From Staphylospora marina (GTDB lineage: Bacteria > Bacillota > Bacilli > Thermoactinomycetales > Thermoactinomycetaceae): a DNA stretch of 64,000 bases. A model generated the notes under the pieces. That model was given only the letters and a program-made list of their open reading frames with translations. It did no database searches and was not told where the DNA came from. The DNA is taken from NCBI RefSeq assembly GCF_003856495.1, contig NZ_CP034118.1:848001-912000 (forward strand), written 5' to 3'. How positions within the stretch are numbered: position 1 is the stretch's first letter; the number at the start of each line of letters is the position of its first letter. The translations under genes were made by a program, and so were the position numbers. This document shows, piece by piece, positions 1 to 64,000 of this stretch.

Positions 1-1
1 T

Positions 2-1027
2 TGGCTCAAGCTGGGGGCAAACGGTTTTCTCGCGCCGGGAGTGGAGCCGAAATACGGGGGTCTGGGCGCCGATTTCGGGTATTCCGTGGTGATCATCGAA
101 GAACTGGAACGGGTCGTTTCCGGATTGCAGGGAGTGGCGTTGCACAACGAAATCGTCGTTCCTTATCTGCAACATGAGGGAACGGAGGTGCAAAAGAAAC
201 GCTGGCTTCCTTCTTGCGTGACGGGGCAGACGATCACCGCCATCGCCATGACCGAGCCGGGTGCCGGGTCGGACCTTGCCTCCATCCGGACCACGGCGGT
301 CAAGGACGGAAACCATTGGGTGATCAACGGTCAGAAGACGTTCATCTCCAACGGCATTCATGCGGATCTGGTGATCGTCGCCGTGAAAACGGATCCACAC
401 GCCCAACCGCCTCACAGGGGCATCAGTCTGATCGTGGTGGAAGACGGCACGCCCGGCTTTGTCAAAGGAAGAAAGCTGGAGAAAATGGGGCTGCGCAGTC
501 AGGACACGGCGGAACTGTATTTTGAAGACTGCCGTGTTCCCGTGGATCATCTCCTCGGTGAAGAGGGGCGTGGCTTTGCCGTCTTGATGAAGCACTTGGA
601 ACGGGAGCGGCTGGTGCTGGCGATCGGCGCGCAGACGGCCGCTGAGGAAATGCTGCGCATGACCGTGGAGTACGTGCGCCGTCGGGAAGCCTTCGGTCGT
701 ACGTTGGATCGCCATCAACATGTCCGGTTTCGGCTGGCTGAATTGGCCACCGAGGTGGAACTGGGCCGGACGTTTGTCGATCATGCGGTGACGGAATTCA
801 TCAGCGGTCGCCGACTCGGAAAGAAGGCCGCCATGGCCAAATGGTGGGTCACGGAAATGGCCAGGAGGTTGTCTGTCGAGTGCCTTCAACTTCACGGAGG
901 ATACGGATACATGGAAGAATACCCCATTGCCCGCAGGGTGCGGGACATCGCCGTGGCTCCCGTGTACGCGGGAACCACCGAAATCATGAAAGAACTGGTG
1001 GCAAGGGAATTGTTCGGAAATGATTGA
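2..1027 (+). CDS. Acyl-CoA dehydrogenase, 5' end outside the window
   Basis: This FAD enzyme makes the alpha,beta double bond in an acyl-CoA and passes electrons to electron-transfer flavoprotein. The frame is open from base 2, so the N-terminus lies outside the window. Visible family motifs are [12 protein letters not shown] (FAD and substrate binding), the [10 protein letters not shown] strand, YVRRREAFG, and [19 protein letters not shown] near the C-terminus. The usual catalytic Glu of the YEGT motif is Ala here (YAGT). In isovaleryl- and long-chain enzymes the base instead lies in a helix resembling LERERLVLA, which is present, so I infer that subclass. The stop codon overlaps a FadR-type operator and the next gene follows at once, so these genes form an operon. 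Substrate chain length cannot be read from sequence. Confidence 0.93.
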
Positions 1028-1042
1028 ATGAAGATTCATTCA
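1025..1042. promoter_or_regulatory. FadR operator (perfect palindrome)
   Basis: TGAATGA-AGAT-TCATTCA is a perfect 7+4+7 palindrome. It matches the B. subtilis FadR box (TGAATGAMTANTCATTCA) in both arms. It overlaps the stop codon of the dehydrogenase and lies just before the ribosome site of the next gene. Another copy lies before fadR in this window. Confidence 0.8.
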
Positions 1043-1053
1043 GGAGGGATTGC

Positions 1054-1926
1054 ATGAACATGGAGCGCATCGCCGTGATCGGTGCGGGATTGATGGGGAG
1101 CGGGATTGCCCAGGCATTGGCCATGGGCGGGAAAAACGTCCAACTCCATGATTTGTCGGATGTCGCCTTGCAAAAAGCGATGGATTCGATCCAAAGCAGC
1201 CTGTCCCGGTTCGTCAAATCGGGCAAGTTGTCGGAGGAGCAGCGGGAGGCGGCCCTGTCCCGGATCCGTCTGTTCCGGGAGCCGGAGGATGCGGTTCAAA
1301 ACGTACAGTTGGTCATTGAAGCCGTGCCGGAAAATCTGAAGCTCAAACAGGAAGTGTTTCGGCGGTTGGACCGTTTGACACCGCCGGAGGTGATTCTGGC
1401 CACCAATACGTCGGAACTGAGCGTGACGGCGATCGCCTCGGCGACAAGCCGGCCGCAGCGCGTCCTGGGCATGCACTGGTTCCATCCGGCGCCGGTGATG
1501 AAACTGGTGGAAATCGTCCGGGGGGTTCGCACGTCCGATGAAACGGTGGAAGCGGTCAGGAAGCTGTCCGTGGACATCGGCAAAGAAACAGTCACGGTGA
1601 AAGACAGCCAGGGGTTCGTCACCTCTCGCGCCCTGGCCGCCCACATGATCGAATGCATGCGCATGTTGGAAGAAGGAGTGGCTACCGCCGAAGACATCGA
1701 CAAGGCGATCCGTCTGGGGCTGAATTACCCCATGGGGCCGTTCGAACTGGCCGATTACGTGGGGCTGGACACCCTCCTGTTCGCCGCCGAAGGGATGGTT
1801 GAGGCATACGGAGACCGGTTCCGGCCGCCCCAAGTGTTGCGCAAGCTGGTGGAGGCCGGTCACCTCGGCAGGAAAACGGGGCGCGGGTTCTATGATTATT
1901 CCGGGGAAAAGGGAGGAAGGTCATGA
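1054..1926 (+). CDS. 3-hydroxyacyl-CoA dehydrogenase
   Basis: This enzyme oxidises L-3-hydroxyacyl-CoA to 3-ketoacyl-CoA with NAD in beta-oxidation. The N-terminus has the Rossmann motif [11 protein letters not shown], then the conserved NTSELSVT segment and the [15 protein letters not shown] active-site region with the catalytic His. The C-terminal helical domain has [15 protein letters not shown]. It has 290 residues, the usual length for single-domain Hbd/PaaH enzymes. The ATG at 1054 is chosen because CAGGAGGGA precedes it at good spacing; a longer reading from 1024 would run through the operator. The stop overlaps the start of the thiolase gene, which implies translational coupling. Confidence 0.95.
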
Positions 1927-3074
1927 CCCGTGAAGTGGTGATCGTGGAAGCGGTGCGGACGCCGGTCGGGAAGCGGGGCGGCGTGTTTCGCATGGTTCAC
2001 CCCGTGGAGCTGCTGGCCCCCGTGCTGAAAGAAACGGTGAATCGGGCGGGGCTGGAACCGGAGCGGGTGGAGGATGTGGTCACCGGTTGCGTGACGCCGA
2101 TCGGGGAACAGGGCTGGAACATCGGCCGCCTCGCCGTGCTCAGGGCCGGATTTCCGATGGAAGTTCCCGCCGTGCAAATCAACCGGATGTGCGGATCCGG
2201 GCAGCAAGCCATTCACTTTGCCGCACAGGAAATTTTGTCCGGGGACATGGATACGGTCATCGCCGCCGGCGTGGAAAGCATGTCCCGGGTGCCGATGGGC
2301 AGTGACGGAGGGACTGATACCATACCTCCCGCCCTTGCGGCCATGTATGAATTTGTCCATCAGGGAATTTCCGCCGAACGGATCGCCGAGCGGTACGGCA
2401 TCAGCCGGGAGGAAATGGACCGGTTTGCCCTCGAAAGTCACCGCCGGGCGCTCACGGCCATTCGGGACGGACGTTTTTCCCGGGAAATCATGCCGATGCA
2501 GGGGCATGATCCGGACGGAAAGGAGATCATGGTCCGACAGGATGAAGGACCGCGTCCGGACACCTCACCGGAAAGGCTGGCGGCCCTGAAGCCGGTCTTT
2601 CAGGAGGGAGGGAACATCACGGCGGGAAACTCCAGCCAGATGAGCGACGGAGCGGCAGCCGTCCTTCTGATGGAACGTCGTGTCGCCGAACGGTTGGGGC
2701 TTCGTCCCCGTGCCCGGATCGTGGCCCGGACCGTCGTCGGCTCCGATCCCACGCTGATGTTGGATGGGGTGATCCCCGCCACGCGCAAAGTGCTGGAGAA
2801 GGCGGGCCTTCAACTGGAGGACATGGATTGTGTGGAGATCAACGAAGCGTTTGCACCGGTGGTGCTTGCCTGGCAAAAAGCGCTGGATGCGGATTTGCGC
2901 CGCGTCAACGTGAACGGGGGAGCGATCGCGTTGGGACACCCGCTCGGGGCGACGGGGGTGAAACTGACGGTCACGCTTCTTCACGAGTTGGAACGGACGG
3001 GCGGGCGCTTCGGACTGCTGACGGTCTGCATCGGACACGGGATGGCCACGGCGATGATCATCGAACGAATCTGA
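1923..3074 (+). CDS. Acetyl-CoA acyltransferase (thiolase)
   Basis: This thiolase cleaves 3-ketoacyl-CoA with CoA to acetyl-CoA and a shortened acyl-CoA. The nucleophilic Cys lies in [10 protein letters not shown] (about residue 88). NEAFAPV and GHPLGATG supply the C-terminal active-site His residues. The last motif reads [10 protein letters not shown] where CIGGGMG is commoner, so one Gly is His. The length of 383 residues is normal. The ATG overlaps the preceding stop codon. With the two genes before it, this gives the dehydrogenation, oxidation and thiolysis steps; no hydratase is visible and it may lie upstream. A biosynthetic role is possible but less likely in this context. Confidence 0.94.
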
Positions 3075-3098
3075 CGGGAAAAGGGGAGCCGGACACCC

Positions 3099-4205
3099 AT
3101 GCTCACAGGGATTCGCGTGCTGGATTTCACCGTTTACTTCCCGGGACCGGTGGCGACGGGACGGCTTGCGGCCATGGGGGCCGAAGTGGTCAAGGTGGAG
3201 CCGCCGAAAGGAGATCCCGCCCGCCACGCCGGTGAACAATCCGGAGGAATCGGGATCCTGTTTTCGGCCAACAACCGCGGCAAGAAAAGTGTCAGGATCG
3301 ATCTGAAACAAGAGGCCGGCCGCCGCCTGGCCCTTCGCTTGGCGGAACGGGCCGATGTGCTTCTGGAAAGTTTTCGGCCCGGCGTGATGGACAAACTGGG
3401 GCTGGGGTATGAGCAGGTATCGGCCGTCAACCCGGGCATCGTGTACGGGTCGTTGACCGGTTTCGGCCGGACGGGACCGCTGTCACGGCTGGCGAGTCAT
3501 GACCTCAATTACCAGGCGTTGAGCGGGCTGTTGAGTCTTTTGACCGCGGACGGCAGCCCGGGGTTGCCCGCCGTCCAGCTCGTTGATCTGGTCGGCGGCC
3601 TGGCGGCGTCGGAACGGATCCTGGCCGCATTGATGGAGCGGGGGAAAACGGGGCGTGGTTCCCGTCTGGACATTTCCATGTTGGACGAAGCGTTTCGCTT
3701 GCTCCACACGCACCGTGAAATCCAGGCGGTTTCCGGATCCGGCAGGGGTCTGTCCCTTCTTTCGGGGGGAGCGGTGGCATACGGGGTGTATGAAACCAAA
3801 GACGGCGGGCATGTGGCACTTGCCGCCGTCGAACCCGTGTTTTGGCGCCGGTTTTGTGAAGCCGTGGGCAGGCCTGACTGGATCTCGCACGGCTGGTCAC
3901 CGCAAACGAAAGACAATCCGGTGTACCGGGAGTTGTGCGAACTGTTCCGGGAACGGACCCGGGCCGAGTGGGCAAGCCTTGGGCTCCGGGTGGATTGTTG
4001 TCTGAGTCCCGTACTGGAAGTGGGAGAGCTCTTCCGGTATCCACCGTTTTCCGAACAGCCTCCCCGGGTGCCCGAAGCTTCCCTGCCGCCCGCTCCGGCC
4101 GTGCCCGGTCAGGATGCGGAGACGGTGCTGCGGGAATGGCTGGGAGAGGAGGAAGCGGACATCAGGCGCTTTCGGGATGAAGGGGCCTTCGGAACCACCG
4201 GTTGA
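3099..4205 (+). CDS. CaiB/BaiF family (type III) CoA-transferase
   Basis: Members of this family move CoA between carboxylic acids or racemise 2-methylacyl-CoA. The N-terminus has the family opening IRVLDFTVYFPGPVATG and VVKVEPPKGDPAR. SLTGFGRTGP follows, and the conserved Asp lies in SRLDISMLDEA (about residue 190). At 368 residues it is close to the alpha-methylacyl-CoA racemase subgroup, shorter than many formyl-CoA transferases. An AAAAGGGGAG ribosome site precedes the ATG. It lies 24 bases after the thiolase, so it probably activates or racemises the substrate of the same pathway. The exact substrate is unknown. Confidence 0.88.
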   Translation: MLTGIRVLDFTVYFPGPVATGRLAAMGAEVVKVEPPKGDPARHAGEQSGGIGILFSANNRGKKSVRIDLKQEAGRRLALRLAERADVLLESFRPGVMDKLGLGYEQVSAVNPGIVYGSLTGFGRTGPLSRLASHDLNYQALSGLLSLLTADGSPGLPAVQLVDLVGGLAASERILAALMERGKTGRGSRLDISMLDEAFRLLHTHREIQAVSGSGRGLSLLSGGAVAYGVYETKDGGHVALAAVEPVFWRRFCEAVGRPDWISHGWSPQTKDNPVYRELCELFRERTRAEWASLGLRVDCCLSPVLEVGELFRYPPFSEQPPRVPEASLPPAPAVPGQDAETVLREWLGEEEADIRRFRDEGAFGTTG

Positions 4206-4284
4206 CGGGCGGCGGCGCGATGTCGGATGATGGAAGAACCTCCCGGAAACGGAGGGAATGACCCGATGGAAGGGAGAGAGGGAC

Positions 4285-5853
4285 ATGCACTCGTTTCTTG
4301 AACGGGAAAACCGGAAATTGAAGGAGCTTTACAACCCCTGGATGGAGGCGTACTGGCAAAAAAGCATCACCGGGGACGAAGAGTGGCGAAAAAAAGAGGA
4401 AGAGGCGGAGACGGCGTATCGGCGCTTGCTGGCGGACCCCGAAAGGTTCCGGACCATTCAGGAACTGCGGGCCCGGGCGAACCCCGGCTCCCTGGAACAT
4501 CGGCAACTGGTGAGATTGGAGCTGGAGGCGACGGAAAACCGGATTCCGGATGATTTGCTTCAGCGAATCGTCCGGCTTTCCTCCCAACTCACCAGTGCGT
4601 TTTCCACGTTTCGCGGGGAGCTGGACGGCCGTAGGGTCACGGAAAACGATCTTCGCGAAATCCTGAAAACGTCCCGCGACCCGGAGCTTTGCCGGAAAGC
4701 TTGGATCGCCGGAAAACAAGTGGGCGCGGAAGTGGCGGACGGGCTCCTCGAGCTGGTGAAATTGCGCAACGAAGCGGCCCGGAGGCTGGGTTACGAGGAT
4801 TATCATCACATGTCGTTCGCTCTCAGCGAGTTGGATCGCGATGAAATCTGGGATCTGTTTGACCGTCTCAAGGAACTGACCGATGAACCGTATCGCCGGG
4901 TCAAACGGGAAATCGACCGCGAACGGGCGGAGTGGTTCGGGATTCGGCCCGAGGACCTCAGACCCTGGCACTATCCCGACCCGTTTTTCCAGGAGGCTCC
5001 CGAGGTGAAGGGAGCCGATGTCACTCCTCATCTGCGGGGGAAAGACATCGTCGAACTGACCGTGAAGACATTTGATTCCGTGGGCATGGACATCCGGGAC
5101 ATTCTGGGGAGAAGCGATCTCTTCGAGCGGGAAGGCAAGGATCAGCACGCCTTCTGTCTGGATCTGGACCGCTCCGGTGACGTGCGGATCCTGTGCAATG
5201 TCCGGGAAGACCAGTACTGGATGGAAACGATGCTTCACGAGATCGGCCACGCCGTTTACGACAAATACATCGATCCGGAACTTCCGTTCATCCTGCACAC
5301 CCCGGCACACATTTTCGTCACCGAGGCGGTTGCCATGTTCTTCGGCCGCATGGTGAAGCGGCGGGAATGGCTGAAAACGTTCCTTTTCCTGGAGGATCGC
5401 CTGCTGGACGAAATGGCCCCCGCCCTTGAGGCCACGGAACGTCGCCGGATGCTGATCTTTGCACGGTGGGTGATCACCTTCGTCCGGTTTGAGCGCGAAC
5501 TGTACGCCAATCCGGACCAGGATCTGAACCATCTTTGGTGGAAGCTGGTTCGCGACATTCAGCTGGTTCAACCGCCGGACGGGACGGACGAACCCCACTG
5601 GGCCTCCAAGATCCACTTTACCGTGGCACCGGTCTATTACCACAATTATTTGCTGGGCGAGCTGACCGCCTCCCAGTTTGAATCGGCGATCCGCGATCGG
5701 ACCGGTGGGAAGGTGTTCACCCCGGAAACCGGCCGCTTTTTCCGGGAACACATCTTCGCTCCCGGCGATCGATGGGGTTGGAGCGTCTTGATCGAACGGG
5801 CTACGGGGGAAACATTGAATCCGGAACATTTCGTTCGCCAGTTCGTGAAGTGA
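4285..5853 (+). CDS. Zinc metallopeptidase of the M2/M3 oligopeptidase type
   Basis: This is a large helical zinc peptidase of 522 residues that probably trims short peptides in the cytoplasm. The zinc site is HEIGH (about residue 320), and the downstream Glu ligand lies in VTEAVAMFFG. No signal peptide or membrane segment is seen. The ATG at 4285 follows GGGAGAGAGG; an upstream in-frame ATG at 4258 lies too close to its ribosome site. The gene begins 79 bases after the CoA-transferase and may share its transcript, but the function seems unrelated. The choice between M2-like and M3-like (PepF) families needs a profile search. Confidence 0.88.
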   Translation: MHSFLERENRKLKELYNPWMEAYWQKSITGDEEWRKKEEEAETAYRRLLADPERFRTIQELRARANPGSLEHRQLVRLELEATENRIPDDLLQRIVRLSSQLTSAFSTFRGELDGRRVTENDLREILKTSRDPELCRKAWIAGKQVGAEVADGLLELVKLRNEAARRLGYEDYHHMSFALSELDRDEIWDLFDRLKELTDEPYRRVKREIDRERAEWFGIRPEDLRPWHYPDPFFQEAPEVKGADVTPHLRGKDIVELTVKTFDSVGMDIRDILGRSDLFEREGKDQHAFCLDLDRSGDVRILCNVREDQYWMETMLHEIGHAVYDKYIDPELPFILHTPAHIFVTEAVAMFFGRMVKRREWLKTFLFLEDRLLDEMAPALEATERRRMLIFARWVITFVRFERELYANPDQDLNHLWWKLVRDIQLVQPPDGTDEPHWASKIHFTVAPVYYHNYLLGELTASQFESAIRDRTGGKVFTPETGRFFREHIFAPGDRWGWSVLIERATGETLNPEHFVRQFVK

Positions 5854-5880
5854 AAAAAACGCCCCGGGAGACCGGGGCGT
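5853..5880 (-). terminator. Intrinsic terminator, best oriented for the minus strand
   Basis: ACGCCCCGG and CCGGGGCGT form a 9-bp stem with a GAGA loop. Seven T residues follow in the minus-strand reading. It ends the minus-strand gene at 5884-6285 and may also help stop the convergent peptidase transcript. Confidence 0.85.
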
Positions 5881-5883
5881 CGT

Positions 5884-6285
5884 TCATGCTTTTCGGAAGG
5901 ACATCACCAGGAGAGCGCCTCCAACGACGGAAGGAAGCCACATCAAATGGAAGCTTTGCAAGTACGGAACCAGCGGCGTGATCCCGTAGCCGGCGGTCAT
6001 GAGCGGGTATTGAAGGGCAAACAGCAGAATCGGAACACATGTCACCCAAAACAGAGGCTGATGAAACGTCCATGTTCCCGGCTTGCTTCGTTCCCGCCAC
6101 CAGTGGGGAGCAGCGATGAGCATGCCGAACAGGAAATGAAACATGTACTGACTGATCATCAATCCGAACAGTTCGAAAGTGATTTTGCTCCTGTTCACCG
6201 ACCATTCCAACCACTCATTCCCGAAATGAAGCATCAATGCAATGACCGTCAGATAACCGACTGCGAGCCACCACTTGTTTTTCAT
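5884..6285 (-). CDS. Four-segment membrane protein of unknown function
   Basis: The 133-residue product has about four hydrophobic segments: residues 5-20, 38-60, 78-95 and 112-128. Short polar loops between them include HWWRERSKPGTW. I do not recognise the family; the overall pattern recalls cytochrome c oxidase assembly factor CtaG-type proteins, but it is too short and no histidine pattern is convincing. A minus-strand terminator lies directly after it. No partner gene is obvious, since the peptidase converges on it. Confidence 0.7.
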   Translation of the reverse strand: MKNKWWLAVGYLTVIALMLHFGNEWLEWSVNRSKITFELFGLMISQYMFHFLFGMLIAAPHWWRERSKPGTWTFHQPLFWVTCVPILLFALQYPLMTAGYGITPLVPYLQSFHLMWLPSVVGGALLVMSFRKA

Positions 6286-6356
6286 GATCAGCCTCCCCGC
6301 ATGAGTCCGTCAGTTCCTATGTTCCCGTCATCCATGAGAAATACGCCGCATGTTTG

Positions 6357-6608
6357 TCAAGTTCCTTTCCGGGCGCGAATGCTGATTTTGACCGAGCCGG
6401 CGGACGGTGAGGAATCCCCCCGTTCTTCCTCCGCCTCTTCCCGTTCCGCGGGCACGTCTTTGCCTGTACCGGCATTCTCCGTTTCCTCTTCTTCCTCCTC
6501 AAAAAAATGGCTCATGAACATCCATTCGGGCTGAATCATGCCCATGGCCACCGGCGTGTAGGGAAGATATCTGGGCCATCCGGTGTCCTTTTCGTCCCGC
6601 TTGCTCAT
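6357..6608 (-). CDS. Small acidic-tailed protein of unknown function
   Basis: This 83-residue product is supported by a good AAGGAGG ribosome site before the ATG. The first part (about residues 10-36) is aromatic and proline-rich, with WPRYLPYTPVAMGMIQPEW. A run of glutamates, FFEEEEEETE, and a charged low-complexity tail follow. There is no signal peptide or membrane segment. I do not recognise the family. The tail suggests a disordered protein, perhaps spore-associated, but nothing here proves that. It lies downstream of the permease pair but 165 bases away. Confidence 0.6.
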   Translation of the reverse strand: MSKRDEKDTGWPRYLPYTPVAMGMIQPEWMFMSHFFEEEEEETENAGTGKDVPAEREEAEEERGDSSPSAGSVKISIRARKGT

Positions 6609-6773
6609 TCCGAAAGCCCCTCCTTCGGCGGGATCGGTTCCCTTCGGACAAACGGGGCATCATCCCGATTGTCGGAGATTGTCGTCTCTCTATCCTACGT
6701 AAGCAGGATGGAGAACTTGCATGGAGAGATCCATCGGGAAAGCCACGGAAATTTCACGGGGAGAATTGCTCCG

Positions 6774-7730
6774 TCAGATATGGGGGTATTTGCCGTACAA
6801 CTCCCGCCACCTTGACTCCAGTCCCTTGTGAAGGAAAGAAAAAGACATCAAGAGAAAGAAATAGGCCAGCAGCGGAATCCACACCAGGAAGGGATAAACA
6901 AACACCCACGTTTTGTTTTGCCCGATCAGCCCCACCCACTCGAAACTTTTCGACATGTCATAGAAAACCCCTGAAAACAATTCTTCTATGTGTGTCCCTC
7001 CCAGATAGATTTCGAATATGCTCAATTGTCCCAGCGTGTTCAACACGATGATCATGTCTTGCATGAAGAGGATGGCGATCCGTTCCTTCAGCATGGGCAG
7101 CAGATGTTTTCGGATGAGCCAACCCTTTGAGGCCCCCATCGTCTTGGCGGCCAGGATCGACAGACGCCCTTTCAGCTCTTTGGTCAGTTCGGAAACGGTG
7201 GAAGCGATGGGGGCCACGCCAAACAAGGCGATGACGATGCCCTGAAGAATCGTGAGTTCCAACAGCGGCCAGCCCATTTGTGGTTTGAGAATCCATACCA
7301 ACAGAAAAATTGGAGGAATTCCCGCCAACAATCCGGAAACGGAGAACAGCCTTTTCTCTTTGTTCCGGGGAGCTTCTTCCATGTCAGCGCCTTTTTTCGT
7401 CCACATTCCCATGAGGAGCCCGATTCCCCCGCCGATCCCGACCCGGAAGAGGGAAACGATGAGCACAAAGAACAAGGTGAACTTCAAACCGTGAAGCATC
7501 AGGGTCAGCAAATCTCTTCCCTTTTGGTCCTTTCCCAGCCAGTGCTCCGCGTAGGGGGGTTCCGGTGCGGGGATGGGTTTCCCGTTGACAATACGGACCG
7601 GTTCCTCGTAGGAAAGAGAATAAGGAGCGATCCAGGGAGCCAGCAAGGCAATCAAAGCGAGCAAACAGAGAAGGCATCCCCCGAGCCACAAGAACAGGCG
7701 ACCGCTCCGCCGTTTTTCAATCATGGGCAT
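6774..7730 (-). CDS. ABC transporter permease, DppC/OppC type
   Basis: This is the second permease of a peptide or nickel-type importer. One N-terminal segment (residues 12-35) is followed by a long outside loop with the DppC-like motif HWLGKDQKGRDLL, then about five more segments. The cytoplasmic coupling loop is KTMGASKGWLIRKHLLPMLKERIA, which lies where family members carry the EAA motif. The gene overlaps the partner permease upstream by 14 bases, so the two are made together. No ATPase or binding protein is adjacent, which is unusual. Confidence 0.82.
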   Translation of the reverse strand: MPMIEKRRSGRLFLWLGGCLLCLLALIALLAPWIAPYSLSYEEPVRIVNGKPIPAPEPPYAEHWLGKDQKGRDLLTLMLHGLKFTLFFVLIVSLFRVGIGGGIGLLMGMWTKKGADMEEAPRNKEKRLFSVSGLLAGIPPIFLLVWILKPQMGWPLLELTILQGIVIALFGVAPIASTVSELTKELKGRLSILAAKTMGASKGWLIRKHLLPMLKERIAILFMQDMIIVLNTLGQLSIFEIYLGGTHIEELFSGVFYDMSKSFEWVGLIGQNKTWVFVYPFLVWIPLLAYFFLLMSFSFLHKGLESRWRELYGKYPHI

Positions 7731-8640
7731 ACCTCCGTTTCAGAGCGGCGATGACCCCTTTCATGGCGAGGTACAGAAGCAGATAAACCATGATCAACGT
7801 CAGCAAGTGGTTGACCCTGGTGGCGTAGCCAGACCACACATATTCGGAAAACAAAAAGCGCGTGATTCCCGGACTGTTGAACAGAACCTCAACCACGATC
7901 ATGTTTCCCGTCATGAAAGCGGACAGACGGTACAAGTCCGACTCAATGACCGGAAGCACATTCCGGAGAACATGCCGGGGATAAATGGTCCGTTTTGCAA
8001 GGCCTTTCGCTTTTGCGGTCCGTATGTAATCTTCGGTCAGGATTTGATAGACCGTTTCCGCAACCTGCTTGACCACATACACAAACGGGACATAGAAAAT
8101 TGTCAAAAAAGGCAGGAAATAAGCAATGTCCGAGTGCGTTGAATATACTTCAGCGATCAATACTTCCGTCTGCTTGTAAATAAAAACCACCGACAGTTGA
8201 AGGACAAAGGCCACCGCAAAATCCGGCACCGATACCAGAAAATCCAGGATCTGGCGGATCCATCCTCCGGATTTGGCCAACAAGAATCCAACGATCAACC
8301 CCGAGAGCAACGCCAATGTTCCGGCAAACGACAAATTGGCCGCGGAATACAGGAACAAAGGAGACATCTCTTTGAAATAGCTGCGCAGTTCCGTTGTCGG
8401 ATCCATTCCACGAAAATCAAGGAAGTGTTCATAATAAAAGCTCTTTCCGTCCGCGATCCCCGTTACATATCCCCTCATGTCACCGAGCACGTTGTGTAGG
8501 GTGGCTTCCGCTTTGGAAGGATCGATCACGATCTGAACGAGATTCGGCAAGGCGGCGATACAGAGCACCAAGCAAAAACAAATGATCAATGTCACAATCG
8601 CTCGGATCCACACGTGTGCATTCTCCTCTGACAGATCCAT
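7717..8640 (-). CDS. ABC transporter permease, DppB/OppB type
   Basis: This is the first permease of the pair, 307 residues with about six membrane segments. The EAA coupling loop EDYIRTAKAKGLAKRTIYPRH lies at about residue 205 and is typical of the DppB family. The periplasmic-side loop after the first segment (residues 40-95) is divergent. The gene ends inside the start of the DppC-type gene. A 39-codon membrane ORF precedes it by 60 bases. With no substrate-binding protein or ATPase next to it, this transporter must borrow those parts or is relictual. Confidence 0.83.
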   Translation of the reverse strand: MDLSEENAHVWIRAIVTLIICFCLVLCIAALPNLVQIVIDPSKAEATLHNVLGDMRGYVTGIADGKSFYYEHFLDFRGMDPTTELRSYFKEMSPLFLYSAANLSFAGTLALLSGLIVGFLLAKSGGWIRQILDFLVSVPDFAVAFVLQLSVVFIYKQTEVLIAEVYSTHSDIAYFLPFLTIFYVPFVYVVKQVAETVYQILTEDYIRTAKAKGLAKRTIYPRHVLRNVLPVIESDLYRLSAFMTGNMIVVEVLFNSPGITRFLFSEYVWSGYATRVNHLLTLIMVYLLLYLAMKGVIAALKRRYAHD

Positions 8641-8699
8641 TTCATTTCACGGATCAATTTTTCGCCTCGAATCCAGTGACCTGACACCCGCCGCATCCG

Positions 8700-8819
8700 T
8701 CAAAGAAAGTAGTCATGGTAAGCGACAACCACGATGATCACCGACAGACCGAAGAACACCACCGCTCCCGCCAGGATCGGATTCCAGAAGATTCTCTTCT
8801 CTTCATGCTCCAACTTCAT
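8700..8819 (-). CDS. 39-codon membrane ORF, probably the 3' part of an interrupted gene
   Basis: The reading encodes a charged N-terminal stretch (KLEHEEKRIFWNP) and one membrane segment (about residues 14-34) ending YHDYFL. It is in the same frame as the 63-codon ORF just upstream. Only a TGA and seven sense codons separate that ORF from this ATG. No ribosome site precedes the ATG. I therefore think it is the third membrane segment of one protein cut by a nonsense codon rather than a separate gene. Confidence 0.45.
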   Translation of the reverse strand: MKLEHEEKRIFWNPILAGAVVFFGLSVIIVVVAYHDYFL

Positions 8820-8840
8820 TCCGATGGCAGCCTGGAGGTT

Positions 8841-9032
8841 TCAATTGACATTGACGGAAAAGTAGCCGCCTTTGCCGCTGAAGAAGGAGACGAATGCCAG
8901 GCAGATGACGGCGACGAAAAATACAATCTCTTCAAACAACATGGAAAACACCTTGCCGACCCACCAGGTCAACCCCAACTCCGCCAGAACGGTCACCAAT
9001 ACCCAACTCATGTATTTGGCGGAAAGTTTCAC
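8841..9032 (-). CDS. 63-residue membrane protein, first in the permease operon
   Basis: A GTG start preceded by GAGGAGG opens this small gene; in-frame codons further upstream lack coding character. The product has two membrane segments (residues 9-28 and 32-52) and a tail FFSGKGGYFSVNVN. After the TGA at 8841-8843 the same frame stays open to 8700 and gives a third membrane segment. A full product would then be about 110 residues. I do not recognise the family with certainty. It precedes the two ABC permeases and is probably cotranscribed with them. Confidence 0.6.
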   Translation of the reverse strand: MKLSAKYMSWVLVTVLAELGLTWWVGKVFSMLFEEIVFFVAVICLAFVSFFSGKGGYFSVNVN

Positions 9033-9324
9033 GCTTCGACCTCCTCGATGACCGAAATTTCGGGATTTCATGAATAGTTTACGGGATATTCCATATAGCT
9101 GGCAAATATTTTCTGTCGTTTTCGTATCAAGAGATTTGCTCGCACTGAACCACTCTCCAATCGTCGTCTGATTCGATTCGGGAGATTCCGGATTCACCGG
9201 AGCGCTCCGGTGGCATCCGTTCTCTTTGCAGACCGTTTCACCCTTTTCCAAAGGATCCACTTCCGTAGAAGCATCGCACGCTCGCCGGAAATGTTTCTTC
9301 CACCAAATCTTTCCGATGAAACGC
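9033..9324. other. Intergenic stretch with a probable minus-strand promoter
   Basis: No convincing gene is seen. The minus-strand frame is open, but its translation lacks family-like features and the strong ribosome site lies at the GTG of the 63-codon gene. On the minus strand, TTGCCA and TAAACT about 18 bases apart near 9075-9105 could be a promoter for the permease operon. Confidence 0.4.
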
Positions 9325-9371
9325 AAACACCCCGCTTTATGCCGAAAACCGGCAAGAGGCGGGGTGTTTGA
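9325..9371 (-). terminator. Terminator-like hairpin after the RNA methyltransferase gene
   Basis: CAAACACCCCGC pairs with GCGGGGTGTTTG over 12 bp, with a 23-base loop that contains a smaller CCG/CGG hairpin. The T-rich tail on the minus strand is weak. It lies directly after the stop codon of the gene at 9372-10754. Confidence 0.65.
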
Positions 9372-10754
9372 TCAGTAACGGTCCAATCTGAGACCTTTGG
9401 GGTAATGGTTTTTCAGGAGACCTCCGGAGATTTTGGCCCATCCCAGCGGAAAACCGTCCACGGTGACCACGGCCCATCCTTTGTCCTGCGTGGATGTCAG
9501 GGTGTCGCCCCGCAGATACCGGATCAGCTCGGGGTCCTCGACCGAATAATCCACGGTGCGCCATACCTGGTCGGGGTGGATGGACAACGCCAGCGCGTGG
9601 GAGGGAATGAACCGGCCTTTTTTCACCTGTCCCAGCCAGCGACCCGGCCATTCCACCCGGATTCCTTTGATCGAGGGAAAATCGGGAGGCATCAGGTAAA
9701 GGTGTTCGCCGAACAGAACGAACGGTCCGTTGAGCAGTTCGGCATCCCGGAACGTGTCCCGCAGGAAATCGCGGAAGACGGCGAGAGCCTTCCCTTGAAG
9801 ACGCTCCGGCTTGCCCGGCTTGCGCCGGGTTCCTTCCGGCCCGTCCGTCTTCTCCAGCACGGCCACGAAATGACCTTCCCCTTTCAGGTGATGGGGCCAG
9901 AGGCGGGCGGTCTGCGACAAGTCTCCCCGGCCGCCGTCCACCCAATCGGGCCGGCCCGGTCGGTAATGGGCGGCTTGGGGAACGGGGCGAACCGCAAATT
10001 CCGGATGCTCCCGGAGAAAAGACTCAATGATTCCTTCGTTTTCCCGCGGATTGAACGTGCAGGTGGAGTAGACCAGGCGTCCGCCGGGTTTCAGCATGGG
10101 AGCCGTTTGCCGCAAGATGTCCAGTTGCAACTCCGCCGATTTTTCCACCAGCTTCGGGCTCCAACGTTTCATCACGTCGTCGTCCTTGCGGAACATGCCT
10201 TCCCCCGAGCAGGGAGCGTCCACCAGGATCCGGTCAAAAAAGCCGGCGAACCGTTCCGACAGCCGGGCGGGATGCTCATTCAGCACCACGGCGTTGGCAA
10301 CGCCGCAGCGCTCGAGGTTTTGGGTGAGCACTTTCACCCGGTCCCGGTCGATCTCGTTGGCGACCAACAACCCCTTTCCCTGCATGCGGGCGGCGATTTG
10401 CGTCGTTTTCCCGCCGGGGGCGGCGCACAGGTCCAGAACCGTTTCACCGGGTTGCGGATCCAGCGCTTCCGCCGGACTCATCGCGCTGGGATCCTGGATA
10501 TAGTAAAGTCCGGCGGCGTGATACGGGTGTTTTCCCGGTTTGGCATCAGGCTTCAGATAAAAGGCTTCCGGGCACCACGGCACCGGATCCGTGGTGAACG
10601 GAACCCGTTTGCTCAATTCATCCGGGCGGATCTTCAACGTGTTGACCCGAAGACCCCGCCACGGTTCTTCTTCATAGGAACGCAGGAACTCCGGAAATTC
10701 CTCCTTCAACAATTCCTGCATCCGCGTCAGAAAAGCTTCCGGTAGCGAGACCAT
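9372..10754 (-). CDS. NOL1/NOP2/Sun family RNA cytosine-5 methyltransferase (RsmF/YebU-like)
   Basis: The enzyme methylates cytosine C5 in rRNA or tRNA using SAM. The N-terminal half has the SAM site VLDLCAAPGGKTTQIAA (about residue 107). DAPCSGEGMFR follows and then STCTFNPRENEG; these hold the two Cys residues used for release and catalysis. The C-terminal part (from about residue 300) matches the RsmF-type RNA-binding extension. The ATG at 10754 is chosen because AAGGAGGAAACGC precedes it; 30 more in-frame codons upstream lack such a site. The length of 460 residues is normal. The target base cannot be stated. Confidence 0.92.
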   Translation of the reverse strand: MVSLPEAFLTRMQELLKEEFPEFLRSYEEEPWRGLRVNTLKIRPDELSKRVPFTTDPVPWCPEAFYLKPDAKPGKHPYHAAGLYYIQDPSAMSPAEALDPQPGETVLDLCAAPGGKTTQIAARMQGKGLLVANEIDRDRVKVLTQNLERCGVANAVVLNEHPARLSERFAGFFDRILVDAPCSGEGMFRKDDDVMKRWSPKLVEKSAELQLDILRQTAPMLKPGGRLVYSTCTFNPRENEGIIESFLREHPEFAVRPVPQAAHYRPGRPDWVDGGRGDLSQTARLWPHHLKGEGHFVAVLEKTDGPEGTRRKPGKPERLQGKALAVFRDFLRDTFRDAELLNGPFVLFGEHLYLMPPDFPSIKGIRVEWPGRWLGQVKKGRFIPSHALALSIHPDQVWRTVDYSVEDPELIRYLRGDTLTSTQDKGWAVVTVDGFPLGWAKISGGLLKNHYPKGLRLDRY

Positions 10755-10917
10755 GCGTTTCCTCCTTCGATCCAGGCGGCGTATGCTCTGGTCATTATAG
10801 CACAATTCACGGGGGAGGACGCTGGAGTCCGTCATCCTTTCCACGGCTGCGGGATCTGCCGGATGTCTGTTTTGGAAAACATGCCGTTCCCGGGATTTTC
10901 CCTAAAAACAGGTGTCG

Positions 10918-11109
10918 TCAATGTTGCGGGTGCTCCACCAAATCATGAACGGGAACCGTCTTGTGTTCATCCGGACGGCTTTCCGGATTGACCAAGGCGG
11001 TCCGGGTGGTGGCATCCACTTTGTCGATCCAGACCGGTTCGCCCATGTAAGTCACGGTGATTTTGTCCGGTGATGCCAAAATCTCCTGACAGCGTTCCAC
11101 GGTCATCAT
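10918..11109 (-). CDS. sspH: Small acid-soluble spore protein, H type
   Basis: This 63-residue protein resembles SspH family members. It has the N-terminal VERCQEILASPDKI, the central VTYMGEPVWIDKVD, and a C-terminal VPVHDLVEH tail. These proteins are made in the forespore; this class is minor and does not share the alpha/beta SASP sequence. Two adjacent ATG codons are possible (11109 or 11106) after AAAGGAGGGG. A sigma-G-type promoter fits at 11133-11162. It lies between two metabolic genes and is probably a single-gene unit. Similarity to SspH is from memory of the motif, not a search. Confidence 0.83.
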   Translation of the reverse strand: MMTVERCQEILASPDKITVTYMGEPVWIDKVDATTRTALVNPESRPDEHKTVPVHDLVEHPQH

Positions 11110-11132
11110 GCATGGACCCCTCCTTTCAGGCT

Positions 11133-11162
11133 TATCGTGTCTGAAAGGGGCTTCCTTCATAC
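11133..11162 (-). promoter_or_regulatory. Candidate sigma-G promoter of sspH
   Basis: On the minus strand GTATG is followed after 18 bases by CACGATA. The forespore sigma-G consensus is about GNATR, 17-18 bases, CATNNTA, so one core base differs. The predicted start lies about 17 bases before the first ATG. Confidence 0.55.
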
Positions 11163-11188
11163 CGTTGACTCGGGCAACGTGTCATCAA

Positions 11189-12463
11189 TCACGGCGCCTT
11201 GGACAGCAGGGCGGCATGTTTGCCGGCCACGTATCCGGTGCAGGAGGCGGCCGTGATGTTGTATCCGCCCGTGTAGCCGTGAACGTCGATCACTTCACCG
11301 CAAAAGAAGAGACCCGGCATCCGCTTCGACTGCATGGTTCGGGGATCGATTTCCTTGACGTGAACTCCGCCCCCGGTCACGAATGCTTTTTCCAGCGGGA
11401 GTGTTCCGCTGATTCGAACGGTGAACTGTTTCACTTCTTTCACAATGCTTCTCAGTCCTTCCCGGGACAGCCGGGAACCGGTCGTGTCACCGTCCACCCC
11501 GGCTTTTCCGAGGACCGTCTCCACCAGTCGGTCGGGAAGAAGTTCTTTCAGCGTGTTGCGAAGGGTGCGTTTCGGATGGTTCCTCGCATGACTCCACCAT
11601 TTCTCCTCCAGCGCATTCGCCGATTCATCGGGGAAGAAGTCAATCACCACCGGGACGTCCGGGGCTCCCGTTTGTCGCAAAGCCTTCACCACGAATTGGC
11701 TGCAACGGAGCGCTGCCGGACCCGACAGGCCAAAGTGGGTGAACAGCGCATCTCCCCGATGCGTGACCAGCTTTTTGCTTTTCACCGGATGCAGGACGGT
11801 CAGCGTGACGTCTCTCAGGGACAATCCCTGAAGCGAGCGGTTGCGGATGAACGGCTCTTTCGACGTCAGCGGAACTTCGGTCGGAAACAGTTCGGTGATG
11901 GTATGACCGGCTTCTTCGGCCCACACGTACCCGTCTCCGGTGCTTCCGGTGTGGGGCACCGATTTTCCGCCGGTGGCCACCACCACGGCCCGGGCCCGGA
12001 TTTTTTCTCCTCCCCGCACCTGTACTCCCCACACCCGCCCGTTTTCATAGATGACCCGTTCCACCGGGGTGTGGGTGCGGATTTCCGTTCCCGCCGCGCG
12101 AACGTTTCGCACCAGGGCATTCACCACCGACTTCGCGCTGTCGGAGACCGGAAACATGCGGCCGTTGTCTTCCTCTTTCAGCCGGACGCCCATGTCTTCA
12201 AAAAAGCGGGCCAGATCCCGGTTGTCAAATTCGGCGAACACACTGTACAGAAAGCGGCCGTTTCCGGGGATGTTCCGGATCAGTTCATCGATGTCTTTGT
12301 TGTTGGTCACGTTGCATCGTCCGCCGCCGGAAATGGCCAGTTTTCGTCCCAATTTGTCCCCTTTGTCCAAGAGCAGAACCCGTGCCCCGTGCATGCCGGC
12401 CGACGCGGCGGCCATCAAACCGGCGGGTCCTCCTCCGATGACGATCACATCATACATTCCCAT
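11189..12463 (-). CDS. HI0933/YhiN family flavoprotein (NAD(P)/FAD-dependent oxidoreductase)
   Basis: The 424-residue protein opens with the FAD-binding motif VIVIGGGPAGLMAAASAG. It then has the family hallmark KLAISGGGRCNVTNN at about residue 40. A second dinucleotide signature, VVVATGGKSVPHTGSTGDG, lies mid-protein. The C-terminal FFCGEVIDVHGYTGGYN closes the FAD site. The ATG at 12463 follows GAAGGAGTTACC; readings further upstream have no ribosome site. The physiological substrate of this family is not established. It has no obvious operon partner. Confidence 0.9.
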   Translation of the reverse strand: MGMYDVIVIGGGPAGLMAAASAGMHGARVLLLDKGDKLGRKLAISGGGRCNVTNNKDIDELIRNIPGNGRFLYSVFAEFDNRDLARFFEDMGVRLKEEDNGRMFPVSDSAKSVVNALVRNVRAAGTEIRTHTPVERVIYENGRVWGVQVRGGEKIRARAVVVATGGKSVPHTGSTGDGYVWAEEAGHTITELFPTEVPLTSKEPFIRNRSLQGLSLRDVTLTVLHPVKSKKLVTHRGDALFTHFGLSGPAALRCSQFVVKALRQTGAPDVPVVIDFFPDESANALEEKWWSHARNHPKRTLRNTLKELLPDRLVETVLGKAGVDGDTTGSRLSREGLRSIVKEVKQFTVRISGTLPLEKAFVTGGGVHVKEIDPRTMQSKRMPGLFFCGEVIDVHGYTGGYNITAASCTGYVAGKHAALLSKAP

Positions 12464-12831
12464 GGTAACTCCTTCGTCTTCTGTTCTCTTTGTGCTGATC
12501 TCATTGTAGATCAGCCGGTGGGCGAAAAAAAGCGGGAGCGCCGGCAATCCCCGAAACAGATCGGCCCGGCCCCGAAGAGCATGTTCATGATGCCCGTTGG
12601 AGCGCGGATCCGCTTTCCGAACAGGACATGTTTCCCGGGAAAATGGGCCTTCTTCAGGAGGAGCATGACGGTCACGAACGGGATCGCGGAGGGGGAGCAT
12701 TTCGTTTCGGTATTCAATCGTTGGTGATTGTGGATATTTTCTGTCTGTTTATATTCAAATCAAAAGAAAAATCAGATAAAATGAAGGAAAGTGATAGTAC
12801 TGTAAATTTGAAACTTTTTTATCCGAGAAAA
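12464..12831. other. Intergenic stretch before fadD
   Basis: No gene can be supported. A 68-codon minus-strand reading (12511-12717) lacks a ribosome site and recognisable features. The last 110 bases become AT-rich and include TTTATATTC and GATAAAAT segments, so the fadD promoter probably lies there, but I cannot fix its boxes. Confidence 0.5.
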
Positions 12832-12849
12832 TGAATGACTGCTCAGTCA
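12832..12849. promoter_or_regulatory. FadR operator before fadD (one imperfect arm)
   Basis: TGAATGA-CTGC-TCAGTCA matches the FadR box except for one base in the right arm. It lies about 20 bases before the fadD start, where binding would block transcription or elongation. Confidence 0.65.
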
Positions 12850-12869
12850 AAAGGGGAGGGATCCCACAA

Positions 12870-14567
12870 ATGGCAGATACAGAAAAGGTCTGGTTGAAGC
12901 ATTATCCTCCGGACGTTCCGAAATCGTTGGATTATCCCGACATTCTGTTGACCCGTTTTCTGACGGACGCCGCCGCCGATTATCCGGACCGCATTGCCAT
13001 TGAATTTCTCGGCAAGAGCATCACATACCGGGAACTGCTCCAGGACGTGTATCGGTTCGCAAATGCATTGAAAGATCTGGGTGTCACACGGGGACAGCGT
13101 GTGGCGATCATGCTTCCCAACTCTCCACAGGCGATCATCGCCTATTACGGTGCATTGTTTGCCGGTGCCGTCGTCGTGATGATCAACCCGCTGTACATGG
13201 AACGGGAACTGGAACACCAATTGTCCGATTCGGGAGCCGAGGTGATCGTCTGCCTCGATCTGGTGCTTCCGAAGGTCATGCAAGTCAGGGAAAAAACCCG
13301 GATCAAGCAAATCATTGTCACCGGCCTCAAGGATTACCTTCCCTTCCCGAAAAACTGGCTGTTTGCTCTGAAAACGAGATTCGACGGGACACATGTCAAG
13401 GTGGAAGAAACCGCGGACGTGGTCAGGATGACGCGTCTGATGGAGAAAGCGCTTGCAACACCGGTCGAGTCACCCGTCCGGTCTCCGGATGAGCTTGCCC
13501 TGCTTCAGTACACGGGGGGAACCACGGGATTGGCGAAAGGGGCGATGCTGACCCATCGCAACCTCGTCGCCAACTGTTTGCAGGCCGAAGCTTGGTTGTA
13601 CCGGATGAAACGGGGAAATCTGTCCATTCTGGGCGTGTTGCCGTTTTTCCACGTGTACGGACTGACCGTGGTCATGAACTTCGGGATCCGGATGGCCGCC
13701 ACTCAGATCCTGGTTCCCAGGTTCGACGCGGGGCTGATCCTGAAACTGATTCACAAACACAAGCCCACATGTTTTCCGGGCGCTCCCACCATTTACGTCG
13801 GTTTGATCAACCATCCGGACATCCAAAAGTACGACCTTTCTTCCGTCGAAGCCTGCATCAGCGGTTCCGCACCGCTTCCGGTCGAGGTGCAGGACAAGTT
13901 CGAAGCGCTGAGCGGCGGGCGGCTCGTGGAAGGATACGGACTGACGGAAACGTCTCCCGTCACTCATTCCAACCTGATTTGGGACAGGAAAAAAAGTTCC
14001 ACGATCGGCTTGCCTTGGCCCGACACCGACGCGCGGGTGGTGGATCCCGAAACCGGGGAACCTCTGCCTCCCGGAGAGATCGGGGAGCTTCAGGTGAAAG
14101 GTCCGCAAGTGATGAAAGGGTATTGGAACAGGCCCGAGGAAACCGAAAAGGTCTTGCGGGACGGATGGCTATCCACCGGTGACATCGCCAGAATGGATGA
14201 AGACGGTTACTTCTACATCATCGACCGCAAGAAAGATGTCATCATCGCCGGCGGATTCAACATTTATCCGCGCGAAGTGGAGGAAGTGCTCTTTGAACAT
14301 CCCGCGGTGAAAGAGGCCGTGGTGATCGGGGTCCCCGATCCGTACCGCGGCGAAACGGTGAAAGCGTTCATCGTGAAAAAAGAAGGCATGAACGTGACTG
14401 CCGTAGAGCTGGATGCATTCTGCCGGGAGCGACTCGCCAAGTACAAGGTTCCCCGTTTGTACGAGTTCCGCGATGAATTGCCGAAGTCGACGGTGGGAAA
14501 AGTGCTGCGGCGCATTCTGGTGGAAGAAGAACGGCAAAAAGTTGCCAAAGACGACTTGAAGTCATGA
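12870..14567 (+). CDS. fadD: Long-chain fatty-acid--CoA ligase
   Basis: The enzyme activates fatty acids to acyl-CoA by way of an acyl-adenylate. The ATP-binding signature LLQYTGGTTGLAKGAMLTH lies at about residue 212. The YGLTETSP motif lies at about 365, and the hinge region STGDIARMDEDGYFYIIDR at about 437, with the C-terminal catalytic Lys in PKSTVGKVLRR. The 565 residues match B. subtilis LcfA. The ATG at 12870 follows AGGGGAGGG; the upstream ATG at 12831 lies inside the FadR box and is less likely. The order fadD-fadR-etfB-etfA resembles the B. subtilis lcfA operon, but here the middle fadB hydratase gene is absent. Confidence 0.95.
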   Translation: MADTEKVWLKHYPPDVPKSLDYPDILLTRFLTDAAADYPDRIAIEFLGKSITYRELLQDVYRFANALKDLGVTRGQRVAIMLPNSPQAIIAYYGALFAGAVVVMINPLYMERELEHQLSDSGAEVIVCLDLVLPKVMQVREKTRIKQIIVTGLKDYLPFPKNWLFALKTRFDGTHVKVEETADVVRMTRLMEKALATPVESPVRSPDELALLQYTGGTTGLAKGAMLTHRNLVANCLQAEAWLYRMKRGNLSILGVLPFFHVYGLTVVMNFGIRMAATQILVPRFDAGLILKLIHKHKPTCFPGAPTIYVGLINHPDIQKYDLSSVEACISGSAPLPVEVQDKFEALSGGRLVEGYGLTETSPVTHSNLIWDRKKSSTIGLPWPDTDARVVDPETGEPLPPGEIGELQVKGPQVMKGYWNRPEETEKVLRDGWLSTGDIARMDEDGYFYIIDRKKDVIIAGGFNIYPREVEEVLFEHPAVKEAVVIGVPDPYRGETVKAFIVKKEGMNVTAVELDAFCRERLAKYKVPRLYEFRDELPKSTVGKVLRRILVEEERQKVAKDDLKS

Positions 14568-14860
14568 TCGGAAGCCGGCACGGCGCGGCTCCCAAACGAG
14601 GAGGATCACGGATCCGTCGGCGGATTTCGGCGGCCGCGCCAACCGGTCTCCGCGAATCAAGGATTGCCGGTGCATGAACCCGATTCCAAGAGAGGCTGCT
14701 TGGTCATGCCGTGAAGGTGTTGCATGGCGGACGCCTTTGGAGGCATCCCGGACGTACGCGCTTTGCGGGCGCGCATCGCTCTTTGGGGTTTGTCATTCTT
14801 CTTGCAAACTGCTATCATGAATTTGTTGAATAAGATGATATGTTTCGTCTTGTTTTAATT
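14568..14860. other. Intergenic stretch between fadD and fadR
   Basis: No open reading frame with a ribosome site is seen. The first 200 bases are GC-rich without a clear terminator; the rest is AT-rich and leads into the cre site and fadR promoter. Confidence 0.5.
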
Positions 14861-14874
14861 TGTAAACGCTTAGA
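14861..14874. promoter_or_regulatory. Candidate cre site (CcpA)
   Basis: TGTAAACGCTTAGA differs by one base from the symmetric cre core TGTAAACGCTTACA. It ends six bases before the -35 box of fadR, where CcpA could repress or activate. Confidence 0.5.
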
Positions 14875-14880
14875 AATGCA

Positions 14881-14909
14881 TTGACAATCCAAAAATGAAT
14901 CGATACACT
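14881..14909 (+). promoter_or_regulatory. Sigma-A promoter of fadR
   Basis: TTGACA (14881-14886) is followed after 17 bases by TACACT (14904-14909). Transcription should start near 14916, inside the FadR box. Confidence 0.75.
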
Positions 14910-14915
14910 TGGAAT

Positions 14916-14933
14916 TGAATGAATAATCATTCA
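14916..14933. promoter_or_regulatory. FadR operator at the fadR start (consensus match)
   Basis: TGAATGA-ATAA-TCATTCA is a full match to the B. subtilis FadR consensus. It lies at the predicted transcription start of fadR, so autoregulation is likely. Confidence 0.85.
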
Positions 14934-14966
14934 TTCATCGACGCAAACGGAAAGGAACCGAAAGCC

Positions 14967-15551
14967 ATGGCTAAACGGACCGGAGAAAAGTATGAGGCGA
15001 TCATAGAAGCAGCCATCCGCGTCATTGCGGAGTACGGCTATCACAACGCCCAGGTGTCCAGAATTGCCCGTGAAGCCAAAGTGGCTGATGGAACCATCTA
15101 TCTGTACTTCGAAAACAAGGACGATGTCCTGATCTCCCTGTTCAGTGAAAAAATGGGAGCATTCATCGCGGAAGTGGAAAAGACGCTGGAGGAGATCGAA
15201 TCCCCGGTGGAGCAGCTCAAAACACTGATCCGTGTTCATTTCGAGCATCTGGAGAGGGATCCGAGGCTCGCCATCGTCACGCAGATTGAGCTGCGCCAAT
15301 CCAATCCCGAAGTCAGAAGGGCCATTCGCGATATCCTCAGGCGATATCTGGATTTGATCGAAGGAATCATCGAGCGCGGCATCGCCGGCGGTCACTTCCG
15401 GAAAGGGCTGGACGTGCGCATCGCCCGCAAGATGATCTTCGGTACCCTGGATGAGACGGTCACGTCCTGGATCATGACGGGATACAAATACAGCCTGCTC
15501 GATACCGTCGACGAGATTCACCGGCTGTTTGTCCGGGGCATGGGCCAATAA
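14967..15551 (+). CDS. fadR: Fatty-acid-responsive TetR-family repressor FadR
   Basis: This 194-residue repressor has the N-terminal TetR helix-turn-helix, with VSRIAREAKVADGTIYLYF at about residues 29-47. The ligand domain carries IVTQIELRQSNPE and RKMIFGTLDETVTSWIM, both close to B. subtilis FadR as I know it. It has the same length as that protein. Long-chain acyl-CoA releases FadR from its boxes. The ATG at 14967 follows AAAGGAAC; an earlier ATG at 14919 sits inside the operator. Boxes before this gene, fadD and the gene at 1054 define its local targets. Confidence 0.94.
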   Translation: MAKRTGEKYEAIIEAAIRVIAEYGYHNAQVSRIAREAKVADGTIYLYFENKDDVLISLFSEKMGAFIAEVEKTLEEIESPVEQLKTLIRVHFEHLERDPRLAIVTQIELRQSNPEVRRAIRDILRRYLDLIEGIIERGIAGGHFRKGLDVRIARKMIFGTLDETVTSWIMTGYKYSLLDTVDEIHRLFVRGMGQ

Positions 15552-15676
15552 GCGTTCTGAGTCAGGCTGTCAGAAAACGGCGAGAGTCTGCCCGGGGAGG
15601 AAAACGGACGTTTTCCGCACCCGGCTTGTCTTTGGCAGTCAGCTGCCGGATTTTTGATGATGGGAGGCGTCATTGC

Positions 15677-16456
15677 ATGAACATCTTGGTTTGTCTCAAG
15701 CAAACCTTTGACACCGAGGAAAAAATCACGTTGGAAAACGGCCGCATCAGCGAAGACGGCGTGGAATTCGTCATCAACCCGTATGATGAATACGCGGTGG
15801 AAGAAGCCATCCGCCTCAAGGAAAAACACGGCGGGGAAGTGACCGTGATCACCGTTGGACCGGAGCGCGCCGAACAGGCTCTCCGCACCGCCATGGCCAT
15901 GGGAGCGGACAAGGGGATCATCGTCGATCTGGAAGATGTCGAGGAAGAGCTCGACGAACACAGCATCGCCAAAATTCTGGCGACCACCATCAAGGAAGAA
16001 TGCGATGAGTTCGACATCATTCTTTGCGGCTACATGGCCGTGGATGACGGATCGGCCCAAGTGGGACCGCGCCTGGCGGAGCTGCTGGACATTCCGCATA
16101 TCTCCACCATCGTCAAGCTGGACATCGACGGTGACAAAGTGACCGTGGAGAAAGACGTGGAAGGCGACGTCGAAACCATCGAATCGAAGTTGCCGATTCT
16201 CGTCACCGCACAACAAGGTCTCAACGAGCCGCGTTATCCCTCTCTTCCGGGCATCATGAAAGCAAAGAAGAAACCGCTTTCGCGGATCGAACCCGATGAC
16301 CTGGATCTGGATGAAGAAGAGATTTCCGCCCGGACGGAGACACTGGAGGTCTTCCTGCCGCCGAAGAAGCAGGCCGGAAAAATCCTGCAGGGCGACATCA
16401 AGGATCAGGTCCGTGATCTGGTGCATCTGCTCCATACCGAGGCCAAAGTGATCTGA
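15677..16456 (+). CDS. etfB: Electron transfer flavoprotein, beta subunit
   Basis: EtfB binds AMP and, with EtfA, carries electrons from acyl-CoA dehydrogenases to the quinone pool. The N-terminus MNILVCLKQTFDTEE and the signature region DDGSAQVGPRLAELLDIPHIS are typical. The acidic loop after residue 195 is also family-like. The 259 residues match the usual length. The ATG at 15677 is preceded by GGGAGGCG. The gene follows fadR by 125 bases and precedes etfA by 23 bases. A role in electron supply from the dehydrogenases in this window is the simplest reading. Confidence 0.96.
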   Translation: MNILVCLKQTFDTEEKITLENGRISEDGVEFVINPYDEYAVEEAIRLKEKHGGEVTVITVGPERAEQALRTAMAMGADKGIIVDLEDVEEELDEHSIAKILATTIKEECDEFDIILCGYMAVDDGSAQVGPRLAELLDIPHISTIVKLDIDGDKVTVEKDVEGDVETIESKLPILVTAQQGLNEPRYPSLPGIMKAKKKPLSRIEPDDLDLDEEEISARTETLEVFLPPKKQAGKILQGDIKDQVRDLVHLLHTEAKVI

Positions 16457-16479
16457 GGACAGACAGGGGAGGAACCGAG

Positions 16480-17466
16480 ATGAGCAGAAACGTACTCGTT
16501 CTGGCGGATGTCCGCGACAAAAAATTGCGTAACGTGAGCTTTGAAGCATTGGCGGCTGCCCGCTCGGTGGCGGAAGGCGGCACGGTGACGGCCGCCGTGT
16601 TCGGCAGCTTTGCCAAGGATCTGGCCGACGATCTGGCCCGGCACGGAGCCGACAAGGTGATCGTCGTCCTGAATCCGGAGCTGGATCAATATACCACGGA
16701 CGCCTATTTCCAAGCGTTCAAAAAGACGATCGAGCACGTGTCGCCGGATGTGATCTTCACCGGGCATACGGCGGTGGGACGTGATGTGAGTCCGCGCGTG
16801 GCGGCCAGACTCGGACTGGGGCTGGTGTCCGATTGCACCAACGTGGAAACGGTGGACGGCAAAATCGTGTTCACCCGCCCGATCTATGCCGGCAAGGCGT
16901 TTGTGAAAAAAGCGGTGAAAGAAGGGACGGTGTTCGCCACCCTGCGTCCCAACAACATTCCGGCCGGGGAACCGGACGCATCCCGCACCGCGGTCGTCGA
17001 GGAGCTCACGGTCGACTTTGCTCCCGACAGCCTGCGCACCATCGTGAAGGACGTGGTGAAAAAGGCGGTGGACGGCGTGGATCTGTCCGAAGCACGGGTC
17101 GTCGTTTCCGGTGGTCGCGGCGTGAAAAGCGCGGATGGCTTCAAGCCGCTGTATGAACTGGCGGAACTGCTCGGCGGAGCCGTGGGAGCTTCCCGTGGCG
17201 CGTGCGATTCCGGTTATTGCGATTATGCCCTGCAGATCGGACAGACCGGAAAAGTCGTCACCCCCGATCTGTACATCGCCTGCGGCATCTCCGGAGCCAT
17301 TCAGCATCTGGCCGGCATGTCCAACTCCAAGGTGATCGTGGCGATCAACAAGGATCCTGAAGCGCCCATTTTCCAAGTGGCGGATTACGGAATCGTGGGC
17401 GATCTCTTCGAAGTGGTGCCGCTGCTCATCGAAGAGTTCAAAAAGCTGCTTCAGTCCAATGGATGA
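16480..17466 (+). CDS. etfA: Electron transfer flavoprotein, alpha subunit
   Basis: EtfA holds the FAD of the heterodimer. The C-terminal FAD domain shows VVSGGRGVKSADGF (about residue 208), GASRGACDSGYCDY, QIGQTGKVVTPDLYIACGIS and HLAGMSNSKVIVAINKD. The N-terminal half is the weaker-conserved domain that packs on EtfB. The 328 residues are normal. Note that the usual Trp after SGY in this motif is Cys here. GGGGAGGAACCGAG provides the ribosome site. A terminator follows at 17502. Confidence 0.96.
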   Translation: MSRNVLVLADVRDKKLRNVSFEALAAARSVAEGGTVTAAVFGSFAKDLADDLARHGADKVIVVLNPELDQYTTDAYFQAFKKTIEHVSPDVIFTGHTAVGRDVSPRVAARLGLGLVSDCTNVETVDGKIVFTRPIYAGKAFVKKAVKEGTVFATLRPNNIPAGEPDASRTAVVEELTVDFAPDSLRTIVKDVVKKAVDGVDLSEARVVVSGGRGVKSADGFKPLYELAELLGGAVGASRGACDSGYCDYALQIGQTGKVVTPDLYIACGISGAIQHLAGMSNSKVIVAINKDPEAPIFQVADYGIVGDLFEVVPLLIEEFKKLLQSNG

Positions 17467-17501
17467 CGGAAGTTTTGGAACACGAAAAAGAGGGAAAGAA
17501 T

Positions 17502-17553
17502 GCACACGTCGGGATGCGTCCGGTGCAGACCGGACTCACCCGGCGTGCTTTTT
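17502..17553 (+). terminator. Terminator after etfA
   Basis: An outer stem GCACACGTCGGG/CCCGGCGTGC encloses a perfect inner hairpin GTCCGGT-GCAG-ACCGGAC. A run of five T follows. Confidence 0.75.
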
Positions 17554-17572
17554 GTGTGGCCACCGGTGTACG

Positions 17573-17601
17573 TTGGAACTTTTTTCACCCGGTGGTATAC
17601 T
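17573..17601 (+). promoter_or_regulatory. Sigma-A promoter of trxA
   Basis: TTGGAA (17573-17578) is followed after 17 bases by TATACT (17596-17601). The trxA start codon is 80 bases downstream. Confidence 0.7.
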
Positions 17602-17680
17602 AATCAATGTGCTCCGACAAACCGGGGGAACATGATGTTTCCCTCGATGACAGCAGCAGTGACAAGGGAGGATTTGCCCA

Positions 17681-18004
17681 ATGGCCATTTTGGAAGTCAC
17701 CGACAGCACTTTCCAGGCGGAAGTGCAAAGTGCCGACGCCGGCGTCGTTCTTGTGGATTTTTGGGCCCCCTGGTGCGGTCCCTGCCGCATGCTGGCCCCC
17801 GTACTCGACGAAGTGGACGCCGAACTGGGCGATCAGGTGAAAATTGTCAAAGTGAACGTGGACAACAATCCTGATTCCGCCGCCAAGTTCGGAATCATGG
17901 CCGTTCCGACGCTCATCCTGTTCAAAAACGGGGAACAGGTGGCGAAGATGAACGGTGCCGTTCCCAAAGAACACCTCATCTCCTGGATCAAGGAGCATCT
18001 GTGA
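17681..18004 (+). CDS. trxA: Thioredoxin
   Basis: This 107-residue cytoplasmic disulfide reductase has the WCGPCRML active site at about residue 28. The conserved cis-Pro lies in IMAVPTLILFKNG. Its N-terminal strand begins AILEVTDSTF. The ATG follows AAGGGAGGATTTG. It has its own promoter and a terminator, so it is a single-gene unit. It resembles housekeeping TrxA more than specialised thioredoxins. Confidence 0.97.
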   Translation: MAILEVTDSTFQAEVQSADAGVVLVDFWAPWCGPCRMLAPVLDEVDAELGDQVKIVKVNVDNNPDSAAKFGIMAVPTLILFKNGEQVAKMNGAVPKEHLISWIKEHL

Positions 18005-18010
18005 AATGAG

Positions 18011-18047
18011 ACAAACGGCACTCCCGATGAGTGGGAGTGCCGTTTGT
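18011..18047. terminator. Bidirectional terminator between trxA and the convergent gene
   Basis: ACAAACGGCACTCCC pairs over 15 bp with GGGAGTGCCGTTTGT around a 7-base loop. The following tracts are only moderately T-rich on both strands. Confidence 0.75.
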
Positions 18048-18071
18048 ATGTCTTTCGGATCATTCGGTGGG

Positions 18072-19019
18072 TCATTCGGGTTTTTTGAGGTCAAACACCG
18101 GCTCGCTTCCGTCGTCCGGAACGGAACCGGGCTCTTTCGGGAACCACACCGGTTCAATGTGTTTTTTGTACCGGGACACGATGATCAGGTGAGTCACGGC
18201 CATCAGGATCGGTGTCAGGATAAGTTGATTCAAAAAATTAAGCAGAGCGAACATCATGGCCGTATTTTCCAATTCGGAATAAAATTCTTCGGTAAAAGAG
18301 GGGTCCGATCCCAAAATGATGGATTCCCACGGATTGGAAATGCCGGCCATGAAAACCAGAGCAGAAATCACACCCAAATATACCAATCCCACTCCGATGA
18401 CAGACAAGACCGTCATCGAGGATTTGCCAAAGTTCTTGGTGATGATTCGCATGGAATTTCTGATCGACTTCCAAATCCCCATCCGTTCGCGGATGATCAA
18501 CAGCGGAGCGTAACAATAAAGATACACAAAAAGGAATAACACAAGGGCCAAAAACGTGAAGTACACCGCTTCACCCAAGGACACAGAGAGAACCGCTGCA
18601 AGATTCATGACAACGAAATAAAACAGGGCCATCAAAAGCGTAAACAGCGTCATTTTCCAGAGATGGCGGCCACCACTCTTGAAATAGCTTCCGACGGTAG
18701 CCGCTCCGTCATAAACGGCGCTGACGGAGGAACCGAAATTGCCGGCCATGAGGAATGCGCTCATCACGGTGGCCAACAACAGGATCGCCAAGAACACGAC
18801 GAGGAACAGCAACAAGAAGCCGGGTCCCAACACGCCCGCCATTTCCAAAGGAGCGTCCGACGGTGCTTGAGGATCCGCTCCCATGATACCAACGAAACTG
18901 AACATGACAGTTCCGAATAACGGGAGAAGAATGAGGAAAAAGAGTCCCACCGCGCAAACCGCGACCGTTAAAAACCCGAGCAGATTCGCCAGGGACAACT
19001 TCAGGACATTTTTGAACAT
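18072..19019 (-). CDS. Polytopic membrane protein of unknown function
   Basis: The 315-residue protein has about six membrane segments, near residues 12-45, 65-100, 122-150, 155-180, 205-235 and 258-290. Between segments lie GMWKSIRNSMRI-like polar loops with the pattern WKSIRNSMRIITKNFGKS, as in glycerophosphoryl phosphodiesterase-associated or DUF4013-like membrane proteins. I cannot name the family securely. The C-terminal tail is soluble and acidic. AGAAGGAGGATTTC gives a strong ribosome site. It converges on trxA and has no operon partner. Confidence 0.75.
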   Translation of the reverse strand: MFKNVLKLSLANLLGFLTVAVCAVGLFFLILLPLFGTVMFSFVGIMGADPQAPSDAPLEMAGVLGPGFLLLFLVVFLAILLLATVMSAFLMAGNFGSSVSAVYDGAATVGSYFKSGGRHLWKMTLFTLLMALFYFVVMNLAAVLSVSLGEAVYFTFLALVLFLFVYLYCYAPLLIIRERMGIWKSIRNSMRIITKNFGKSSMTVLSVIGVGLVYLGVISALVFMAGISNPWESIILGSDPSFTEEFYSELENTAMMFALLNFLNQLILTPILMAVTHLIIVSRYKKHIEPVWFPKEPGSVPDDGSEPVFDLKKPE

Positions 19020-19220
19020 GAAATCCTCCTTCTATTCTGGAGAAATTATAAAATTCAATATTACAATAACATGGTTGGTGTGTTTTGGCTACATTTTCTA
19101 TTCATGACATTTTTCCGGGACAGGACTTCGCGTCACGGTTTCCCGGATCATATATAATGAATACAGCGTGTCCAAGAGGAGCATGGGCCAAAAATCATTC
19201 TGATGACGGGGAGTTTTCTT

Positions 19221-21065
19221 ATGTCGATCATCCAGGACAAGCTGAAGCTGTTGCCCGACCGACCCGGTTGTTACCTGATGAAAAACAAAGACGGGGATAT
19301 CATCTATGTCGGCAAGGCCAAAAGTCTCAAGAACCGGGTGAAGTCCTATTTCACCGGGAGCCATGACGGCAAGACCCAGCTCCTGGTGATGGAGATCGCC
19401 GATTTTGAATACATCGTCACTTCCAGTCCGCTCGAAGCCCTCATTCTGGAGTGCAATCTGATCAAGAAGTATCGGCCCCGTTACAACGTTTTGCTGAAAG
19501 ACGACAAATCCTATCCGTATATCCGTCTGACCAAGGAGCGACACCCCCGCCTCGAGGTCACCCGCAAGGTGAAAAAAGACGGTTCCCGGTACTTCGGCCC
19601 GTACCCCCACGCCGGTGCGGCCGCCCATACGAAAAAGCTTCTGGATCGACTGTTTCCGCTTCGAAAGTGCCGGACCATCCCGAAAAAGGTTTGTCTCTAC
19701 TACCACTTGGGACAATGCCTGGCACCCTGCGAGCATGAAGTGAGTGCATCCGATTACGAAGACATCATCAAACGGATCAACCGGTTCCTCAGCGGGGGAC
19801 ATGATGAAATCGTCCGCGACTTGCGGGCGAAAATGGAGGAAGCGTCGGAGAAGCTGGAGTTTGAGCGGGCACGGGAATACCGGGACCTGATCCGGGACAT
19901 TGAAGCAGTAATGGAAAAGCAGACGGTGGATTTTTCCGATGAGGTGGATCGCGATGTGTTCGGGTTTGCCCACGAAAAGGGATGGTTGTGCGTTCAGGTC
20001 TTTTTCGTCCGCCGGGGGAAGTTGATCGAACGGGAGATCTCCGTTTTTCCGCACTACAACGATCCGGAAGAAGATTTCCTCTCCTTCGTGGCCCAGTTTT
20101 ATCATGAAATGCCTGCGCTGCCCAAAGAGATTCTGCTTCCGGAAACGGCGGACCTTGAGTTGATTTCCGGGCTGCTTCCTGATGTGCAGGTGCGGATTCC
20201 GCAACGCGGCTTGAAGAAAAGACTGGTGGAAATGGCCATGCAAAATGCCCGGATTGCGCTGGAGGAGCGTCTCCGCCTGATGGAACGAGACGAGGAAAAA
20301 ACGGTCCGCGCGCTGCAAAATTTGGGAGAGGCGCTCGGAATGGGTTCGCCGAGGCGCATCGAGGCGTTTGACAATTCTCACATTCAGGGAGTCGACCCGG
20401 TGTCCGCGATGGTTTGTTTCATCGACGGAAAGCCGGCCAAAAAAGAATATCGCAAATACAAATTGAGAACGGTGAACAAGCCGGATGATCCCGAGGCGAT
20501 GCGAGAGGTGATCCGCCGTCGTTACACGCGGGTCCTTCGGGAGAATCTGCCGTTGCCGGATCTGGTGTTGGTGGATGGCGGCAAGGCACAGATCGATGCC
20601 GCTGTCGAAGTTCTGGAACACGAACTGGGGCTGTACATACCGGTTGCCGGGATGGTGAAGGATGAAAAGCATCGCACCGCAAAACTGCTGGCCGGTGATC
20701 CTCCCCGTGAAGTGCAGCTCCCGAGAGGAAGTCAGGAATTTTATCTGGTTCAGCGCATCCAGGAGGAAGTACACCGTTTTGCCATCACCTTTCATCGTCA
20801 AACACGGGGCAAGGAGATGTTGCGTTCCGAACTGGACGACATCCCCGGCGTGGGGCCGGCACGCAAAAAACTGCTGTACCGCCATTTCGGAAGTGTGGAA
20901 AACATGCGTCGCGCTTCGGTGGAAGAGTACCGGAAAGCGGGGATCGGAGACAAACTGGCCCGGCACATTCTGGCGGCTTTGCGAAAAGAGCCGGAAACGG
21001 GGAATCACGATGAAGTGACTTCGGAAAACGAACGGAAGAAGGAAAAAGAAAAACAGTCTACATGA
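19221..21065 (+). CDS. uvrC: Excinuclease ABC subunit C
   Basis: UvrC makes the dual incision in nucleotide excision repair. The N-terminal GIY-YIG domain has [21 protein letters not shown] at about residues 14-34. The UVR motif for UvrB contact lies at about residues 200-235. The RNase H-like nuclease begins at [18 protein letters not shown], and tandem helix-hairpin-helix motifs ([14 protein letters not shown]) close the protein. The 614 residues are normal. The ATG at 19221 is chosen because GGGGAG precedes it; 19203 would place that site inside the gene. A TATAAT box at 19153-19158 probably belongs to its promoter. Confidence 0.97.
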
Positions 21066-21078
21066 GAGAACAGTGGTT

Positions 21079-21109
21079 GCCGCCCGTCGTTCAGGACGCG
21101 GCGGTTTTT
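21079..21109 (+). terminator. Terminator after uvrC
   Basis: GCCGCC-CGTC pairs with GACG-CGGCGG with one bulged C. Five T residues follow. Confidence 0.7.
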
Positions 21110-21299
21110 AATTTCCCGTCGATCGGTTGAATTTCATGGAGGGGATCAAGTTGAAGACTCAAAAATCTTGATATTTCTGAATACGTCACAAAATATTCTT
21201 TCGCTTCAAATCAATTTTCATTGTAACGCATGAATTTTTTGTCTCCGATTCCATGAATCTTGGTATAATGGAGACAGATTCCGCTTGAAGGAGGACGCC

Positions 21300-21770
21300 A
21301 TGAACGGGCAGGAGCATGCTCTCAGAGAGCTGGAAACGATGGATCCGATCCGATTTTTCGAACAATATACCGGTGAATCGGTTCCCAGGCAATTGGCCCA
21401 GCTCATTGTTGAGATCAAACGGCATTATCGATTTCCGAACGGCGTGATCAACGGAATGCTGGAATACTGCCTGTTGCAGAAGGAACATCGCATCACGCGT
21501 TCCTTTGTCCTCGAATTGGCCGACATGTTGAAAGAGGCAAAGGTCAAAAACGGTCGGGAAGCGTTTGCTTTGTTGAAGCAGGGGACCGTCCGTCAGGCGG
21601 AAGAAAACAAAACACCTTGCAATGAAGAATATGTGGAGATCAACATAGCCTTGTTGGCCAGGCAATTGCATGAGTTGCGGAGAGAGATTCACCGGCTGGC
21701 GGAAAGCCTCGACAGCCGGCTGGACCGGATTGAAAAGCGTCTCGCGGAATTGGAAGACATGTTTGAATGA
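21300..21770 (+). CDS. DnaB_2/DnaD-like domain protein with coiled-coil tail
   Basis: The 156-residue protein has a central helical domain (about residues 10-95). Its sequence DPIRFFEQYTGESVPRQLAQ followed by FPNGVINGMLEYCLL resembles the C-terminal domain shared by DnaD and DnaB primosome proteins. The last 45 residues (LARQLHELRREIHRLAESL onward) form a heptad-like coiled coil. It lacks the DnaD N-terminal winged helix. The ATG at 21300 follows AAGGAGG, and a TATAAT box lies at 21263. A role in DNA binding or replication control is inferred only from the domain. Confidence 0.75.
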   Translation: MNGQEHALRELETMDPIRFFEQYTGESVPRQLAQLIVEIKRHYRFPNGVINGMLEYCLLQKEHRITRSFVLELADMLKEAKVKNGREAFALLKQGTVRQAEENKTPCNEEYVEINIALLARQLHELRREIHRLAESLDSRLDRIEKRLAELEDMFE

Positions 21771-22010
21771 GAAATTGAAAAAAAAACGGAGCCGGCATGG
21801 CCGGATTTGCCCCGAAATCATGGATCTGATCGGACTGCTGATCATTGTCAGTGGTCTTTTTTTGCGACACAGGGAAAATTTGGAGGGTTGTGGAAGAAGA
21901 AAAAATCCGGCTTGTCGGTTGGCGGTTTGGGGAAAACATGCTTCGGCGGTTCCCGGCAAGTCGGCGCAGCCGGTTCAGGGAGCCGCGGAAAACGGAAGAG
22001 GTTGATCCGT
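21771..22010. other. Intergenic stretch with a weak 61-codon reading
   Basis: A reading from 21820 to 22005 begins with a hydrophobic segment (DLIGLLIIVSGLFLRHR) but has no ribosome site, and the rest looks noncoding. An inverted repeat GCCGGCATGGCCGG lies near 21792. No terminator with a T-run is seen. Confidence 0.35.
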
Positions 22011-23498
22011 ATGAAACAGGCGATCGTCATTGGCGGAGGAGCGGCCGGATTGTCTGCGGCAGCGTCCTTGTCGGCCAAGGGATGGAACGTCACTCTGCTG
22101 GAAAAAACCGACCGGCTCGGCGGCGGGTTTCGCAGTGTCCGGCTGGGCTCATACCATTTTGACCTGGGATTTTTCCCGGTAACCATGCCTTGGATGATTG
22201 AGCGGGTTTACCGGGAAGCCGGAACGTTCATGGATCCGACTCTCACGTTCCAGCCGCTCGACGTGTGCAGCCGCCATTTTTTTCAGGACGGTACATGGCT
22301 GGACGTGAGCGCGGATCCCGACAGAATGGGGCGCGAACTGGAAAAGTTGTCTCCGGAAGATCGGAGAGAGTTTTTGGAATACCTGAACGAAGTGGGCCGG
22401 ATGTATGAGGCGGTGGAAGAACATTTCCTGGAGCGTCCGGCGGGAGCTTGGAGTGATCTGCTGTCCGTGAAAGCGTTCAAAGCCTGGTGGTCGGTTCATC
22501 CGTTTGAATCGGCCGATGCGTTTCACCGTCGCTATTTCGACGACCCCAGGCTGGTCGCGGTGCTCAACCGCTATGCGGCGGGCGTGGGTTCATCCCCGTT
22601 TGACGTTCCCGCAACGGTTTCCCTGATCAGTTATCTGGACATGGTTCAGGGAGCTTGTGCGGTGCAGGGAGGCCATGACGTGTTGATCGCATCCATGGAA
22701 TCCCTGGTGCGTTCACGCGGAGTGCGGATCGAGACATCCTGTCCGATGGAAGGGTTGTTGGTGGAAGAAGGAAGGGTGACCGGCGTGAGAGCCGGCGGCG
22801 AGGTGTGGAAAGCGGATGCCGTGTTGCTCGCCGAAGATCCCGGCAGCGGGTCGGTTCTCCCTCCCGAAGTGACGGACGCCCTTTTGGACACTCCGAGGAT
22901 CTCCGCATTCGTCATGCTGCTGGGGGTGGCCCGAACATTTCCGCATTTGCATCATCACAACCTGTTTTATCAGGATCTTGCCGGAAGGGAATACATCGAA
23001 CTGTTTGATCAGCGGGAATGGCCGCGTTCTCCGGTGATCTATGTCGGTCATCCGGGATTTTCGGAGCCCGACCGGGCCCCCGAAGGAAAAAGCGCTTTGT
23101 GCGTGATGGTGCATGTTCCGGCAGGGATGAACGATTCCGGATCGGATGACCTTGCTTTCCACCGGGAGTGGCTGTTGGATCTGCTGGAGTCCGGATGGGG
23201 ATTCCTGGGGCTCAGAGAATCGATCGAAGAAGAAATGATTCTGGGGCCCAGGGAGCTTGAAGAGCTGACGGGGGCCCCGGACGGAGCCTTGTACGGACCG
23301 GCCGCCCACGGGTGGCGGACGTTTGCCCGGCTGCCTGCCAGAAACCGCAAAGTGACCGGACTGTACCATGCCGGACCTTGGGTGTGTCCGGGCGGCATCT
23401 CCTTGTCGGCGGTCAGCGGACTGCACGCCGCCCACATCATGCATCGCGATGCGGAGGAGGCCGGAATCGAGAGGGAAGCGGTGAAGACCGGTTCATGA
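22011..23498 (+). CDS. CrtN/CrtI-like FAD-dependent oxidoreductase
   Basis: The 495-residue protein begins with the FAD motif AIVIGGGAAGLSAAASLSAKG and the second conserved block TLLEKTDRLGGGFRSV. This is the phytoene desaturase or amine-oxidase-like superfamily. The C-terminus has the FAD-closing region GLYHAGPWVCPGGISLSAVSG, as in carotenoid desaturases. No other carotenoid gene is nearby, so the substrate is open. The ATG at 22011 follows GGAAGAGG. The stop codon overlaps the T-run of the minus-strand tatA terminator. Confidence 0.85.
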   Translation: MKQAIVIGGGAAGLSAAASLSAKGWNVTLLEKTDRLGGGFRSVRLGSYHFDLGFFPVTMPWMIERVYREAGTFMDPTLTFQPLDVCSRHFFQDGTWLDVSADPDRMGRELEKLSPEDRREFLEYLNEVGRMYEAVEEHFLERPAGAWSDLLSVKAFKAWWSVHPFESADAFHRRYFDDPRLVAVLNRYAAGVGSSPFDVPATVSLISYLDMVQGACAVQGGHDVLIASMESLVRSRGVRIETSCPMEGLLVEEGRVTGVRAGGEVWKADAVLLAEDPGSGSVLPPEVTDALLDTPRISAFVMLLGVARTFPHLHHHNLFYQDLAGREYIELFDQREWPRSPVIYVGHPGFSEPDRAPEGKSALCVMVHVPAGMNDSGSDDLAFHREWLLDLLESGWGFLGLRESIEEEMILGPRELEELTGAPDGALYGPAAHGWRTFARLPARNRKVTGLYHAGPWVCPGGISLSAVSGLHAAHIMHRDAEEAGIEREAVKTGS

Positions 23499-23531
23499 AA
23501 AAAGCTGCCGTCCCCGGTGGGAAAAGCAGCT
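23498..23531 (-). terminator. Terminator after tatA (minus strand)
   Basis: AGCTGC and GCAGCT form the base of the hairpin with a GC-rich loop. Six T residues follow on the minus strand. Confidence 0.65.
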
Positions 23532-23626
23532 CGCGTCGCGGAGGAAACGGATGGCACCAGCCATTTTGTTTTCCTTCGCGGCATCCCGAGGCCGGGTGGG
23601 CCGGACGGGAGCCGGGGCTCATCCGA

Positions 23627-23797
23627 TCAATCGGGATCCTTTTCGTTTTTCCTTTTGGTTTGACCGGAGACGGCATCCCGGAATGACCGAAGGGTTTCCC
23701 CTGTGGCTTTGCCCAATTCGGGGAGCCGTTTCGGGCCGAAGAGAAGCAGGATCGTCAGCAAAATGAGAATCAGTCCGGGAAGACCGATGTTGAGCAT
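23627..23797 (-). CDS. tatA: Sec-independent translocase subunit TatA
   Basis: This 56-residue protein inserts in the membrane and forms the export channel for folded proteins with TatC. It shows the TatA pattern: a short outside N-terminus, one membrane helix ([11 protein letters not shown]), the hinge [12 protein letters not shown], and an amphipathic helix ([12 protein letters not shown]). A charged tail follows. AGGGGAG precedes the ATG. No tatC is adjacent, so it is an extra or solitary copy. It is short but the motif match is strong. Confidence 0.93.
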
Positions 23798-23936
23798 CGT
23801 TTCACACTCCCCTGGCAGGTTCTTTGTCCATTATATAGAAACGGGCCGGTCAACGCCACTGTCGGATCATGAACTTCAAAACAGAAGATTCATTTATCTC
23901 GAAAATGGTAAAATAATATATAGCCTAGATGAAAGA

Positions 23937-24458
23937 ATGGGTGCAAATGAACAAATCTCAACCGAACGGGTGAAAGAGATGGAAGAAAAAAGACAAAGAT
24001 TCCCTGTGAGGGTGTTGCGCGTCGTGGACGGGGACACACTGAAAGTGGATATTTCGGGGCGAACGGAAAAAATCCGTTTTTTGCTGGTGGATACGCTGGA
24101 AGTGGGATCCGTCCATTTGCTGGAACACTTTCTGGCGCTGAAGGCCAAAAAATATGTCAGCAATGCGGTGCGCAACGCCCGAACCGTGGAAGTGGCCACG
24201 TCTTTTCATCGTGACCGTTTCGGTCGGCTGTTGGGACACGTTTTTGTCGACGGTCGCTGCCTGCAGGAGATCCTGGTGAAAAAAGGGCTGGCCCGGGTGG
24301 CGTATGTCAAAAAGCAGGCTCTCACTCAGGAAGACCGCAACTGGTTGGGACGTTTCCGGCGCAAACAGGAAGAGGCGCGACGGAACCGTCGGGGAATCTG
24401 GGAATTCGAACACAAGAACGGACAAATGGATTTGCAGGTGCGTCATGTGGGGAGATAG
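23937..24458 (+). CDS. Thermonuclease (SNase) family protein
   Basis: The protein has the staphylococcal nuclease fold signature. VLRVVDGDTLKVD holds the calcium-binding Asp, IRFLLVDTLE the active Arg, Asp and Glu, and RDRFGRLLGHVFVDG the second Arg. A C-terminal basic stretch (RRKQEEARRNRRGIWEF) is common in the family. No signal peptide is visible with this start, which suggests a cytoplasmic role. The start is uncertain: the ATG at 23937 has a weak ribosome site, and GTG or ATG codons about 11-14 codons later are also possible. It lies just before the lysC leader. Confidence 0.82.
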   Translation: MGANEQISTERVKEMEEKRQRFPVRVLRVVDGDTLKVDISGRTEKIRFLLVDTLEVGSVHLLEHFLALKAKKYVSNAVRNARTVEVATSFHRDRFGRLLGHVFVDGRCLQEILVKKGLARVAYVKKQALTQEDRNWLGRFRRKQEEARRNRRGIWEFEHKNGQMDLQVRHVGR

Positions 24459-24529
24459 CGAGAAGCTCACGGAGAGGAAGATGAATTCCGTCTATTTTGA
24501 ATATTTATTCCGAAGCATGCAAATTCATG

Positions 24530-24559
24530 TTGAAAGTGTTCGGCCTGTTGTGATACGAT
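24530..24559 (+). promoter_or_regulatory. Promoter of the lysC leader
   Basis: TTGAAA (24530-24535) and TACGAT (24554-24559) are separated by 18 bases. The riboswitch begins about 40 bases downstream. Confidence 0.6.
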
Positions 24560-24601
24560 CATTCACAGAATCAACTTCATATGGAATTCAACTCGCTGAC
24601 C

Positions 24602-24783
24602 GCGCGAATAGAGGTGCGGACTTCATCAGTACCTGTTTCGAGTTTTCGGGAACAATGAAGAACAGGGAAAGGGAAGTTCCGCCGAAGTCTGCCCGAAGTC
24701 CCGGACGAAGGCAGGCTGGGGCCGCATCCGAACAGGACCGGCACTGTCACAAGAACCAGGGTTCTTGTGGAGCGCTATCCGCA
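24602..24783 (+). ncRNA. Lysine riboswitch (L box)
   Basis: The conserved L-box segments appear in order: AATAGAGGTGCGGACTTCAT near the 5' end, AGTACCTG, GCCGAAG, CTGGGGCCG, GGCACTGTCAC and GTGGAGCGCTATC. The two ends pair to form P1 (GCG-AATAG with CTATCCGC). Lysine binding should favour the terminator at 24815 and so lower lysC expression. It is directly upstream of aspartokinase, the classic target. Confidence 0.94.
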
Positions 24784-24814
24784 GGGAAGAGCGAGCTGGA
24801 GCATTTGTGCGGAC

Positions 24815-24856
24815 AAAGGCGACAGCTGCGACTCTCTGCTGTGGCCTTTTTTCTTT
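24815..24856 (+). terminator. Riboswitch-controlled terminator before lysC
   Basis: AAAGGC-G-ACAGC pairs with GCTGT-G-GCCTTT and is followed by a T-rich run. It sits between the lysine aptamer and the lysC ribosome site. Confidence 0.85.
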
Positions 24857-24888
24857 TCTCGGGGAGCGAGTGAGAGAGGAGAGAAACC

Positions 24889-26127
24889 ATGAGCATCGTG
24901 GTGCAAAAATTCGGTGGCACCTCCGTGGGCAGCCCCGAACGGATCCGACATGTCGCCGGGATCGTGGCCAGGACGGTATCGGAGGGGCATCAGGTGGTGG
25001 TGGTCGTTTCCGCCATGGGTCACACGACGGACGAACTGGTCAAGCTGGCCGGCAGCATCAGCCGAAAACCTTCCGCCCGGGAAATGGACATGCTCCTTTC
25101 CACCGGCGAGCAGGTGAGCATCGCTCTGTTGGCCATGGCCCTTCATGAACGGGGGCACCGGGCCCGCTCGTTCACCGGTTGGCAGGCGGGAATCCGGACG
25201 GATGACGTGAACGGAAAAGCCACGGTGCGGGATGTGTTGCCCGTTTCCGTCATTCGCAGTCTGGAGAGGGGAGAGATCCCGATCGTTGCCGGCTTTCAGG
25301 GCATCTCTCCGGACGGCGAAATCACCACGTTGGGTCGAGGCGGATCCGACACCACCGCCGTGGTGCTGGCGGCGGCCCTGAAAGCGGACCGTTGCGAGAT
25401 CTATACGGACGTCACCGGAGTATTCACCGCCGACCCCCGGGTGGTTCCCGCCGCTCGCAAAATGGATGAGATCTCGTATGAAGAAATGCTGGAACTGGCG
25501 CATCTCGGAGCCGGCGTGCTGCATCCCCGATCGGTCGAAACGGCCCTTCTGCACGGCGTGCCGCTGTTTGTCCGTTCCAGTTTCCAAGATGAGCCGGGTA
25601 CCTTGGTGAAGGAGGAAAATCAGATGGAATCAACGCTCAACGTCCGGGGCATTGCCCATGATCTCCATGTGGCCCGCATCAAGGTGCTGGGCCTCCCCAA
25701 CCGGGTGGATACCCTGCCCCGCCTGTTCGGTCTCCTGGCGGAAAAACACATCAACGTGGACATCATCGTTCAAAGCGAACATGACCGGGAACGGGTCGAT
25801 GTCTCCTTCAGCGTGGATGAAAACGAAGAGCATCGGGTGCGGGATGTGTTGGAATCTGCCCGGGATCACCTGGGCTTCGAACGCATCCTGACGGAATCCG
25901 GGCTGGCGAAAGTGTCCGCCGTCGGCGTCGGCATGATCACCCGTCCGGGTGTGGCCGCCACCATGTTCAACGCGCTCAGCGAAGCCGGGATTCACGTGAA
26001 AATGGTCTCCACCTCCGACATCAAGATCTCCTGCGTCGTCGACCGCGATCGGGCCGTCGAGGCAGCCAACGTGCTGCACGAAGCGTTCGGCCTGGGGGTT
26101 GATCATGCAGCCGTGTCCAACCGTTGA
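24889..26127 (+). CDS. lysC: Aspartokinase, lysine-sensitive type
   Basis: The enzyme phosphorylates aspartate in the first step to lysine, threonine, methionine and diaminopimelate. The catalytic N-terminus has VVQKFGGTSVGSPERIRHVA and GFQGISPDGEITTLGRGGSD. Two ACT domains follow from about residue 250 and bind the feedback amino acid. The 412 residues match B. subtilis LysC. A lysine riboswitch controls it. An internal ribosome site and ATG at 25609-25626 would make the small beta subunit in frame. A terminator follows. Confidence 0.96.
   Translation: MSIVVQKFGGTSVGSPERIRHVAGIVARTVSEGHQVVVVVSAMGHTTDELVKLAGSISRKPSAREMDMLLSTGEQVSIALLAMALHERGHRARSFTGWQAGIRTDDVNGKATVRDVLPVSVIRSLERGEIPIVAGFQGISPDGEITTLGRGGSDTTAVVLAAALKADRCEIYTDVTGVFTADPRVVPAARKMDEISYEEMLELAHLGAGVLHPRSVETALLHGVPLFVRSSFQDEPGTLVKEENQMESTLNVRGIAHDLHVARIKVLGLPNRVDTLPRLFGLLAEKHINVDIIVQSEHDRERVDVSFSVDENEEHRVRDVLESARDHLGFERILTESGLAKVSAVGVGMITRPGVAATMFNALSEAGIHVKMVSTSDIKISCVVDRDRAVEAANVLHEAFGLGVDHAAVSNR
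25609..25626 (+). promoter_or_regulatory. Internal ribosome site and start for the aspartokinase beta subunit
   Basis: AAGGAGGA is followed eight bases later by an in-frame ATG at 25624. The product would be 167 residues, covering the two ACT domains. B. subtilis LysC makes its beta subunit from an internal start at about the same place, which supports this reading. Confidence 0.8.
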
Positions 26128-26150
26128 CGGAAACCGGCGGATTTTTCTGC

Positions 26151-26182
26151 AGCGGATCCTCTTCAAAGGGTCCGCTGTTTTT
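26151..26182 (+). terminator. Terminator after lysC
   Basis: AGCGGATCC pairs with GGGTCCGCT (one T-G wobble) around an 8-base loop. Five T residues follow. Confidence 0.88.
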
Positions 26183-26267
26183 AATTGGATGGAAATGAAT
26201 TGTCTGTGAATTGATTTTGTTGTAAACTTAGCAGAAAAAATTGGTTTTTTGATGAAAGGACGGGAAC

Positions 26268-26840
26268 ATGGATCCGTTTCTGGTTGCCGTGACCGAACTG
26301 GTTTTCATGAAGCCGAAGAGTTTGTTTACTTCTCCGGATGCCGTTTTGTATCATCCGGGGCATTTTCCGGAACTGAACCGCCAATTGGTCGATGCCCTGC
26401 GTGACAAGACGTTTCGGTATGTACTCATTCCCTCGATTCACAACCGGTTCCTGGATGCCGATGAATATGAATTTCACAAACCGCTTCTTGTGGAGCTCGG
26501 TTTGCCGGAGAACAAAATCCGGCCCGTCACGGGAGAGTTCCAAAGCGTCCGGGGAGTGGTCAAACAGGCGTTCATCTGGCTCCAAACGCAGCCGGTCACA
26601 AATGTACTCTTGGCCGGAAAGGCATTCTTTTGCCGACGGTTTCATCTGCTGTCTTCCCTGTATGCTCCCGCCGGCATGAAGTTGGATGTGCTGCCTCTTC
26701 ATGATCACCGAAACATCAGCGAAAACCGTTGGTTCGAAACAGAGACGGGAAGGCATAAAGTGATGAATGAACTCCAGTCGATCAGTGAATGGATTCAAGA
26801 GAACAAAGACAGGATGGAACAGGGGAGGAATCGGACATGA
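26268..26840 (+). CDS. YdcF/DUF218-like protein
   Basis: The 190-residue protein has features of the YdcF (ElyC/SanA, DUF218) family. YVLIPSIHNR opens the first conserved strand, SVRGVVKQAFIW gives the middle helix, and VLLAGKAFFCRRFHLLSSLY matches the family motif for the nucleotide-like pocket. It has no membrane anchor. Many family members act in envelope synthesis, but their reactions are poorly known. The stop overlaps the start of the acetyltransferase gene, so the two are one operon. GATGAAAGGACGG is the ribosome site. Confidence 0.7.
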   Translation: MDPFLVAVTELVFMKPKSLFTSPDAVLYHPGHFPELNRQLVDALRDKTFRYVLIPSIHNRFLDADEYEFHKPLLVELGLPENKIRPVTGEFQSVRGVVKQAFIWLQTQPVTNVLLAGKAFFCRRFHLLSSLYAPAGMKLDVLPLHDHRNISENRWFETETGRHKVMNELQSISEWIQENKDRMEQGRNRT

Positions 26841-27637
26841 TCCGGGAGCTGACGAACGCGGACCGTGAACGGGTGCTGGAGTATCTTCAAAAGGAGAGCT
26901 CTCTGAACCTGTTTCTGATCGGTGACATCCACAATCACGGGTTTCAGAGGGACTTCATGCAGCTGTGGGGAGATTTTGACGGCGAAGGAAATCTGCGGGC
27001 GGTTTTGCTGCGTTGGTACAACAACTATTTGCCCTATTCCCGTCAGGATTTTGATGCGTCAGGATTTGTCCGCTTGATCCGGGAACGGGGAGATTTGCGA
27101 ATGATGTCCGGCATCGCCGAGGTGGTGAACCGGTTCAAGGAAGTCGGGTTGCCGCTGGATTGGTCCAATCGACGGGACATGCATTTCGCCGAACTGACTT
27201 CGGGAGAGCGGTTGGTCCCGGACGAAGCCCCGGAGCCCTTCCGGATTCGGAAAGCCACCTTGAACGATGTCCCGAAAATGATGGAATTGCAGAACCAAAT
27301 CGTGGAATTCGCACACGCCACCAACGTGGAGCAGTCCTTGCGAAAAATGTTTGAGTCGGGCGACGGCCGGGCGTACTTGGTGACCTTGAATGATCAAGTG
27401 GTGGCCATGGGCCGCACCACGGCGGAAAATCCGTATTCCGGCATGGTCGTCGGCGTTGCCACCCATCCGGATCACCGGAAGAAAGGTCTCGGAAGCTTGA
27501 TCGTTTCCCGGCTTTCCCGGGAACTGCTCGCCGCAGGAAAACACCTCTGTCTCTTTTACGACAACCCGGCTGCCGGCTCCATCTACCGCCGACTCGGGTA
27601 CCGGGAGATCGGGATGTGGAGCATGGTGCATGCCTGA
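26837..27637 (+). CDS. GNAT family N-acetyltransferase
   Basis: The 266-residue protein carries a C-terminal GNAT domain (about residues 135-265). The acetyl-CoA loop is VGVATHPDHRKKGLGSLIVS, and the final helix and strand are NPAAGSIYRRLGYREIG. The N-terminal half (residues 1-130) is a divergent GNAT-like domain found in some two-domain acetyltransferases. The acceptor is unknown. The ATG overlaps the stop codon of the YdcF-like gene, and AGGGGAGG lies upstream. Confidence 0.88.
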   Translation: MIRELTNADRERVLEYLQKESSLNLFLIGDIHNHGFQRDFMQLWGDFDGEGNLRAVLLRWYNNYLPYSRQDFDASGFVRLIRERGDLRMMSGIAEVVNRFKEVGLPLDWSNRRDMHFAELTSGERLVPDEAPEPFRIRKATLNDVPKMMELQNQIVEFAHATNVEQSLRKMFESGDGRAYLVTLNDQVVAMGRTTAENPYSGMVVGVATHPDHRKKGLGSLIVSRLSRELLAAGKHLCLFYDNPAAGSIYRRLGYREIGMWSMVHA

Positions 27638-27740
27638 ATATATGGAAGGATTTTTTCGCTGCAGAACGCATGGGCAGATCAACCATTGCGGGTCATCGGG
27701 AATCGGAGCCGGTTCGGTCCAAAGCCGATGATCGGCGGAG

Positions 27741-27780
27741 CCGCAGACCCTCCTGTCAGGGAGGGTCTGCGGTTTTGTTT
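27741..27780. terminator. Strong terminator overlapping the MFS gene end
   Basis: A perfect 13-bp stem, CCGCAGACCCTCC with GGAGGGTCTGCGG, and a TGTCAG loop are followed by TTTTGTTT on the plus strand. The stop codon of the minus-strand MFS gene lies inside the loop region, so one hairpin serves both convergent genes. Confidence 0.9.
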
Positions 27781-29069
27781 ATAACGGATGTCTGTCGGTC
27801 AAGATGGGAGGATTCGCATGCCACTGCTTTTCCGTGGTCCCCCCGCATGCGGAACAGCTTCACATAAAGCACCGACCCGATGAGGGAACACGTCAATATC
27901 AGGCTGAAGACACCCGGCGGTGGCATCCACCCGGAAAGAATGACGGTCAACGGTGCCAGGAATTTGGCGATCGCATATTGCAGACTGTCGGCTCCAAGGT
28001 ATTGCCCTCTGGCATGTTCAGGGGCATACCGGCTGATGAAGCTCTGTTGTACAGGAGAACGGATGATCTCACCGAAGGTGAAGATCACAGTCACAAAAAA
28101 CAGGAACCACAGATGATGGTTCAGCATGAGGGCGAAGGTGCCACATCCGGAAAGCAGGGAAGACAGGATGAACACATTTCGTTCTTTTGAGTGGCGGAAC
28201 CATTTGGTGACGGGAATGATGAACAGAACGAACAACAAACCGTTCAAACCGACCATCCACCCGAAGATCTCCGTGCCGGTCAGTCTCGGAGAATGTTCCA
28301 TCCACGGGAACAAGGCTTGGGCGGGAATGTATTCGGTCACGTAAACGGCCACGTAGAGGTCCAGTTGCATGATGGAGATGAGAGAAAAGATGCCCGCAAG
28401 GAGATAAACGAGAAACACCTTGTCGCGGAAAATGATCCCGTATCCCGACCATTGTTCGCGGATCGTCCGTGCGGGTGAAAAGGATTTCCGTTTCGCCCGA
28501 CGGTCGGACCGGGGCAATGTTTCCGTGGCGAGGATCCATATGGCAAAAAAATAAAGGAGCAGGACTCCCGTGCACGTCCAGAGCAGTTCCGGTCGATGCC
28601 GAAAAAAGAACACGGCTCCGAAGACGGGGCCGATCACCGCTCCCACGTTGTTGGCCGTGGCAAACGTGGCGAAGACTTCCCGACGCTGAGATTCGGGAAC
28701 CAGGTCGGCCACCATGGCCGTACCGGCCGGTCTGTAGATGGCTCCTCCCACCCCGATCAAGAGAAACGCGAAGTAATCGATCCAAGGAGACAGTGACATG
28801 GCAAACAGCGCAAACATGACCGTCTGGATTCCTGTGCCGAGCAGCATGACGGGACGTCTTCCGATTCGGTCCGCCAAGGCGCCACCGACCAAGCTCCCCA
28901 ACATGCTGAACAGGGAAGGGAGGGTCATCAGGAACCCGGCGAACCGTGGTCCGAACGTGGAGCTGAAATGGATCGTCATGAACGGGAAGTACATCCAGAA
29001 CAGCATGTTGAACAAAGCTTCTCCGATCAACCGCACCTTCAAATTGAGATCCCAACATCGGGGTTGCAT
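27756..29069 (-). CDS. Major facilitator superfamily exporter
   Basis: The 437-residue protein has about 12 membrane segments. The MFS motif between segments 2 and 3 is GGALADRIGRRPVM (about residue 62). The sequence GGAIYRPAGTAMVADLVPE matches the drug-exporter (YfkF/YttB-like) group. The GGGAGG ribosome site lies 8 bases before the ATG. The substrate is unknown; similar proteins export drugs or metabolites. Its last codons fall in the shared terminator hairpin. Confidence 0.88.
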   Translation of the reverse strand: MQPRCWDLNLKVRLIGEALFNMLFWMYFPFMTIHFSSTFGPRFAGFLMTLPSLFSMLGSLVGGALADRIGRRPVMLLGTGIQTVMFALFAMSLSPWIDYFAFLLIGVGGAIYRPAGTAMVADLVPESQRREVFATFATANNVGAVIGPVFGAVFFFRHRPELLWTCTGVLLLYFFAIWILATETLPRSDRRAKRKSFSPARTIREQWSGYGIIFRDKVFLVYLLAGIFSLISIMQLDLYVAVYVTEYIPAQALFPWMEHSPRLTGTEIFGWMVGLNGLLFVLFIIPVTKWFRHSKERNVFILSSLLSGCGTFALMLNHHLWFLFFVTVIFTFGEIIRSPVQQSFISRYAPEHARGQYLGADSLQYAIAKFLAPLTVILSGWMPPPGVFSLILTCSLIGSVLYVKLFRMRGDHGKAVACESSHLDRQTSVINKTADPP

Positions 29070-29320
29070 CCTTCCATCCTCCCGGAGTTCATGTTCAGGC
29101 CGCCCGGCTTAAAAAAGCGGTATCCCCAGCATAGACCACGATGGAAAAAAGGAACAGGCTTTTTTTGTTTTTGGTGCAAACTTTCGATGAAGCCCGTTGA
29201 AAAAAGAATCCCCCGGGTTTCGGGTGTTTTTGTGTTATTTGGAGGGAATGAAGATCCTGTTATCAAAATAATAGTTCCATACTAAATTTTCCGTCCATCT
29301 CCCGGGAGGTGCTTTCCTGC
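29070..29320. other. Intergenic stretch between divergent genes
   Basis: No gene is seen. The stretch has T-runs and AT-rich segments suited to the two divergent promoters, but I cannot fix their boxes. Confidence 0.5.
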
Positions 29321-30253
29321 TTGCTGCGAACCGTACTCAATCGTCTGGTGCAAATGGGATTGACGCTGTGGGTCATCGCAACGGTGACGTTTCTGATGAT
29401 GCAGGCGGTGCCGGGGGACCCGTTCACCGGCGAGCGGAAATTGCCGGATGAGGTGCTGCGAAATTTGCGGGCGCATTACCATCTGGATGAGCCGGTGCCC
29501 GTGCAGTATGTGATGTACATGAAGAATTTGCTGACGCTGGATCTCGGCGTCTCCATCAAGTATGAATCCCGGACGGTGAATGACATGGTCAAGGAGGGCT
29601 TCCCGGTATCCGCACGCGTGGGTGCCCAGGCCTTGTTGCTGTCCGTCTTGGTGGGTCTTTTCCTGGGAACCGTGGCGGCGCTCCGGCACAACCGCGGACT
29701 GGATCACACGGCGACGGTGTTGGCCGTGTTGGGCGTGTCGATCCCGGGTTTCGTGCTGGCACCGCTATTGCAGAGATTGTTCGGGGTGGAGTGGGAGCTG
29801 CTCCCCATCGCCACGTATGAAGGGGCGGCCTCCACCATTTTGCCGACGGCGGCGCTTGCGGCATTTCCGCTTGCGACCATTACCCGGCTGATGCGTTCCG
29901 GGATGGTGGAAGTGTTGAACCAGGATTATGTGCGCACCGCGCGGGCCAAAGGGTTGCCTCCCGTGTGGGTGGTGCTCAGGCATACGGTCCGCAATGCAAT
30001 TTTGCCGGTCGTGACGGTGCTGGGGCCTTTGATGGTGGGAATCATGACGGGCAGCTTCGTGATCGAGAGCATTTTTTCGCTGCCGGGGATCGGGAAGTAT
30101 TTCGTGGAAAGCGTGATCAATCGGGATTATCCGTTGATCATGGGAGTCACGATGTTCTATTCGTTTTTGCTGATCAGCGCCAATTTCCTGGTGGATTTGC
30201 TGTACGAGTGGATTGATCCGCGGATCCGGCTGACGAAGAAGGAGGGCATGTAG
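29321..30253 (+). CDS. dppB: Dipeptide-type ABC transporter permease DppB
   Basis: This permease of a peptide importer has six membrane segments. The N-terminal VTFLMMQAVPGDPF matches the family, as does the EAA loop DYVRTARAKGLPPVWVVLRH at about residue 205. VIESIFSLPGIGKYFVESV precedes the last segments. The start is uncertain: GGGAGGTG lies at 29304-29311, which best suits the TTG at 29321. The GTG at 29309 overlaps that site. The 307-310 residues are normal. It is followed by dppC and dppD genes, but no binding protein lies upstream. Confidence 0.92.
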   Translation: MLRTVLNRLVQMGLTLWVIATVTFLMMQAVPGDPFTGERKLPDEVLRNLRAHYHLDEPVPVQYVMYMKNLLTLDLGVSIKYESRTVNDMVKEGFPVSARVGAQALLLSVLVGLFLGTVAALRHNRGLDHTATVLAVLGVSIPGFVLAPLLQRLFGVEWELLPIATYEGAASTILPTAALAAFPLATITRLMRSGMVEVLNQDYVRTARAKGLPPVWVVLRHTVRNAILPVVTVLGPLMVGIMTGSFVIESIFSLPGIGKYFVESVINRDYPLIMGVTMFYSFLLISANFLVDLLYEWIDPRIRLTKKEGM

Positions 30254-30254
30254 G

Positions 30255-31178
30255 ATGCAACCTGGCGTCAATCCCCGTTTTCAGCCGGCGCTGCGACAAG
30301 CGGCGGGGGCCGAACGGATCCGTCGACCCCGTGTTTCTTACGGGGAAGATGTCTGGAGGAGACTCCGGCAAAACCGATTGGCCATGACCGGTTTGACGTT
30401 CATCGTGTTGATTACGGCTTTTTCCGTATTCGGGCCGATGGTGTCCCCGTGGGAGTACAACGAACAAAACCTGGAGACGGGCAAAAACCTGCCCCCGTCC
30501 GCCGAGCATTGGTTCGGGACGGATGATCTGGGACGGGACGTGTTTGTCCGGGTGTGCGAAGGAGGCCGGATTTCGCTGTTCATCGGGCTGATGGCGGCGC
30601 TGATCGATTTGGTGGTCGGAGTGTTGTACGGAGGAATCTCCGGATACCGGGGCGGGCGAACCGATGCGGTGATGATGCGGGTGGTCGATGTGTTGTGGGG
30701 GCTTCCGTATCTCTTGACGGTGATCTTGTTGCTGGTGGTGCTTCCGCCGGGCATCGGGACGATCATCCTGGCACTCACCGTGACGGGATGGCTGAACATG
30801 GCCCGGTTGGTACGGGGACAGGTGCTTATGTTGAAAGAACAGGAATTCGTGTTGGCGGCACGAACGCTCGGGGCGTCACCGGCGCGAATCCTGCTGCGTC
30901 ATCTTGTGCCCAACAGCGTCGGCCCCATCATGGTGATGTTGACCCTGACCGTCCCGACGGCCATCTTTGCCGAGTCGTTTCTCAGCTTTCTGGGATTGGG
31001 GGTTCAGGCGCCGGTGGCCAGCTGGGGAACGATGATCAATGACTCGCTGATCGTGGTGTTGTCCGGAGAATGGTGGAGGCTTTTGTTCCCGGCGCTTTTC
31101 CTGTCCGTGACCATGCTGGCGTTCAATGTGTTCGGAGACGGTTTGCGGGATGCGCTTGACCCGAAGATGCGCAAATGA
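30255..31178 (+). CDS. dppC: Dipeptide-type ABC transporter permease DppC
   Basis: The partner permease has one N-terminal segment and the motif EHWFGTDDLGRDVFVRV (about residue 80), typical for DppC. Five further segments follow. The EAA loop is VLAARTLGASPARILLRH, and ESFLSFLGLGVQAPVASWG comes later. The 307 residues are normal. AAGGAGGG at the end of dppB drives its translation, and the genes lie one base apart. The ATPase gene follows. Confidence 0.94.
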   Translation: MQPGVNPRFQPALRQAAGAERIRRPRVSYGEDVWRRLRQNRLAMTGLTFIVLITAFSVFGPMVSPWEYNEQNLETGKNLPPSAEHWFGTDDLGRDVFVRVCEGGRISLFIGLMAALIDLVVGVLYGGISGYRGGRTDAVMMRVVDVLWGLPYLLTVILLLVVLPPGIGTIILALTVTGWLNMARLVRGQVLMLKEQEFVLAARTLGASPARILLRHLVPNSVGPIMVMLTLTVPTAIFAESFLSFLGLGVQAPVASWGTMINDSLIVVLSGEWWRLLFPALFLSVTMLAFNVFGDGLRDALDPKMRK

Positions 31179-31205
31179 ACTTTTTTCGCGGAAAGGAAGG
31201 ATTCG

Positions 31206-32231
<1,026 letters not shown>

Positions 32232-32262
32232 TCTGTTTTCCCGGGTGCTCATCTTTCCCGAA

Positions 32263-32298
32263 ACGGAGTCGCCTTGTTGCCGGCGGCCCGTTTTTTTT
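32263..32298 (+). terminator. Terminator after dppD
   Basis: ACGG and GCC pair with GGC and CCGT across an internal loop. Eight T residues follow. Confidence 0.7.
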
Positions 32299-32426
32299 GT
32301 GTGTACGCCTCCTTTCTGTTGGCAATACTGGAAAAAGAAAGGAATCGCCGGGCGGATCATGAAACCCGTACCATTTGTAACACTCTTGAGAAAAATGAAA
32401 ATAGACTGTAAAGAAATGGCGATTTC

Positions 32427-32456
32427 TTGACGCCTTCATGACGGGAGGAGTAAAAT
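32427..32456 (+). promoter_or_regulatory. Promoter of the sdhCAB operon
   Basis: TTGACG (32427-32432) is followed after 18 bases by TAAAAT (32451-32456). sdhC starts 75 bases downstream. Confidence 0.6.
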
Positions 32457-32531
32457 AATAGGCGAAGTTGCAAGCCCTTTTTGAACATTTTTGTTTAAAA
32501 AATGTTGATGTCGCGAGATTGGAGGCAAACG

Positions 32532-33182
32532 ATGAGCAAGCAACGCGAATTTCTCAATCGCCGGCTTCACTCGTTGTTGGGCGTCATCCCGGTGGGCTTC
32601 TTCCTGGTGGAACATCTGTTTACAAACTATTATGCCACCAAGGGAGCTGGCGCCTTCATCAAGCAGGTCGAATGGCTCTGGGGCATTCCGTTCCTGCTTG
32701 TGCTGGAGATCTTTTTTATTTTTCTGCCCCTTTTGTATCACGGGGTTTACGGTCTGTACGTGGCTCTGCAGGCCAAAAACAACGTGGGCAATTTCGGCAC
32801 CTTCCGCAACTGGATGTTTTTCCTGCAACGTGTGACCGGCGTCATCACGCTCGTTTTCGTCGTCTGGCACGTGTGGGAAACGCGGATTCAGGTCGCGCTG
32901 AAGGATCTGACTCCCGAAGAAGTTGCACAATTGATGGCGAACCTGATGCAGAATGATGTGACGCTCATCCTGTACATCCTCGGCGTGATCATGGCCGTGT
33001 TCCATTTCAGCAACGGCATGTGGGCATTCCTGGTCAGCTGGGGCATCACCGTCGGACCGCGTGCGCAAAACGTGTCCACCTGGGTGTGGGGCGTTGTGTT
33101 TGTGGTCGTTTCGTACATGGGTGTCAGCGCACTTCTTGCGTTCGCACAACCGGATTTCATGCAACATCTGGCACAGCACTAG
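32532..33182 (+). CDS. sdhC: Succinate dehydrogenase cytochrome b558 subunit
   Basis: SdhC anchors the complex in the membrane and binds two hemes. The 216-residue protein has five membrane segments. Conserved His residues that can ligate heme lie in VEHLFTNYY, LLYHGVYGLY, VVWHVWETR and AVFHFSNGMW. This matches the B. subtilis type with a single anchor subunit. GGAGGCAAACG precedes the ATG. sdhA follows after 17 bases. It passes electrons from SdhAB to menaquinone. Confidence 0.95.
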   Translation: MSKQREFLNRRLHSLLGVIPVGFFLVEHLFTNYYATKGAGAFIKQVEWLWGIPFLLVLEIFFIFLPLLYHGVYGLYVALQAKNNVGNFGTFRNWMFFLQRVTGVITLVFVVWHVWETRIQVALKDLTPEEVAQLMANLMQNDVTLILYILGVIMAVFHFSNGMWAFLVSWGITVGPRAQNVSTWVWGVVFVVVSYMGVSALLAFAQPDFMQHLAQH

Positions 33183-33199
33183 AAGGGAGCACATGATCC

Positions 33200-34957
33200 A
33201 TGAATGAAAGACTGATCGTTGTCGGCGGTGGTCTGGCAGGTTTGATGGCCACCTTGAAGGCTGCCGAAGCAGGCGCCAATGTCATGCTGTTCTCGCTTGT
33301 CCCGGTGAAGCGTTCACACTCCGTGTGTGCACAGGGCGGTATCAACGGTGCCGTGAACACCAAGGGTGAAGGCGACTCTCCGTGGGAACATTTCGATGAC
33401 ACGGTGTACGGCGGTGACTTCCTCGCCAACCAGCCGCCGGTCAAGGCCATGTGTGAAGCGGCCCCGGGCATCATTTATCTGATGGACCGGATGGGCGTTC
33501 CGTTCAACCGGACTCCCGAGGGTCTGATCGACTTCCGCCGGTTCGGAGGCACCAAGCATCACCGGACGGCTTACGCGGGTGCAACCACCGGCCAGCAGTT
33601 GCTCTATGCATTGGATGAACAGGTCCGCCGCTATGAAGTGGCCGGAAAAGTCGTCAAGTACGAGCACTGGGAATTTCTGAGCATCCTGCAGGATGACGAA
33701 GGCCGTTGCCGCGGCATCGTGGCACAAAGCTTGCGGGATCATGAAATCAAAGCATTCCCGGCTGACGCCGTCATCCTGGCAACCGGCGGTCCCGGTGTCA
33801 TCTTCGGCAAATCGACCAACTCGGTCATCAACACCGGTTCGGCGGCCGCTTCCGTTTATCAGCAAGGCGCGTACTACGCAAACGGCGAATTCATCCAGAT
33901 CCACCCGACCGCCATTCCGGGCGACGACAAACTTCGCCTGATGTCCGAGTCGGCCCGCGGTGAAGGTGGACGGGTCTGGACCTACAAGGACGGCAAGCCT
34001 TGGTACTTCCTCGAGGAAATGTATCCGGCGTACGGAAACCTGGTTCCCCGGGACATCGCCACCCGCGCCATCTTCAAGGTCTGTGTCGACATGAAGCTGG
34101 GCATCAACGGCGAAAACATGGTTTATCTGGACCTGTCCCACAAAGATCCGAAAGAACTGGACATCAAGCTGGGCGGCATCATCGAAATCTACGAGAAATT
34201 CATGGGTGAAGACCCGCGCAAGGTTCCGATGAAGATCTTCCCGGCCGTTCACTATTCGATGGGCGGTCTGTGGGTCGACTACAACCACATGACCAACATC
34301 CCGGGTCTGTTTGCCGCCGGAGAGTGCGAGTACCAATATCACGGTGCCAACCGCCTCGGTGCCAACTCCCTGCTGTCCTGCATCTTTGCAGGAATGGTGG
34401 CCGGACCGAAAGCGATCGAATACATCCGCGGTCTGGACAAACACGTGGATTCTTTCGCAAACGACGCGTTCGAATCGCAATGTGCGGCCGAGCAAGAGAA
34501 GTACGAAAACATTCTCAAGATGGAAGGAACGGAAAACGCTTACCTCATCCACAAGGAATTGGGCGAGTGGATGACCAACAACGTCACGGTCGTTCGCTAC
34601 AACGATCGCCTGAAGCAAACGGACGAGAAGATTCAGGAGCTGATGGAGCGTTATCAAAACATCAGCATGATCGATACGGCCAAGTGGAGCAACCAGGCCG
34701 CTTCCTTCACCCGTCAGCTGTGGAACATGTTGCAACTGGCACGTGTGATCACGCTGGGGGCTTACAACCGGAACGAGAGCCGTGGCGCTCACTACAAACC
34801 GGAATTCCCTGACCGCAACGACGATGAGTGGCTGAAAACGACCAAAGCCAAGTTCACCGCCGACGGCCCGGTCTTCGAATACGAACCGGTGGACGTCTCC
34901 CTGATCAAACCGCGCCCGCGCCGCTATGACGTGGACAAGAAGGGAGCGAGCAACTGA
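33200..34957 (+). CDS. sdhA: Succinate dehydrogenase flavoprotein subunit
   Basis: SdhA oxidises succinate to fumarate with covalent FAD. The N-terminus has LIVVGGGLAGLMATLKAAEAG, and the flavin-linking His lies in SVCAQGGINGAVNTKGEGD, whose neighbours differ from the E. coli type as expected for Bacillus SdhA. The active-site segment EFIQIHPTAIPGDDKLRLMS is present, as is HYSMGGLWVDY. The 585 residues match B. subtilis SdhA. The stop codon shares its last base with the start of sdhB. Confidence 0.97.
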   Translation: MNERLIVVGGGLAGLMATLKAAEAGANVMLFSLVPVKRSHSVCAQGGINGAVNTKGEGDSPWEHFDDTVYGGDFLANQPPVKAMCEAAPGIIYLMDRMGVPFNRTPEGLIDFRRFGGTKHHRTAYAGATTGQQLLYALDEQVRRYEVAGKVVKYEHWEFLSILQDDEGRCRGIVAQSLRDHEIKAFPADAVILATGGPGVIFGKSTNSVINTGSAAASVYQQGAYYANGEFIQIHPTAIPGDDKLRLMSESARGEGGRVWTYKDGKPWYFLEEMYPAYGNLVPRDIATRAIFKVCVDMKLGINGENMVYLDLSHKDPKELDIKLGGIIEIYEKFMGEDPRKVPMKIFPAVHYSMGGLWVDYNHMTNIPGLFAAGECEYQYHGANRLGANSLLSCIFAGMVAGPKAIEYIRGLDKHVDSFANDAFESQCAAEQEKYENILKMEGTENAYLIHKELGEWMTNNVTVVRYNDRLKQTDEKIQELMERYQNISMIDTAKWSNQAASFTRQLWNMLQLARVITLGAYNRNESRGAHYKPEFPDRNDDEWLKTTKAKFTADGPVFEYEPVDVSLIKPRPRRYDVDKKGASN

Positions 34958-35709
34958 TGAGCGAACAACAATACGTACACTTCATCATCACCCGTCAGGA
35001 CACTCCGGACAGCCAGCCTTACACGGAAGAGTTCAAGGTTCCGTACCGGAAAAACATGAACGTCATCTCCGCTTTCATGGAAATTCAACGCAATCCCGTC
35101 AACGTCAAGGGTGAAAAAGTGGCGCCGGTCTGCTGGGAGTCCAACTGTCTGGAGGAAGTATGCGGAGCCTGCTCCATGGTGATCAACGGTGTGCCGCGTC
35201 AGGCATGCACGGCGCTGATTGATCATCTCGAACAACCCATTCGCATCGAGCCGATGCGGACCTTCCCGGTCGTTCGTGACCTGATTGTTGATCGCAGCCG
35301 CATGTTTGATGCGCTCAAGCGGGTCAAAGCCTGGATCCCGATCGACGGCACCTACGATCTCGGACCGGGGCCGCGCATTTCCGAGACGGAACGGCAATGG
35401 CGGTACGAGTTGTCCAAGTGCATGACCTGCGGGGTATGTCTGGAAGCATGCCCGAACGTGAACAGCAAATCGGAGTTCATGGGGCCGTTCGTACTCGGTC
35501 AGGTTCAACTGTTCAACTCGCATCCGACCGGTGCGATGAACAAAGAAGAACGGATCGAAGCGCTGTTGGAAGACGGCGGAATCGAGGGATGCGGAAACTC
35601 GCAAAACTGCGTGCAAGCCTGCCCGAAAGGGATTCCGCTCACCACGGCCATCGCCAAAACCAACCGCGACGCCACCAAGCACATGTTCAAAAAATGGCTC
35701 TCCATCTGA
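34957..35709 (+). CDS. sdhB: Succinate dehydrogenase iron-sulfur subunit
   Basis: SdhB carries three Fe-S clusters from flavin to heme. The [2Fe-2S] Cys residues lie in CWESNCLEEVCGACSM with a later Cys in PRQAC. The ferredoxin-like ligands lie in CMTCGVCLEACP and CGNSQNCVQACPKG. The 250 residues are normal. It starts on the last base of the sdhA stop codon, which implies coupling. A strong terminator ends the operon. Confidence 0.97.
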   Translation: MSEQQYVHFIITRQDTPDSQPYTEEFKVPYRKNMNVISAFMEIQRNPVNVKGEKVAPVCWESNCLEEVCGACSMVINGVPRQACTALIDHLEQPIRIEPMRTFPVVRDLIVDRSRMFDALKRVKAWIPIDGTYDLGPGPRISETERQWRYELSKCMTCGVCLEACPNVNSKSEFMGPFVLGQVQLFNSHPTGAMNKEERIEALLEDGGIEGCGNSQNCVQACPKGIPLTTAIAKTNRDATKHMFKKWLSI

Positions 35710-35726
35710 TGCAAGGGGGGAGGGCG

Positions 35727-35759
35727 AACCGCCGGAACCATCCGTTCCGGCGGTTTTTT
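35727..35759 (+). terminator. Terminator of the sdhCAB operon
   Basis: AACCGCCGGAAC pairs with GTTCCGGCGGTT over 12 bp. Six T residues end it. Confidence 0.92.
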
Positions 35760-35771
35760 GTTCATGGAAAC

Positions 35772-35801
35772 AAAAAAAATCGCTGCTTGAACGCAGCGAT
35801 T
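35772..35801 (-). terminator. Terminator after the DUF1002 gene
   Basis: AATCGCTGC pairs with GCAGCGATT around a 6-base loop. A run of eight T follows on the minus strand. Confidence 0.9.
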
Positions 35802-35817
35802 GAACGGTGTGCCCGCT

Positions 35818-36723
35818 TTACTGCTGGCGGGACGAGGAAGAAGTGAAGAAATCACCGATGGCGCGGAACAGATCCCCCAGCCATTCCAGGATGGTGTCAA
35901 GGATTCCGCGGGTGGTTTCATTGTTGAGGATGTTGGCGATGTCCCCGCGCAGCGTTTCAAATTGCGATTTCAACTCATCCCAGTCGATGTTGAGAGAGCT
36001 GAAGTTTTGGGAGAACTGCACGAGCTGATTGACGGTTTGCTCGTTCAGGTTGATGTTGAATTCATTGGAGATATTGATGATGATATCCTTGTACTCTTCG
36101 GGCGTTTCCGGCTTTTCTTTGGCCACTTCTTCTTTCACGCGGTTGATGAACTGCACGGCCTTGTTCGGATCCCCGATTTGTTGGGCCAGTTCGGAGGTGC
36201 GGACGATTTCCTCGTTGGCCACCTGTTTCTTGTTCTCATCGATCTTTTGTCCGGTGGCGGTTTCAAACGCCTTGATGATTCCCGTCAGGGCCGCGGTGCC
36301 GGACACGTTCGTCGGAGCGGTCACATAGATGTCGGCGTCCTTGATCCCGGCGGTGATGGCAGCGTTGGCATACATGCTGTCCGTAATGGTGGTGATCTTG
36401 TTGGTTTTCACCGAGATGCCTTTGCCGCTTTCGGTCAGCGTGATTTTCGCCGAGGACAGGGCACGCCGGCCGATGGTGGCCGCACTCATGTATTTCCCCA
36501 GATATTGATGCTCTTCCTCATTGGTGACATAGATGATGGTGACATCGTCACGATTCACTTGCATCTCATTCAAAATGGCGTCCTGCTGATTGATGGTCAG
36601 GTCTTTTCCGAGCGTGACCACGGTCTCGCCTTCCACCGCATCGGCGGAAACCGTACCCGGTACCAGCAGGGTGACGGCCGTCAATGCGGAGAGTGCCATC
36701 ATTCCGAGTTTTTTCAGGTTCAT
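35818..36723 (-). CDS. DUF1002 (YpuA-like) secreted protein
   Basis: The 301-residue protein begins with a signal peptide: LKKLG, then a hydrophobic stretch, then a likely cleavage near VSADA (about residue 28). The mature part opens with VVTLGKDLTINQQDAIL, the DUF1002 hallmark also found in B. subtilis YpuA. The C-terminal part is helical and acidic. The function of the family is unknown; it acts outside the membrane. AGGGGGA lies 13 bases before the ATG, a little far. Confidence 0.85.
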   Translation of the reverse strand: MNLKKLGMMALSALTAVTLLVPGTVSADAVEGETVVTLGKDLTINQQDAILNEMQVNRDDVTIIYVTNEEEHQYLGKYMSAATIGRRALSSAKITLTESGKGISVKTNKITTITDSMYANAAITAGIKDADIYVTAPTNVSGTAALTGIIKAFETATGQKIDENKKQVANEEIVRTSELAQQIGDPNKAVQFINRVKEEVAKEKPETPEEYKDIIINISNEFNINLNEQTVNQLVQFSQNFSSLNIDWDELKSQFETLRGDIANILNNETTRGILDTILEWLGDLFRAIGDFFTSSSSRQQ

Positions 36724-36846
36724 CGGTAATGAAAATCCCCCTTTACATGGTTGAACAGCGGGCAAAGAACACGGTTTGAAAGCCGGACCGGTCACCCGTC
36801 CCGCCGGTCACCATCAATTTTACCTGTTTCTCTGCATGGTGTGAAT

Positions 36847-36877
36847 AAAAAAGAAAGGGAAGTCCGGTGGACTCCCC
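36847..36877 (-). terminator. Terminator after the fumarase gene
   Basis: GGGAAGTCC and GGACTCCCC form a short stem with a three-base loop. A T-rich run (TTTCTTTTTTA) follows on the minus strand. Confidence 0.7.
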
Positions 36878-36900
36878 ATATCTTTTCCCGGATGGGGCAT

Positions 36901-38436
36901 TCATTTAAACACGGGGTCTTTCAATTCGGCAAGTTTTTCCAGGGAAGATTTCTCCACGCCTTCGTGCAGGCTGTTGCCGTGCGCATCCATCGTGACGATG
37001 GCTGCGAATTTCTTCACCCTGAGGTGCCACATGGCTTCCGGAATGCCGAATTCCATGAAGTGGACGCCTTCCACGTCGGAGATGCATTCGGCATAGTATT
37101 GGGCGGCGCCTCCGATCGCGTTCAGGTAAACGGCTCCGTGTTCCTTGAGTCCCTCAAGGGTTTTCTTGCCCATGCCGCCTTTTCCGACCACGGCACGAAT
37201 GCCGAACTTCTTGATGATGTCCGCCTGATACGGCTCCTCGCGGATGCTGGTGGTCGGTCCCGCCGCTTTCACTTGCCATTTGCCGTCCTTGTCTTTCAAC
37301 ATGACCGGACCGCAGTGATAGATCACGCCTCCGTTCAGGTCAACGGGAGAATCGTGATCCATCAGGTGTTTGTGCAGGGCGTCACGCCCGGTATGAATGA
37401 GTCCGTTCAAAATGACGACGTCTCCCACTTTCAACTGGCGCACTTGCTCTTCGGTGAGCGGCGTGGTCAATTCCACCGTGCGTCCTCCGGTCATTCCTTG
37501 CGAGTCGGTTGCGGGAGTTTGCGGAGCTTTTTCTTCATTCTGTTCTTTGTACAACCAGTCGCGGATTTCGCCGGTTTTCGGGTCAATGGCCACTCCCTGG
37601 CGACGGAACGCCCAGCAGTTGTAGGCCACGGACACGAAGAAGCTGGCGGGCAGACGGTTCATGCTTCCGATTTTGCAGCCAAGCAGGGTGGTTTGGCCGC
37701 CGAATCCCATGGTGCCGATACCGAGCGTGTTGGCTTTTTCCATGATGTAGGCTTCCAGTTTGGCCAGATCGGGATTGGGATTGGTGTCATCCACCCGACG
37801 GAAGAGCTGCTCTTTGGCCAGCTCATACCCGCTCGTGCGGTCGCCGCCGATGCCCACTCCGATGAAGCCGGCGCTGCAACCGTGTCCCTGGGCTTGCCAG
37901 ACGGCGTGCAAAATGCATTTGCGGATTCCGTCCAGATCGCGCCCGGCGCGGCCCAACCCTTCCAGCTCACAGGGGAGGCTGTATTGGATGTTCTTGTTTT
38001 CGCAGCCGCCGCCTTTCATGATGAGGCGGACTTCGATGTGGTCTTTTTCCCATTGCTCAAACTTGATGATCGGCGTGCCCTCTCCCAGATTGTCTCCGCT
38101 GTTCTCCCCGGTGAGGGAGTCGACGGAGTTGGGACGGAGTTTGCCCAGCCGGGTGGCTTCGGCGACCGCTTCGCGGATGTCCCGGGTCATTTCAATCTGG
38201 TTGGCTCCCACCGGCACCTTGATCTTGAAGGTGAGCATGCCGGTGTCCTGACAGAGAGGAGAGATGTTTTCTTCCGCCATCCGGATGTTGTCGCTGATGG
38301 TGGCCAGGGCGATGGCCGCCTGGGTTCCGGCGTCTTCCCTCAGCTTGGCTGCCTGAATCGCCGCTTTGGCATCCGGGGGAAGCTTGGTGGACGTTTCGAT
38401 GATCAAACGAAGGATGGATTCCTTGAAGGCATTCAT
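36901..38436 (-). CDS. fumA: Class I (iron-sulfur) fumarate hydratase, fused alpha and beta domains
   Basis: The enzyme interconverts fumarate and malate with a [4Fe-4S] cluster. The alpha domain has the three candidate cluster Cys residues in LCQDTGML, GGGCENKN and HGCSAGFIG. The beta domain begins near residue 330 with LKVGDVVILNGLIHTGRDA. It ends with GPTTSIREEPYQADIIKKFG and VVGKGGMGKKT. The 511 residues fit the fused class. AAAGGGG precedes the ATG. It follows succinate dehydrogenase metabolically but is transcribed the other way. Tartrate dehydratases are related, but the length and context favour fumarase. Confidence 0.93.
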   Translation of the reverse strand: MNAFKESILRLIIETSTKLPPDAKAAIQAAKLREDAGTQAAIALATISDNIRMAEENISPLCQDTGMLTFKIKVPVGANQIEMTRDIREAVAEATRLGKLRPNSVDSLTGENSGDNLGEGTPIIKFEQWEKDHIEVRLIMKGGGCENKNIQYSLPCELEGLGRAGRDLDGIRKCILHAVWQAQGHGCSAGFIGVGIGGDRTSGYELAKEQLFRRVDDTNPNPDLAKLEAYIMEKANTLGIGTMGFGGQTTLLGCKIGSMNRLPASFFVSVAYNCWAFRRQGVAIDPKTGEIRDWLYKEQNEEKAPQTPATDSQGMTGGRTVELTTPLTEEQVRQLKVGDVVILNGLIHTGRDALHKHLMDHDSPVDLNGGVIYHCGPVMLKDKDGKWQVKAAGPTTSIREEPYQADIIKKFGIRAVVGKGGMGKKTLEGLKEHGAVYLNAIGGAAQYYAECISDVEGVHFMEFGIPEAMWHLRVKKFAAIVTMDAHGNSLHEGVEKSSLEKLAELKDPVFK

Positions 38437-38540
38437 GGATCAAACCCCTTTAGCGCCCTGATTCGGGAGCGAATCTTTGCACACTTTTATTATAATCGGT
38501 ATGTCAAACCGAATCACGGAGACGGTGAACAAACACAACA

Positions 38541-38570
38541 AAACCCCGCCTTTGACATGAGGCGGGGTTT
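38541..38570 (-). terminator. Terminator after the zinc-ribbon gene
   Basis: AAACCCCGCCT pairs with AGGCGGGGTTT over 11 bp. The tail on the minus strand is TGTTGTGTTTG, moderately T-rich. Confidence 0.75.
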
Positions 38571-38572
38571 GT

Positions 38573-38818
38573 TCACGACAGGCGATTGTGAATGGCGCGC
38601 TGGATAAAGCGCTCTTCCGGCTCGATGACGCCGCAAACTCCGCATTGCACCCGGTATTTTTCCGCGCGGTAGGGATGCTGAAGCGGATCCTCGGGAGGGA
38701 TGACTTCCAGGATTTCTCCGGTGCGGGGGTCTTTGCGGACCGATTGGACCACTTGCTCGATCACGTTGAACCGGCTGCGGTTGGTGCCGCAAGCCGGGCA
38801 GAGATACGGTACAGGCAT
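38573..38818 (-). CDS. Small zinc-ribbon protein of unknown function
   Basis: The 81-residue product has two Cys pairs: CPAC at residues 7-10 and CGVC at about 59-62. These could bind one zinc. The intervening part is charged and includes RKDPRTGEILEVIPPEDPL. A GGAGGTG ribosome site supports the gene. No family name is secure. It is between fumarase and the HxlR regulator, with its own terminator. Confidence 0.72.
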   Translation of the reverse strand: MPVPYLCPACGTNRSRFNVIEQVVQSVRKDPRTGEILEVIPPEDPLQHPYRAEKYRVQCGVCGVIEPEERFIQRAIHNRLS

Positions 38819-38873
38819 GACTCGACACCTCCGGTCATACCTTATCCGGGAATGATGAAAATTATGCGGTTGT

Positions 38874-39179
38874 TCACACCCATTCTTCGGCCCATTTCTG
38901 AATGGAATCCAGCACCGGCTCCAGGGCTTTTCCTTTGGCCGTCAGCGAATATTCAATCCGGACGGGCGTCTCCGGATAGACGGTTCGCTGCACCAGACCG
39001 TGTGCCTCCAACTCTTTGAGACGCTCTGCCAGCATCCGTTCGCTCATGAGCGGGATCTGTTCCCGAATGTCGCGGAAGCGGCTGTTTTTTTCCATCAGAA
39101 CCCGAAGGATGAGCCCCGTCCATTTTTTCGCCAAGATCTCGATCGCCGCTTCGAACTTCGGGCATATGCAGCGCTCCAT
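38874..39179 (-). CDS. HxlR family transcription regulator
   Basis: This 101-residue winged-helix regulator has the family opening CPKFEAAIEILAKKWTGLIL and the recognition region MSERMLAERLKELEAHGLV. The wing is PVRIEYSLTAKGKALEPVL. HxlR proteins respond to redox, aldehydes or other stress; the N-terminal Cys residues (ERCICP) could sense thiols. AGAGAGGTG precedes the ATG. The target is unknown; no divergent gene is adjacent. Confidence 0.9.
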   Translation of the reverse strand: MERCICPKFEAAIEILAKKWTGLILRVLMEKNSRFRDIREQIPLMSERMLAERLKELEAHGLVQRTVYPETPVRIEYSLTAKGKALEPVLDSIQKWAEEWV

Positions 39180-39322
39180 GATGTCTCACCTCTCTTTGTA
39201 TCTTAACAAAACTTCGGAATTTGGACATCTATCGTCACAAAGGGAATCGACTTCCGTTTGTCAAGTTGTTTCTTTCAGTATAGCGGAAACGCAAGCATGC
39301 GGCAAAAATCACATCCAAACTT

Positions 39323-39350
39323 GAAAAGAGCTCCCCGGAATGCGGGGAGC
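39323..39350 (-). terminator. Terminator after the HEWFH protein gene
   Basis: GCTCCCCG and CGGGGAGC form an 8-bp stem with a 5-base loop. TCTTTT follows on the minus strand. The rest of 39180-39413 shows no gene. Confidence 0.75.
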
Positions 39351-39413
39351 CTTTCGGGCGGTGGCCGGTGCGGGCGGTCCGGGTCGTGCGAAAGAAACCC
39401 GGGGGTGACGGGA

Positions 39414-40136
39414 TCATTCCACCGGCGCGGGCGGATCGGGATGGAGGATTCGTTTGGCCGCTCCCCGGATCTCCTGGAATGACTCGCGGATCTCGGACGT
39501 GCTTTTTCCTTTTCGGGTCAGGGAGATGAGCCGGTCGATCAGCAGCGGGGACCAGGGGAGATTCATCGCTTGCCGGGTGAACGCGTGAGCGGCAATCTCC
39601 CGGGTTCGATGAAGAGGACGCCGGATGGTCAGAGGGCCGCGTTTTCCGACCGGGACCCGGGGCAAACGAAGATCCGTCCGGCCCAATGACGTTTCTTCCA
39701 AATGGTGAAACCATTCATGGAACAAGTGGAGGCGGATCAAGTCCTCGTCCCGGATTCCGTCCGCAAACGTGGAGAAAAAGGCGCGAAGTTCGTCGATCGA
39801 GCTTCGGTACACATCGATGGTGGGAGGTTTTCGGGTGTATTGGGCGCGAATGTGCGGTTCGGTCGGATGCCGGTCGTGAAACCGGACGCGGACGTTTCGG
39901 GAGATGATGGTGTTCACGAGTTTGACGAGGGGCCAATCCCCGGCATGGGAACGTGCCGCTTCTTTTCCCATCCGGATGGCTTCCCGAATGAAATGCGGGA
40001 TCAGTTCCTCGGGGATTTTTTCGTACCAGGGATCGAGCCTGAGCTCCATGAGAGCCAGCTCTTCTTCGGACAAAGAGGGCCATTTCCGGTCGGGATGGAC
40101 GGAAGAAAGAGAAGTTGCCGCCTCAGAAACGCTCAC
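39414..40136 (-). CDS. Putative zinc metalloprotease with an HEWFH motif
   Basis: The 240-residue protein has a HExxH-type motif in LHLFHEWFHHLEET (about residue 150). A downstream EIAAHAF helix could give the third ligand, as in ImmA/IrrE-like proteins. The first half is helical with SEEELALMELRLDPWYEKIP; the middle has RFHDRHPTEPHIRAQYTRKP. No signal peptide is seen. The GTG at 40136 follows ATGGAGGGA. I do not recognise the family by name, and activity is inferred only from the motif. Confidence 0.72.
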   Translation of the reverse strand: MSVSEAATSLSSVHPDRKWPSLSEEELALMELRLDPWYEKIPEELIPHFIREAIRMGKEAARSHAGDWPLVKLVNTIISRNVRVRFHDRHPTEPHIRAQYTRKPPTIDVYRSSIDELRAFFSTFADGIRDEDLIRLHLFHEWFHHLEETSLGRTDLRLPRVPVGKRGPLTIRRPLHRTREIAAHAFTRQAMNLPWSPLLIDRLISLTRKGKSTSEIRESFQEIRGAAKRILHPDPPAPVE

Positions 40137-40224
40137 GGGTGTCCCTCCATTTACCAAGTGTTTTTATACAGATATGTTCCTTCATTTGGAGGATATGTTA
40201 AGGAAACATTCGAATGAACAATAG

Positions 40225-40248
40225 AAAAACCGCCCTCACAGGGGCGGT
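40225..40248 (-). terminator. Terminator after the alkaline-phosphatase-like gene
   Basis: ACCGCCC pairs with GGGCGGT around a short loop. TTTTTC follows on the minus strand. Confidence 0.75.
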
Positions 40249-40302
40249 GTGAAGAACTTCAAACATGGAAGGGAGAGGCGTATTTGGTCCGGGAAGCGGG
40301 GA

Positions 40303-41865
40303 TCACTCCGAAAGCAGCTCCAGGATCCACCGCTTGAAGTCAATGAGGCGAAGCGAAGGAGGCAGTCGGTCGGTTCCGCAGACGATCATCGGGACCAGCG
40401 AGTCCAGCTGATGGAGGGATCCGTGTGCCGCTCCCGGATGTTTCGGAGATTTTTCACCGACCATTTCGTAACCGGGAGACACGGTGACCACCACCACTTG
40501 TTCGGCCGTATCCATCACCCCGTGGAGCCTGGCGAGCACATCGGGGTACACGCCGCAGACGATCCGGTTTCCTTCCTCCACCGTCAGATCCAGAATGGGC
40601 AAATCTCCGATGAGATCCCATGTTTGCCCGTACTCGTCCGTGAAACGGTCTCCCGGACGGAACTGCAGCTTGCCCTCCCGTTGCCCGCTGTAAACGTGGA
40701 TCCAGCCATCCTCTTTCCAGGCGATCACATCCAGTTTGTTTTCCTGTTTGAGTGCGCGGGCGATTTCCACGGAGGTCGGGGAATCGGCCACGGGGTACAG
40801 GTAGGCCATCCGTTCGTTCACACACAGGACGATCTGGTCTTGCGCGCGGGGTCTTTTTCGCCTCACCGGCATGATCTTCCAGCCTTTGAGGCGCTTGCGC
40901 AGGTCCACGTATGCTTCTTTTCGGTCGGGAATCACTTTTGCTTGCCCGCTGTCCCCCACCACGATGAACGTGACTTGTTCGATGGCCTCCTCCCAAGAAG
41001 GAAACGCGTGCAGGATCTCCTGCAGTTCCCTGTCCACCATCTCAATCCCTTCGATCCAAGACGGCCCCTTTTGGTGGACCGCATCGTCATTTTTGGGAAA
41101 ATAGACGATGGTGAACGGCGGAAGTTGGCCGCTTCGCATCAGAGATACCAGCTCCATCCGGGAAAATTTGTCGTTCAATCCGTAGCGGGTGAACGGACCG
41201 GCAGGGCGGCTGTCGGGAAACAACCGGTGAAGCGAACCGAGTGAAAAGATTTCAGGTGTCCCGGCTTTCACGCTCCGCGGAACCAGGCCGAACAAGACGG
41301 GCAGAAGGGGAAGTTTCAGGCGAACCTGACGATGTCCCCTGAAAATCATCGCTCCGATGGATCCCGTCGGTCCGTGATATTCTTCATGGATGGTTCGGAC
41401 GTTTTTCGACAGGAAGCGCTGGTTCAGGTGCTGCAGCCCGTCCCTGAGCACGGAACGGAGCCCGAACGCCAGCGATTCCCGAAGGCCGGTCCCGAAATTG
41501 ATCACCCGTCGTTCTTCCGGATGGTAATACGTCAGGCCGAAAATCCGGTGTTCATTCGGGTGCGTACCGGTGAGCAGCGTGGAATCGATGCACACGCTCA
41601 TCGTGGGAAAAGAACTGACCACCTGCGGGAAGTACATCCCATGTCGCGAGAGAAACTCCATCGCGGGCGCTTTCCCGATCTGCATGGCTTCCCTCAGCGG
41701 AGTGTCCATCAGGGAATCCACCACGATCATGACCACCGGTTTTTTCCCTCTGTCAGTTAGCGGCGGGATCGCATCAGCGGGCAAACGGTTTGGTGGGAGG
41801 TTTCGCTTCAGGATGAAACCGATCGCGATCAATCCCGCCAAGACAGCCAATATTGTCGTCAACAT
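40303..41865 (-). CDS. Alkaline phosphatase superfamily protein (nucleotide pyrophosphatase-like), membrane-anchored
   Basis: The 520-residue protein starts with one hydrophobic segment (residues 2-17) as an uncleaved anchor. The catalytic region begins at VVMIVVDSLMDTPLREAM, with the metal-binding Asp. The nucleophile region is SSFPTMSVCIDSTLLTGTHP, with a Thr/Ser in the usual place. FPKNDDAVHQKGP and VVGDSGQAK hold further metal ligands. The substrate is unknown: phosphodiesters or sulfate esters. The ATG at 41865 is a choice; upstream in-frame codons exist but lack a ribosome site and run into the divergent gene. It faces away from the M24 peptidase gene. Confidence 0.82.
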   Translation of the reverse strand: MLTTILAVLAGLIAIGFILKRNLPPNRLPADAIPPLTDRGKKPVVMIVVDSLMDTPLREAMQIGKAPAMEFLSRHGMYFPQVVSSFPTMSVCIDSTLLTGTHPNEHRIFGLTYYHPEERRVINFGTGLRESLAFGLRSVLRDGLQHLNQRFLSKNVRTIHEEYHGPTGSIGAMIFRGHRQVRLKLPLLPVLFGLVPRSVKAGTPEIFSLGSLHRLFPDSRPAGPFTRYGLNDKFSRMELVSLMRSGQLPPFTIVYFPKNDDAVHQKGPSWIEGIEMVDRELQEILHAFPSWEEAIEQVTFIVVGDSGQAKVIPDRKEAYVDLRKRLKGWKIMPVRRKRPRAQDQIVLCVNERMAYLYPVADSPTSVEIARALKQENKLDVIAWKEDGWIHVYSGQREGKLQFRPGDRFTDEYGQTWDLIGDLPILDLTVEEGNRIVCGVYPDVLARLHGVMDTAEQVVVVTVSPGYEMVGEKSPKHPGAAHGSLHQLDSLVPMIVCGTDRLPPSLRLIDFKRWILELLSE

Positions 41866-41977
41866 GGATTTCAACCCCGGTTCTGGACTATCATAGAGGT
41901 AGCCTTTCACTTCCTTGAACTGTTTATGCTTTTTCAAAGACCCCATCAACTTCGAAGCAGAAAGGGATGAAGTCCGA

Positions 41978-43177
41978 ATGCAACCGTTGCCTCTTGTTCC
42001 GGAGACTGAAGTGAAATCCCGCATCCGCCGGTTTCAGCGGGTGTTGGCCGACTTGAACGTGGACGGAGCCTTGATCACGCAAAACGTCGATGTGTTCTAC
42101 CTGACCGGAACCATGCAAAACGGGGCACTTTTTGTTCCGCAAACCGGAGAGCCGGTGTTCTACGTCAAAAAAAGCATCACCCGTGCGGAACAAGAGTCGT
42201 CCGTGGCGGTGGAAGACATGGGCCGGATGAAAGAGCTGGGACAGCGCATCCGGGAGCGATTCGGCGAAGTGAAACGGCTCGGTCTTGAAGCGGACGTGCT
42301 TCCGTACGGCTTGGCCTTGCGCTGGCTTTCCCTGTTCCCGGGAGCCGAAGCGGTCGATGTCGCTTTTCCGCTCCGAAGCATCCGCGCCGTCAAGTCCGGG
42401 TATGAACTGGACAAGCTTCGTGAAGCGGCCGCAAGGGTGAACGAAATCATCCTCAGCCTTCCGGAAGTGATTCATCCGGGCATGACGGAGCTGGAGCTGT
42501 CCGCCCACATTGAAAACACGCTCCGGCTCAAGGGGCACACGGGAATGTACCGGATGCGCGGATACAACCAGGAACTGTGTTTGGGCATGGTGGCTTCCGG
42601 TGCTGCTGCCGCCACTCCCACGTACTTTGACGGGCCCGCCGGCGGTCTCGGTCTGTCCGTTTCCAGCCCCCAAGGTTCCAGCCGCAAAGCAATCGCTCCG
42701 GGCGAGCCGATTTTGGTGGACATCAGCACCGTCGTGGAAGGGTACATCATCGACCAGACCCGCATGGCCGTCATCGGGGAAATGGATCCCGAACTGGAGC
42801 GCGCGTACGAGGTAGCCGTGGAAATCATCAAGGAAGCGGAGAAAATGGGAAAACCGGGCGTGAGCTGGGAATCTTTGTACATTCGGTCGCTGGAAATGGC
42901 CGAAGCGGCCGGATTGAAGGATCATTTCATGGGCTTCGGCAAAGACCAGGCCAAGTTTCTGGGGCACGGTGTCGGACTTGAACTGGATGAACTGCCGATT
43001 CTCGCCAAAGGATTCAGCCAACCGCTTGAGGAAAACATGGTGATCGCCATCGAGCCCAAATTCACGTTCCCCGGACGTGGCGTCGTCGGCATTGAAAATA
43101 CCTATCAGGTGACTGAAAGCGGTCTCAAATCCATCACGTTTGCTCCCGAGGAGATCGTTCGAATCCCGGTGAGATGA
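41978..43177 (+). CDS. M24 family metallopeptidase (Xaa-Pro peptidase-like)
   Basis: The 399-residue protein has a creatinase-type N-terminal domain and a pita-bread catalytic domain. The five metal ligands fit ILVDISTV, DQTRMAV, FLGHGVGLELDE, IAIEPKF and GIENTYQV. Substrates are Xaa-Pro peptides or a related amide. The ATG at 41978 follows AAAGGGATGAAG. It precedes gerE but the sigma-K site lies between them, so they are separate units. There is no signal peptide, so it is cytoplasmic. Confidence 0.9.
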   Translation: MQPLPLVPETEVKSRIRRFQRVLADLNVDGALITQNVDVFYLTGTMQNGALFVPQTGEPVFYVKKSITRAEQESSVAVEDMGRMKELGQRIRERFGEVKRLGLEADVLPYGLALRWLSLFPGAEAVDVAFPLRSIRAVKSGYELDKLREAAARVNEIILSLPEVIHPGMTELELSAHIENTLRLKGHTGMYRMRGYNQELCLGMVASGAAAATPTYFDGPAGGLGLSVSSPQGSSRKAIAPGEPILVDISTVVEGYIIDQTRMAVIGEMDPELERAYEVAVEIIKEAEKMGKPGVSWESLYIRSLEMAEAAGLKDHFMGFGKDQAKFLGHGVGLELDELPILAKGFSQPLEENMVIAIEPKFTFPGRGVVGIENTYQVTESGLKSITFAPEEIVRIPVR

Positions 43178-43220
43178 TCCTTTGTTCGTCACCCTTCCCA
43201 TTCGGGCGTTCGTCGATGGA

Positions 43221-43247
43221 ACCAACTTCTTCCCGTGCGCATACCAT
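43221..43247 (+). promoter_or_regulatory. Candidate sigma-K promoter of gerE
   Basis: ACC (43221-43223) is followed after 16 bases by CATACCAT (43240-43247). The sigma-K consensus is about AC, 16-17 bases, CATANNNTA. gerE is a known sigma-K target in B. subtilis. Confidence 0.5.
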
Positions 43248-43403
43248 GAGGGTGAAAAGCGGAGAAAAACACGCAAGAAACGCAGAAAACACCGCCCAAA
43301 AACGCCTTCACACTTCACGGCAGGCGGACATCGCTCATACAATACCTTGACTGGTTCCTGCCCCTTGAGTTCCAAGTGCTCGAGCAAGGAAGGGTGGCAA
43401 CAG

Positions 43404-43622
43404 TTGAACAATCAAAAAGGCAAACCCTTGTTGACCAATCGGGAGAGAGAAGTGTTTGAGCTCTTGGTTCAAGACAAAACAACCAAGGAAATCGCCCAAC
43501 AGCTGTTCATCAGCGAAAAAACCGTACGAAACCACATCTCCAACGTGATGCAAAAACTCAACGTCAAAGGTCGCTCTCAAGCTGTCGTGGAACTGGTACG
43601 TTTGGGTGAGCTCAAAATCTGA
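43404..43622 (+). CDS. gerE: Late mother-cell sporulation regulator GerE
   Basis: This 72-residue LuxR-type helix-turn-helix protein closely resembles B. subtilis GerE. It has KPLLTNREREVFELLVQDKT, EIAQQLFISEKTVRNHIS and KGRSQAVVELVRLGELKI. It controls spore coat genes late in sporulation. The start is a TTG at 43404 after AAGGAAGGGTGG; a longer frame reaches 43182 but does not resemble anything. A sigma-K-like promoter lies upstream and a terminator downstream. Confidence 0.95.
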   Translation: MNNQKGKPLLTNREREVFELLVQDKTTKEIAQQLFISEKTVRNHISNVMQKLNVKGRSQAVVELVRLGELKI

Positions 43623-43629
43623 GGAATGG

Positions 43630-43665
43630 ACCCTGCCGCATTTTTCGTGGCGGGGTATTTTGTTT
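43630..43665 (+). terminator. Terminator after gerE
   Basis: ACCCTGCCGC and GTGGCGGGGT pair with two wobbles. ATTTTGTTTG follows. Confidence 0.75.
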
Positions 43666-43860
43666 GTCCGACCGGAAACCGGATTTTCTTACCCGTTGCT
43701 TGAAACGGAAAGGTTGCGTTAAGATTTTTGGTAATTCAAGCATGGAAAGGACGAAGAGTGATCATGATGATGATGACGAAACAACGAATCGCTTCCGACC
43801 GGAATCCGTTGGCACGAGTCATGGCGAAAAACCGGAACGGGTCGGGAGGTTTTTTGAAAC

Positions 43861-44886
43861 ATGGAAATCACGTACATGGGGACGGTGCTTCCCGGATTCG
43901 AAGGAATCGCTCGGGATGAGATCGTCACCAAACTTCGTGCGATGATTGTCGACACGTATCGCGGCAAAGTTCTGTTCAAAACGGACGCATCACCGGACAG
44001 CTTGTTTATTCTCCGCAGTGTGGACAACCTGTATCTGTTCATCAAACGGTTCAGCATGGGCCCGCACAAAGTGCATTTGAACGATCTTGAGCGGACCGTG
44101 GCCCGGTTGGATTTGACGGCGGTTGAGAAAAGGGTTGCACCCGCCAAACACGTCACCTTTGTGGTCAACGCCAGCCGGTCGGGCAAACACACGTACAGCC
44201 GTTTTGACTTGTCCGAAGCGGCCACGCGCGGCATTTTGAAGCAAAGGCTGCATTGGGTGCCGGGAACGGCGGAACGGCATCTCCTGGAGTTCAGGCTGGA
44301 TGTGATGGATCAAACCGGTTTGTTTTCCTTGCGGCTGACCCCGCCCGAATTCCGCTGGCGCGGTCGAAATCGGGGATTTTCAAGAGCGGCCTTGCGCCCG
44401 ACGGTGGCACATGCCTTGGTCTGGCTGTCCCGGCCGCAAGAATCCCAAACGTTCCTGGATCCGTTCTGCGGATCGGGAACCATCCTGGCAGAACGGCTTC
44501 ATTACCCCGCACGGCGCATGTGGGGAGGAGATCTCTCGGAGGAAGCCCTCGACGCGGCGCGGAACAATCTTCATTCACAGCCGCATTTGTCCCTTCACCG
44601 CTGGGATGCCCGAAACCTGCCCCTGGATGCCGCTTCGGTGGACAGGGTGGTCACCAATCTTCCGTTCGGGCGCCAAATTCTTCATGACGGGGAGATCAGG
44701 CCCCTTTACCTGGGGTTCATGAAGGAGCTGAAACGGATCTTGTCTCCGGACGGCCAAGCCATCCTGATGACGGACCGGACGGACGACCTGGAAGCGGCTG
44801 CCTCAAAACTGTCATTGAGTTGTGAGACGATAAGTCAAGTCAGCCTGAAAGGCCTTCACCCCAAAGTGTTTCGGATTCGGAAATAA
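43861..44886 (+). CDS. THUMP-domain RNA N2-guanine methyltransferase (Trm14/TrmN type)
   Basis: The 341-residue protein has an N-terminal ferredoxin-like and THUMP region (residues 1-160) that binds tRNA. The Rossmann methyltransferase has FLDPFCGSGTILAERL (SAM site) and the catalytic TNLPFGRQ, an N-P-F motif of N2-guanine or N6-adenine enzymes. Trm14/TrmN methylates G6 of tRNA, which is the likely job. GGGAGG lies 15 bases before the ATG, a bit far. A hairpin begins 24 bases after the stop. Confidence 0.87.
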   Translation: MEITYMGTVLPGFEGIARDEIVTKLRAMIVDTYRGKVLFKTDASPDSLFILRSVDNLYLFIKRFSMGPHKVHLNDLERTVARLDLTAVEKRVAPAKHVTFVVNASRSGKHTYSRFDLSEAATRGILKQRLHWVPGTAERHLLEFRLDVMDQTGLFSLRLTPPEFRWRGRNRGFSRAALRPTVAHALVWLSRPQESQTFLDPFCGSGTILAERLHYPARRMWGGDLSEEALDAARNNLHSQPHLSLHRWDARNLPLDAASVDRVVTNLPFGRQILHDGEIRPLYLGFMKELKRILSPDGQAILMTDRTDDLEAAASKLSLSCETISQVSLKGLHPKVFRIRK

Positions 44887-44909
44887 GAAGTTTCGCCGAA
44901 TGACAAATA

Positions 44910-44940
44910 TCGCCCTGCCGTCACCTTTGCGGCAGGGCGA
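44910..44940 (+). terminator. Hairpin, possible terminator of the THUMP gene and 5' border of the nuclease array
   Basis: TCGCCCTGCCG pairs with CGGCAGGGCGA over 11 bp around a 9-base loop. No T-run follows. A hairpin with the same CGCCCTG/CAGGGCG core occurs at 46975-47009 before the second full 192-aa paralogue. Confidence 0.6.
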
Positions 44941-45071
44941 GTGCAACACTTCGGATCTGTAACGAGTGTGGAAATCATATGATTGAGGATATTCTTCGGA
45001 CGTTTGAGGTTGTGGATTGGCAATGGGAAAATTGCTACAGCGGATTGAAAGATTATTTGAAACAGATTTGA
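44941..45071 (+). pseudogene. Remnant of the 192-aa paralogue (two fused ends)
   Basis: Bases 44941-44978 encode VQHFGSVTSVEI, which matches residues about 29-42 of the intact copies. From 44982 a different frame encodes IEDILRTFEVVDWQWEN and continues to YLKQI and a TGA, matching the C-terminus of the copies. The middle is gone and the join shifts the frame, so this is a deletion remnant. The directly preceding hairpin may mark the break. Confidence 0.8.
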
Positions 45072-45111
45072 TGAGAACATTATTGTAATTGTCCTGAAGT
45101 GAGGAATCTTC

Positions 45112-45183
45112 TTGAGTACGTTGCCGATTTATCTGGGCAATGAGCGCCAAATTTTCATCCTGTCCTTGTATTTTTTGGTATAA
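45112..45183 (+). pseudogene. Remnant of the nuclease-like gene start
   Basis: A TTG after GTGAGGA opens a frame LSTLPIYLGNER that matches the first residues of the gene at 45832 (LSMTFPVYLDNE). It stops after 23 codons. The 40 bases before it also match those before 45832 and 47652. It is a truncated copy. Confidence 0.75.
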
Positions 45184-45218
45184 TATTTGTTGGATTCTTG
45201 AAACGGGAGGAGATCAAA

Positions 45219-45797
45219 GTGCCGGAACGGTTGTGGAAATTTTTCGACCCTGATCTGGGACAGATCTATGTCACCATCGATCGCGAGAAGATATCACAGG
45301 TGGAGGTGGTACACAAAGTATATGAAGTCGGGCAACACTTCGGTGGTGTGACGAGTGTTGAAATCAAAACGGAATCAGTGGGAGATGATGCTTTCAAGGA
45401 AAATATATACGAAGATGCAAAAGGAGTGAATGGGCAAAAACCTTCGGATGCGTTGATTTCATTTGTGACCAACACCCCTGACGTTACCGATATGCATTTT
45501 GATTTGGGGACGTTTTGTGTGGATGAGACCGGTGGTGAAAGATGGATGGTCGATGCCGTCACCCTGTCATTTTATGTGGAGCACGTAAATGATGAATGGG
45601 GATTTTTCATCGATGTCAATACGGACCTGTTCGTCCCGTTCAGGTATGTGAGAGATGAGCGGACGGAGCGGATGGCCCGGTTGAATGCCCCCAAGCTGAA
45701 GCGGTTGATCAACGAATTGCTCGAGACGTTTGAGGCTGTGGATTGGCAATGGGAGTATTCCTACAAAGGGTTGAGAGAGTATTTGGAACAGATTTGA
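45219..45797 (+). CDS. 192-aa paralogue 1, candidate immunity protein
   Basis: One of three intact paralogues in this array; I do not recognise the family. It starts PERLWKFFDPDLGQIYVTI, has the middle block SDALISFVTNTPDVTDMHF, and the shared stretch LFVPFRYVRDERTERMARL near residue 150. It ends in a WQWEYSYKGLREYLEQI motif. No membrane segment is seen. The GTG at 45219 follows GGGAGG at 8 bases; a TATAAT box lies at 45179. It lies 34 bases before the nuclease-like gene. A role as its cognate inhibitor is inferred from the layout. Confidence 0.78.
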   Translation: MPERLWKFFDPDLGQIYVTIDREKISQVEVVHKVYEVGQHFGGVTSVEIKTESVGDDAFKENIYEDAKGVNGQKPSDALISFVTNTPDVTDMHFDLGTFCVDETGGERWMVDAVTLSFYVEHVNDEWGFFIDVNTDLFVPFRYVRDERTERMARLNAPKLKRLINELLETFEAVDWQWEYSYKGLREYLEQI

Positions 45798-45831
45798 CAA
45801 GAACTTCATTGTCCGAAAGTGAGGAATCCTC

Positions 45832-46875
45832 TTGAGCATGACATTTCCGGTTTATCTGGACAATGAGAAAACCAGGTTGGATTGGGAAGCTCATCAGGCA
45901 GCCGATTTGAAACAGAGATGGAAGGCGCTCGAACCGTTTCTGACCGGATGTGTAGATGAAAAATTCAAAGAAATCGAGGACAATTATTCCGCCGGCAAAG
46001 ATACTGGAGCCAAAGGTGAACTGGAATTCCTGGAGAGAGCCGTTTTCGAGGAGAAAAGGATCGTCAAGGTTTTGGAAGATGGTCGGAATCTCCCTCATCC
46101 GCTCGAGCCGGAGAAGAAAATAAAGAATCCTGATTACAGAGTGGAAGGAGAGATTTGTGAGATAAAAACAACGAATGAGTTGGGCAAGAACACGATTCAA
46201 AATCTGTTGAGGAAGATCAATGAGCAAATCAAGGGATCAGGATATGAGTCTCCGGTACTCTTGACGGAAGAGATTGACGGAAAAAAAGCCCGGATTCCCA
46301 CGGGCATCGCATATATTCAGTTGTTGAAGGGAGACAAAGAAAATCTCACCATAAATTTGGAGGACCTCCGGAATAAAGTGATCAGACACTGTCACCCCGG
46401 TCAGTACCGCTCCGTCAAAGAAGTCCATATTTATTATGAGAATCAGTTGATCTTGCAGTTTGCCCGGGATGAAAAGTGGCAAATGAAAGAAGTGGACCTT
46501 ACCCGGGTACATCATCGGAGTCAGGCACCGACTTCGGAACGGACACAGGTGGATTCCGGGACGCTGTACAAACTCGTCGATATGCATACAAGACTTTCCC
46601 GTTTGACAGAGCATCCGGGAGGTCTGCAACCCGAAGCCAGGGAAGCGGCTGATCGGATGAATCAGGCCGTTCAATCCGTCTTTCAAAAAGAATACCCGGA
46701 CCTCAAACTGAAACCCTTCACGATTGAGACATCGGGGATGGCATTGCAGATCCTGAAAGAAAACAATGCGGAAGCCCGGAAGCTGGATCCGGAACAGTTT
46801 CACACGCTCGGGTTCCGGAATCAGGCTCTGGATCGGATGATTAGCCGGGAAAAATACGTGGAAATGGAACGGTGA
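45832..46875 (+). CDS. Nuclease-like protein with a PD-(D/E)xK motif, candidate toxin
   Basis: The 347-residue protein has a possible PD-(D/E)xK nuclease core: Glu in GAKGELEFLER (about residue 65), then NPDYRVEGEICEIKT with Asp and the ExK pair (about residues 99-113). A following helix, NTIQNLLRKINEQIKG, also fits. This pattern occurs in C-terminal toxin domains of polymorphic toxins and in other nucleases. The last 170 residues are unrecognised. There is no signal peptide, membrane segment or delivery domain. TTG at 45832 fits the GTGAGGA site; ATG at 45838 is possible. Flanking paralogues and truncated copies suggest a module that duplicates. Confidence 0.72.
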   Translation: MSMTFPVYLDNEKTRLDWEAHQAADLKQRWKALEPFLTGCVDEKFKEIEDNYSAGKDTGAKGELEFLERAVFEEKRIVKVLEDGRNLPHPLEPEKKIKNPDYRVEGEICEIKTTNELGKNTIQNLLRKINEQIKGSGYESPVLLTEEIDGKKARIPTGIAYIQLLKGDKENLTINLEDLRNKVIRHCHPGQYRSVKEVHIYYENQLILQFARDEKWQMKEVDLTRVHHRSQAPTSERTQVDSGTLYKLVDMHTRLSRLTEHPGGLQPEAREAADRMNQAVQSVFQKEYPDLKLKPFTIETSGMALQILKENNAEARKLDPEQFHTLGFRNQALDRMISREKYVEMER

Positions 46876-46974
46876 ATAATTATTTCTGGTCAACACATCG
46901 GATGAATGCCCGGGATCTTGTTGCATCCATGAGCAGGAATTTTGGCGTGTATCGAACCCGCTTTGCAACCAATG

Positions 46975-47009
46975 TTTCGCCCTGTCGGTATTTTTGCCAC
47001 AGGGCGAAA
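46975..47009 (+). repeat. Hairpin repeated at a module border
   Basis: TTTCGCCCTGT pairs with ACAGGGCGAAA over 11 bp, with a GG/CC pair inside the loop. It shares its core with the hairpin at 44910. The ribosome site of paralogue 2 follows 13 bases later. Confidence 0.6.
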
Positions 47010-47037
47010 TTCATGATTGGAGAGGAGGAAGATCCAA

Positions 47038-47616
47038 GTGTCGGAACGGTTGTGGATATTTACTGATCCCGATCTTGCATCGTTGGATGTCTATATTGAC
47101 CGGGAAAAAATATCACAGGTGGAGATTGTACACAAAGTGTATGAAGTTGCTCGACACTTCGGCGATGTGACGAGAGTGGAAATCATCACGGAATCTGCGG
47201 GAGATGATGCATACCTGGAACATATCGGAAAAGATGAACAAAGTGTCAAAGAGCAAAAGCCGTCGGATGCATTGATTTCATTTGTGACCAACAGCCCTGA
47301 CGTTACCGATATGCGTTTTAACTTGGGAACGTATTGTGTGGATGAGACCGGTGATGAGAGATGGATGGCGGGAGCAGTGACCCTGTCATTTTGGGTGGAT
47401 CCGAACGATGTGGAATGGGCCTTTTACATCAATGTCAATACGGACCTGTTTGTCCCGTTCAGGTTTGTGAAAGATGAGCGGACGGAACGGATGGCTCGAT
47501 GGAATGCTCCCAAGTTGAAGAGGTTGCTTGAGGAAATTCTTCGGACGTTTCCGGTTGTAAGCTGGGAATGGGATTATTGCTACAGTGCGTTGAAAGAGTA
47601 CTTGGAACAGATTTGA
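47038..47616 (+). CDS. 192-aa paralogue 2, candidate immunity protein
   Basis: This copy begins SERLWIFTDPDLASLDVYI and keeps the shared blocks SDALISFVTNSPDVTDMRF, LFVPFRFVKDERTERMARW and the ending YLEQI. It differs from copy 1 at many scattered positions, which suggests an old duplication with retained function. GAGGAGG lies 9 bases before the GTG start. It follows the nuclease-like gene directly, as immunity genes usually do. The next 40 bases again lead into a nuclease-gene start, here broken. Confidence 0.78.
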   Translation: MSERLWIFTDPDLASLDVYIDREKISQVEIVHKVYEVARHFGDVTRVEIITESAGDDAYLEHIGKDEQSVKEQKPSDALISFVTNSPDVTDMRFNLGTYCVDETGDERWMAGAVTLSFWVDPNDVEWAFYINVNTDLFVPFRFVKDERTERMARWNAPKLKRLLEEILRTFPVVSWEWDYCYSALKEYLEQI

Positions 47617-47651
47617 TGAGACCAATCATGGTCCAAAAGTGAGGAATCTTC

Positions 47652-47810
47652 ATGAGCGTGACATTGCCGGTATATCTGGACAATGAGGATACCAGGTTGG
47701 ATGGAGGAGCGGACCCTGTCACACCATCACAGGATTTATTGCGATTGCGTGTATCCTTTGTGCAACCAGGTGGTCGTCTTTGCGGTAGGGGGATATTCAT
47801 GAAACACTAA
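47652..47810 (+). pseudogene. Second truncated nuclease-like gene start
   Basis: An ATG after GTGAGGA encodes SVTLPVYLDNEDTRLD, nearly the start of the intact gene at 45832. The frame then departs from that protein and stops at 47810 after 52 residues. The rest of the gene is missing up to paralogue 3. The region 47811-47956 shows no other gene. Confidence 0.78.
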
Positions 47811-47956
47811 TACGAATCATTCAAAGGAAATGTACGTGGAAGCTGTAGACAGTTTTGTTTATCCGGTGATCTGATGTTTTCCATGACAATCTTCATCCAG
47901 TCCATGAAAATTATTGGTAGAAACTTGTCAGACTGTTGAAACGGGAGGAGAACAAA

Positions 47957-48538
47957 GTGCATGAACGGCTGTGGAAGCTTAATGACCCTGATTTGGCATC
48001 GATCTATGCCATTATCGATCGCGAAAACATATCAAAGATGGAGATCGTACATAAAGTATATGAAGTGGCACAACAATTCGGCTGTGTGACGAAGGTGGAA
48101 ATCCACACGGCATCCGTGGGAGACGATGCATTCACGGAAATGAACATAGAAGATTCAAAAGGAGATGAAGGGAAAAGACCTTCCGCTGCGTTGGTTTCGT
48201 TTGTGACCAGTACGCTTGACGTTACCCAGATGCATTTTGAATTGGGGACTTTTTGTGTGGATGAGACCGGTGGTGAAAGATGGATGGCAAGAGGCGTCAC
48301 TCTGTCATTTTATATCGAGCCGAATGGGGAGGAATGGGGATTTTACATCGATATCAACACGGACCTGTTCGTCCCGTTCAGGCGTGTCAGGGATGAGCGA
48401 ACGGAGCGACTGGCCCGCTTGAATGCCCCCAAGTTGAAGCGATTGATTCATGAACTGCTTCGGACGTTTCAGGTTGTGGATTGGGAATGGGAGTATTCTT
48501 ACAGAGGATTGAAAGAGTATTTGGAACAGATCGGATGA
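47957..48538 (+). CDS. 193-aa paralogue 3, candidate immunity protein
   Basis: The third intact copy begins HERLWKLNDPDLASIYAII. It keeps SAALVSFVTSTLDVTQMHF, LFVPFRRVRDERTERLARL and the ending YLEQIG. GGGAGG lies 9 bases before the GTG. It stands alone beside a broken nuclease copy, so it may be an orphan immunity gene that protects against related toxins. Decay of the partner while this gene stays intact fits that idea but does not prove it. Confidence 0.77.
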   Translation: MHERLWKLNDPDLASIYAIIDRENISKMEIVHKVYEVAQQFGCVTKVEIHTASVGDDAFTEMNIEDSKGDEGKRPSAALVSFVTSTLDVTQMHFELGTFCVDETGGERWMARGVTLSFYIEPNGEEWGFYIDINTDLFVPFRRVRDERTERLARLNAPKLKRLIHELLRTFQVVDWEWEYSYRGLKEYLEQIG

Positions 48539-48577
48539 GGACAATACGGTGCGGAAAGAGAGGATGTTTTCTTTAAC

Positions 48578-48667
48578 GTGGCAATTCGACCTGTCCGGTA
48601 CGGGCAGGTTTTTCATGGGAATCTCGATCTGAAAATTCAGCCTATTGCAATGAATGGAGGAAAATGA
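48578..48667 (+). CDS. Possible 29-codon leader ORF before the ClpP-like gene
   Basis: A GTG after AGAGAGG opens a 29-codon frame that ends AMNGGK. Its TGA overlaps the ATG of the next small ORF (ATGA). It could be chance; the coupling pattern is the only support. Confidence 0.25.
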   Translation: MAIRPVRYGQVFHGNLDLKIQPIAMNGGK

Positions 48668-48789
48668 ATCCAACTGAAGAAAAATTACCCTCGCCTGATC
48701 AGTTTGCCGATGGGTGGGTGAAACATGGACAAGCGGAAGTGGGAGTGCCGGAAAGAACGGAATTTGTACTTGTTCTCCAGAGTGGATGA
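48664..48789 (+). CDS. Possible 41-residue ORF overlapping the ClpP-like gene
   Basis: An ATG after ATGGAGG at good spacing opens 41 codons, beginning NPTEEKLPSPDQFADGW. It overlaps the ClpP-like start by 65 bases. The ClpP-like ATG itself has only a poor ribosome site, so translation of this ORF may couple to it. The product has no recognisable feature. Confidence 0.4.
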   Translation: MNPTEEKLPSPDQFADGWVKHGQAEVGVPERTEFVLVLQSG

Positions 48790-49285
48790 GAAGTCGGTGG
48801 CCGAAGTTGTGGAGAAAATCGTGGAGATCAATCTGTATGACGACTTGCAGGAAGAGGAGAAAAGGGAGTACGAACGTCATCCGATCAAGCTGCACATCAG
48901 CAGTTACGGCGGGTCCGTTTATTGCGGCTTTTCCCTGGTGGATGCAATTCTGGCCAGCAAAACGCCCGTACACACCATTTGTCTGGGGAAGGCGATGAGC
49001 ATGGCGTTGGCGATCATGGTGGCCGGACACAAGCGAGTCGCGCATCCTCATTCGACGTTTATGTACCATCAGCTGTCCGCCGTTTTGTGGGGGGATTTGA
49101 CCCACATCAAACGGGATGTCAAAGAGTGTGAGCGGCTGGAAGCGTTGTACGATGAACTGGTGTTGTCAAGAACCCGCATTCTGAAAGAGAAACTGGTCGA
49201 AGTAAAGGAGAAACGGCAGGACTGGTTTATTTCCGTGGATGAAGCATTGAAATTGGGAATCGTGGATGAGATCGTGCAATCCTAA
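48725..49285 (+). CDS. ClpP-like serine protease
   Basis: The 186-residue protein has the ClpP fold signature. SSYGGSVYCG is the oxyanion Gly-rich loop, GKAMSMALAIMVAG contains the catalytic Ser (about residue 99), HSTFMYHQLS the His, and KRQDWFISVDEALKLGIVDEI the Asp region. The Ser motif differs from the housekeeping GQAASM form, so it is an accessory or phage-type ClpP. It probably degrades proteins as a complex, perhaps with a Clp ATPase elsewhere. It follows the nuclease/paralogue array. Confidence 0.85.
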   Translation: MDKRKWECRKERNLYLFSRVDEKSVAEVVEKIVEINLYDDLQEEEKREYERHPIKLHISSYGGSVYCGFSLVDAILASKTPVHTICLGKAMSMALAIMVAGHKRVAHPHSTFMYHQLSAVLWGDLTHIKRDVKECERLEALYDELVLSRTRILKEKLVEVKEKRQDWFISVDEALKLGIVDEIVQS

Positions 49286-49368
49286 ACATTGGTTTCGGCT
49301 CTGAACGACCGTCGGAGCGGGACACGCAGATCCATGGACACACCGGTCAGAAGAAAGAGGAAAAGAAC

Positions 49369-49539
49369 ATGTTGAACAAAGACATGGAATGGCTCAGGAT
49401 CATCATGAAACGGAATCCGGGAACGCCGAGTCCGCACGACGCATGGTGGAGATTGAGGGAGACTGCGTCATGTACATCCCGCCGCAGACATGGAGCATCC
49501 AAGCCATCCGATTGTACTTGTGGGCGGATTCGAGTTTGA
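49369..49539 (+). CDS. Possible 56-residue ORF, perhaps frame-shifted
   Basis: An ATG after AGAGGAAAAG opens a 56-codon frame beginning LNKDMEWLRIIMKRNPGTP. Two other frames here (49389-49598 and 49490 onward) also look partly coding, the second with HPIVLVGGFEFETTEP. This suggests a broken or shifted small gene. No family is recognised. A terminator follows at 49622. Confidence 0.3.
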   Translation: MLNKDMEWLRIIMKRNPGTPSPHDAWWRLRETASCTSRRRHGASKPSDCTCGRIRV

Positions 49540-49621
49540 AACCACCGAACCTGCTCCCGGGGGCTATGAAAATCAGACGGCTCGTGCACTCCCGTTGATC
49601 CGGCATTTGCCGTGTCGCTTG

Positions 49622-49649
49622 ACTGCCGCCAAGATGCGGCAGTTTTTTT
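49622..49649 (+). terminator. Terminator before the sbn operon
   Basis: ACTGCCGC pairs with GCGGCAGT and a run of seven T follows. It insulates the sbn promoter from upstream transcription. Confidence 0.9.
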
Positions 49650-49678
49650 GTTGCCCGAAAAAAACTCATTCAAAAATA

Positions 49679-49707
49679 TTGACTTGAAAATGATTATCAT
49701 TTACACT
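49679..49707 (+). promoter_or_regulatory. Promoter of the sbn operon
   Basis: TTGACT (49679-49684) is followed after 17 bases by TACACT (49702-49707). A Fur box fills the spacer. Confidence 0.82.
49686..49704. promoter_or_regulatory. Fur box 1
   Basis: GAAAATGATTATCATTTAC matches 15 of 19 bases of the Fur consensus GATAATGATAATCATTATC. It lies between the -35 and -10 boxes, so iron-loaded Fur would block the polymerase. Confidence 0.85.
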
Positions 49708-49725
49708 GGACAACGGAAAACGGAT

Positions 49726-49744
49726 GATAATGATTCTCATTATC
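49726..49744. promoter_or_regulatory. Fur box 2
   Basis: GATAATGATTCTCATTATC matches 17 of 19 bases of the Fur consensus. It lies just after the predicted transcription start and before the sbnA ribosome site. Confidence 0.9.
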
Positions 49745-49761
49745 TGCAGGAGGCGAAGCGG

Positions 49762-50757
49762 ATGTCGGTCTCTGCCGAAGACATGTTGCGGCGAACCGTT
49801 CCGGATTCCGTGGTTGACTGCGTGGGAAACACGCCGATGGTCCGTCTGAACCGTCTGTTCGGCGCGGACGGCGTGGAGGTTTACGCCAAGCTGGAGTACA
49901 TGAATCCCGGCGGCAGCATGAAGGACCGGACGGCCCGGCACATGATCCTGGAGAGCTTGAAGGACGGGACGATCCGGCCGGGTTCCCATCTCATTGAGAG
50001 CAGTTCGGGAAATCTGGGAATCGCCATCGCCATGATCGCCCGCGTGTACGGATTGAAGTTCACGTGTGTGATCGATCCGAAAACGTCTCCGGCCAATGTC
50101 CGAATCCTGAAGAAACTGGGAGCATCGGTGGATCTGGTGACGAAGAAGGATGAGCACGGCGGTTATCTCCATACCAGGATCCGGCGGGTGAAGGAGATTC
50201 TGAGGGAGATTCCCGGTTCGGTCTGGCTGAACCAATATGCCAATGAGCGGAATTGGCAGGCGCATTATCACGGAACGGGCCGTGAAATGACGGAGCAATT
50301 GCCGGGGAAACCCGATGTGCTGGTGGCGGCGGTCAGTACGAGCGGAAGCCTTCTCGGATGTGCCAGAAGGCTGCGCGAAACGTGGCCCGGGCTGAAAACC
50401 GTGGCGGTGGATGTGGTCGGTTCGGTGATTTTCGGAGGGAAGCCGGGGCGACGGGAAATTCCGGGAATGGGAGCGAGCCGGGTGCCCGAGATTCTCAGCC
50501 GGGAGGAAATCGACGAGGTCATTTACGTGAGCGATCGGGAAGCGGTGCAGGGATGCCACGATCTGTTGGCCCGCGAAGGGATCTTTGCCGGAGGTTCGTC
50601 GGGGGCGGTGGTCACGGCCATCCGGAAGCTGATTCCCTCCCTTCCGAAGCCGTGTCGGATCGTCACGCTGTTTCCGGACCGCGGAGACCGGTATCTGGAT
50701 TTGGTATACAACGATGACTGGGTGGAACAACTGCCGAAACGGGAGGAAGAGAAATGA
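49762..50757 (+). CDS. sbnA: N-(2-amino-2-carboxyethyl)-L-glutamate synthase SbnA
   Basis: SbnA is a PLP enzyme of the cysteine-synthase fold that joins O-phospho-L-serine and glutamate on the way to L-2,3-diaminopropionate. The PLP Lys lies in NPGGSMKDRTARHMIL (about residue 50), and the phosphate loop fits SSSGNLGIAIAM. The 331 residues match S. aureus SbnA. The ATG at 49762 follows GCAGGAGG; a longer frame would run through the Fur boxes. The stop overlaps the sbnB start. Iron starvation should induce it. Confidence 0.93.
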   Translation: MSVSAEDMLRRTVPDSVVDCVGNTPMVRLNRLFGADGVEVYAKLEYMNPGGSMKDRTARHMILESLKDGTIRPGSHLIESSSGNLGIAIAMIARVYGLKFTCVIDPKTSPANVRILKKLGASVDLVTKKDEHGGYLHTRIRRVKEILREIPGSVWLNQYANERNWQAHYHGTGREMTEQLPGKPDVLVAAVSTSGSLLGCARRLRETWPGLKTVAVDVVGSVIFGGKPGRREIPGMGASRVPEILSREEIDEVIYVSDREAVQGCHDLLAREGIFAGGSSGAVVTAIRKLIPSLPKPCRIVTLFPDRGDRYLDLVYNDDWVEQLPKREEEK

Positions 50758-51773
50758 AAGCGGAAAAACGGCCGCAAATCCTGTATCTGTCGCAATCGGA
50801 TATCGTGTCGCTGGGAGGGGACCGTTCCGACCTGTACGTCGAGGCGATTGAACGGGCGTTGCAACTGCATGCCGAAGGACGCTTTGTGCAGCCGCTCAAA
50901 CCGTATCTGCGCACGAAGGAGACGGGCGGCCATATCGCGGACCGGATCATTGCCATGCCGGCCCATCTGGGAGATCCGGGCATCTCCGGGCTGAAATGGG
51001 TCGGAAGCAAGCACGACAACCCGCAAAAACGGGGACTTCCGCGGGCAAGCGCGCTCATCATCCTGAATGACCCGACGACCAACTTTCCCGTCGCCGTCAT
51101 GGAAGGAAGCCTGATCAGCGGGATGCGGACCGCCGCGGTGACGGCGGTGGCCGCAAAGCATCTGGCCAGGAAAGGCTTTCGGGTTGTCGGCTGCGTCGGG
51201 TGCGGAGTGATCGCCCGCATGCAATTGATCACTCTGCTGGAACAGTTCCCGCACATCCGGGAGATTCACCTGTTTGATCTGAACCCCGGATCTGCGGAGC
51301 GGTTGGCCGGTGAATTGCGTGAAACATTCCCCGAAGTCACCGTGACGGTGGCCGAATCGGCGGAAGCGGCGGTCCGCCGGGGAGAAACGGTGATCACCTG
51401 CACCGTGGCGGATGAACCCTACATTCCGTTTGACTGGATCCGCAAAGGGGCGTTCATCAGCAACGTATCCATCATGGACGTCCACAAGGACGTGTTCCTG
51501 AAGGCGGACAAGGTGGTCGTGGATGACTGGGATCAATCCAATCGGGAGAAAAAAGTGATTCACCGGCTGGTGCTGGAAGGACGGTTCTCCCGGGAGCAAC
51601 TTCACGCGGAGCTGGGCGAGATCGTGAGCGGACGCAAACCCGGGCGTGAAACGGAAGACGAGATCATTTTGCTCAACCCCATGGGCATGGCCATCGAGGA
51701 CATCGCCTGCGCGGAAGAGATCTATCGGAAGGCGCTGGAAGCACGGATCGGAAAACGGTTGGACCTGTATTGA
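50754..51773 (+). CDS. sbnB: N-(2-amino-2-carboxyethyl)-L-glutamate dehydrogenase SbnB
   Basis: SbnB oxidises the SbnA product to L-2,3-diaminopropionate and 2-oxoglutarate. It belongs to the ornithine cyclodeaminase/mu-crystallin family. KWVGSKHDNPQKRGLPRASA and MEGSLISGMRTAAVTAVAAK are conserved, and the NAD site is GCVGCGVIARMQL at about residue 145. The 339 residues are close to S. aureus SbnB. The gene overlaps sbnA by four bases. 2-Oxoglutarate made here can be used later by SbnC. Confidence 0.94.
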   Translation: MKAEKRPQILYLSQSDIVSLGGDRSDLYVEAIERALQLHAEGRFVQPLKPYLRTKETGGHIADRIIAMPAHLGDPGISGLKWVGSKHDNPQKRGLPRASALIILNDPTTNFPVAVMEGSLISGMRTAAVTAVAAKHLARKGFRVVGCVGCGVIARMQLITLLEQFPHIREIHLFDLNPGSAERLAGELRETFPEVTVTVAESAEAAVRRGETVITCTVADEPYIPFDWIRKGAFISNVSIMDVHKDVFLKADKVVVDDWDQSNREKKVIHRLVLEGRFSREQLHAELGEIVSGRKPGRETEDEIILLNPMGMAIEDIACAEEIYRKALEARIGKRLDLY

Positions 51774-51794
51774 CGCGGAAAAGAGGAGAGAGAC

Positions 51795-53591
51795 ATGGAA
51801 CGGAGAACACAAGCCGACCGGGATCGGGCAAGGCGGAAAGTATTGACCGAACTGGTGAACGCGCTGCTGGAGGAAAATTTCGCCGGCATGCGGGAATCTG
51901 CCGGGGTCTGCGGAGAGATCCGGGAGCTTTCCCTGCCGCTGGACGAAGGGGAACAGTGGTTGCGGGTGGCGGTCGGTTTCGCCGGCGAAGTGGTGTTTCG
52001 GGGGCGCAAAAAGCCTCGCTTCCGTTCTTGGGAAATGAGCCGCCCGCCTGTGCTGCTGCTCAGGAGCGGAGAGGAACCGAGCGAGCTGGACGCTCCCGCA
52101 TTGATGCGGCTGCTCGCGGAGACTTCCGGCGAAGCTTGGCCCAATCTGGACGGAGTGTGCGAGGAGCTCCGTCTCGCGGTGGAGCAGCATGTTCTGTCCG
52201 GTGAGGCGGACGGCGGTCTCCGACAAGACTCCGGCGTCAGCCTGAAGGAAGGCGAGCGGTTCGCCGCACTCAGGGATCGTCCGTTTCATCCGCTGTCCCG
52301 GGTGAAAAACGGGTGGAACGCGGAGGAATACCGCTTGTACAGCCCGGAGTTCGGACAAAGGTTCGGGCTGGATTGGGTGGCCGTCCGGAACTCTCACGTG
52401 ACGAGGGGTGAAGACCGAGTGGACGACTTGCCGGAACTGCTTCTCACCCCTGAAGAAGCGGCGAAATTGCGGAGCGAAGCGGCAGCGAAAGGGGTGAAAG
52501 ACGGGGAATTTGTCCTGATCCCCGTGCATCCTTGGCAGATGAAACGGGAGATTCCAAAGGTGTTCAAATCGGAGCTGGAAGACGGCATCATCGTGCCGGT
52601 CGCCGGTGCGACGGGATGTTTCCAGCCGGGATCTTCGGTTCGGAGCCTGATCTGTCTGACCCGTCCGGACATTCACGTGAAGGTGCCGCTCGGCATTTAC
52701 TCGCTGGGGGCATTGCGCATTCTGCCGCCCCGCTATCTGCGGAATGCGGTGATCGCCCAGGGATTGATCCGGGAGATCATTCACCAAGATGGGTGGTTGG
52801 CGGAACATCTCCTCGTCTGTGACGAATCCCGCTGGGCCACGTTTCTGGAACCCGGGAGCGACCTGTTTGCGGACAAATCGGGTCATCTGGGTTGCCTGAT
52901 TCGTCGGTATCCGCGGGAAGTGTTTGCCGCGGACACGGTCGTGCCGATGTCCGCCCTGTCCGTACATGACGAAAAAGGAGATGCTCCGCTTCTTCGGTTT
53001 CTGCTGTCACAGGGGGACGGAGATGGACGGGAATTGTTCGGGAGCGTCTGCCGTGTGTTGATCCGGACGGCGTGTTCGTTCATTCGATACGGAGTGCTGC
53101 CGGAACTTCACGGACAAAATGTGGTGCTGTTGATGCGGCGGGGGAAACCGGAGCGTCTGCTGATTCGGGATCACGACACGCTGCGGATCTGCCCGGAATG
53201 GATGAAACGGGCGGGAATTCCGGAAATTTCGTACGTGCTCAAGCCGGGAACCCGCAACACGCTGGTGCTTCCTTCCCTGGAGGAGCTCATGGCCTATCTG
53301 CAGACGCTGATCATCCAGGTCAATGTTGCGTCCGTGATGGAAGGGTTCGTAAAGGGAGGTCATTTCACCGGAGACGAGGGTTGGTCGACGGTGGAGGAAA
53401 TCCTGCGTCAAGAGCTGGCGAGGATCGAATCGCCGGATCTGGCGCAAGAAGCCCGAAGGGTGCTGTTCCTGGCGGAGAATTGGCCCATGAAAGAAATCAT
53501 TGCTCCCCTGTTGAAGAGACAGGGAACGGGCGGAGGAAGCATGCCGTCCGGCATGGGACGGATCGCCAACCCGTTCCGGAGGAGCGGATGA
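51795..53591 (+). CDS. sbnC: IucA/IucC family siderophore synthetase SbnC
   Basis: This NRPS-independent siderophore synthetase activates a carboxylate as its adenylate. In the known pathway SbnC adds 2-oxoglutarate in the last step. The motifs fit: RPFHPLSRVKNGWN (about residue 159), PVHPWQMKREI, QPGSSVRSLI, and in the C-terminal half LHGQNVVLLM and RDHDTLR. The 598 residues are normal. AGAGGAGAGA precedes the ATG. Assignment to C rather than E or F rests on gene order and on best fit to each family. Confidence 0.9.
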   Translation: MERRTQADRDRARRKVLTELVNALLEENFAGMRESAGVCGEIRELSLPLDEGEQWLRVAVGFAGEVVFRGRKKPRFRSWEMSRPPVLLLRSGEEPSELDAPALMRLLAETSGEAWPNLDGVCEELRLAVEQHVLSGEADGGLRQDSGVSLKEGERFAALRDRPFHPLSRVKNGWNAEEYRLYSPEFGQRFGLDWVAVRNSHVTRGEDRVDDLPELLLTPEEAAKLRSEAAAKGVKDGEFVLIPVHPWQMKREIPKVFKSELEDGIIVPVAGATGCFQPGSSVRSLICLTRPDIHVKVPLGIYSLGALRILPPRYLRNAVIAQGLIREIIHQDGWLAEHLLVCDESRWATFLEPGSDLFADKSGHLGCLIRRYPREVFAADTVVPMSALSVHDEKGDAPLLRFLLSQGDGDGRELFGSVCRVLIRTACSFIRYGVLPELHGQNVVLLMRRGKPERLLIRDHDTLRICPEWMKRAGIPEISYVLKPGTRNTLVLPSLEELMAYLQTLIIQVNVASVMEGFVKGGHFTGDEGWSTVEEILRQELARIESPDLAQEARRVLFLAENWPMKEIIAPLLKRQGTGGGSMPSGMGRIANPFRRSG

Positions 53592-53592
53592 C

Positions 53593-54858
53593 ATGGACAC
53601 CTGGCGTCGCAATTTCCTCATTTTGTGGACGGGTCAATTCGTGTCGATCAGCGGTTTGACGGTCATGGTGCCGCTCATGCCGCTGTTCATCGAAGAGTTG
53701 ACGGGTACAAGCGGAGAGGCGGCTGCCTGGTGGACGGGAGTCTGTTTGGCGGCTCCGGCCGTCACTTCGTTGTTCTGTGCTCCCTTGTGGGGGAGGTTGG
53801 GGGATGAATGGGGCCGGAAGTGGATGGTGGTTCGGGCATTGGGGGGACTGGTGATCAGTCTGGCGTTGATGGGATTTTGCCGGTCCCCTTGGCAATTTTT
53901 GCTGTGCCGGCTGTTTCAGGGAGCGTGCGGCGGGGTGGTGGACGCGGCGGCCGCGTTTGCCGGTTCCGAAGCTCCGCCGGAACGGAAAGGGCAGGTGCTC
54001 GGCCGGCTGAATGCGGCCACGGCGGCCGGTTCGGTGCTGGGGCCGTTGATGGGGGGCATGCTGGCGGACCTGGCGGGATTTCGCAGTCTGTTCTTCATCA
54101 TGGCCGCACTGACGGGCGTTTTGACCGTCACCGCCGCATGTTTTCTTCGGGAAACGAACATCGTCCGTCAGAGGGAGTCTCAAGAAAAAAGCGCCGTTCG
54201 CCCGTTGAAAGAAGCTTGGCTTTCATTGGTTCGCCACCGCGAAACAAGGGCGTTTCTCTGCGGAGGCGTGTTCGCACAGGCGGGGATTTACGGCGTTACC
54301 GCGGTATTCGCCCTTCACGTGGCGGCTCTTTCCGGAGACTCTTCCATGGCGGCCACTTGGGTGGGGCTGTTGCAAGCCGTCACTTGGCTCTCCGTGATGG
54401 TTGCTTCGCCGTGGTGGGGGAAACGAAATGACACGAAGCCGGTGCATGTCTCCTTTGTTTGGGCGGCACTCGGTTGCGGAATCAGCGTCATGATCCAGGC
54501 ATGGGTGACGGACGTGGGTTGGTTGGTTCCGCTGAGAATGGTGCAAGGTGCTTTGTTTTCCGCACTGATCCCATCCGTGTTTTGCCAGATTTGTCGCAGC
54601 GGGGATCCTCGCCTGCACGGAACGAGAGTGGGACTGGCCAACAGCTGCCTGACGGGAGGACAAATCCAGGGATCGCTGCTGGCTTCCGCGTGTCTGGTCA
54701 CCCTTTCCACTCCATGGGTGCTCATGGTCATGGGCGGTTTGTTCATCGTCGGAGCGGCTTGGGTGGCTGTCGGAAAGATCCCACAGGCGGACAGCGGGAG
54801 GAGTTGTCCTGCCGTGCATGCGTTCACGGGAGAAACGTCGGAAGGACAGACAGGTTGA
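53593..54858 (+). CDS. sbnD: MFS siderophore exporter SbnD
   Basis: The 421-residue protein has about 12 membrane segments. The loop between segments 2 and 3 carries LWGRLGDEWGRKWMVV, the MFS motif A. A second loop in the C-terminal half reads WWGKRNDTKPVH. In S. aureus the gene at this position exports staphyloferrin B. It begins one base after the sbnC stop, preceded by GGAGGAGCGG. Export of the product is inferred from position in the operon. Confidence 0.92.
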   Translation: MDTWRRNFLILWTGQFVSISGLTVMVPLMPLFIEELTGTSGEAAAWWTGVCLAAPAVTSLFCAPLWGRLGDEWGRKWMVVRALGGLVISLALMGFCRSPWQFLLCRLFQGACGGVVDAAAAFAGSEAPPERKGQVLGRLNAATAAGSVLGPLMGGMLADLAGFRSLFFIMAALTGVLTVTAACFLRETNIVRQRESQEKSAVRPLKEAWLSLVRHRETRAFLCGGVFAQAGIYGVTAVFALHVAALSGDSSMAATWVGLLQAVTWLSVMVASPWWGKRNDTKPVHVSFVWAALGCGISVMIQAWVTDVGWLVPLRMVQGALFSALIPSVFCQICRSGDPRLHGTRVGLANSCLTGGQIQGSLLASACLVTLSTPWVLMVMGGLFIVGAAWVAVGKIPQADSGRSCPAVHAFTGETSEGQTG

Positions 54859-54875
54859 AAGGGGAGGAGCGGAAC

Positions 54876-56633
54876 ATGAGGCGGCAGTGGCGCCGGATCG
54901 CGGAGCGTCAGACGCTGGAGCGGTTGTTGAACACCTATTTGAGAGAAAAGGGAGACGGATTGTGCACGGAGGAGACTCTGGACGCCTCCGCGGGCAAATC
55001 GGGCCGGTTTACGATCCTTCTTCCCCGGCAGCACAAACGGATTCACGGAACGTTTGCCCATTTCTCGCCGTTCGGCCATCACCGGTATGAAGATGCATTC
55101 GCCGTCAGCGGGGAAGGAGAGGAATCGGTTCCCGCGGAGTCGTGGAAGCAGGTGGCTGTCCTGTTGCTGGACGAGATCCGGGACGAATCGGAGGAGAAGC
55201 AGCGGGATGCATTGCTTCACCAGATGGAAAACAGCATCGACAAGACTGCGGTGTATCTGGGGAGAGCGGACGAGAAGAAGGACGAAGACTGGATGATGCT
55301 TCCGGACGGCGAGCGGTCTCGCCGGGCGGAGCAGCGTCTGCTGTTCGGCCATCCGTTCCATCCCACCCCGAAGAGCTCCGAAGGGTTCGGCCCGGAAGAT
55401 CTGGAGCAATACGCCCCGGAAATGGAGGCCTCCTTTCCGCTGGTGTGGGTGGCGGTGCATCCGGAATGGATTCGGGAGGAACGGGTGGACGGGGAAAACC
55501 CCGCCGATGAAGCGATGTTCCCCGCGGATGTGAGAGAGGAAGCGGCTCTTCTTCTCGCCAAGGGGTACCGTCTGTTTCCGATCCATCCGTGGCAGGCCGG
55601 ATATCTGGAGCGCGATGCGGTCTTTCAAAAGGCGCTCGAACACGGAGCGATCGTTCGCCTGAAGCAGGGCGGCCCCTTGGTTTCTCCCACGTCTTCCGTC
55701 CGGACGGTATTCAGTCCGGAACTGCCGTGGTCCCTGAAACTTCCGCTTCATGTGCGCATCACGCATTTCGTCCGGGAGAATACCCCGGAGCAGATCCGAC
55801 GTTCGCTGGATGCGAGCCGGGTGATCCGGAAGTTCCGGCGACAATGGCCCTGTCCATCCCTGACGGTGTTGACGGAGACCGGGGCACTTCAGATTTGCCC
55901 GCCCGATGCGCGGGATCGTGAAGTCTTTCCTGCGGCAAGCGCCAATGTGCTGTTCCGGGAAAATCCGGACCGGAACCGGCATGCCCCTCTGGTGGTGGCG
56001 GCTCTCCTGGAATGTGCACCGGGACGTTCGGAGCCTCCGCTGTTTTCGGCGATCCGGGAAGCGCTGAACCTGCCGGACGGGCCCGTTTTTGCAGAGGGAT
56101 TGGCCAAGTGGCTGGAAGCGTATGTGGAAGTGGCGGTCATCCCCGCGATTGAGCTGTTTGCGGAGACAGGAATCAGTTTGGAGGCACATGTGCAGAATTC
56201 CCTGATTCATTTGGAGAACGGCTGGCCGACCCATTTTTATGTGCGGGACATGGAAGGAGTCAGTATCAACCGGGAACATCCGGAGATTCGGAAAATCACC
56301 GGCGGGGTGATCCCCGTGAACAGCCCCGTGCTGTATGAGGAGCGGACGGCTTGGGAACGGCTTCAGTACTACCTGATCACCAATCATCTCGGGCATTTGA
56401 TCCATGTGCTGGCATATTACGGCGGTTGGGAAGAGTCCGCGGCCTGGATGGCGGTGAGGGAGAGATTGGAACGGCACCTTTCCCGCACCCCATCGCACCG
56501 GTCCGGGTGGTTCGACCGATTGCTGACGGAAGAGACCCTTGCGGCAAAGGCCAACCTGGTGAGCCGCTTGCAGAATCGGTCTGACAATGCCGTTTACATT
56601 CGTGTGCCCAATCTGTTGAAACGGGAGAGGTGA
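54876..56633 (+). CDS. sbnE: IucA/IucC family siderophore synthetase SbnE
   Basis: SbnE couples citrate to the first diaminopropionate in the S. aureus pathway. The motifs are FGHPFHPTPKSSEGF (about residue 160), PIHPWQAGYLE, SPTSSVRTVF and SLKLPLHVRITHFVREN. The C-terminal half has LEAHVQNSLIHLE. The 585 residues match SbnE. The ATG at 54876 follows GGGGAGGAG; a longer frame overlaps sbnD out of frame. It lies 17 bases after sbnD and 7 before sbnF. Confidence 0.91.
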   Translation: MRRQWRRIAERQTLERLLNTYLREKGDGLCTEETLDASAGKSGRFTILLPRQHKRIHGTFAHFSPFGHHRYEDAFAVSGEGEESVPAESWKQVAVLLLDEIRDESEEKQRDALLHQMENSIDKTAVYLGRADEKKDEDWMMLPDGERSRRAEQRLLFGHPFHPTPKSSEGFGPEDLEQYAPEMEASFPLVWVAVHPEWIREERVDGENPADEAMFPADVREEAALLLAKGYRLFPIHPWQAGYLERDAVFQKALEHGAIVRLKQGGPLVSPTSSVRTVFSPELPWSLKLPLHVRITHFVRENTPEQIRRSLDASRVIRKFRRQWPCPSLTVLTETGALQICPPDARDREVFPAASANVLFRENPDRNRHAPLVVAALLECAPGRSEPPLFSAIREALNLPDGPVFAEGLAKWLEAYVEVAVIPAIELFAETGISLEAHVQNSLIHLENGWPTHFYVRDMEGVSINREHPEIRKITGGVIPVNSPVLYEERTAWERLQYYLITNHLGHLIHVLAYYGGWEESAAWMAVRERLERHLSRTPSHRSGWFDRLLTEETLAAKANLVSRLQNRSDNAVYIRVPNLLKRER

Positions 56634-56640
56634 AAGCGGA

Positions 56641-58470
56641 ATGAACGGAGAGTGGCTGGATCTGGCGGATCAGGCGATTCGCTCGGAAGAATCCGTTCGC
56701 GTGCGAAGAAGAATCTTTCGCCAGTTGGTGGAATCGATGGTGTATGAAGGCATCGTTCCCTGTCAGGAAGAGCCGGTCGGTAACGACGGAATCTCCCTCT
56801 TCCGTCTGGAGGGGGAATCCGGAGGACGGCCTGTCACTTATACCTTCCGGGCGCGGCGGTGCTTCACGTTCGGACGGATCCGGTTGACGGATGAGGCGGT
56901 GATGCGTCGTTGTGGCGAAGAGGAGCGGGAAGTCGTTTCCATCCGGCAGTTTCTGCTTGAAATCGCGCCGCTTTCGGGGGTGGACCGGGAACGGCTGATC
57001 CGCTTCATCCATGAGCTGGAAGAGACTTGGTTCAAGGACACGGTGGCCCAATACGTGAAGCGGAAAGAAAACAAACGGCTGGGAGATGAACCGTTTGCCC
57101 GTCTGGAACAACATGTGATGGACGGACATACGTATCATCCTTCCTACAAATCGCGCATCGGGTTTGACATGGAAGAGAACATTCGGTTCGGACCGGAATT
57201 TTCCCGCCCCGTCCGGCCGGTGTGGCTGGCCGTGAGCCGCAAACATGCGATTCTCTCGTTCAGCCGTTCCATCCCTGACGTCAGAAAGTGGTTGTTCCGG
57301 GAAGCGGGGGAAACGGTCTCCGCCATGTTTCGGAGCAAAATCCGGGAATCGGGGTTGGATCCGGAAGATTATGTCCCGGTTCCGGTGCATCCGTGGCAAT
57401 GGAAGACGAGCATTCTGCCCCGCCTGCAGGATTCGCTTCACGCCCGGGAGATCCTGCTCATCAGGGAATCGGAGGACGAATACGGAGCGCAACAATCGAT
57501 CCGCACCCTGACCAATTTGAGTTCTCCGCACAAGCCATGGGTCAAATTGTCCATGAGTCTCGTGAACACCTCGACCGGACGCGTTCTGGCCCCGCACACC
57601 GTCCGCAACGCCGCGCCCGTGTCCGACTGGCTCGACGGATTGGTCAAGGAAGATCCGTTTCTTCGCGATGATCTCCGGCTCATCCTTCTGCGGGAAGTGG
57701 GCGGAATCTCCTGGGATCCGCCGGTGCCCGAGGAGTTTCAAAGCGAGGTGTACGGCGTGATCGGATGCATTTGGCGGGAAAGCCTGGAGCCGCTGCTGGA
57801 AGACGGTGAACGGGCGGTCCCGTTCAACATCCTCACGGCCGTCGATGTGGACGGCAAACCGTTCATCCACCCGCTTGTCGGGAAAGTCGGACTGGAAGAA
57901 TGGGTCCGGCGGCTTCTTCGCGTCAGCGTGTGGCCGATTCTTCACTTCCTGGTGGCACACGGAGTGGCACTCGAATCACACGCTCAAAACATGGTGCTGG
58001 TTCTCAAGGACGGCTTGCCGCACCGGTTGGCGCTGAAAGATTTCCACGACGGCATCCGTTTTTCCCGGCGTTTCTTGAGCAAGCCGCAGAAATGCCCGCC
58101 GCTGGCCAAGACGCCCGAGATTCACGCCCGCGTCAATCGAAATTCGTTCATTGAAACCGACCGGATCGATGAGGTTCGCGATTTCGTGATGGATGCCTTC
58201 TTTTTCATCAACCTGGGGGAGTTGGCCCTGTTCCTGGACGAACGGTACGGCCTTGACGAGAAGAGCTTTTGGAAGCTGGCGGAGGAGGCGATCTGCGAAT
58301 ACCGGAACGCTTTTCCCGAATTTGAAGAGCGGTTTCGATGGTTTGACGTGTTCGGTGACACCATCCGGGTGGAACAGCTGACCAAGCGCCGGCTTTTTCC
58401 GGAGACGGAGCTGCGGGTCCACTCGGTGCCCAATCCGCTGGCGAAGGTGTGTGAGGGGGAAGGACGATGA
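56641..58470 (+). CDS. sbnF: IucA/IucC family siderophore synthetase SbnF
   Basis: SbnF adds the second diamine to the decarboxylated citryl intermediate in the known pathway. It shows DGHTYHPSYKSRIGFD (about residue 160), VPVHPWQWKTSIL, AQQSIRTLTN, WVKLSMSLVNTSTGR and SHAQNMVLVL with KDFHDG near the C-terminus. The 609 residues are slightly longer than S. aureus SbnF. ACGGGAGAGG precedes the ATG. Its stop overlaps the sbnG start by four bases. Confidence 0.91.
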   Translation: MNGEWLDLADQAIRSEESVRVRRRIFRQLVESMVYEGIVPCQEEPVGNDGISLFRLEGESGGRPVTYTFRARRCFTFGRIRLTDEAVMRRCGEEEREVVSIRQFLLEIAPLSGVDRERLIRFIHELEETWFKDTVAQYVKRKENKRLGDEPFARLEQHVMDGHTYHPSYKSRIGFDMEENIRFGPEFSRPVRPVWLAVSRKHAILSFSRSIPDVRKWLFREAGETVSAMFRSKIRESGLDPEDYVPVPVHPWQWKTSILPRLQDSLHAREILLIRESEDEYGAQQSIRTLTNLSSPHKPWVKLSMSLVNTSTGRVLAPHTVRNAAPVSDWLDGLVKEDPFLRDDLRLILLREVGGISWDPPVPEEFQSEVYGVIGCIWRESLEPLLEDGERAVPFNILTAVDVDGKPFIHPLVGKVGLEEWVRRLLRVSVWPILHFLVAHGVALESHAQNMVLVLKDGLPHRLALKDFHDGIRFSRRFLSKPQKCPPLAKTPEIHARVNRNSFIETDRIDEVRDFVMDAFFFINLGELALFLDERYGLDEKSFWKLAEEAICEYRNAFPEFEERFRWFDVFGDTIRVEQLTKRRLFPETELRVHSVPNPLAKVCEGEGR

Positions 58471-59267
58471 GGTTCGTGAACAAGACCTGGAAGTCCATTC
58501 GGGACGGAAAGCCGGTATTCGGCCTGTTCTGCTCCAATCCCTCTCCGTTGACCGTGGAAATGATCGGAGCGGCCGGGTATGATTTCGTGATTCTGGACAT
58601 GGAACACACCCTGATGAGTCCGGACACCCTCCAACACATGATCCGGGCAGCGGAATCGTTCGGGATCACGCCGCTGGTCCGCATTCCGGAGCGGTCGCCG
58701 GCCCTTTTGCTCCAGGTGCTGGATGCCGGCGCGCAGGGAGTGGTCATCCCTCATGTGAGGGGGCGGGAAGACGTGGAACAGGCGGTAGAAAACTGTTTCT
58801 ATCCACCGAAAGGAACACGCAGTCTGAACGGCGGACGGAATGCGGCCTTCGGCGGCATTCCGTTGTTGGAAGCGATGGAAAGGGCCAACCGGGAAGTGAT
58901 GTGCATCCCGATGATCGAGGACCGGGAAGGCGTGGAAAACATCGATGAAATTCTCGAAGTGGACGGGATCAGTTTCGTGCTGGAGGGAGCGGCGGACCTT
59001 TCCGCTTCATACGGCGTCCCGTGGAAAACGGACCATCCGCTTGTGAAAAACGCCCTGTCGCACGTGTGGGAACGGGCGGACCGGGCGGGGGTGCCGTTCT
59101 GCGCCATCCCCAGAAACCGCGAACAAATGAGCATGTGGTGGAACCGGGGTGTGCGTGTGTTTGTTCTGGGAGATGACCGCGGAATCGCTTATCGGGCGAT
59201 GAAAGCCCATTTGGAACAGAATCTTTCGGAAATCACGGTGATCGGACATGAACAAGCGACTGACTGA
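58467..59267 (+). CDS. sbnG: Citrate synthase of the HpcH/HpaI aldolase family SbnG
   Basis: SbnG condenses acetyl-CoA and oxaloacetate to make citrate for the siderophore, independent of the TCA enzyme. The fold signatures are FGLFCSNPSPLTVEMIGAAG, FVILDMEHTLMSPDTL (metal-binding Glu nearby) and GAQGVVIPHVRGREDV. ISFVLEGAADLSASYGVPW holds the second metal ligand region. The 266 residues match SbnG. The gene overlaps sbnF by four bases and sbnH by 20. Confidence 0.92.
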   Translation: MRFVNKTWKSIRDGKPVFGLFCSNPSPLTVEMIGAAGYDFVILDMEHTLMSPDTLQHMIRAAESFGITPLVRIPERSPALLLQVLDAGAQGVVIPHVRGREDVEQAVENCFYPPKGTRSLNGGRNAAFGGIPLLEAMERANREVMCIPMIEDREGVENIDEILEVDGISFVLEGAADLSASYGVPWKTDHPLVKNALSHVWERADRAGVPFCAIPRNREQMSMWWNRGVRVFVLGDDRGIAYRAMKAHLEQNLSEITVIGHEQATD

Positions 59268-60474
59268 AGCCGTCATCAGCCGCTTCCGGAATCAGGAAGG
59301 GCCGGTTTGCGCGTTTGTCTACGACCTGGACCATCTGCACCGGCACGTGCGAAAGGTCATGGAGCTGTTGCCGGAACGCTGCGAAATGTATTACGCCATG
59401 AAAGCCAATTCCGAGCGTCCCGTCCTTGAAACGCTGGCTCCCCTCGTTCACGGCTTTGAAGTGGCTTCCGGCGGGGAGATCCGAAAGGCGCGGGAAGCGG
59501 GGGAAACCATCCCGGTCATTTTCGGGGGTCCCGGCAAGACGGACGAGGAACTGGAAAAAGCGATCCGCATGCGGGTCTCCCTGATTCATGCGGAGAGTTT
59601 GCACGAGCTCCGTCGTTTGGCCCATCTCGCCCAGAAACTTGACGGAGAAGTCCGGGTGCTGCTTCGGGTCAACCTGGCCGGCCCGTTTCCGGCAGGAGCC
59701 ACCTTGCACATGGCCGGTCGGCCCACCGCTTTCGGCATCGACGAGCGGGACGTGCCGACCGTGCTGGAAGAACTGAAACGCTTTCGGCGGGTGCGGCTGG
59801 AAGGATTCCATTTTCACTCGGTGTCCAATCACCTGCAGGAAGAGACGCATTTGCAGGTGATCCGTCACTACATGAGCAAAGCGAAGAGGTGGGCGAAGGA
59901 GCATGGTCTGGCGCTCACCCGGTTGAATGCCGGCGGCGGCATCGGGGTCAATTACCGCGAGCTTGACAACCAATTCGATTGGGCGACCTTTTGCTCCGGT
60001 TTGGGTGAGCTCATTGAGCGGGAACTTCCGGAAACCTGGACCCTCATGTTTGAGTGCGGCCGGTTCCTCACCGCTTCCTGCGGCGTGTACGCAACGGAAG
60101 TCATCGATCTCAAATCGAACCACGGGGAAACGTTTGCGATCATTCGGGGAGGCACCCACCATTTCCGGCTGCCCGCTTCCTGGCAACACAATCACCCGTT
60201 TGAGGTGGTGCCGGTCGAGAAGTGGAACCGTCCGTTCCCTCGCAAAGAAATCAGGGAAGAGCCCGTCACCGTGGTGGGGCAGCTGTGCACTCCGAAAGAT
60301 ACGCTGGCGAGGAACGTGCCGGTCGGGCGCCTGCGGATCGGCGACCTGATCGTTTTCCAATATGCCGGTGCCTACGGATGGGCCATTTCGCATCATGATT
60401 TTCTCAGCCATCCTCATCCGGACCACGTCTGGCTTCCGGTGGAACGGAGGGAAGCAGACCGTGAATCTGTCTGA
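59248..60474 (+). CDS. sbnH: PLP-dependent decarboxylase SbnH
   Basis: SbnH is a fold-III decarboxylase that removes CO2 from the citryl-diaminopropionate intermediate. The PLP Lys lies in EMYYAMKANSERPVL (about residue 52). The phosphate site fits NAGGGIGVNYRELD, and the partner active-site Cys fits VGQLCTPKDTL. The 408 residues match S. aureus SbnH. It begins 20 bases before the end of sbnG, and its own end overlaps sbnI. Confidence 0.93.
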   Translation: MNKRLTEAVISRFRNQEGPVCAFVYDLDHLHRHVRKVMELLPERCEMYYAMKANSERPVLETLAPLVHGFEVASGGEIRKAREAGETIPVIFGGPGKTDEELEKAIRMRVSLIHAESLHELRRLAHLAQKLDGEVRVLLRVNLAGPFPAGATLHMAGRPTAFGIDERDVPTVLEELKRFRRVRLEGFHFHSVSNHLQEETHLQVIRHYMSKAKRWAKEHGLALTRLNAGGGIGVNYRELDNQFDWATFCSGLGELIERELPETWTLMFECGRFLTASCGVYATEVIDLKSNHGETFAIIRGGTHHFRLPASWQHNHPFEVVPVEKWNRPFPRKEIREEPVTVVGQLCTPKDTLARNVPVGRLRIGDLIVFQYAGAYGWAISHHDFLSHPHPDHVWLPVERREADRESV

Positions 60475-61237
60475 GTCATTGAAACGGATCCGGACCGAAG
60501 AGCTCCGGTTGCACGAAGCTCACGAACCGTGTCGCCTGGAAAAGACGGCGGCCGACATCCGGAGAGACGGCATGCTTCGTCATCCGGTCTTGGCTCTGGA
60601 TATCGGTGGCGGTTGGATGGTGGTGGACGGTGCTCACCGGTTGGAGTCCCTGAAAAAGCTTGGATGTGCGTTCGCTCCCGTGCAAGTACTCACTTTCGAA
60701 GCCCTGACACTTTCTTCATGGATCCACCAGGTTCCGGACGGGGATTGGCTGGACGAGTGGGTCCGGGCATCGGGATTGCGGGTTCTCACCGGTGACGAAA
60801 CGCCTGCCGGAGACGGACGGTGGAGCGTGACCTGGATGCGGCGGGGACAACGGTTCACCATCCGGTTGGATCAGGATGTCGAGCACGATGACCGGATTCC
60901 GCTGGAGCGTTGGCATCAGCTGGTGTCCGCTTATTCCCGCCGCTTTCCGGTGTGTCGTCTCACTCAATTTCCGGCGAACCCGGTTGAGTCGGAATTTGTT
61001 TGGATCCGTCATCCCGTCCGGACGCCGGAAGATCTGGTGGAAACGGTGAATCGGGGGGACGTGTTGCCGGCCGGTGTCACCCGGTTCCGCGTGGAAGGGC
61101 GAATCCTCAATCTCTGCGTTCCGCTCGCGCTGCTGGAAGATGACCCCCGGGTTGCCGCGGAGTGGGAGATGGCCCTTCGGCACTGGAGTCAACATGTCCG
61201 TGCGTATCATGAGAGCGTGTTGTTGTGTGAAGGATGA
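60461..61237 (+). CDS. sbnI: ParB-like serine kinase/regulator SbnI
   Basis: In S. aureus SbnI is a heme-responsive regulator and a free-serine kinase that supplies O-phosphoserine to SbnA. Here the ParB/sulfiredoxin-type domain (about residues 5-80) shows EKTAADIRRDGMLRHPVLAL and WMVVDGAHRLESLKKLG. The remaining part is less conserved. The 258 residues are close to SbnI. The GTG at 60461 follows GGAACGGAGGGAAG and overlaps sbnH by 14 bases. A terminator ends the operon. Confidence 0.88.
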   Translation: MNLSESLKRIRTEELRLHEAHEPCRLEKTAADIRRDGMLRHPVLALDIGGGWMVVDGAHRLESLKKLGCAFAPVQVLTFEALTLSSWIHQVPDGDWLDEWVRASGLRVLTGDETPAGDGRWSVTWMRRGQRFTIRLDQDVEHDDRIPLERWHQLVSAYSRRFPVCRLTQFPANPVESEFVWIRHPVRTPEDLVETVNRGDVLPAGVTRFRVEGRILNLCVPLALLEDDPRVAAEWEMALRHWSQHVRAYHESVLLCEG

Positions 61238-61271
61238 CGGGGATTCCGTTTTGGAACATGTCAATGGCTTG

Positions 61272-61303
61272 CCTCGCCTGTTCGGGCGGGGTTCTTTATT
61301 TTT
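61272..61303 (+). terminator. Terminator of the sbn operon
   Basis: CCTCGCC pairs with GGCGGGG (one T-G wobble) around a 6-base loop. TTCTTTATTTTT follows. Confidence 0.85.
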
Positions 61304-61359
61304 GAAAAGGATATTGGCTTCCGGAACAGAAAAAAGGTACGAAAAGGAGATGAATCACC

Positions 61360-62019
61360 GTGTCAACCGAGCGTTCTTCATGGCTTCCCGTCTCCACTTA
61401 TTCCATCGTTGCTGTCGATCCCGTTACCGGGGAACTGGGGATCGCCGTCCAGTCCCGGTTCCTGGCCGTGGGGGCGGTGGTGCCTTGGGCCAAAGCGGGG
61501 GTGGGAGCCATCGCCACCCAATCGTACGCCAATCCGCGATTCGGCCCGCAAGGACTGGCGTTGCTGCAAGAAGGGAAAGATCCCCGGACGGTGCTGGAAC
61601 TGCTTCTGAAAGAAGATCCGGAGACTGGTCTTCGCCAAGTGGGCATCGTGGATGCGATGGGGAGAAGTGCCACGTACACGGGTTCCGGCTGTCATGAATG
61701 GGCGGGAGGGATCGCGGGACCGGGATTTGCCTGTCAGGGAAACATTCTGGCGGGAGAAGATGTGGTGAAAGAAATGGCAAGGGAGTTCCGGGGAACGGAC
61801 GGGTTGTTGCCCGAGCGGCTGGTGAAAGCGCTGGCGGCCGGGCAGGCGGCGGGTGGAGACCGAAGAGGGATGCAATCGGCGGCGCTTCTGGTGGTGAGGC
61901 AAAGCGGCGGCTACGGTGGCTGGAATGACCGGTACATCGACCTTCGCGTGGATGACCATCCGCAACCGATTCAAGAACTGGAGCGGTTGCTCACTTTGTT
62001 CCGGGAAACGTTCCGATGA
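61360..62019 (+). CDS. DUF1028 family protein (Ntn-hydrolase-like)
   Basis: The 219-residue protein has the family opening TYSIVAVDPVTGELGIAVQS and the motif VGAVVPWAKAGVGAIATQSY. These are typical of DUF1028, an N-terminal-nucleophile-hydrolase-like fold of uncertain activity. GCHEWAGGIAGPGFACQGN and a C-terminal LRVDDHPQPIQELERL also fit. The GTG start follows AAAAGGAGATG. It has 56 bases between it and the sbn terminator, so it is a separate unit. On its 3' side lies the minus-strand RNA terminator. Confidence 0.88.
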   Translation: MSTERSSWLPVSTYSIVAVDPVTGELGIAVQSRFLAVGAVVPWAKAGVGAIATQSYANPRFGPQGLALLQEGKDPRTVLELLLKEDPETGLRQVGIVDAMGRSATYTGSGCHEWAGGIAGPGFACQGNILAGEDVVKEMAREFRGTDGLLPERLVKALAAGQAAGGDRRGMQSAALLVVRQSGGYGGWNDRYIDLRVDDHPQPIQELERLLTLFRETFR

Positions 62020-62025
62020 ACCTGC

Positions 62026-62070
62026 AAAAAAAAGAACAAGGCTCCGCTTTGGCCAAGCGGCGCCTTGTTC
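62026..62070 (-). terminator. Strong terminator of the tandem cloverleaf RNA
   Basis: On the minus strand GAACAAGGC and GCCTTGTTC form a 9-bp stem. A further CCGCTT/AAGCGG stem stacks inside, and eight T follow. It begins three bases after the second cloverleaf. Confidence 0.93.
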
Positions 62071-62209
62071 CGGTTGCGGGAAGGATTGGTTACCTTCATC
62101 TCCACCCTGCCAAGGTGACGCTTTGATTAAGCGACCGCAACGCACGGGGAGGATTGGGTACCTCCATCTCCCGCGGGAAAGGCGGGTATTCTGATTGAAC
62201 TACCGTGCG
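62026..62209 (-). ncRNA. Novel RNA of two abutting tRNA-like cloverleafs
   Basis: Unit 1 (62209-62141) and unit 2 (62141-62073) are each 69 nt. They share only the G at 62141. Both fold into a 7-bp acceptor-like stem, 2 linker bases, a 4-bp stem with loop AAUCA, one base, a 5-bp stem with a 7-base loop, linker AGAU, and a 5-bp stem with loop UACCCAAU or UAACCAAU. Stem sequences differ but pairing is kept, while the loops and linker are conserved. Two pairs (62188/62200 and 62102/62118) are G-U wobbles only on the minus strand. The D-type loop lacks GG, the T-type loop has 8 bases, and no CCA follows. I do not recognise the family. Confidence 0.8.
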
Positions 62210-62214
62210 TGAAT

Positions 62215-62243
62215 ATATTATCAAATCCTGATATATTTGTAAA
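62215..62243 (-). promoter_or_regulatory. Promoter of the tandem cloverleaf RNA
   Basis: On the minus strand TTTACA (62243-62238) is followed after 17 bases by TAATAT (62220-62215). Transcription should begin about 7 bases later, at 62208, the first base or two of the first cloverleaf. Confidence 0.8.
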
Positions 62244-62282
62244 CAGGTTGAACAGATATTGATATTGAAAAGGAATGTTTTT

Positions 62283-63371
62283 ATGGAAGAAAAGCAACAA
62301 TCGCCGAAAATCAAGTGTTATGTTTGCAAGACCCCGCTGGATGAAGCGCATCCGGAGTATTCCAAGTTGTGCGTGGAATGCGGGGAGTTCAATGCATCGA
62401 AGCGGGATGCACGGCATGATTTGGAGGGATGGATCGCTCTGGTGACCGGCGGGCGGACCAAAATCGGGTACCACACCGCGCTCCGGTTGCTCAGGGATGG
62501 CGCACGGGTCATCGTGACCACCCGTTTTCCCCATGATGCCGCCCGCCGTTATCTGCAAGAACCGGATGCTCACCAGTGGCAGGACCGGCTTCGCATCCAT
62601 GGTCTGGATTTCCGGCAAATCGACCGGGTGGAGCAGTTTGCTCTTGCTCTGGACCGGGAGCTTCCGTGGTTGGATGTGATCATCAACAACGCCGCCCAAA
62701 CGGTGCGCATGCCGGAAGAAGAATACAGAGCCTTGGCCGCCGGGGAAGAGGCGATGAGGAAGCAACTTGCCGCAAGCGGTGTTCCGGCGCTGATGGCATC
62801 CGATTTTCCGGCTCCGAACGTGCAGAAAGAGGACAGGGAAGGGAGTGGCGGAGCGCTTGCCGTCTTGCCGTCCTCGTTGGAGTCCGGTGTTTTGCCTTAT
62901 CGTGGAACCGATGTCCATGCCTGGTATGCCCGCCCGGAACAGATCTCCCTCATGGAGATGCTGGAAGTGCAGTTGATCAACGTGACGGCTCCGTTTTTGC
63001 TCAATACCCGTCTGAAACCGGCCATGATGAGGAGCCCGCACCGAAACCGGTTTGTCGTCAACGTGTCGGCAATGGAAGGCAAGTTCAACATGAAACGGAA
63101 GGGTCGGTATCATGTTCACACCAACATGGCCAAAGCATCGCTCAACATGATGACCCTCACCATGGCACGGGAATACAAACGGGATCGGATCTTCATCACC
63201 AGCGTCGATCCGGGATGGGTGTCCAACCAGGTTCCGGACAAAAACATTCTTCCTCCCTTGACCATGGAAGACGCCGCGGCACGCGTCTGTGATCCGGTTT
63301 ATGAAGGGAAAGATGCGGAGCGTCCGTGGACGGGCGTGTTTCTCAAAGATTACCGGGTGATCGACTGGTGA
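62283..63371 (+). CDS. Zinc-ribbon/short-chain dehydrogenase fusion protein
   Basis: The 362-residue protein starts with a zinc-ribbon: CYVC (about residue 12) and CVEC (about residue 30). A short-chain dehydrogenase domain follows, with the dinucleotide motif ALVTGGRTKIGYHTALRLL and the active-site region IINNAAQTVR. Near the end VNVSAMEG carries the Ser, but the usual YxxxK reads TNMAK, so the catalytic Tyr is Thr at this alignment. A long insert (residues 145-230) separates the two regions. The ATG at 62283 follows AAAAGGAA. It is divergent from the cloverleaf RNA. The substrate is unknown. Confidence 0.8.
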   Translation: MEEKQQSPKIKCYVCKTPLDEAHPEYSKLCVECGEFNASKRDARHDLEGWIALVTGGRTKIGYHTALRLLRDGARVIVTTRFPHDAARRYLQEPDAHQWQDRLRIHGLDFRQIDRVEQFALALDRELPWLDVIINNAAQTVRMPEEEYRALAAGEEAMRKQLAASGVPALMASDFPAPNVQKEDREGSGGALAVLPSSLESGVLPYRGTDVHAWYARPEQISLMEMLEVQLINVTAPFLLNTRLKPAMMRSPHRNRFVVNVSAMEGKFNMKRKGRYHVHTNMAKASLNMMTLTMAREYKRDRIFITSVDPGWVSNQVPDKNILPPLTMEDAAARVCDPVYEGKDAERPWTGVFLKDYRVIDW

Positions 63372-63400
63372 CGGACAAGGCTTCCCGGTCGTGATATACT
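63372..63400 (+). promoter_or_regulatory. Candidate promoter of mqnB
   Basis: CGGACA (63372-63377) and TATACT (63395-63400) are 17 bases apart. The -35 box is weak. The mqnB start codon is 54 bases downstream. Confidence 0.5.
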
Positions 63401-63453
63401 GGACGGGTGGTCACACGTAAACGGAAAATCATGTTGCGCGAGGGGTGGGGCCC

Positions 63454-64000
63454 ATGAACCGACAGGACATGCAATCCGACGGCCAACCCCGCGTTCTCAT
63501 CGTCACCGCCGTCGATGCCGAACGGGAAGCCGTGCTGCGCGGGTTGGAGGATGATCCGCGTTTTTCCGTGATCGCGGCCGGAGTGGGCCCGGCGGAAGCG
63601 GCCGTTCGAACGACCTTGGCTTTGTCTGTCGAATCGTTCGACCTCGTGGTTTGTATGGGGATCGCCGGCGGGTTTGCCGGTCGGGCCGAAGTGGGAACGC
63701 TGGTGATGGCCGATGAAATCATCGCGGCGGATCTGGGAGCGGAAACACCGGACGGGTTTCTTTCGTTGGACGAGCTGGGTTTTGGCAGCAGCCGGATCCC
63801 CGTGGACCGTGATCGGGCCGGGAGATGGACGGAAGCCTTGAGGAAAGCCGGTCTCCCGGTGACGATGGGACAGGTGCTGACGGTCTCAACGGTCACGGGG
63901 ACGGCGGAATCGGCGGACAGGCTGGTCCGGAGGAATCCGAATGCGGTGGCCGAAGCGATGGAAGGATTCGGTGTGGCGCTGGCCGCACGGGCGTTCGGCG
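63454..64000 (+). CDS. mqnB: Futalosine hydrolase, 3' end outside the window
   Basis: MqnB removes the base from futalosine in the chorismate-futalosine route to menaquinone. The visible 182 residues have the nucleoside-phosphorylase-like fold, with IVTAVDAEREAVLRGL, IAAGVGPAEAAVRT and VVCMGIAGGFAGRAEVG. VAEAMEGFGVALAARAFG lies near the end and contains the substrate-binding Met-Glu. AGGGGTGGGG precedes the ATG. The C-terminal part lies outside the window. MTA/SAH nucleosidases are related, but the EAMEGFGVA segment favours futalosine hydrolase. Confidence 0.87.
   Translation, partial: MNRQDMQSDGQPRVLIVTAVDAEREAVLRGLEDDPRFSVIAAGVGPAEAAVRTTLALSVESFDLVVCMGIAGGFAGRAEVGTLVMADEIIAADLGAETPDGFLSLDELGFGSSRIPVDRDRAGRWTEALRKAGLPVTMGQVLTVSTVTGTAESADRLVRRNPNAVAEAMEGFGVALAARAFG

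Follow-up and report, generated by a model that had tools for sequence, protein, structure and literature searches.

On the minus strand of the window (the whole stretch of 64,000 nucleotides of Staphylospora marina DNA analyzed here), two tRNA-like cloverleafs are fused end to end in one RNA with a promoter and a terminator of its own, and the divergent gene beside it encodes an SDR-like protein. A tRNA-derived RNA tied to one unusual SDR-like protein is found in at least five phyla, and also on a phage-like contig and near defense genes. This recurrence points to a previously undescribed mobile RNA–protein system; in the open-access literature, no description of a tRNA-like RNA paired with an SDR was found. 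To our knowledge, tRNA mimics active outside translation are few, and each has exposed an unexpected pathway. If confirmed, the pair would be a new RNA–protein system and would offer a means to study the cellular sensing of attacks on tRNA.

The tandem RNA and its divergent partner gene

Minus-strand positions 62243–62026 read as a promoter, then two abutting cloverleafs, then a terminator, as the original prediction described. The promoter (62243–62215) is of the sigma-70/sigma-A type, TTTACA-17-TAATAT, and is the only promoter-like site returned by the promoter scan in the region. In 12 of 13 tandem loci (promoter spacing 17–18), the −10 hexamer ends 7 nt ahead of the conserved acceptor motif; the RNA is therefore expected to begin right at that stem. 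Among the Bacilli loci, several genera share a ATCATAACATATG-like string in the −35/−10 spacer of the RNA promoter, possibly as an operator common to the RNA and the divergent SDR gene.

Both units are delimited by sequence, by fold, and by alignment with covariation. In unit 1 (62210–62141, minus strand), the acceptor stem pairs 62210–62203 with 62147–62141. It is followed by a D-like arm at 62200–62188 (loop AAUCA), an anticodon-like arm at 62186–62170 (loop CUUUCCC), and a T-like arm at 62165–62148 with the 8-nt loop UACCCAAU. Unit 2 (62141–62073, minus strand) abuts unit 1 directly and has the acceptor stem (G)UUGCGG/CCGCAA(C), a D-like arm at 62132–62120, an anticodon-like arm at 62118–62102 (loop UUGGCAG), and a T-like arm at 62097–62080 with the 8-nt loop UAACCAAU. 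The 3′ strand of unit 1 continues directly as the 5′ strand of unit 2; neither a discriminator nor a spacer intervenes. The intrinsic terminator (62070–62026, minus strand) is a long GC-rich hairpin (62070–62034) followed by U8; this minus-strand hairpin is absent from the automatic terminator scan and was read from sequence and fold. A hairpin and a U run also lie 3′ of unit 2 in relatives.

The predicted fold of the minus strand has an energy of −82.1 kcal/mol (z = −5.6), a value reached by 0 of 200 shuffles; the fold of the plus strand is weaker (z = −3.8). A count by eye agrees with the nine pairs predicted to change on both sides between the units (four in the acceptor, two in the D, two in the anticodon, and one in the T stem), and the two pairs said to be possible only as GoU on the minus strand are real. 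A plus-strand leader of the SDR gene is ruled out by these GoU pairs, the promoter, the terminator, and the relatives.

The units are tRNA homologues, as follows from the match of unit 2 to Rfam RF00005 (41.8 bits, gathering threshold 29) and from the ARAGORN call of unit 1 as tRNA-Glu(ttc). The Rfam match to unit 2 appears with lax filters and not with fast ones; unit 1 is not reported by the Rfam search of the region. Up to E = 10, that search returns no family besides tRNA, save a chance match to BSR0602 (17.6 bits vs. a threshold of 191 bits). The earlier statement that no RNA family fits thus stands for function and falls for homology. Among the 68 Rfam tRNA matches in the genome, unit 2 scores lowest and unit 1 is absent. 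As had been claimed for both units, the D loop lacks GG, the T loop has eight bases, and CCA is missing: both D loops are AATCA without G18G19, the T loops are TACCCAAT and TAACCAAT and not the 7-nt TTCRA, and CCA is encoded in all 57 ordinary tRNAs of this genome that could be read with their flanks. What is shared with tRNA is the cloverleaf, a U8–A9-like linker, and recognizable sequence homology; what differs is the lack of CCA and of the D-loop GG, the T loop (6–8 nt in Bacilli), the fused units or lengthened acceptor stems, and the variable anticodon. Judged by these sequence features, the units are homologous to tRNA but are no translation tRNAs.

The divergent partner gene (62283–63371, plus strand) is assigned by Pfam, a structure model, Foldseek, motif alignment, and co-occurrence with the RNA. 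Its protein has the Rossmann fold of SDRs (Pfam adh_short, E = 2.4e-20), and the model (pLDDT 79.5) matches FabG-like enzymes in Foldseek (E to 3e-12). Classical SDR enzymes share that fold but not the motifs. In 30 homologues, TGGRxKIG or a near variant replaces TGxxxGIG, and T280 occupies the position of the catalytic Tyr (HxHTNMAK) with K284 retained, so that only the Lys of the YxxxK pair is present. The partner itself has TGGRxKIG and HxHTNMAK, and also an N-terminal four-cysteine motif (C12, C15, C30, C33), which looks like a zinc ribbon. No PADLOC model matches the SDR. The original prediction did not cover this gene, the broad range of the pair, or how variable the anticodon loops are; the SDR-like protein is the obvious candidate for the putative binding partner of the RNA.

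Conservation and distribution of the pair

Pairing is conserved in relatives. The alignment comprises 13 tandem RNAs of this and other genera, eight from Thermoactinomycetales and five from Paenibacillus; 97.3% of the pair cells are standard, and two-sided changes occur in 18 of the 40 pairs. Covariation is 0.391 vs. 0.172 in shuffles (0 of 500 as high). Slid controls of the alignment are about half paired, and all are far below the true alignment. Covariation, synteny, and missing translation features together support the proposal that the locus specifies a dedicated, structured mimic of tRNA, bounded by a promoter and a terminator of its own.

A DNA search finds copies in other genera, and every clear copy adjoins a gene for the same SDR-like protein. 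The covariance model of the tandem RNA (R2), run over 399 Bacilli genomes, gives 123–156 bits in seven of them; the best score elsewhere is 73.8 bits, and the matches in the remaining genomes look like ordinary neighboring tRNAs. The SDR is present in exactly the seven RNA-bearing genomes. The chance of such an overlap is far below 1 in 10^12 if genomes are taken as independent, which is not a formal p-value because the genomes are related. Since the flanking genes vary among the Bacilli loci, the RNA and SDR genes behave as a cassette, and their partnership is well supported by the genomes compared. In Thermoactinomyces vulgaris (L047) and Kroppenstedtia guangzhouensis (L072), the tandem RNA is intact although the SDR gene is defective (a stop and a frameshift, or shortening to ∼191 aa); we count this against our best explanation. 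A decayed single tRNA-like unit with a terminator (L008, 1486–1595; R2 27 bits) occurs in a genome without the SDR (G029).

A scan of genome contigs yields 42 SDR loci in Bacillota, Actinomycetota, Ktedonobacteria (Chloroflexota), myxobacteria (Nannocystis, Polyangia), Albitalea (Pseudomonadota), and a flavobacterial MAG, to which a Deinococcus plasmid adds a further locus. The tRNA-like units adjoin the SDR gene in Actinomycetota, Ktedonobacteria, Albitalea, and Deinococcus, so that the pair extends to Bacillota, Actinomycetota, Chloroflexota, Deinococcota, and Pseudomonadota at least. ARAGORN tRNA matches have a 35-fold higher density within 700 nt of the SDR than in more distant sequence, and 22 of 46 SDR loci have one within that distance. 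Roughly half the SDR loci lack a detectable unit in their vicinity (mostly those of Streptomyces/Kitasatospora, Nannocystis, Arthrobacter, and Actinotalea); in these, loss of the RNA, a location elsewhere in the genome, or too great a divergence may be the reason. Annotation as tRNA conceals such non-tRNA genes, which ARAGORN names tRNA-Glu, -Ala, -Ser, or -Trp.

Outside Bacilli, the units have canonical-looking T loops and longer acceptor stems, mostly of 9–12 bp. All nine modeled acceptor pairs covary. At least two pairs past the normal seven are present in 19 of 23 units (three to five in 13 of those); ordinary tRNAs have zero to two such pairs, vs. up to five here. The model of the units outside Bacilli (R1) matches ordinary tRNAs at up to 74 bits and is therefore unusable for genome-wide counts of units.

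The anticodon loops are variable on a body that hardly changes. In 16 actinobacterial units, the anticodon loop has 1.44 bits per column vs. 0.05–0.44 in the D, variable, and T regions. Retention of U33 (12/16) and of a purine at 37 (10/16) is only partial, and the loops thus need not be seen as anticodons. Between the RNAs of P. tianmuensis and Paenibacillus sp. A3, seven of 14 loop positions differ, vs. one of 121 other positions; this excess of loop changes is strong in that one close pair and weaker or absent in other pairs. Several units with different anticodons can occur at one locus (Ala, Ser, Trp, and Gly in Kitasatospora phosalacinea). Ktedonobacteria bacterium brp13 has two SDR copies (L049/L050) ∼20 kb apart, at one of which the pair of tRNA-like units is duplicated.

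Possible roles of the RNA and related systems

The position of the RNA relative to the SDR gene varies by phylum. It is divergent in Bacilli, 5′ of the gene and codirectional with it in Actinomycetota, Albitalea, and Deinococcus, and 3′ of the gene in Ktedonobacteria. Action in trans alone is common to all these arrangements, and the RNA most likely acts in that way. We would give about an even chance to a two-gene RNA–protein cassette in which a tRNA mimic acts in trans and offers its anticodon-like loops as bait. From a single promoter, a leaderless and self-terminated RNA of two cloverleafs, fused acceptor to acceptor, would be made; the divergent gene would yield a zinc-ribbon-like protein of SDR fold without the usual catalytic Tyr. 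This protein would bind the tRNA-like RNA, whose conserved body would hold the complex. The variable anticodon-like loops would then be bait for enzymes recognizing the anticodon arms of tRNAs (tRNA-cleaving toxins or phage enzymes), and their engagement or cleavage would be sensed by the SDR protein, with LRR, ankyrin, and MoxR/VWA partners also taking part in other phyla. The sequences themselves establish the conserved structure, the SDR linkage, the missing translation features, the loop variability, and the carriage on a phage-like contig; transcription, RNA–protein binding, the bait role, and the defense function are our inferences. Bait loops are favored because they would explain why the ends are blocked, why the body stays constant and the loops change, and why the setting is mobile.

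Less probably, the RNA might be a plain cofactor or scaffold, or an amino-acid carrier. Human SDR5C1/MRPP2 is an SDR within mitochondrial RNase P, and the partner could be such an RNA-handling SDR, with the RNA as cofactor, guide, or scaffold and no bait role. The tight linkage of SDR to RNA agrees with this, as does the extension N-terminal of the cysteine motif in non-Bacilli SDRs, which is basic in five of the six checked (pI 7.0–11.2). Scaffolding alone would leave the variable anticodon loops unexplained, and we regard this alternative as unlikely.

An RNA charged by a host synthetase, with its amino acid serving as substrate for the SDR (compare glutamyl-tRNA reductase), would suit the oxidoreductase fold of the partner and the several loops readable as Glu or Ala anticodons. 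The ends of the RNA make this quite improbable: the CCA end is absent, the Bacilli units are fused without a discriminator, and, outside Bacilli, the 3′ end is usually buried in the longer stem. In addition, other anticodons read Ser, Trp, Cys, Asp, Gly, or Arg, and the partner has other residues at the catalytic Tyr and at the second Gly of TGxxxGIG.

A cis-regulatory leader of the SDR gene (a riboswitch, or a tRNA-like 5′ UTR such as yjdF) is suggested by Actinomycetota, Albitalea, and Deinococcus, where the final unit is only some tens of nucleotides 5′ of the SDR start codon, and tRNA-like leaders are able to act on translation (PMC9142559). It is very improbable nevertheless, with several units per locus, a position 3′ of the SDR in Ktedonobacteria, and, in Bacilli, an RNA that points away from the SDR gene and stops at its own terminator; past that terminator in the window, the next gene is on the opposite strand and convergent. 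The yjdF riboswitch resembles the present RNA as a tRNA-derived fold working outside translation (PMC9142559), but yjdF is a leader in cis and the present RNA is framed by a promoter and a terminator of its own.

That the units are ordinary, suppressor, or pseudogene tRNAs is hardly credible despite their homology (RF00005 scores of 41.8–56.8 bits), since both units covary, as do the nine acceptor pairs outside Bacilli, CCA is absent although the checked tRNAs of the genome encode it, and the match is the weakest tRNA match of the genome; for ordinary tRNA genes, the missing CCA, the fused units, and the covariation rule them out.

Bait loops on a tRNA mimic remain the preferred reading, and other tRNA mimics may be compared with it. 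In the bacterial Y RNA YrlA, a tRNA-like domain resembles the D, T, and acceptor arms, and a noncoding tRNA mimic likewise works with a dedicated protein, Ro60/Rsr (PMC8394870). Here, in contrast, the partner has an SDR fold and is not Ro, and two complete cloverleafs with anticodon arms are present. The window's RNA has no Rfam match to Y RNA, and its neighboring genes encode the SDR, DUF1028, and futalosine hydrolase, not Ro/TROVE. Bacterial Y RNA with Ro is, by analogy, the nearest system in working style, with its defining features absent here. Allo-tRNAs with 8/4 or 9/3 branches have a lengthened acceptor stem and unusual anticodons, as does the present RNA. Their acceptor and T branch has 12 bp, whereas most non-Bacilli units have 9–12 + 5 bp (14–17 bp in many of them) and the Bacilli units ∼11–13 bp; moreover, the present units adjoin one protein family.

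Genomic setting

One IMG/VR contig carries the RNA (149.5 bits) and the SDR gene between a DNA methyltransferase/ParB gene and the genes for a terminase small subunit and an integrase. Temperate phages often have cargo genes at such a site. SDR relatives occur in two IMG/VR contigs; among the INPHARED phage genome records, no SDR relative was found. At the end of an IMG/VR contig (L158), an SDR relative is followed by an LRR protein, and no tRNA-like unit was found there. In Thermoflavimicrobium daqui, the cassette lies near a Cas3-like gene and a CRISPR array; its neighborhood in Paenibacillus oralis includes a restriction-like helicase and a PADLOC candidate. The best reading of the genomes is that the cassette is mobile, and it is possibly anti-phage; the defense reading is drawn from three contexts and is not a statistical test.

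A gene for an LRR protein lies 3′ of the SDR in several Actinomycetota and in Albitalea. Farther on, in Actinomycetota, there are ankyrin, MoxR-type AAA, and DUF2201/VWA genes. In Nannocystis, by inspection, the SDR and an LRR-like stretch share one open frame. More tentatively, and with rather less than an even chance, these loci could form a new class of mobile, partly phage-borne immune RNA–protein systems. Non-translating tRNA mimics, in sets whose anticodon loops are interchangeable, would act as sensors of, or bait for, tRNA-targeting enzymes, and would be read by a degenerate SDR-fold protein and, in several phyla, also by LRR, ankyrin, and MoxR/VWA partners.

Elsewhere in the window, a lysine riboswitch is present at 24601–24785 on the plus strand (Rfam RF00168, 111.6 bits). 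Upstream of the RNA/SDR locus, positions 54459–61237 (plus strand) hold a probable siderophore biosynthesis cluster, recognized by IucA/IucC-like proteins (by inspection), a PLP decarboxylase, and an SbnI-like protein (NCBIfam).
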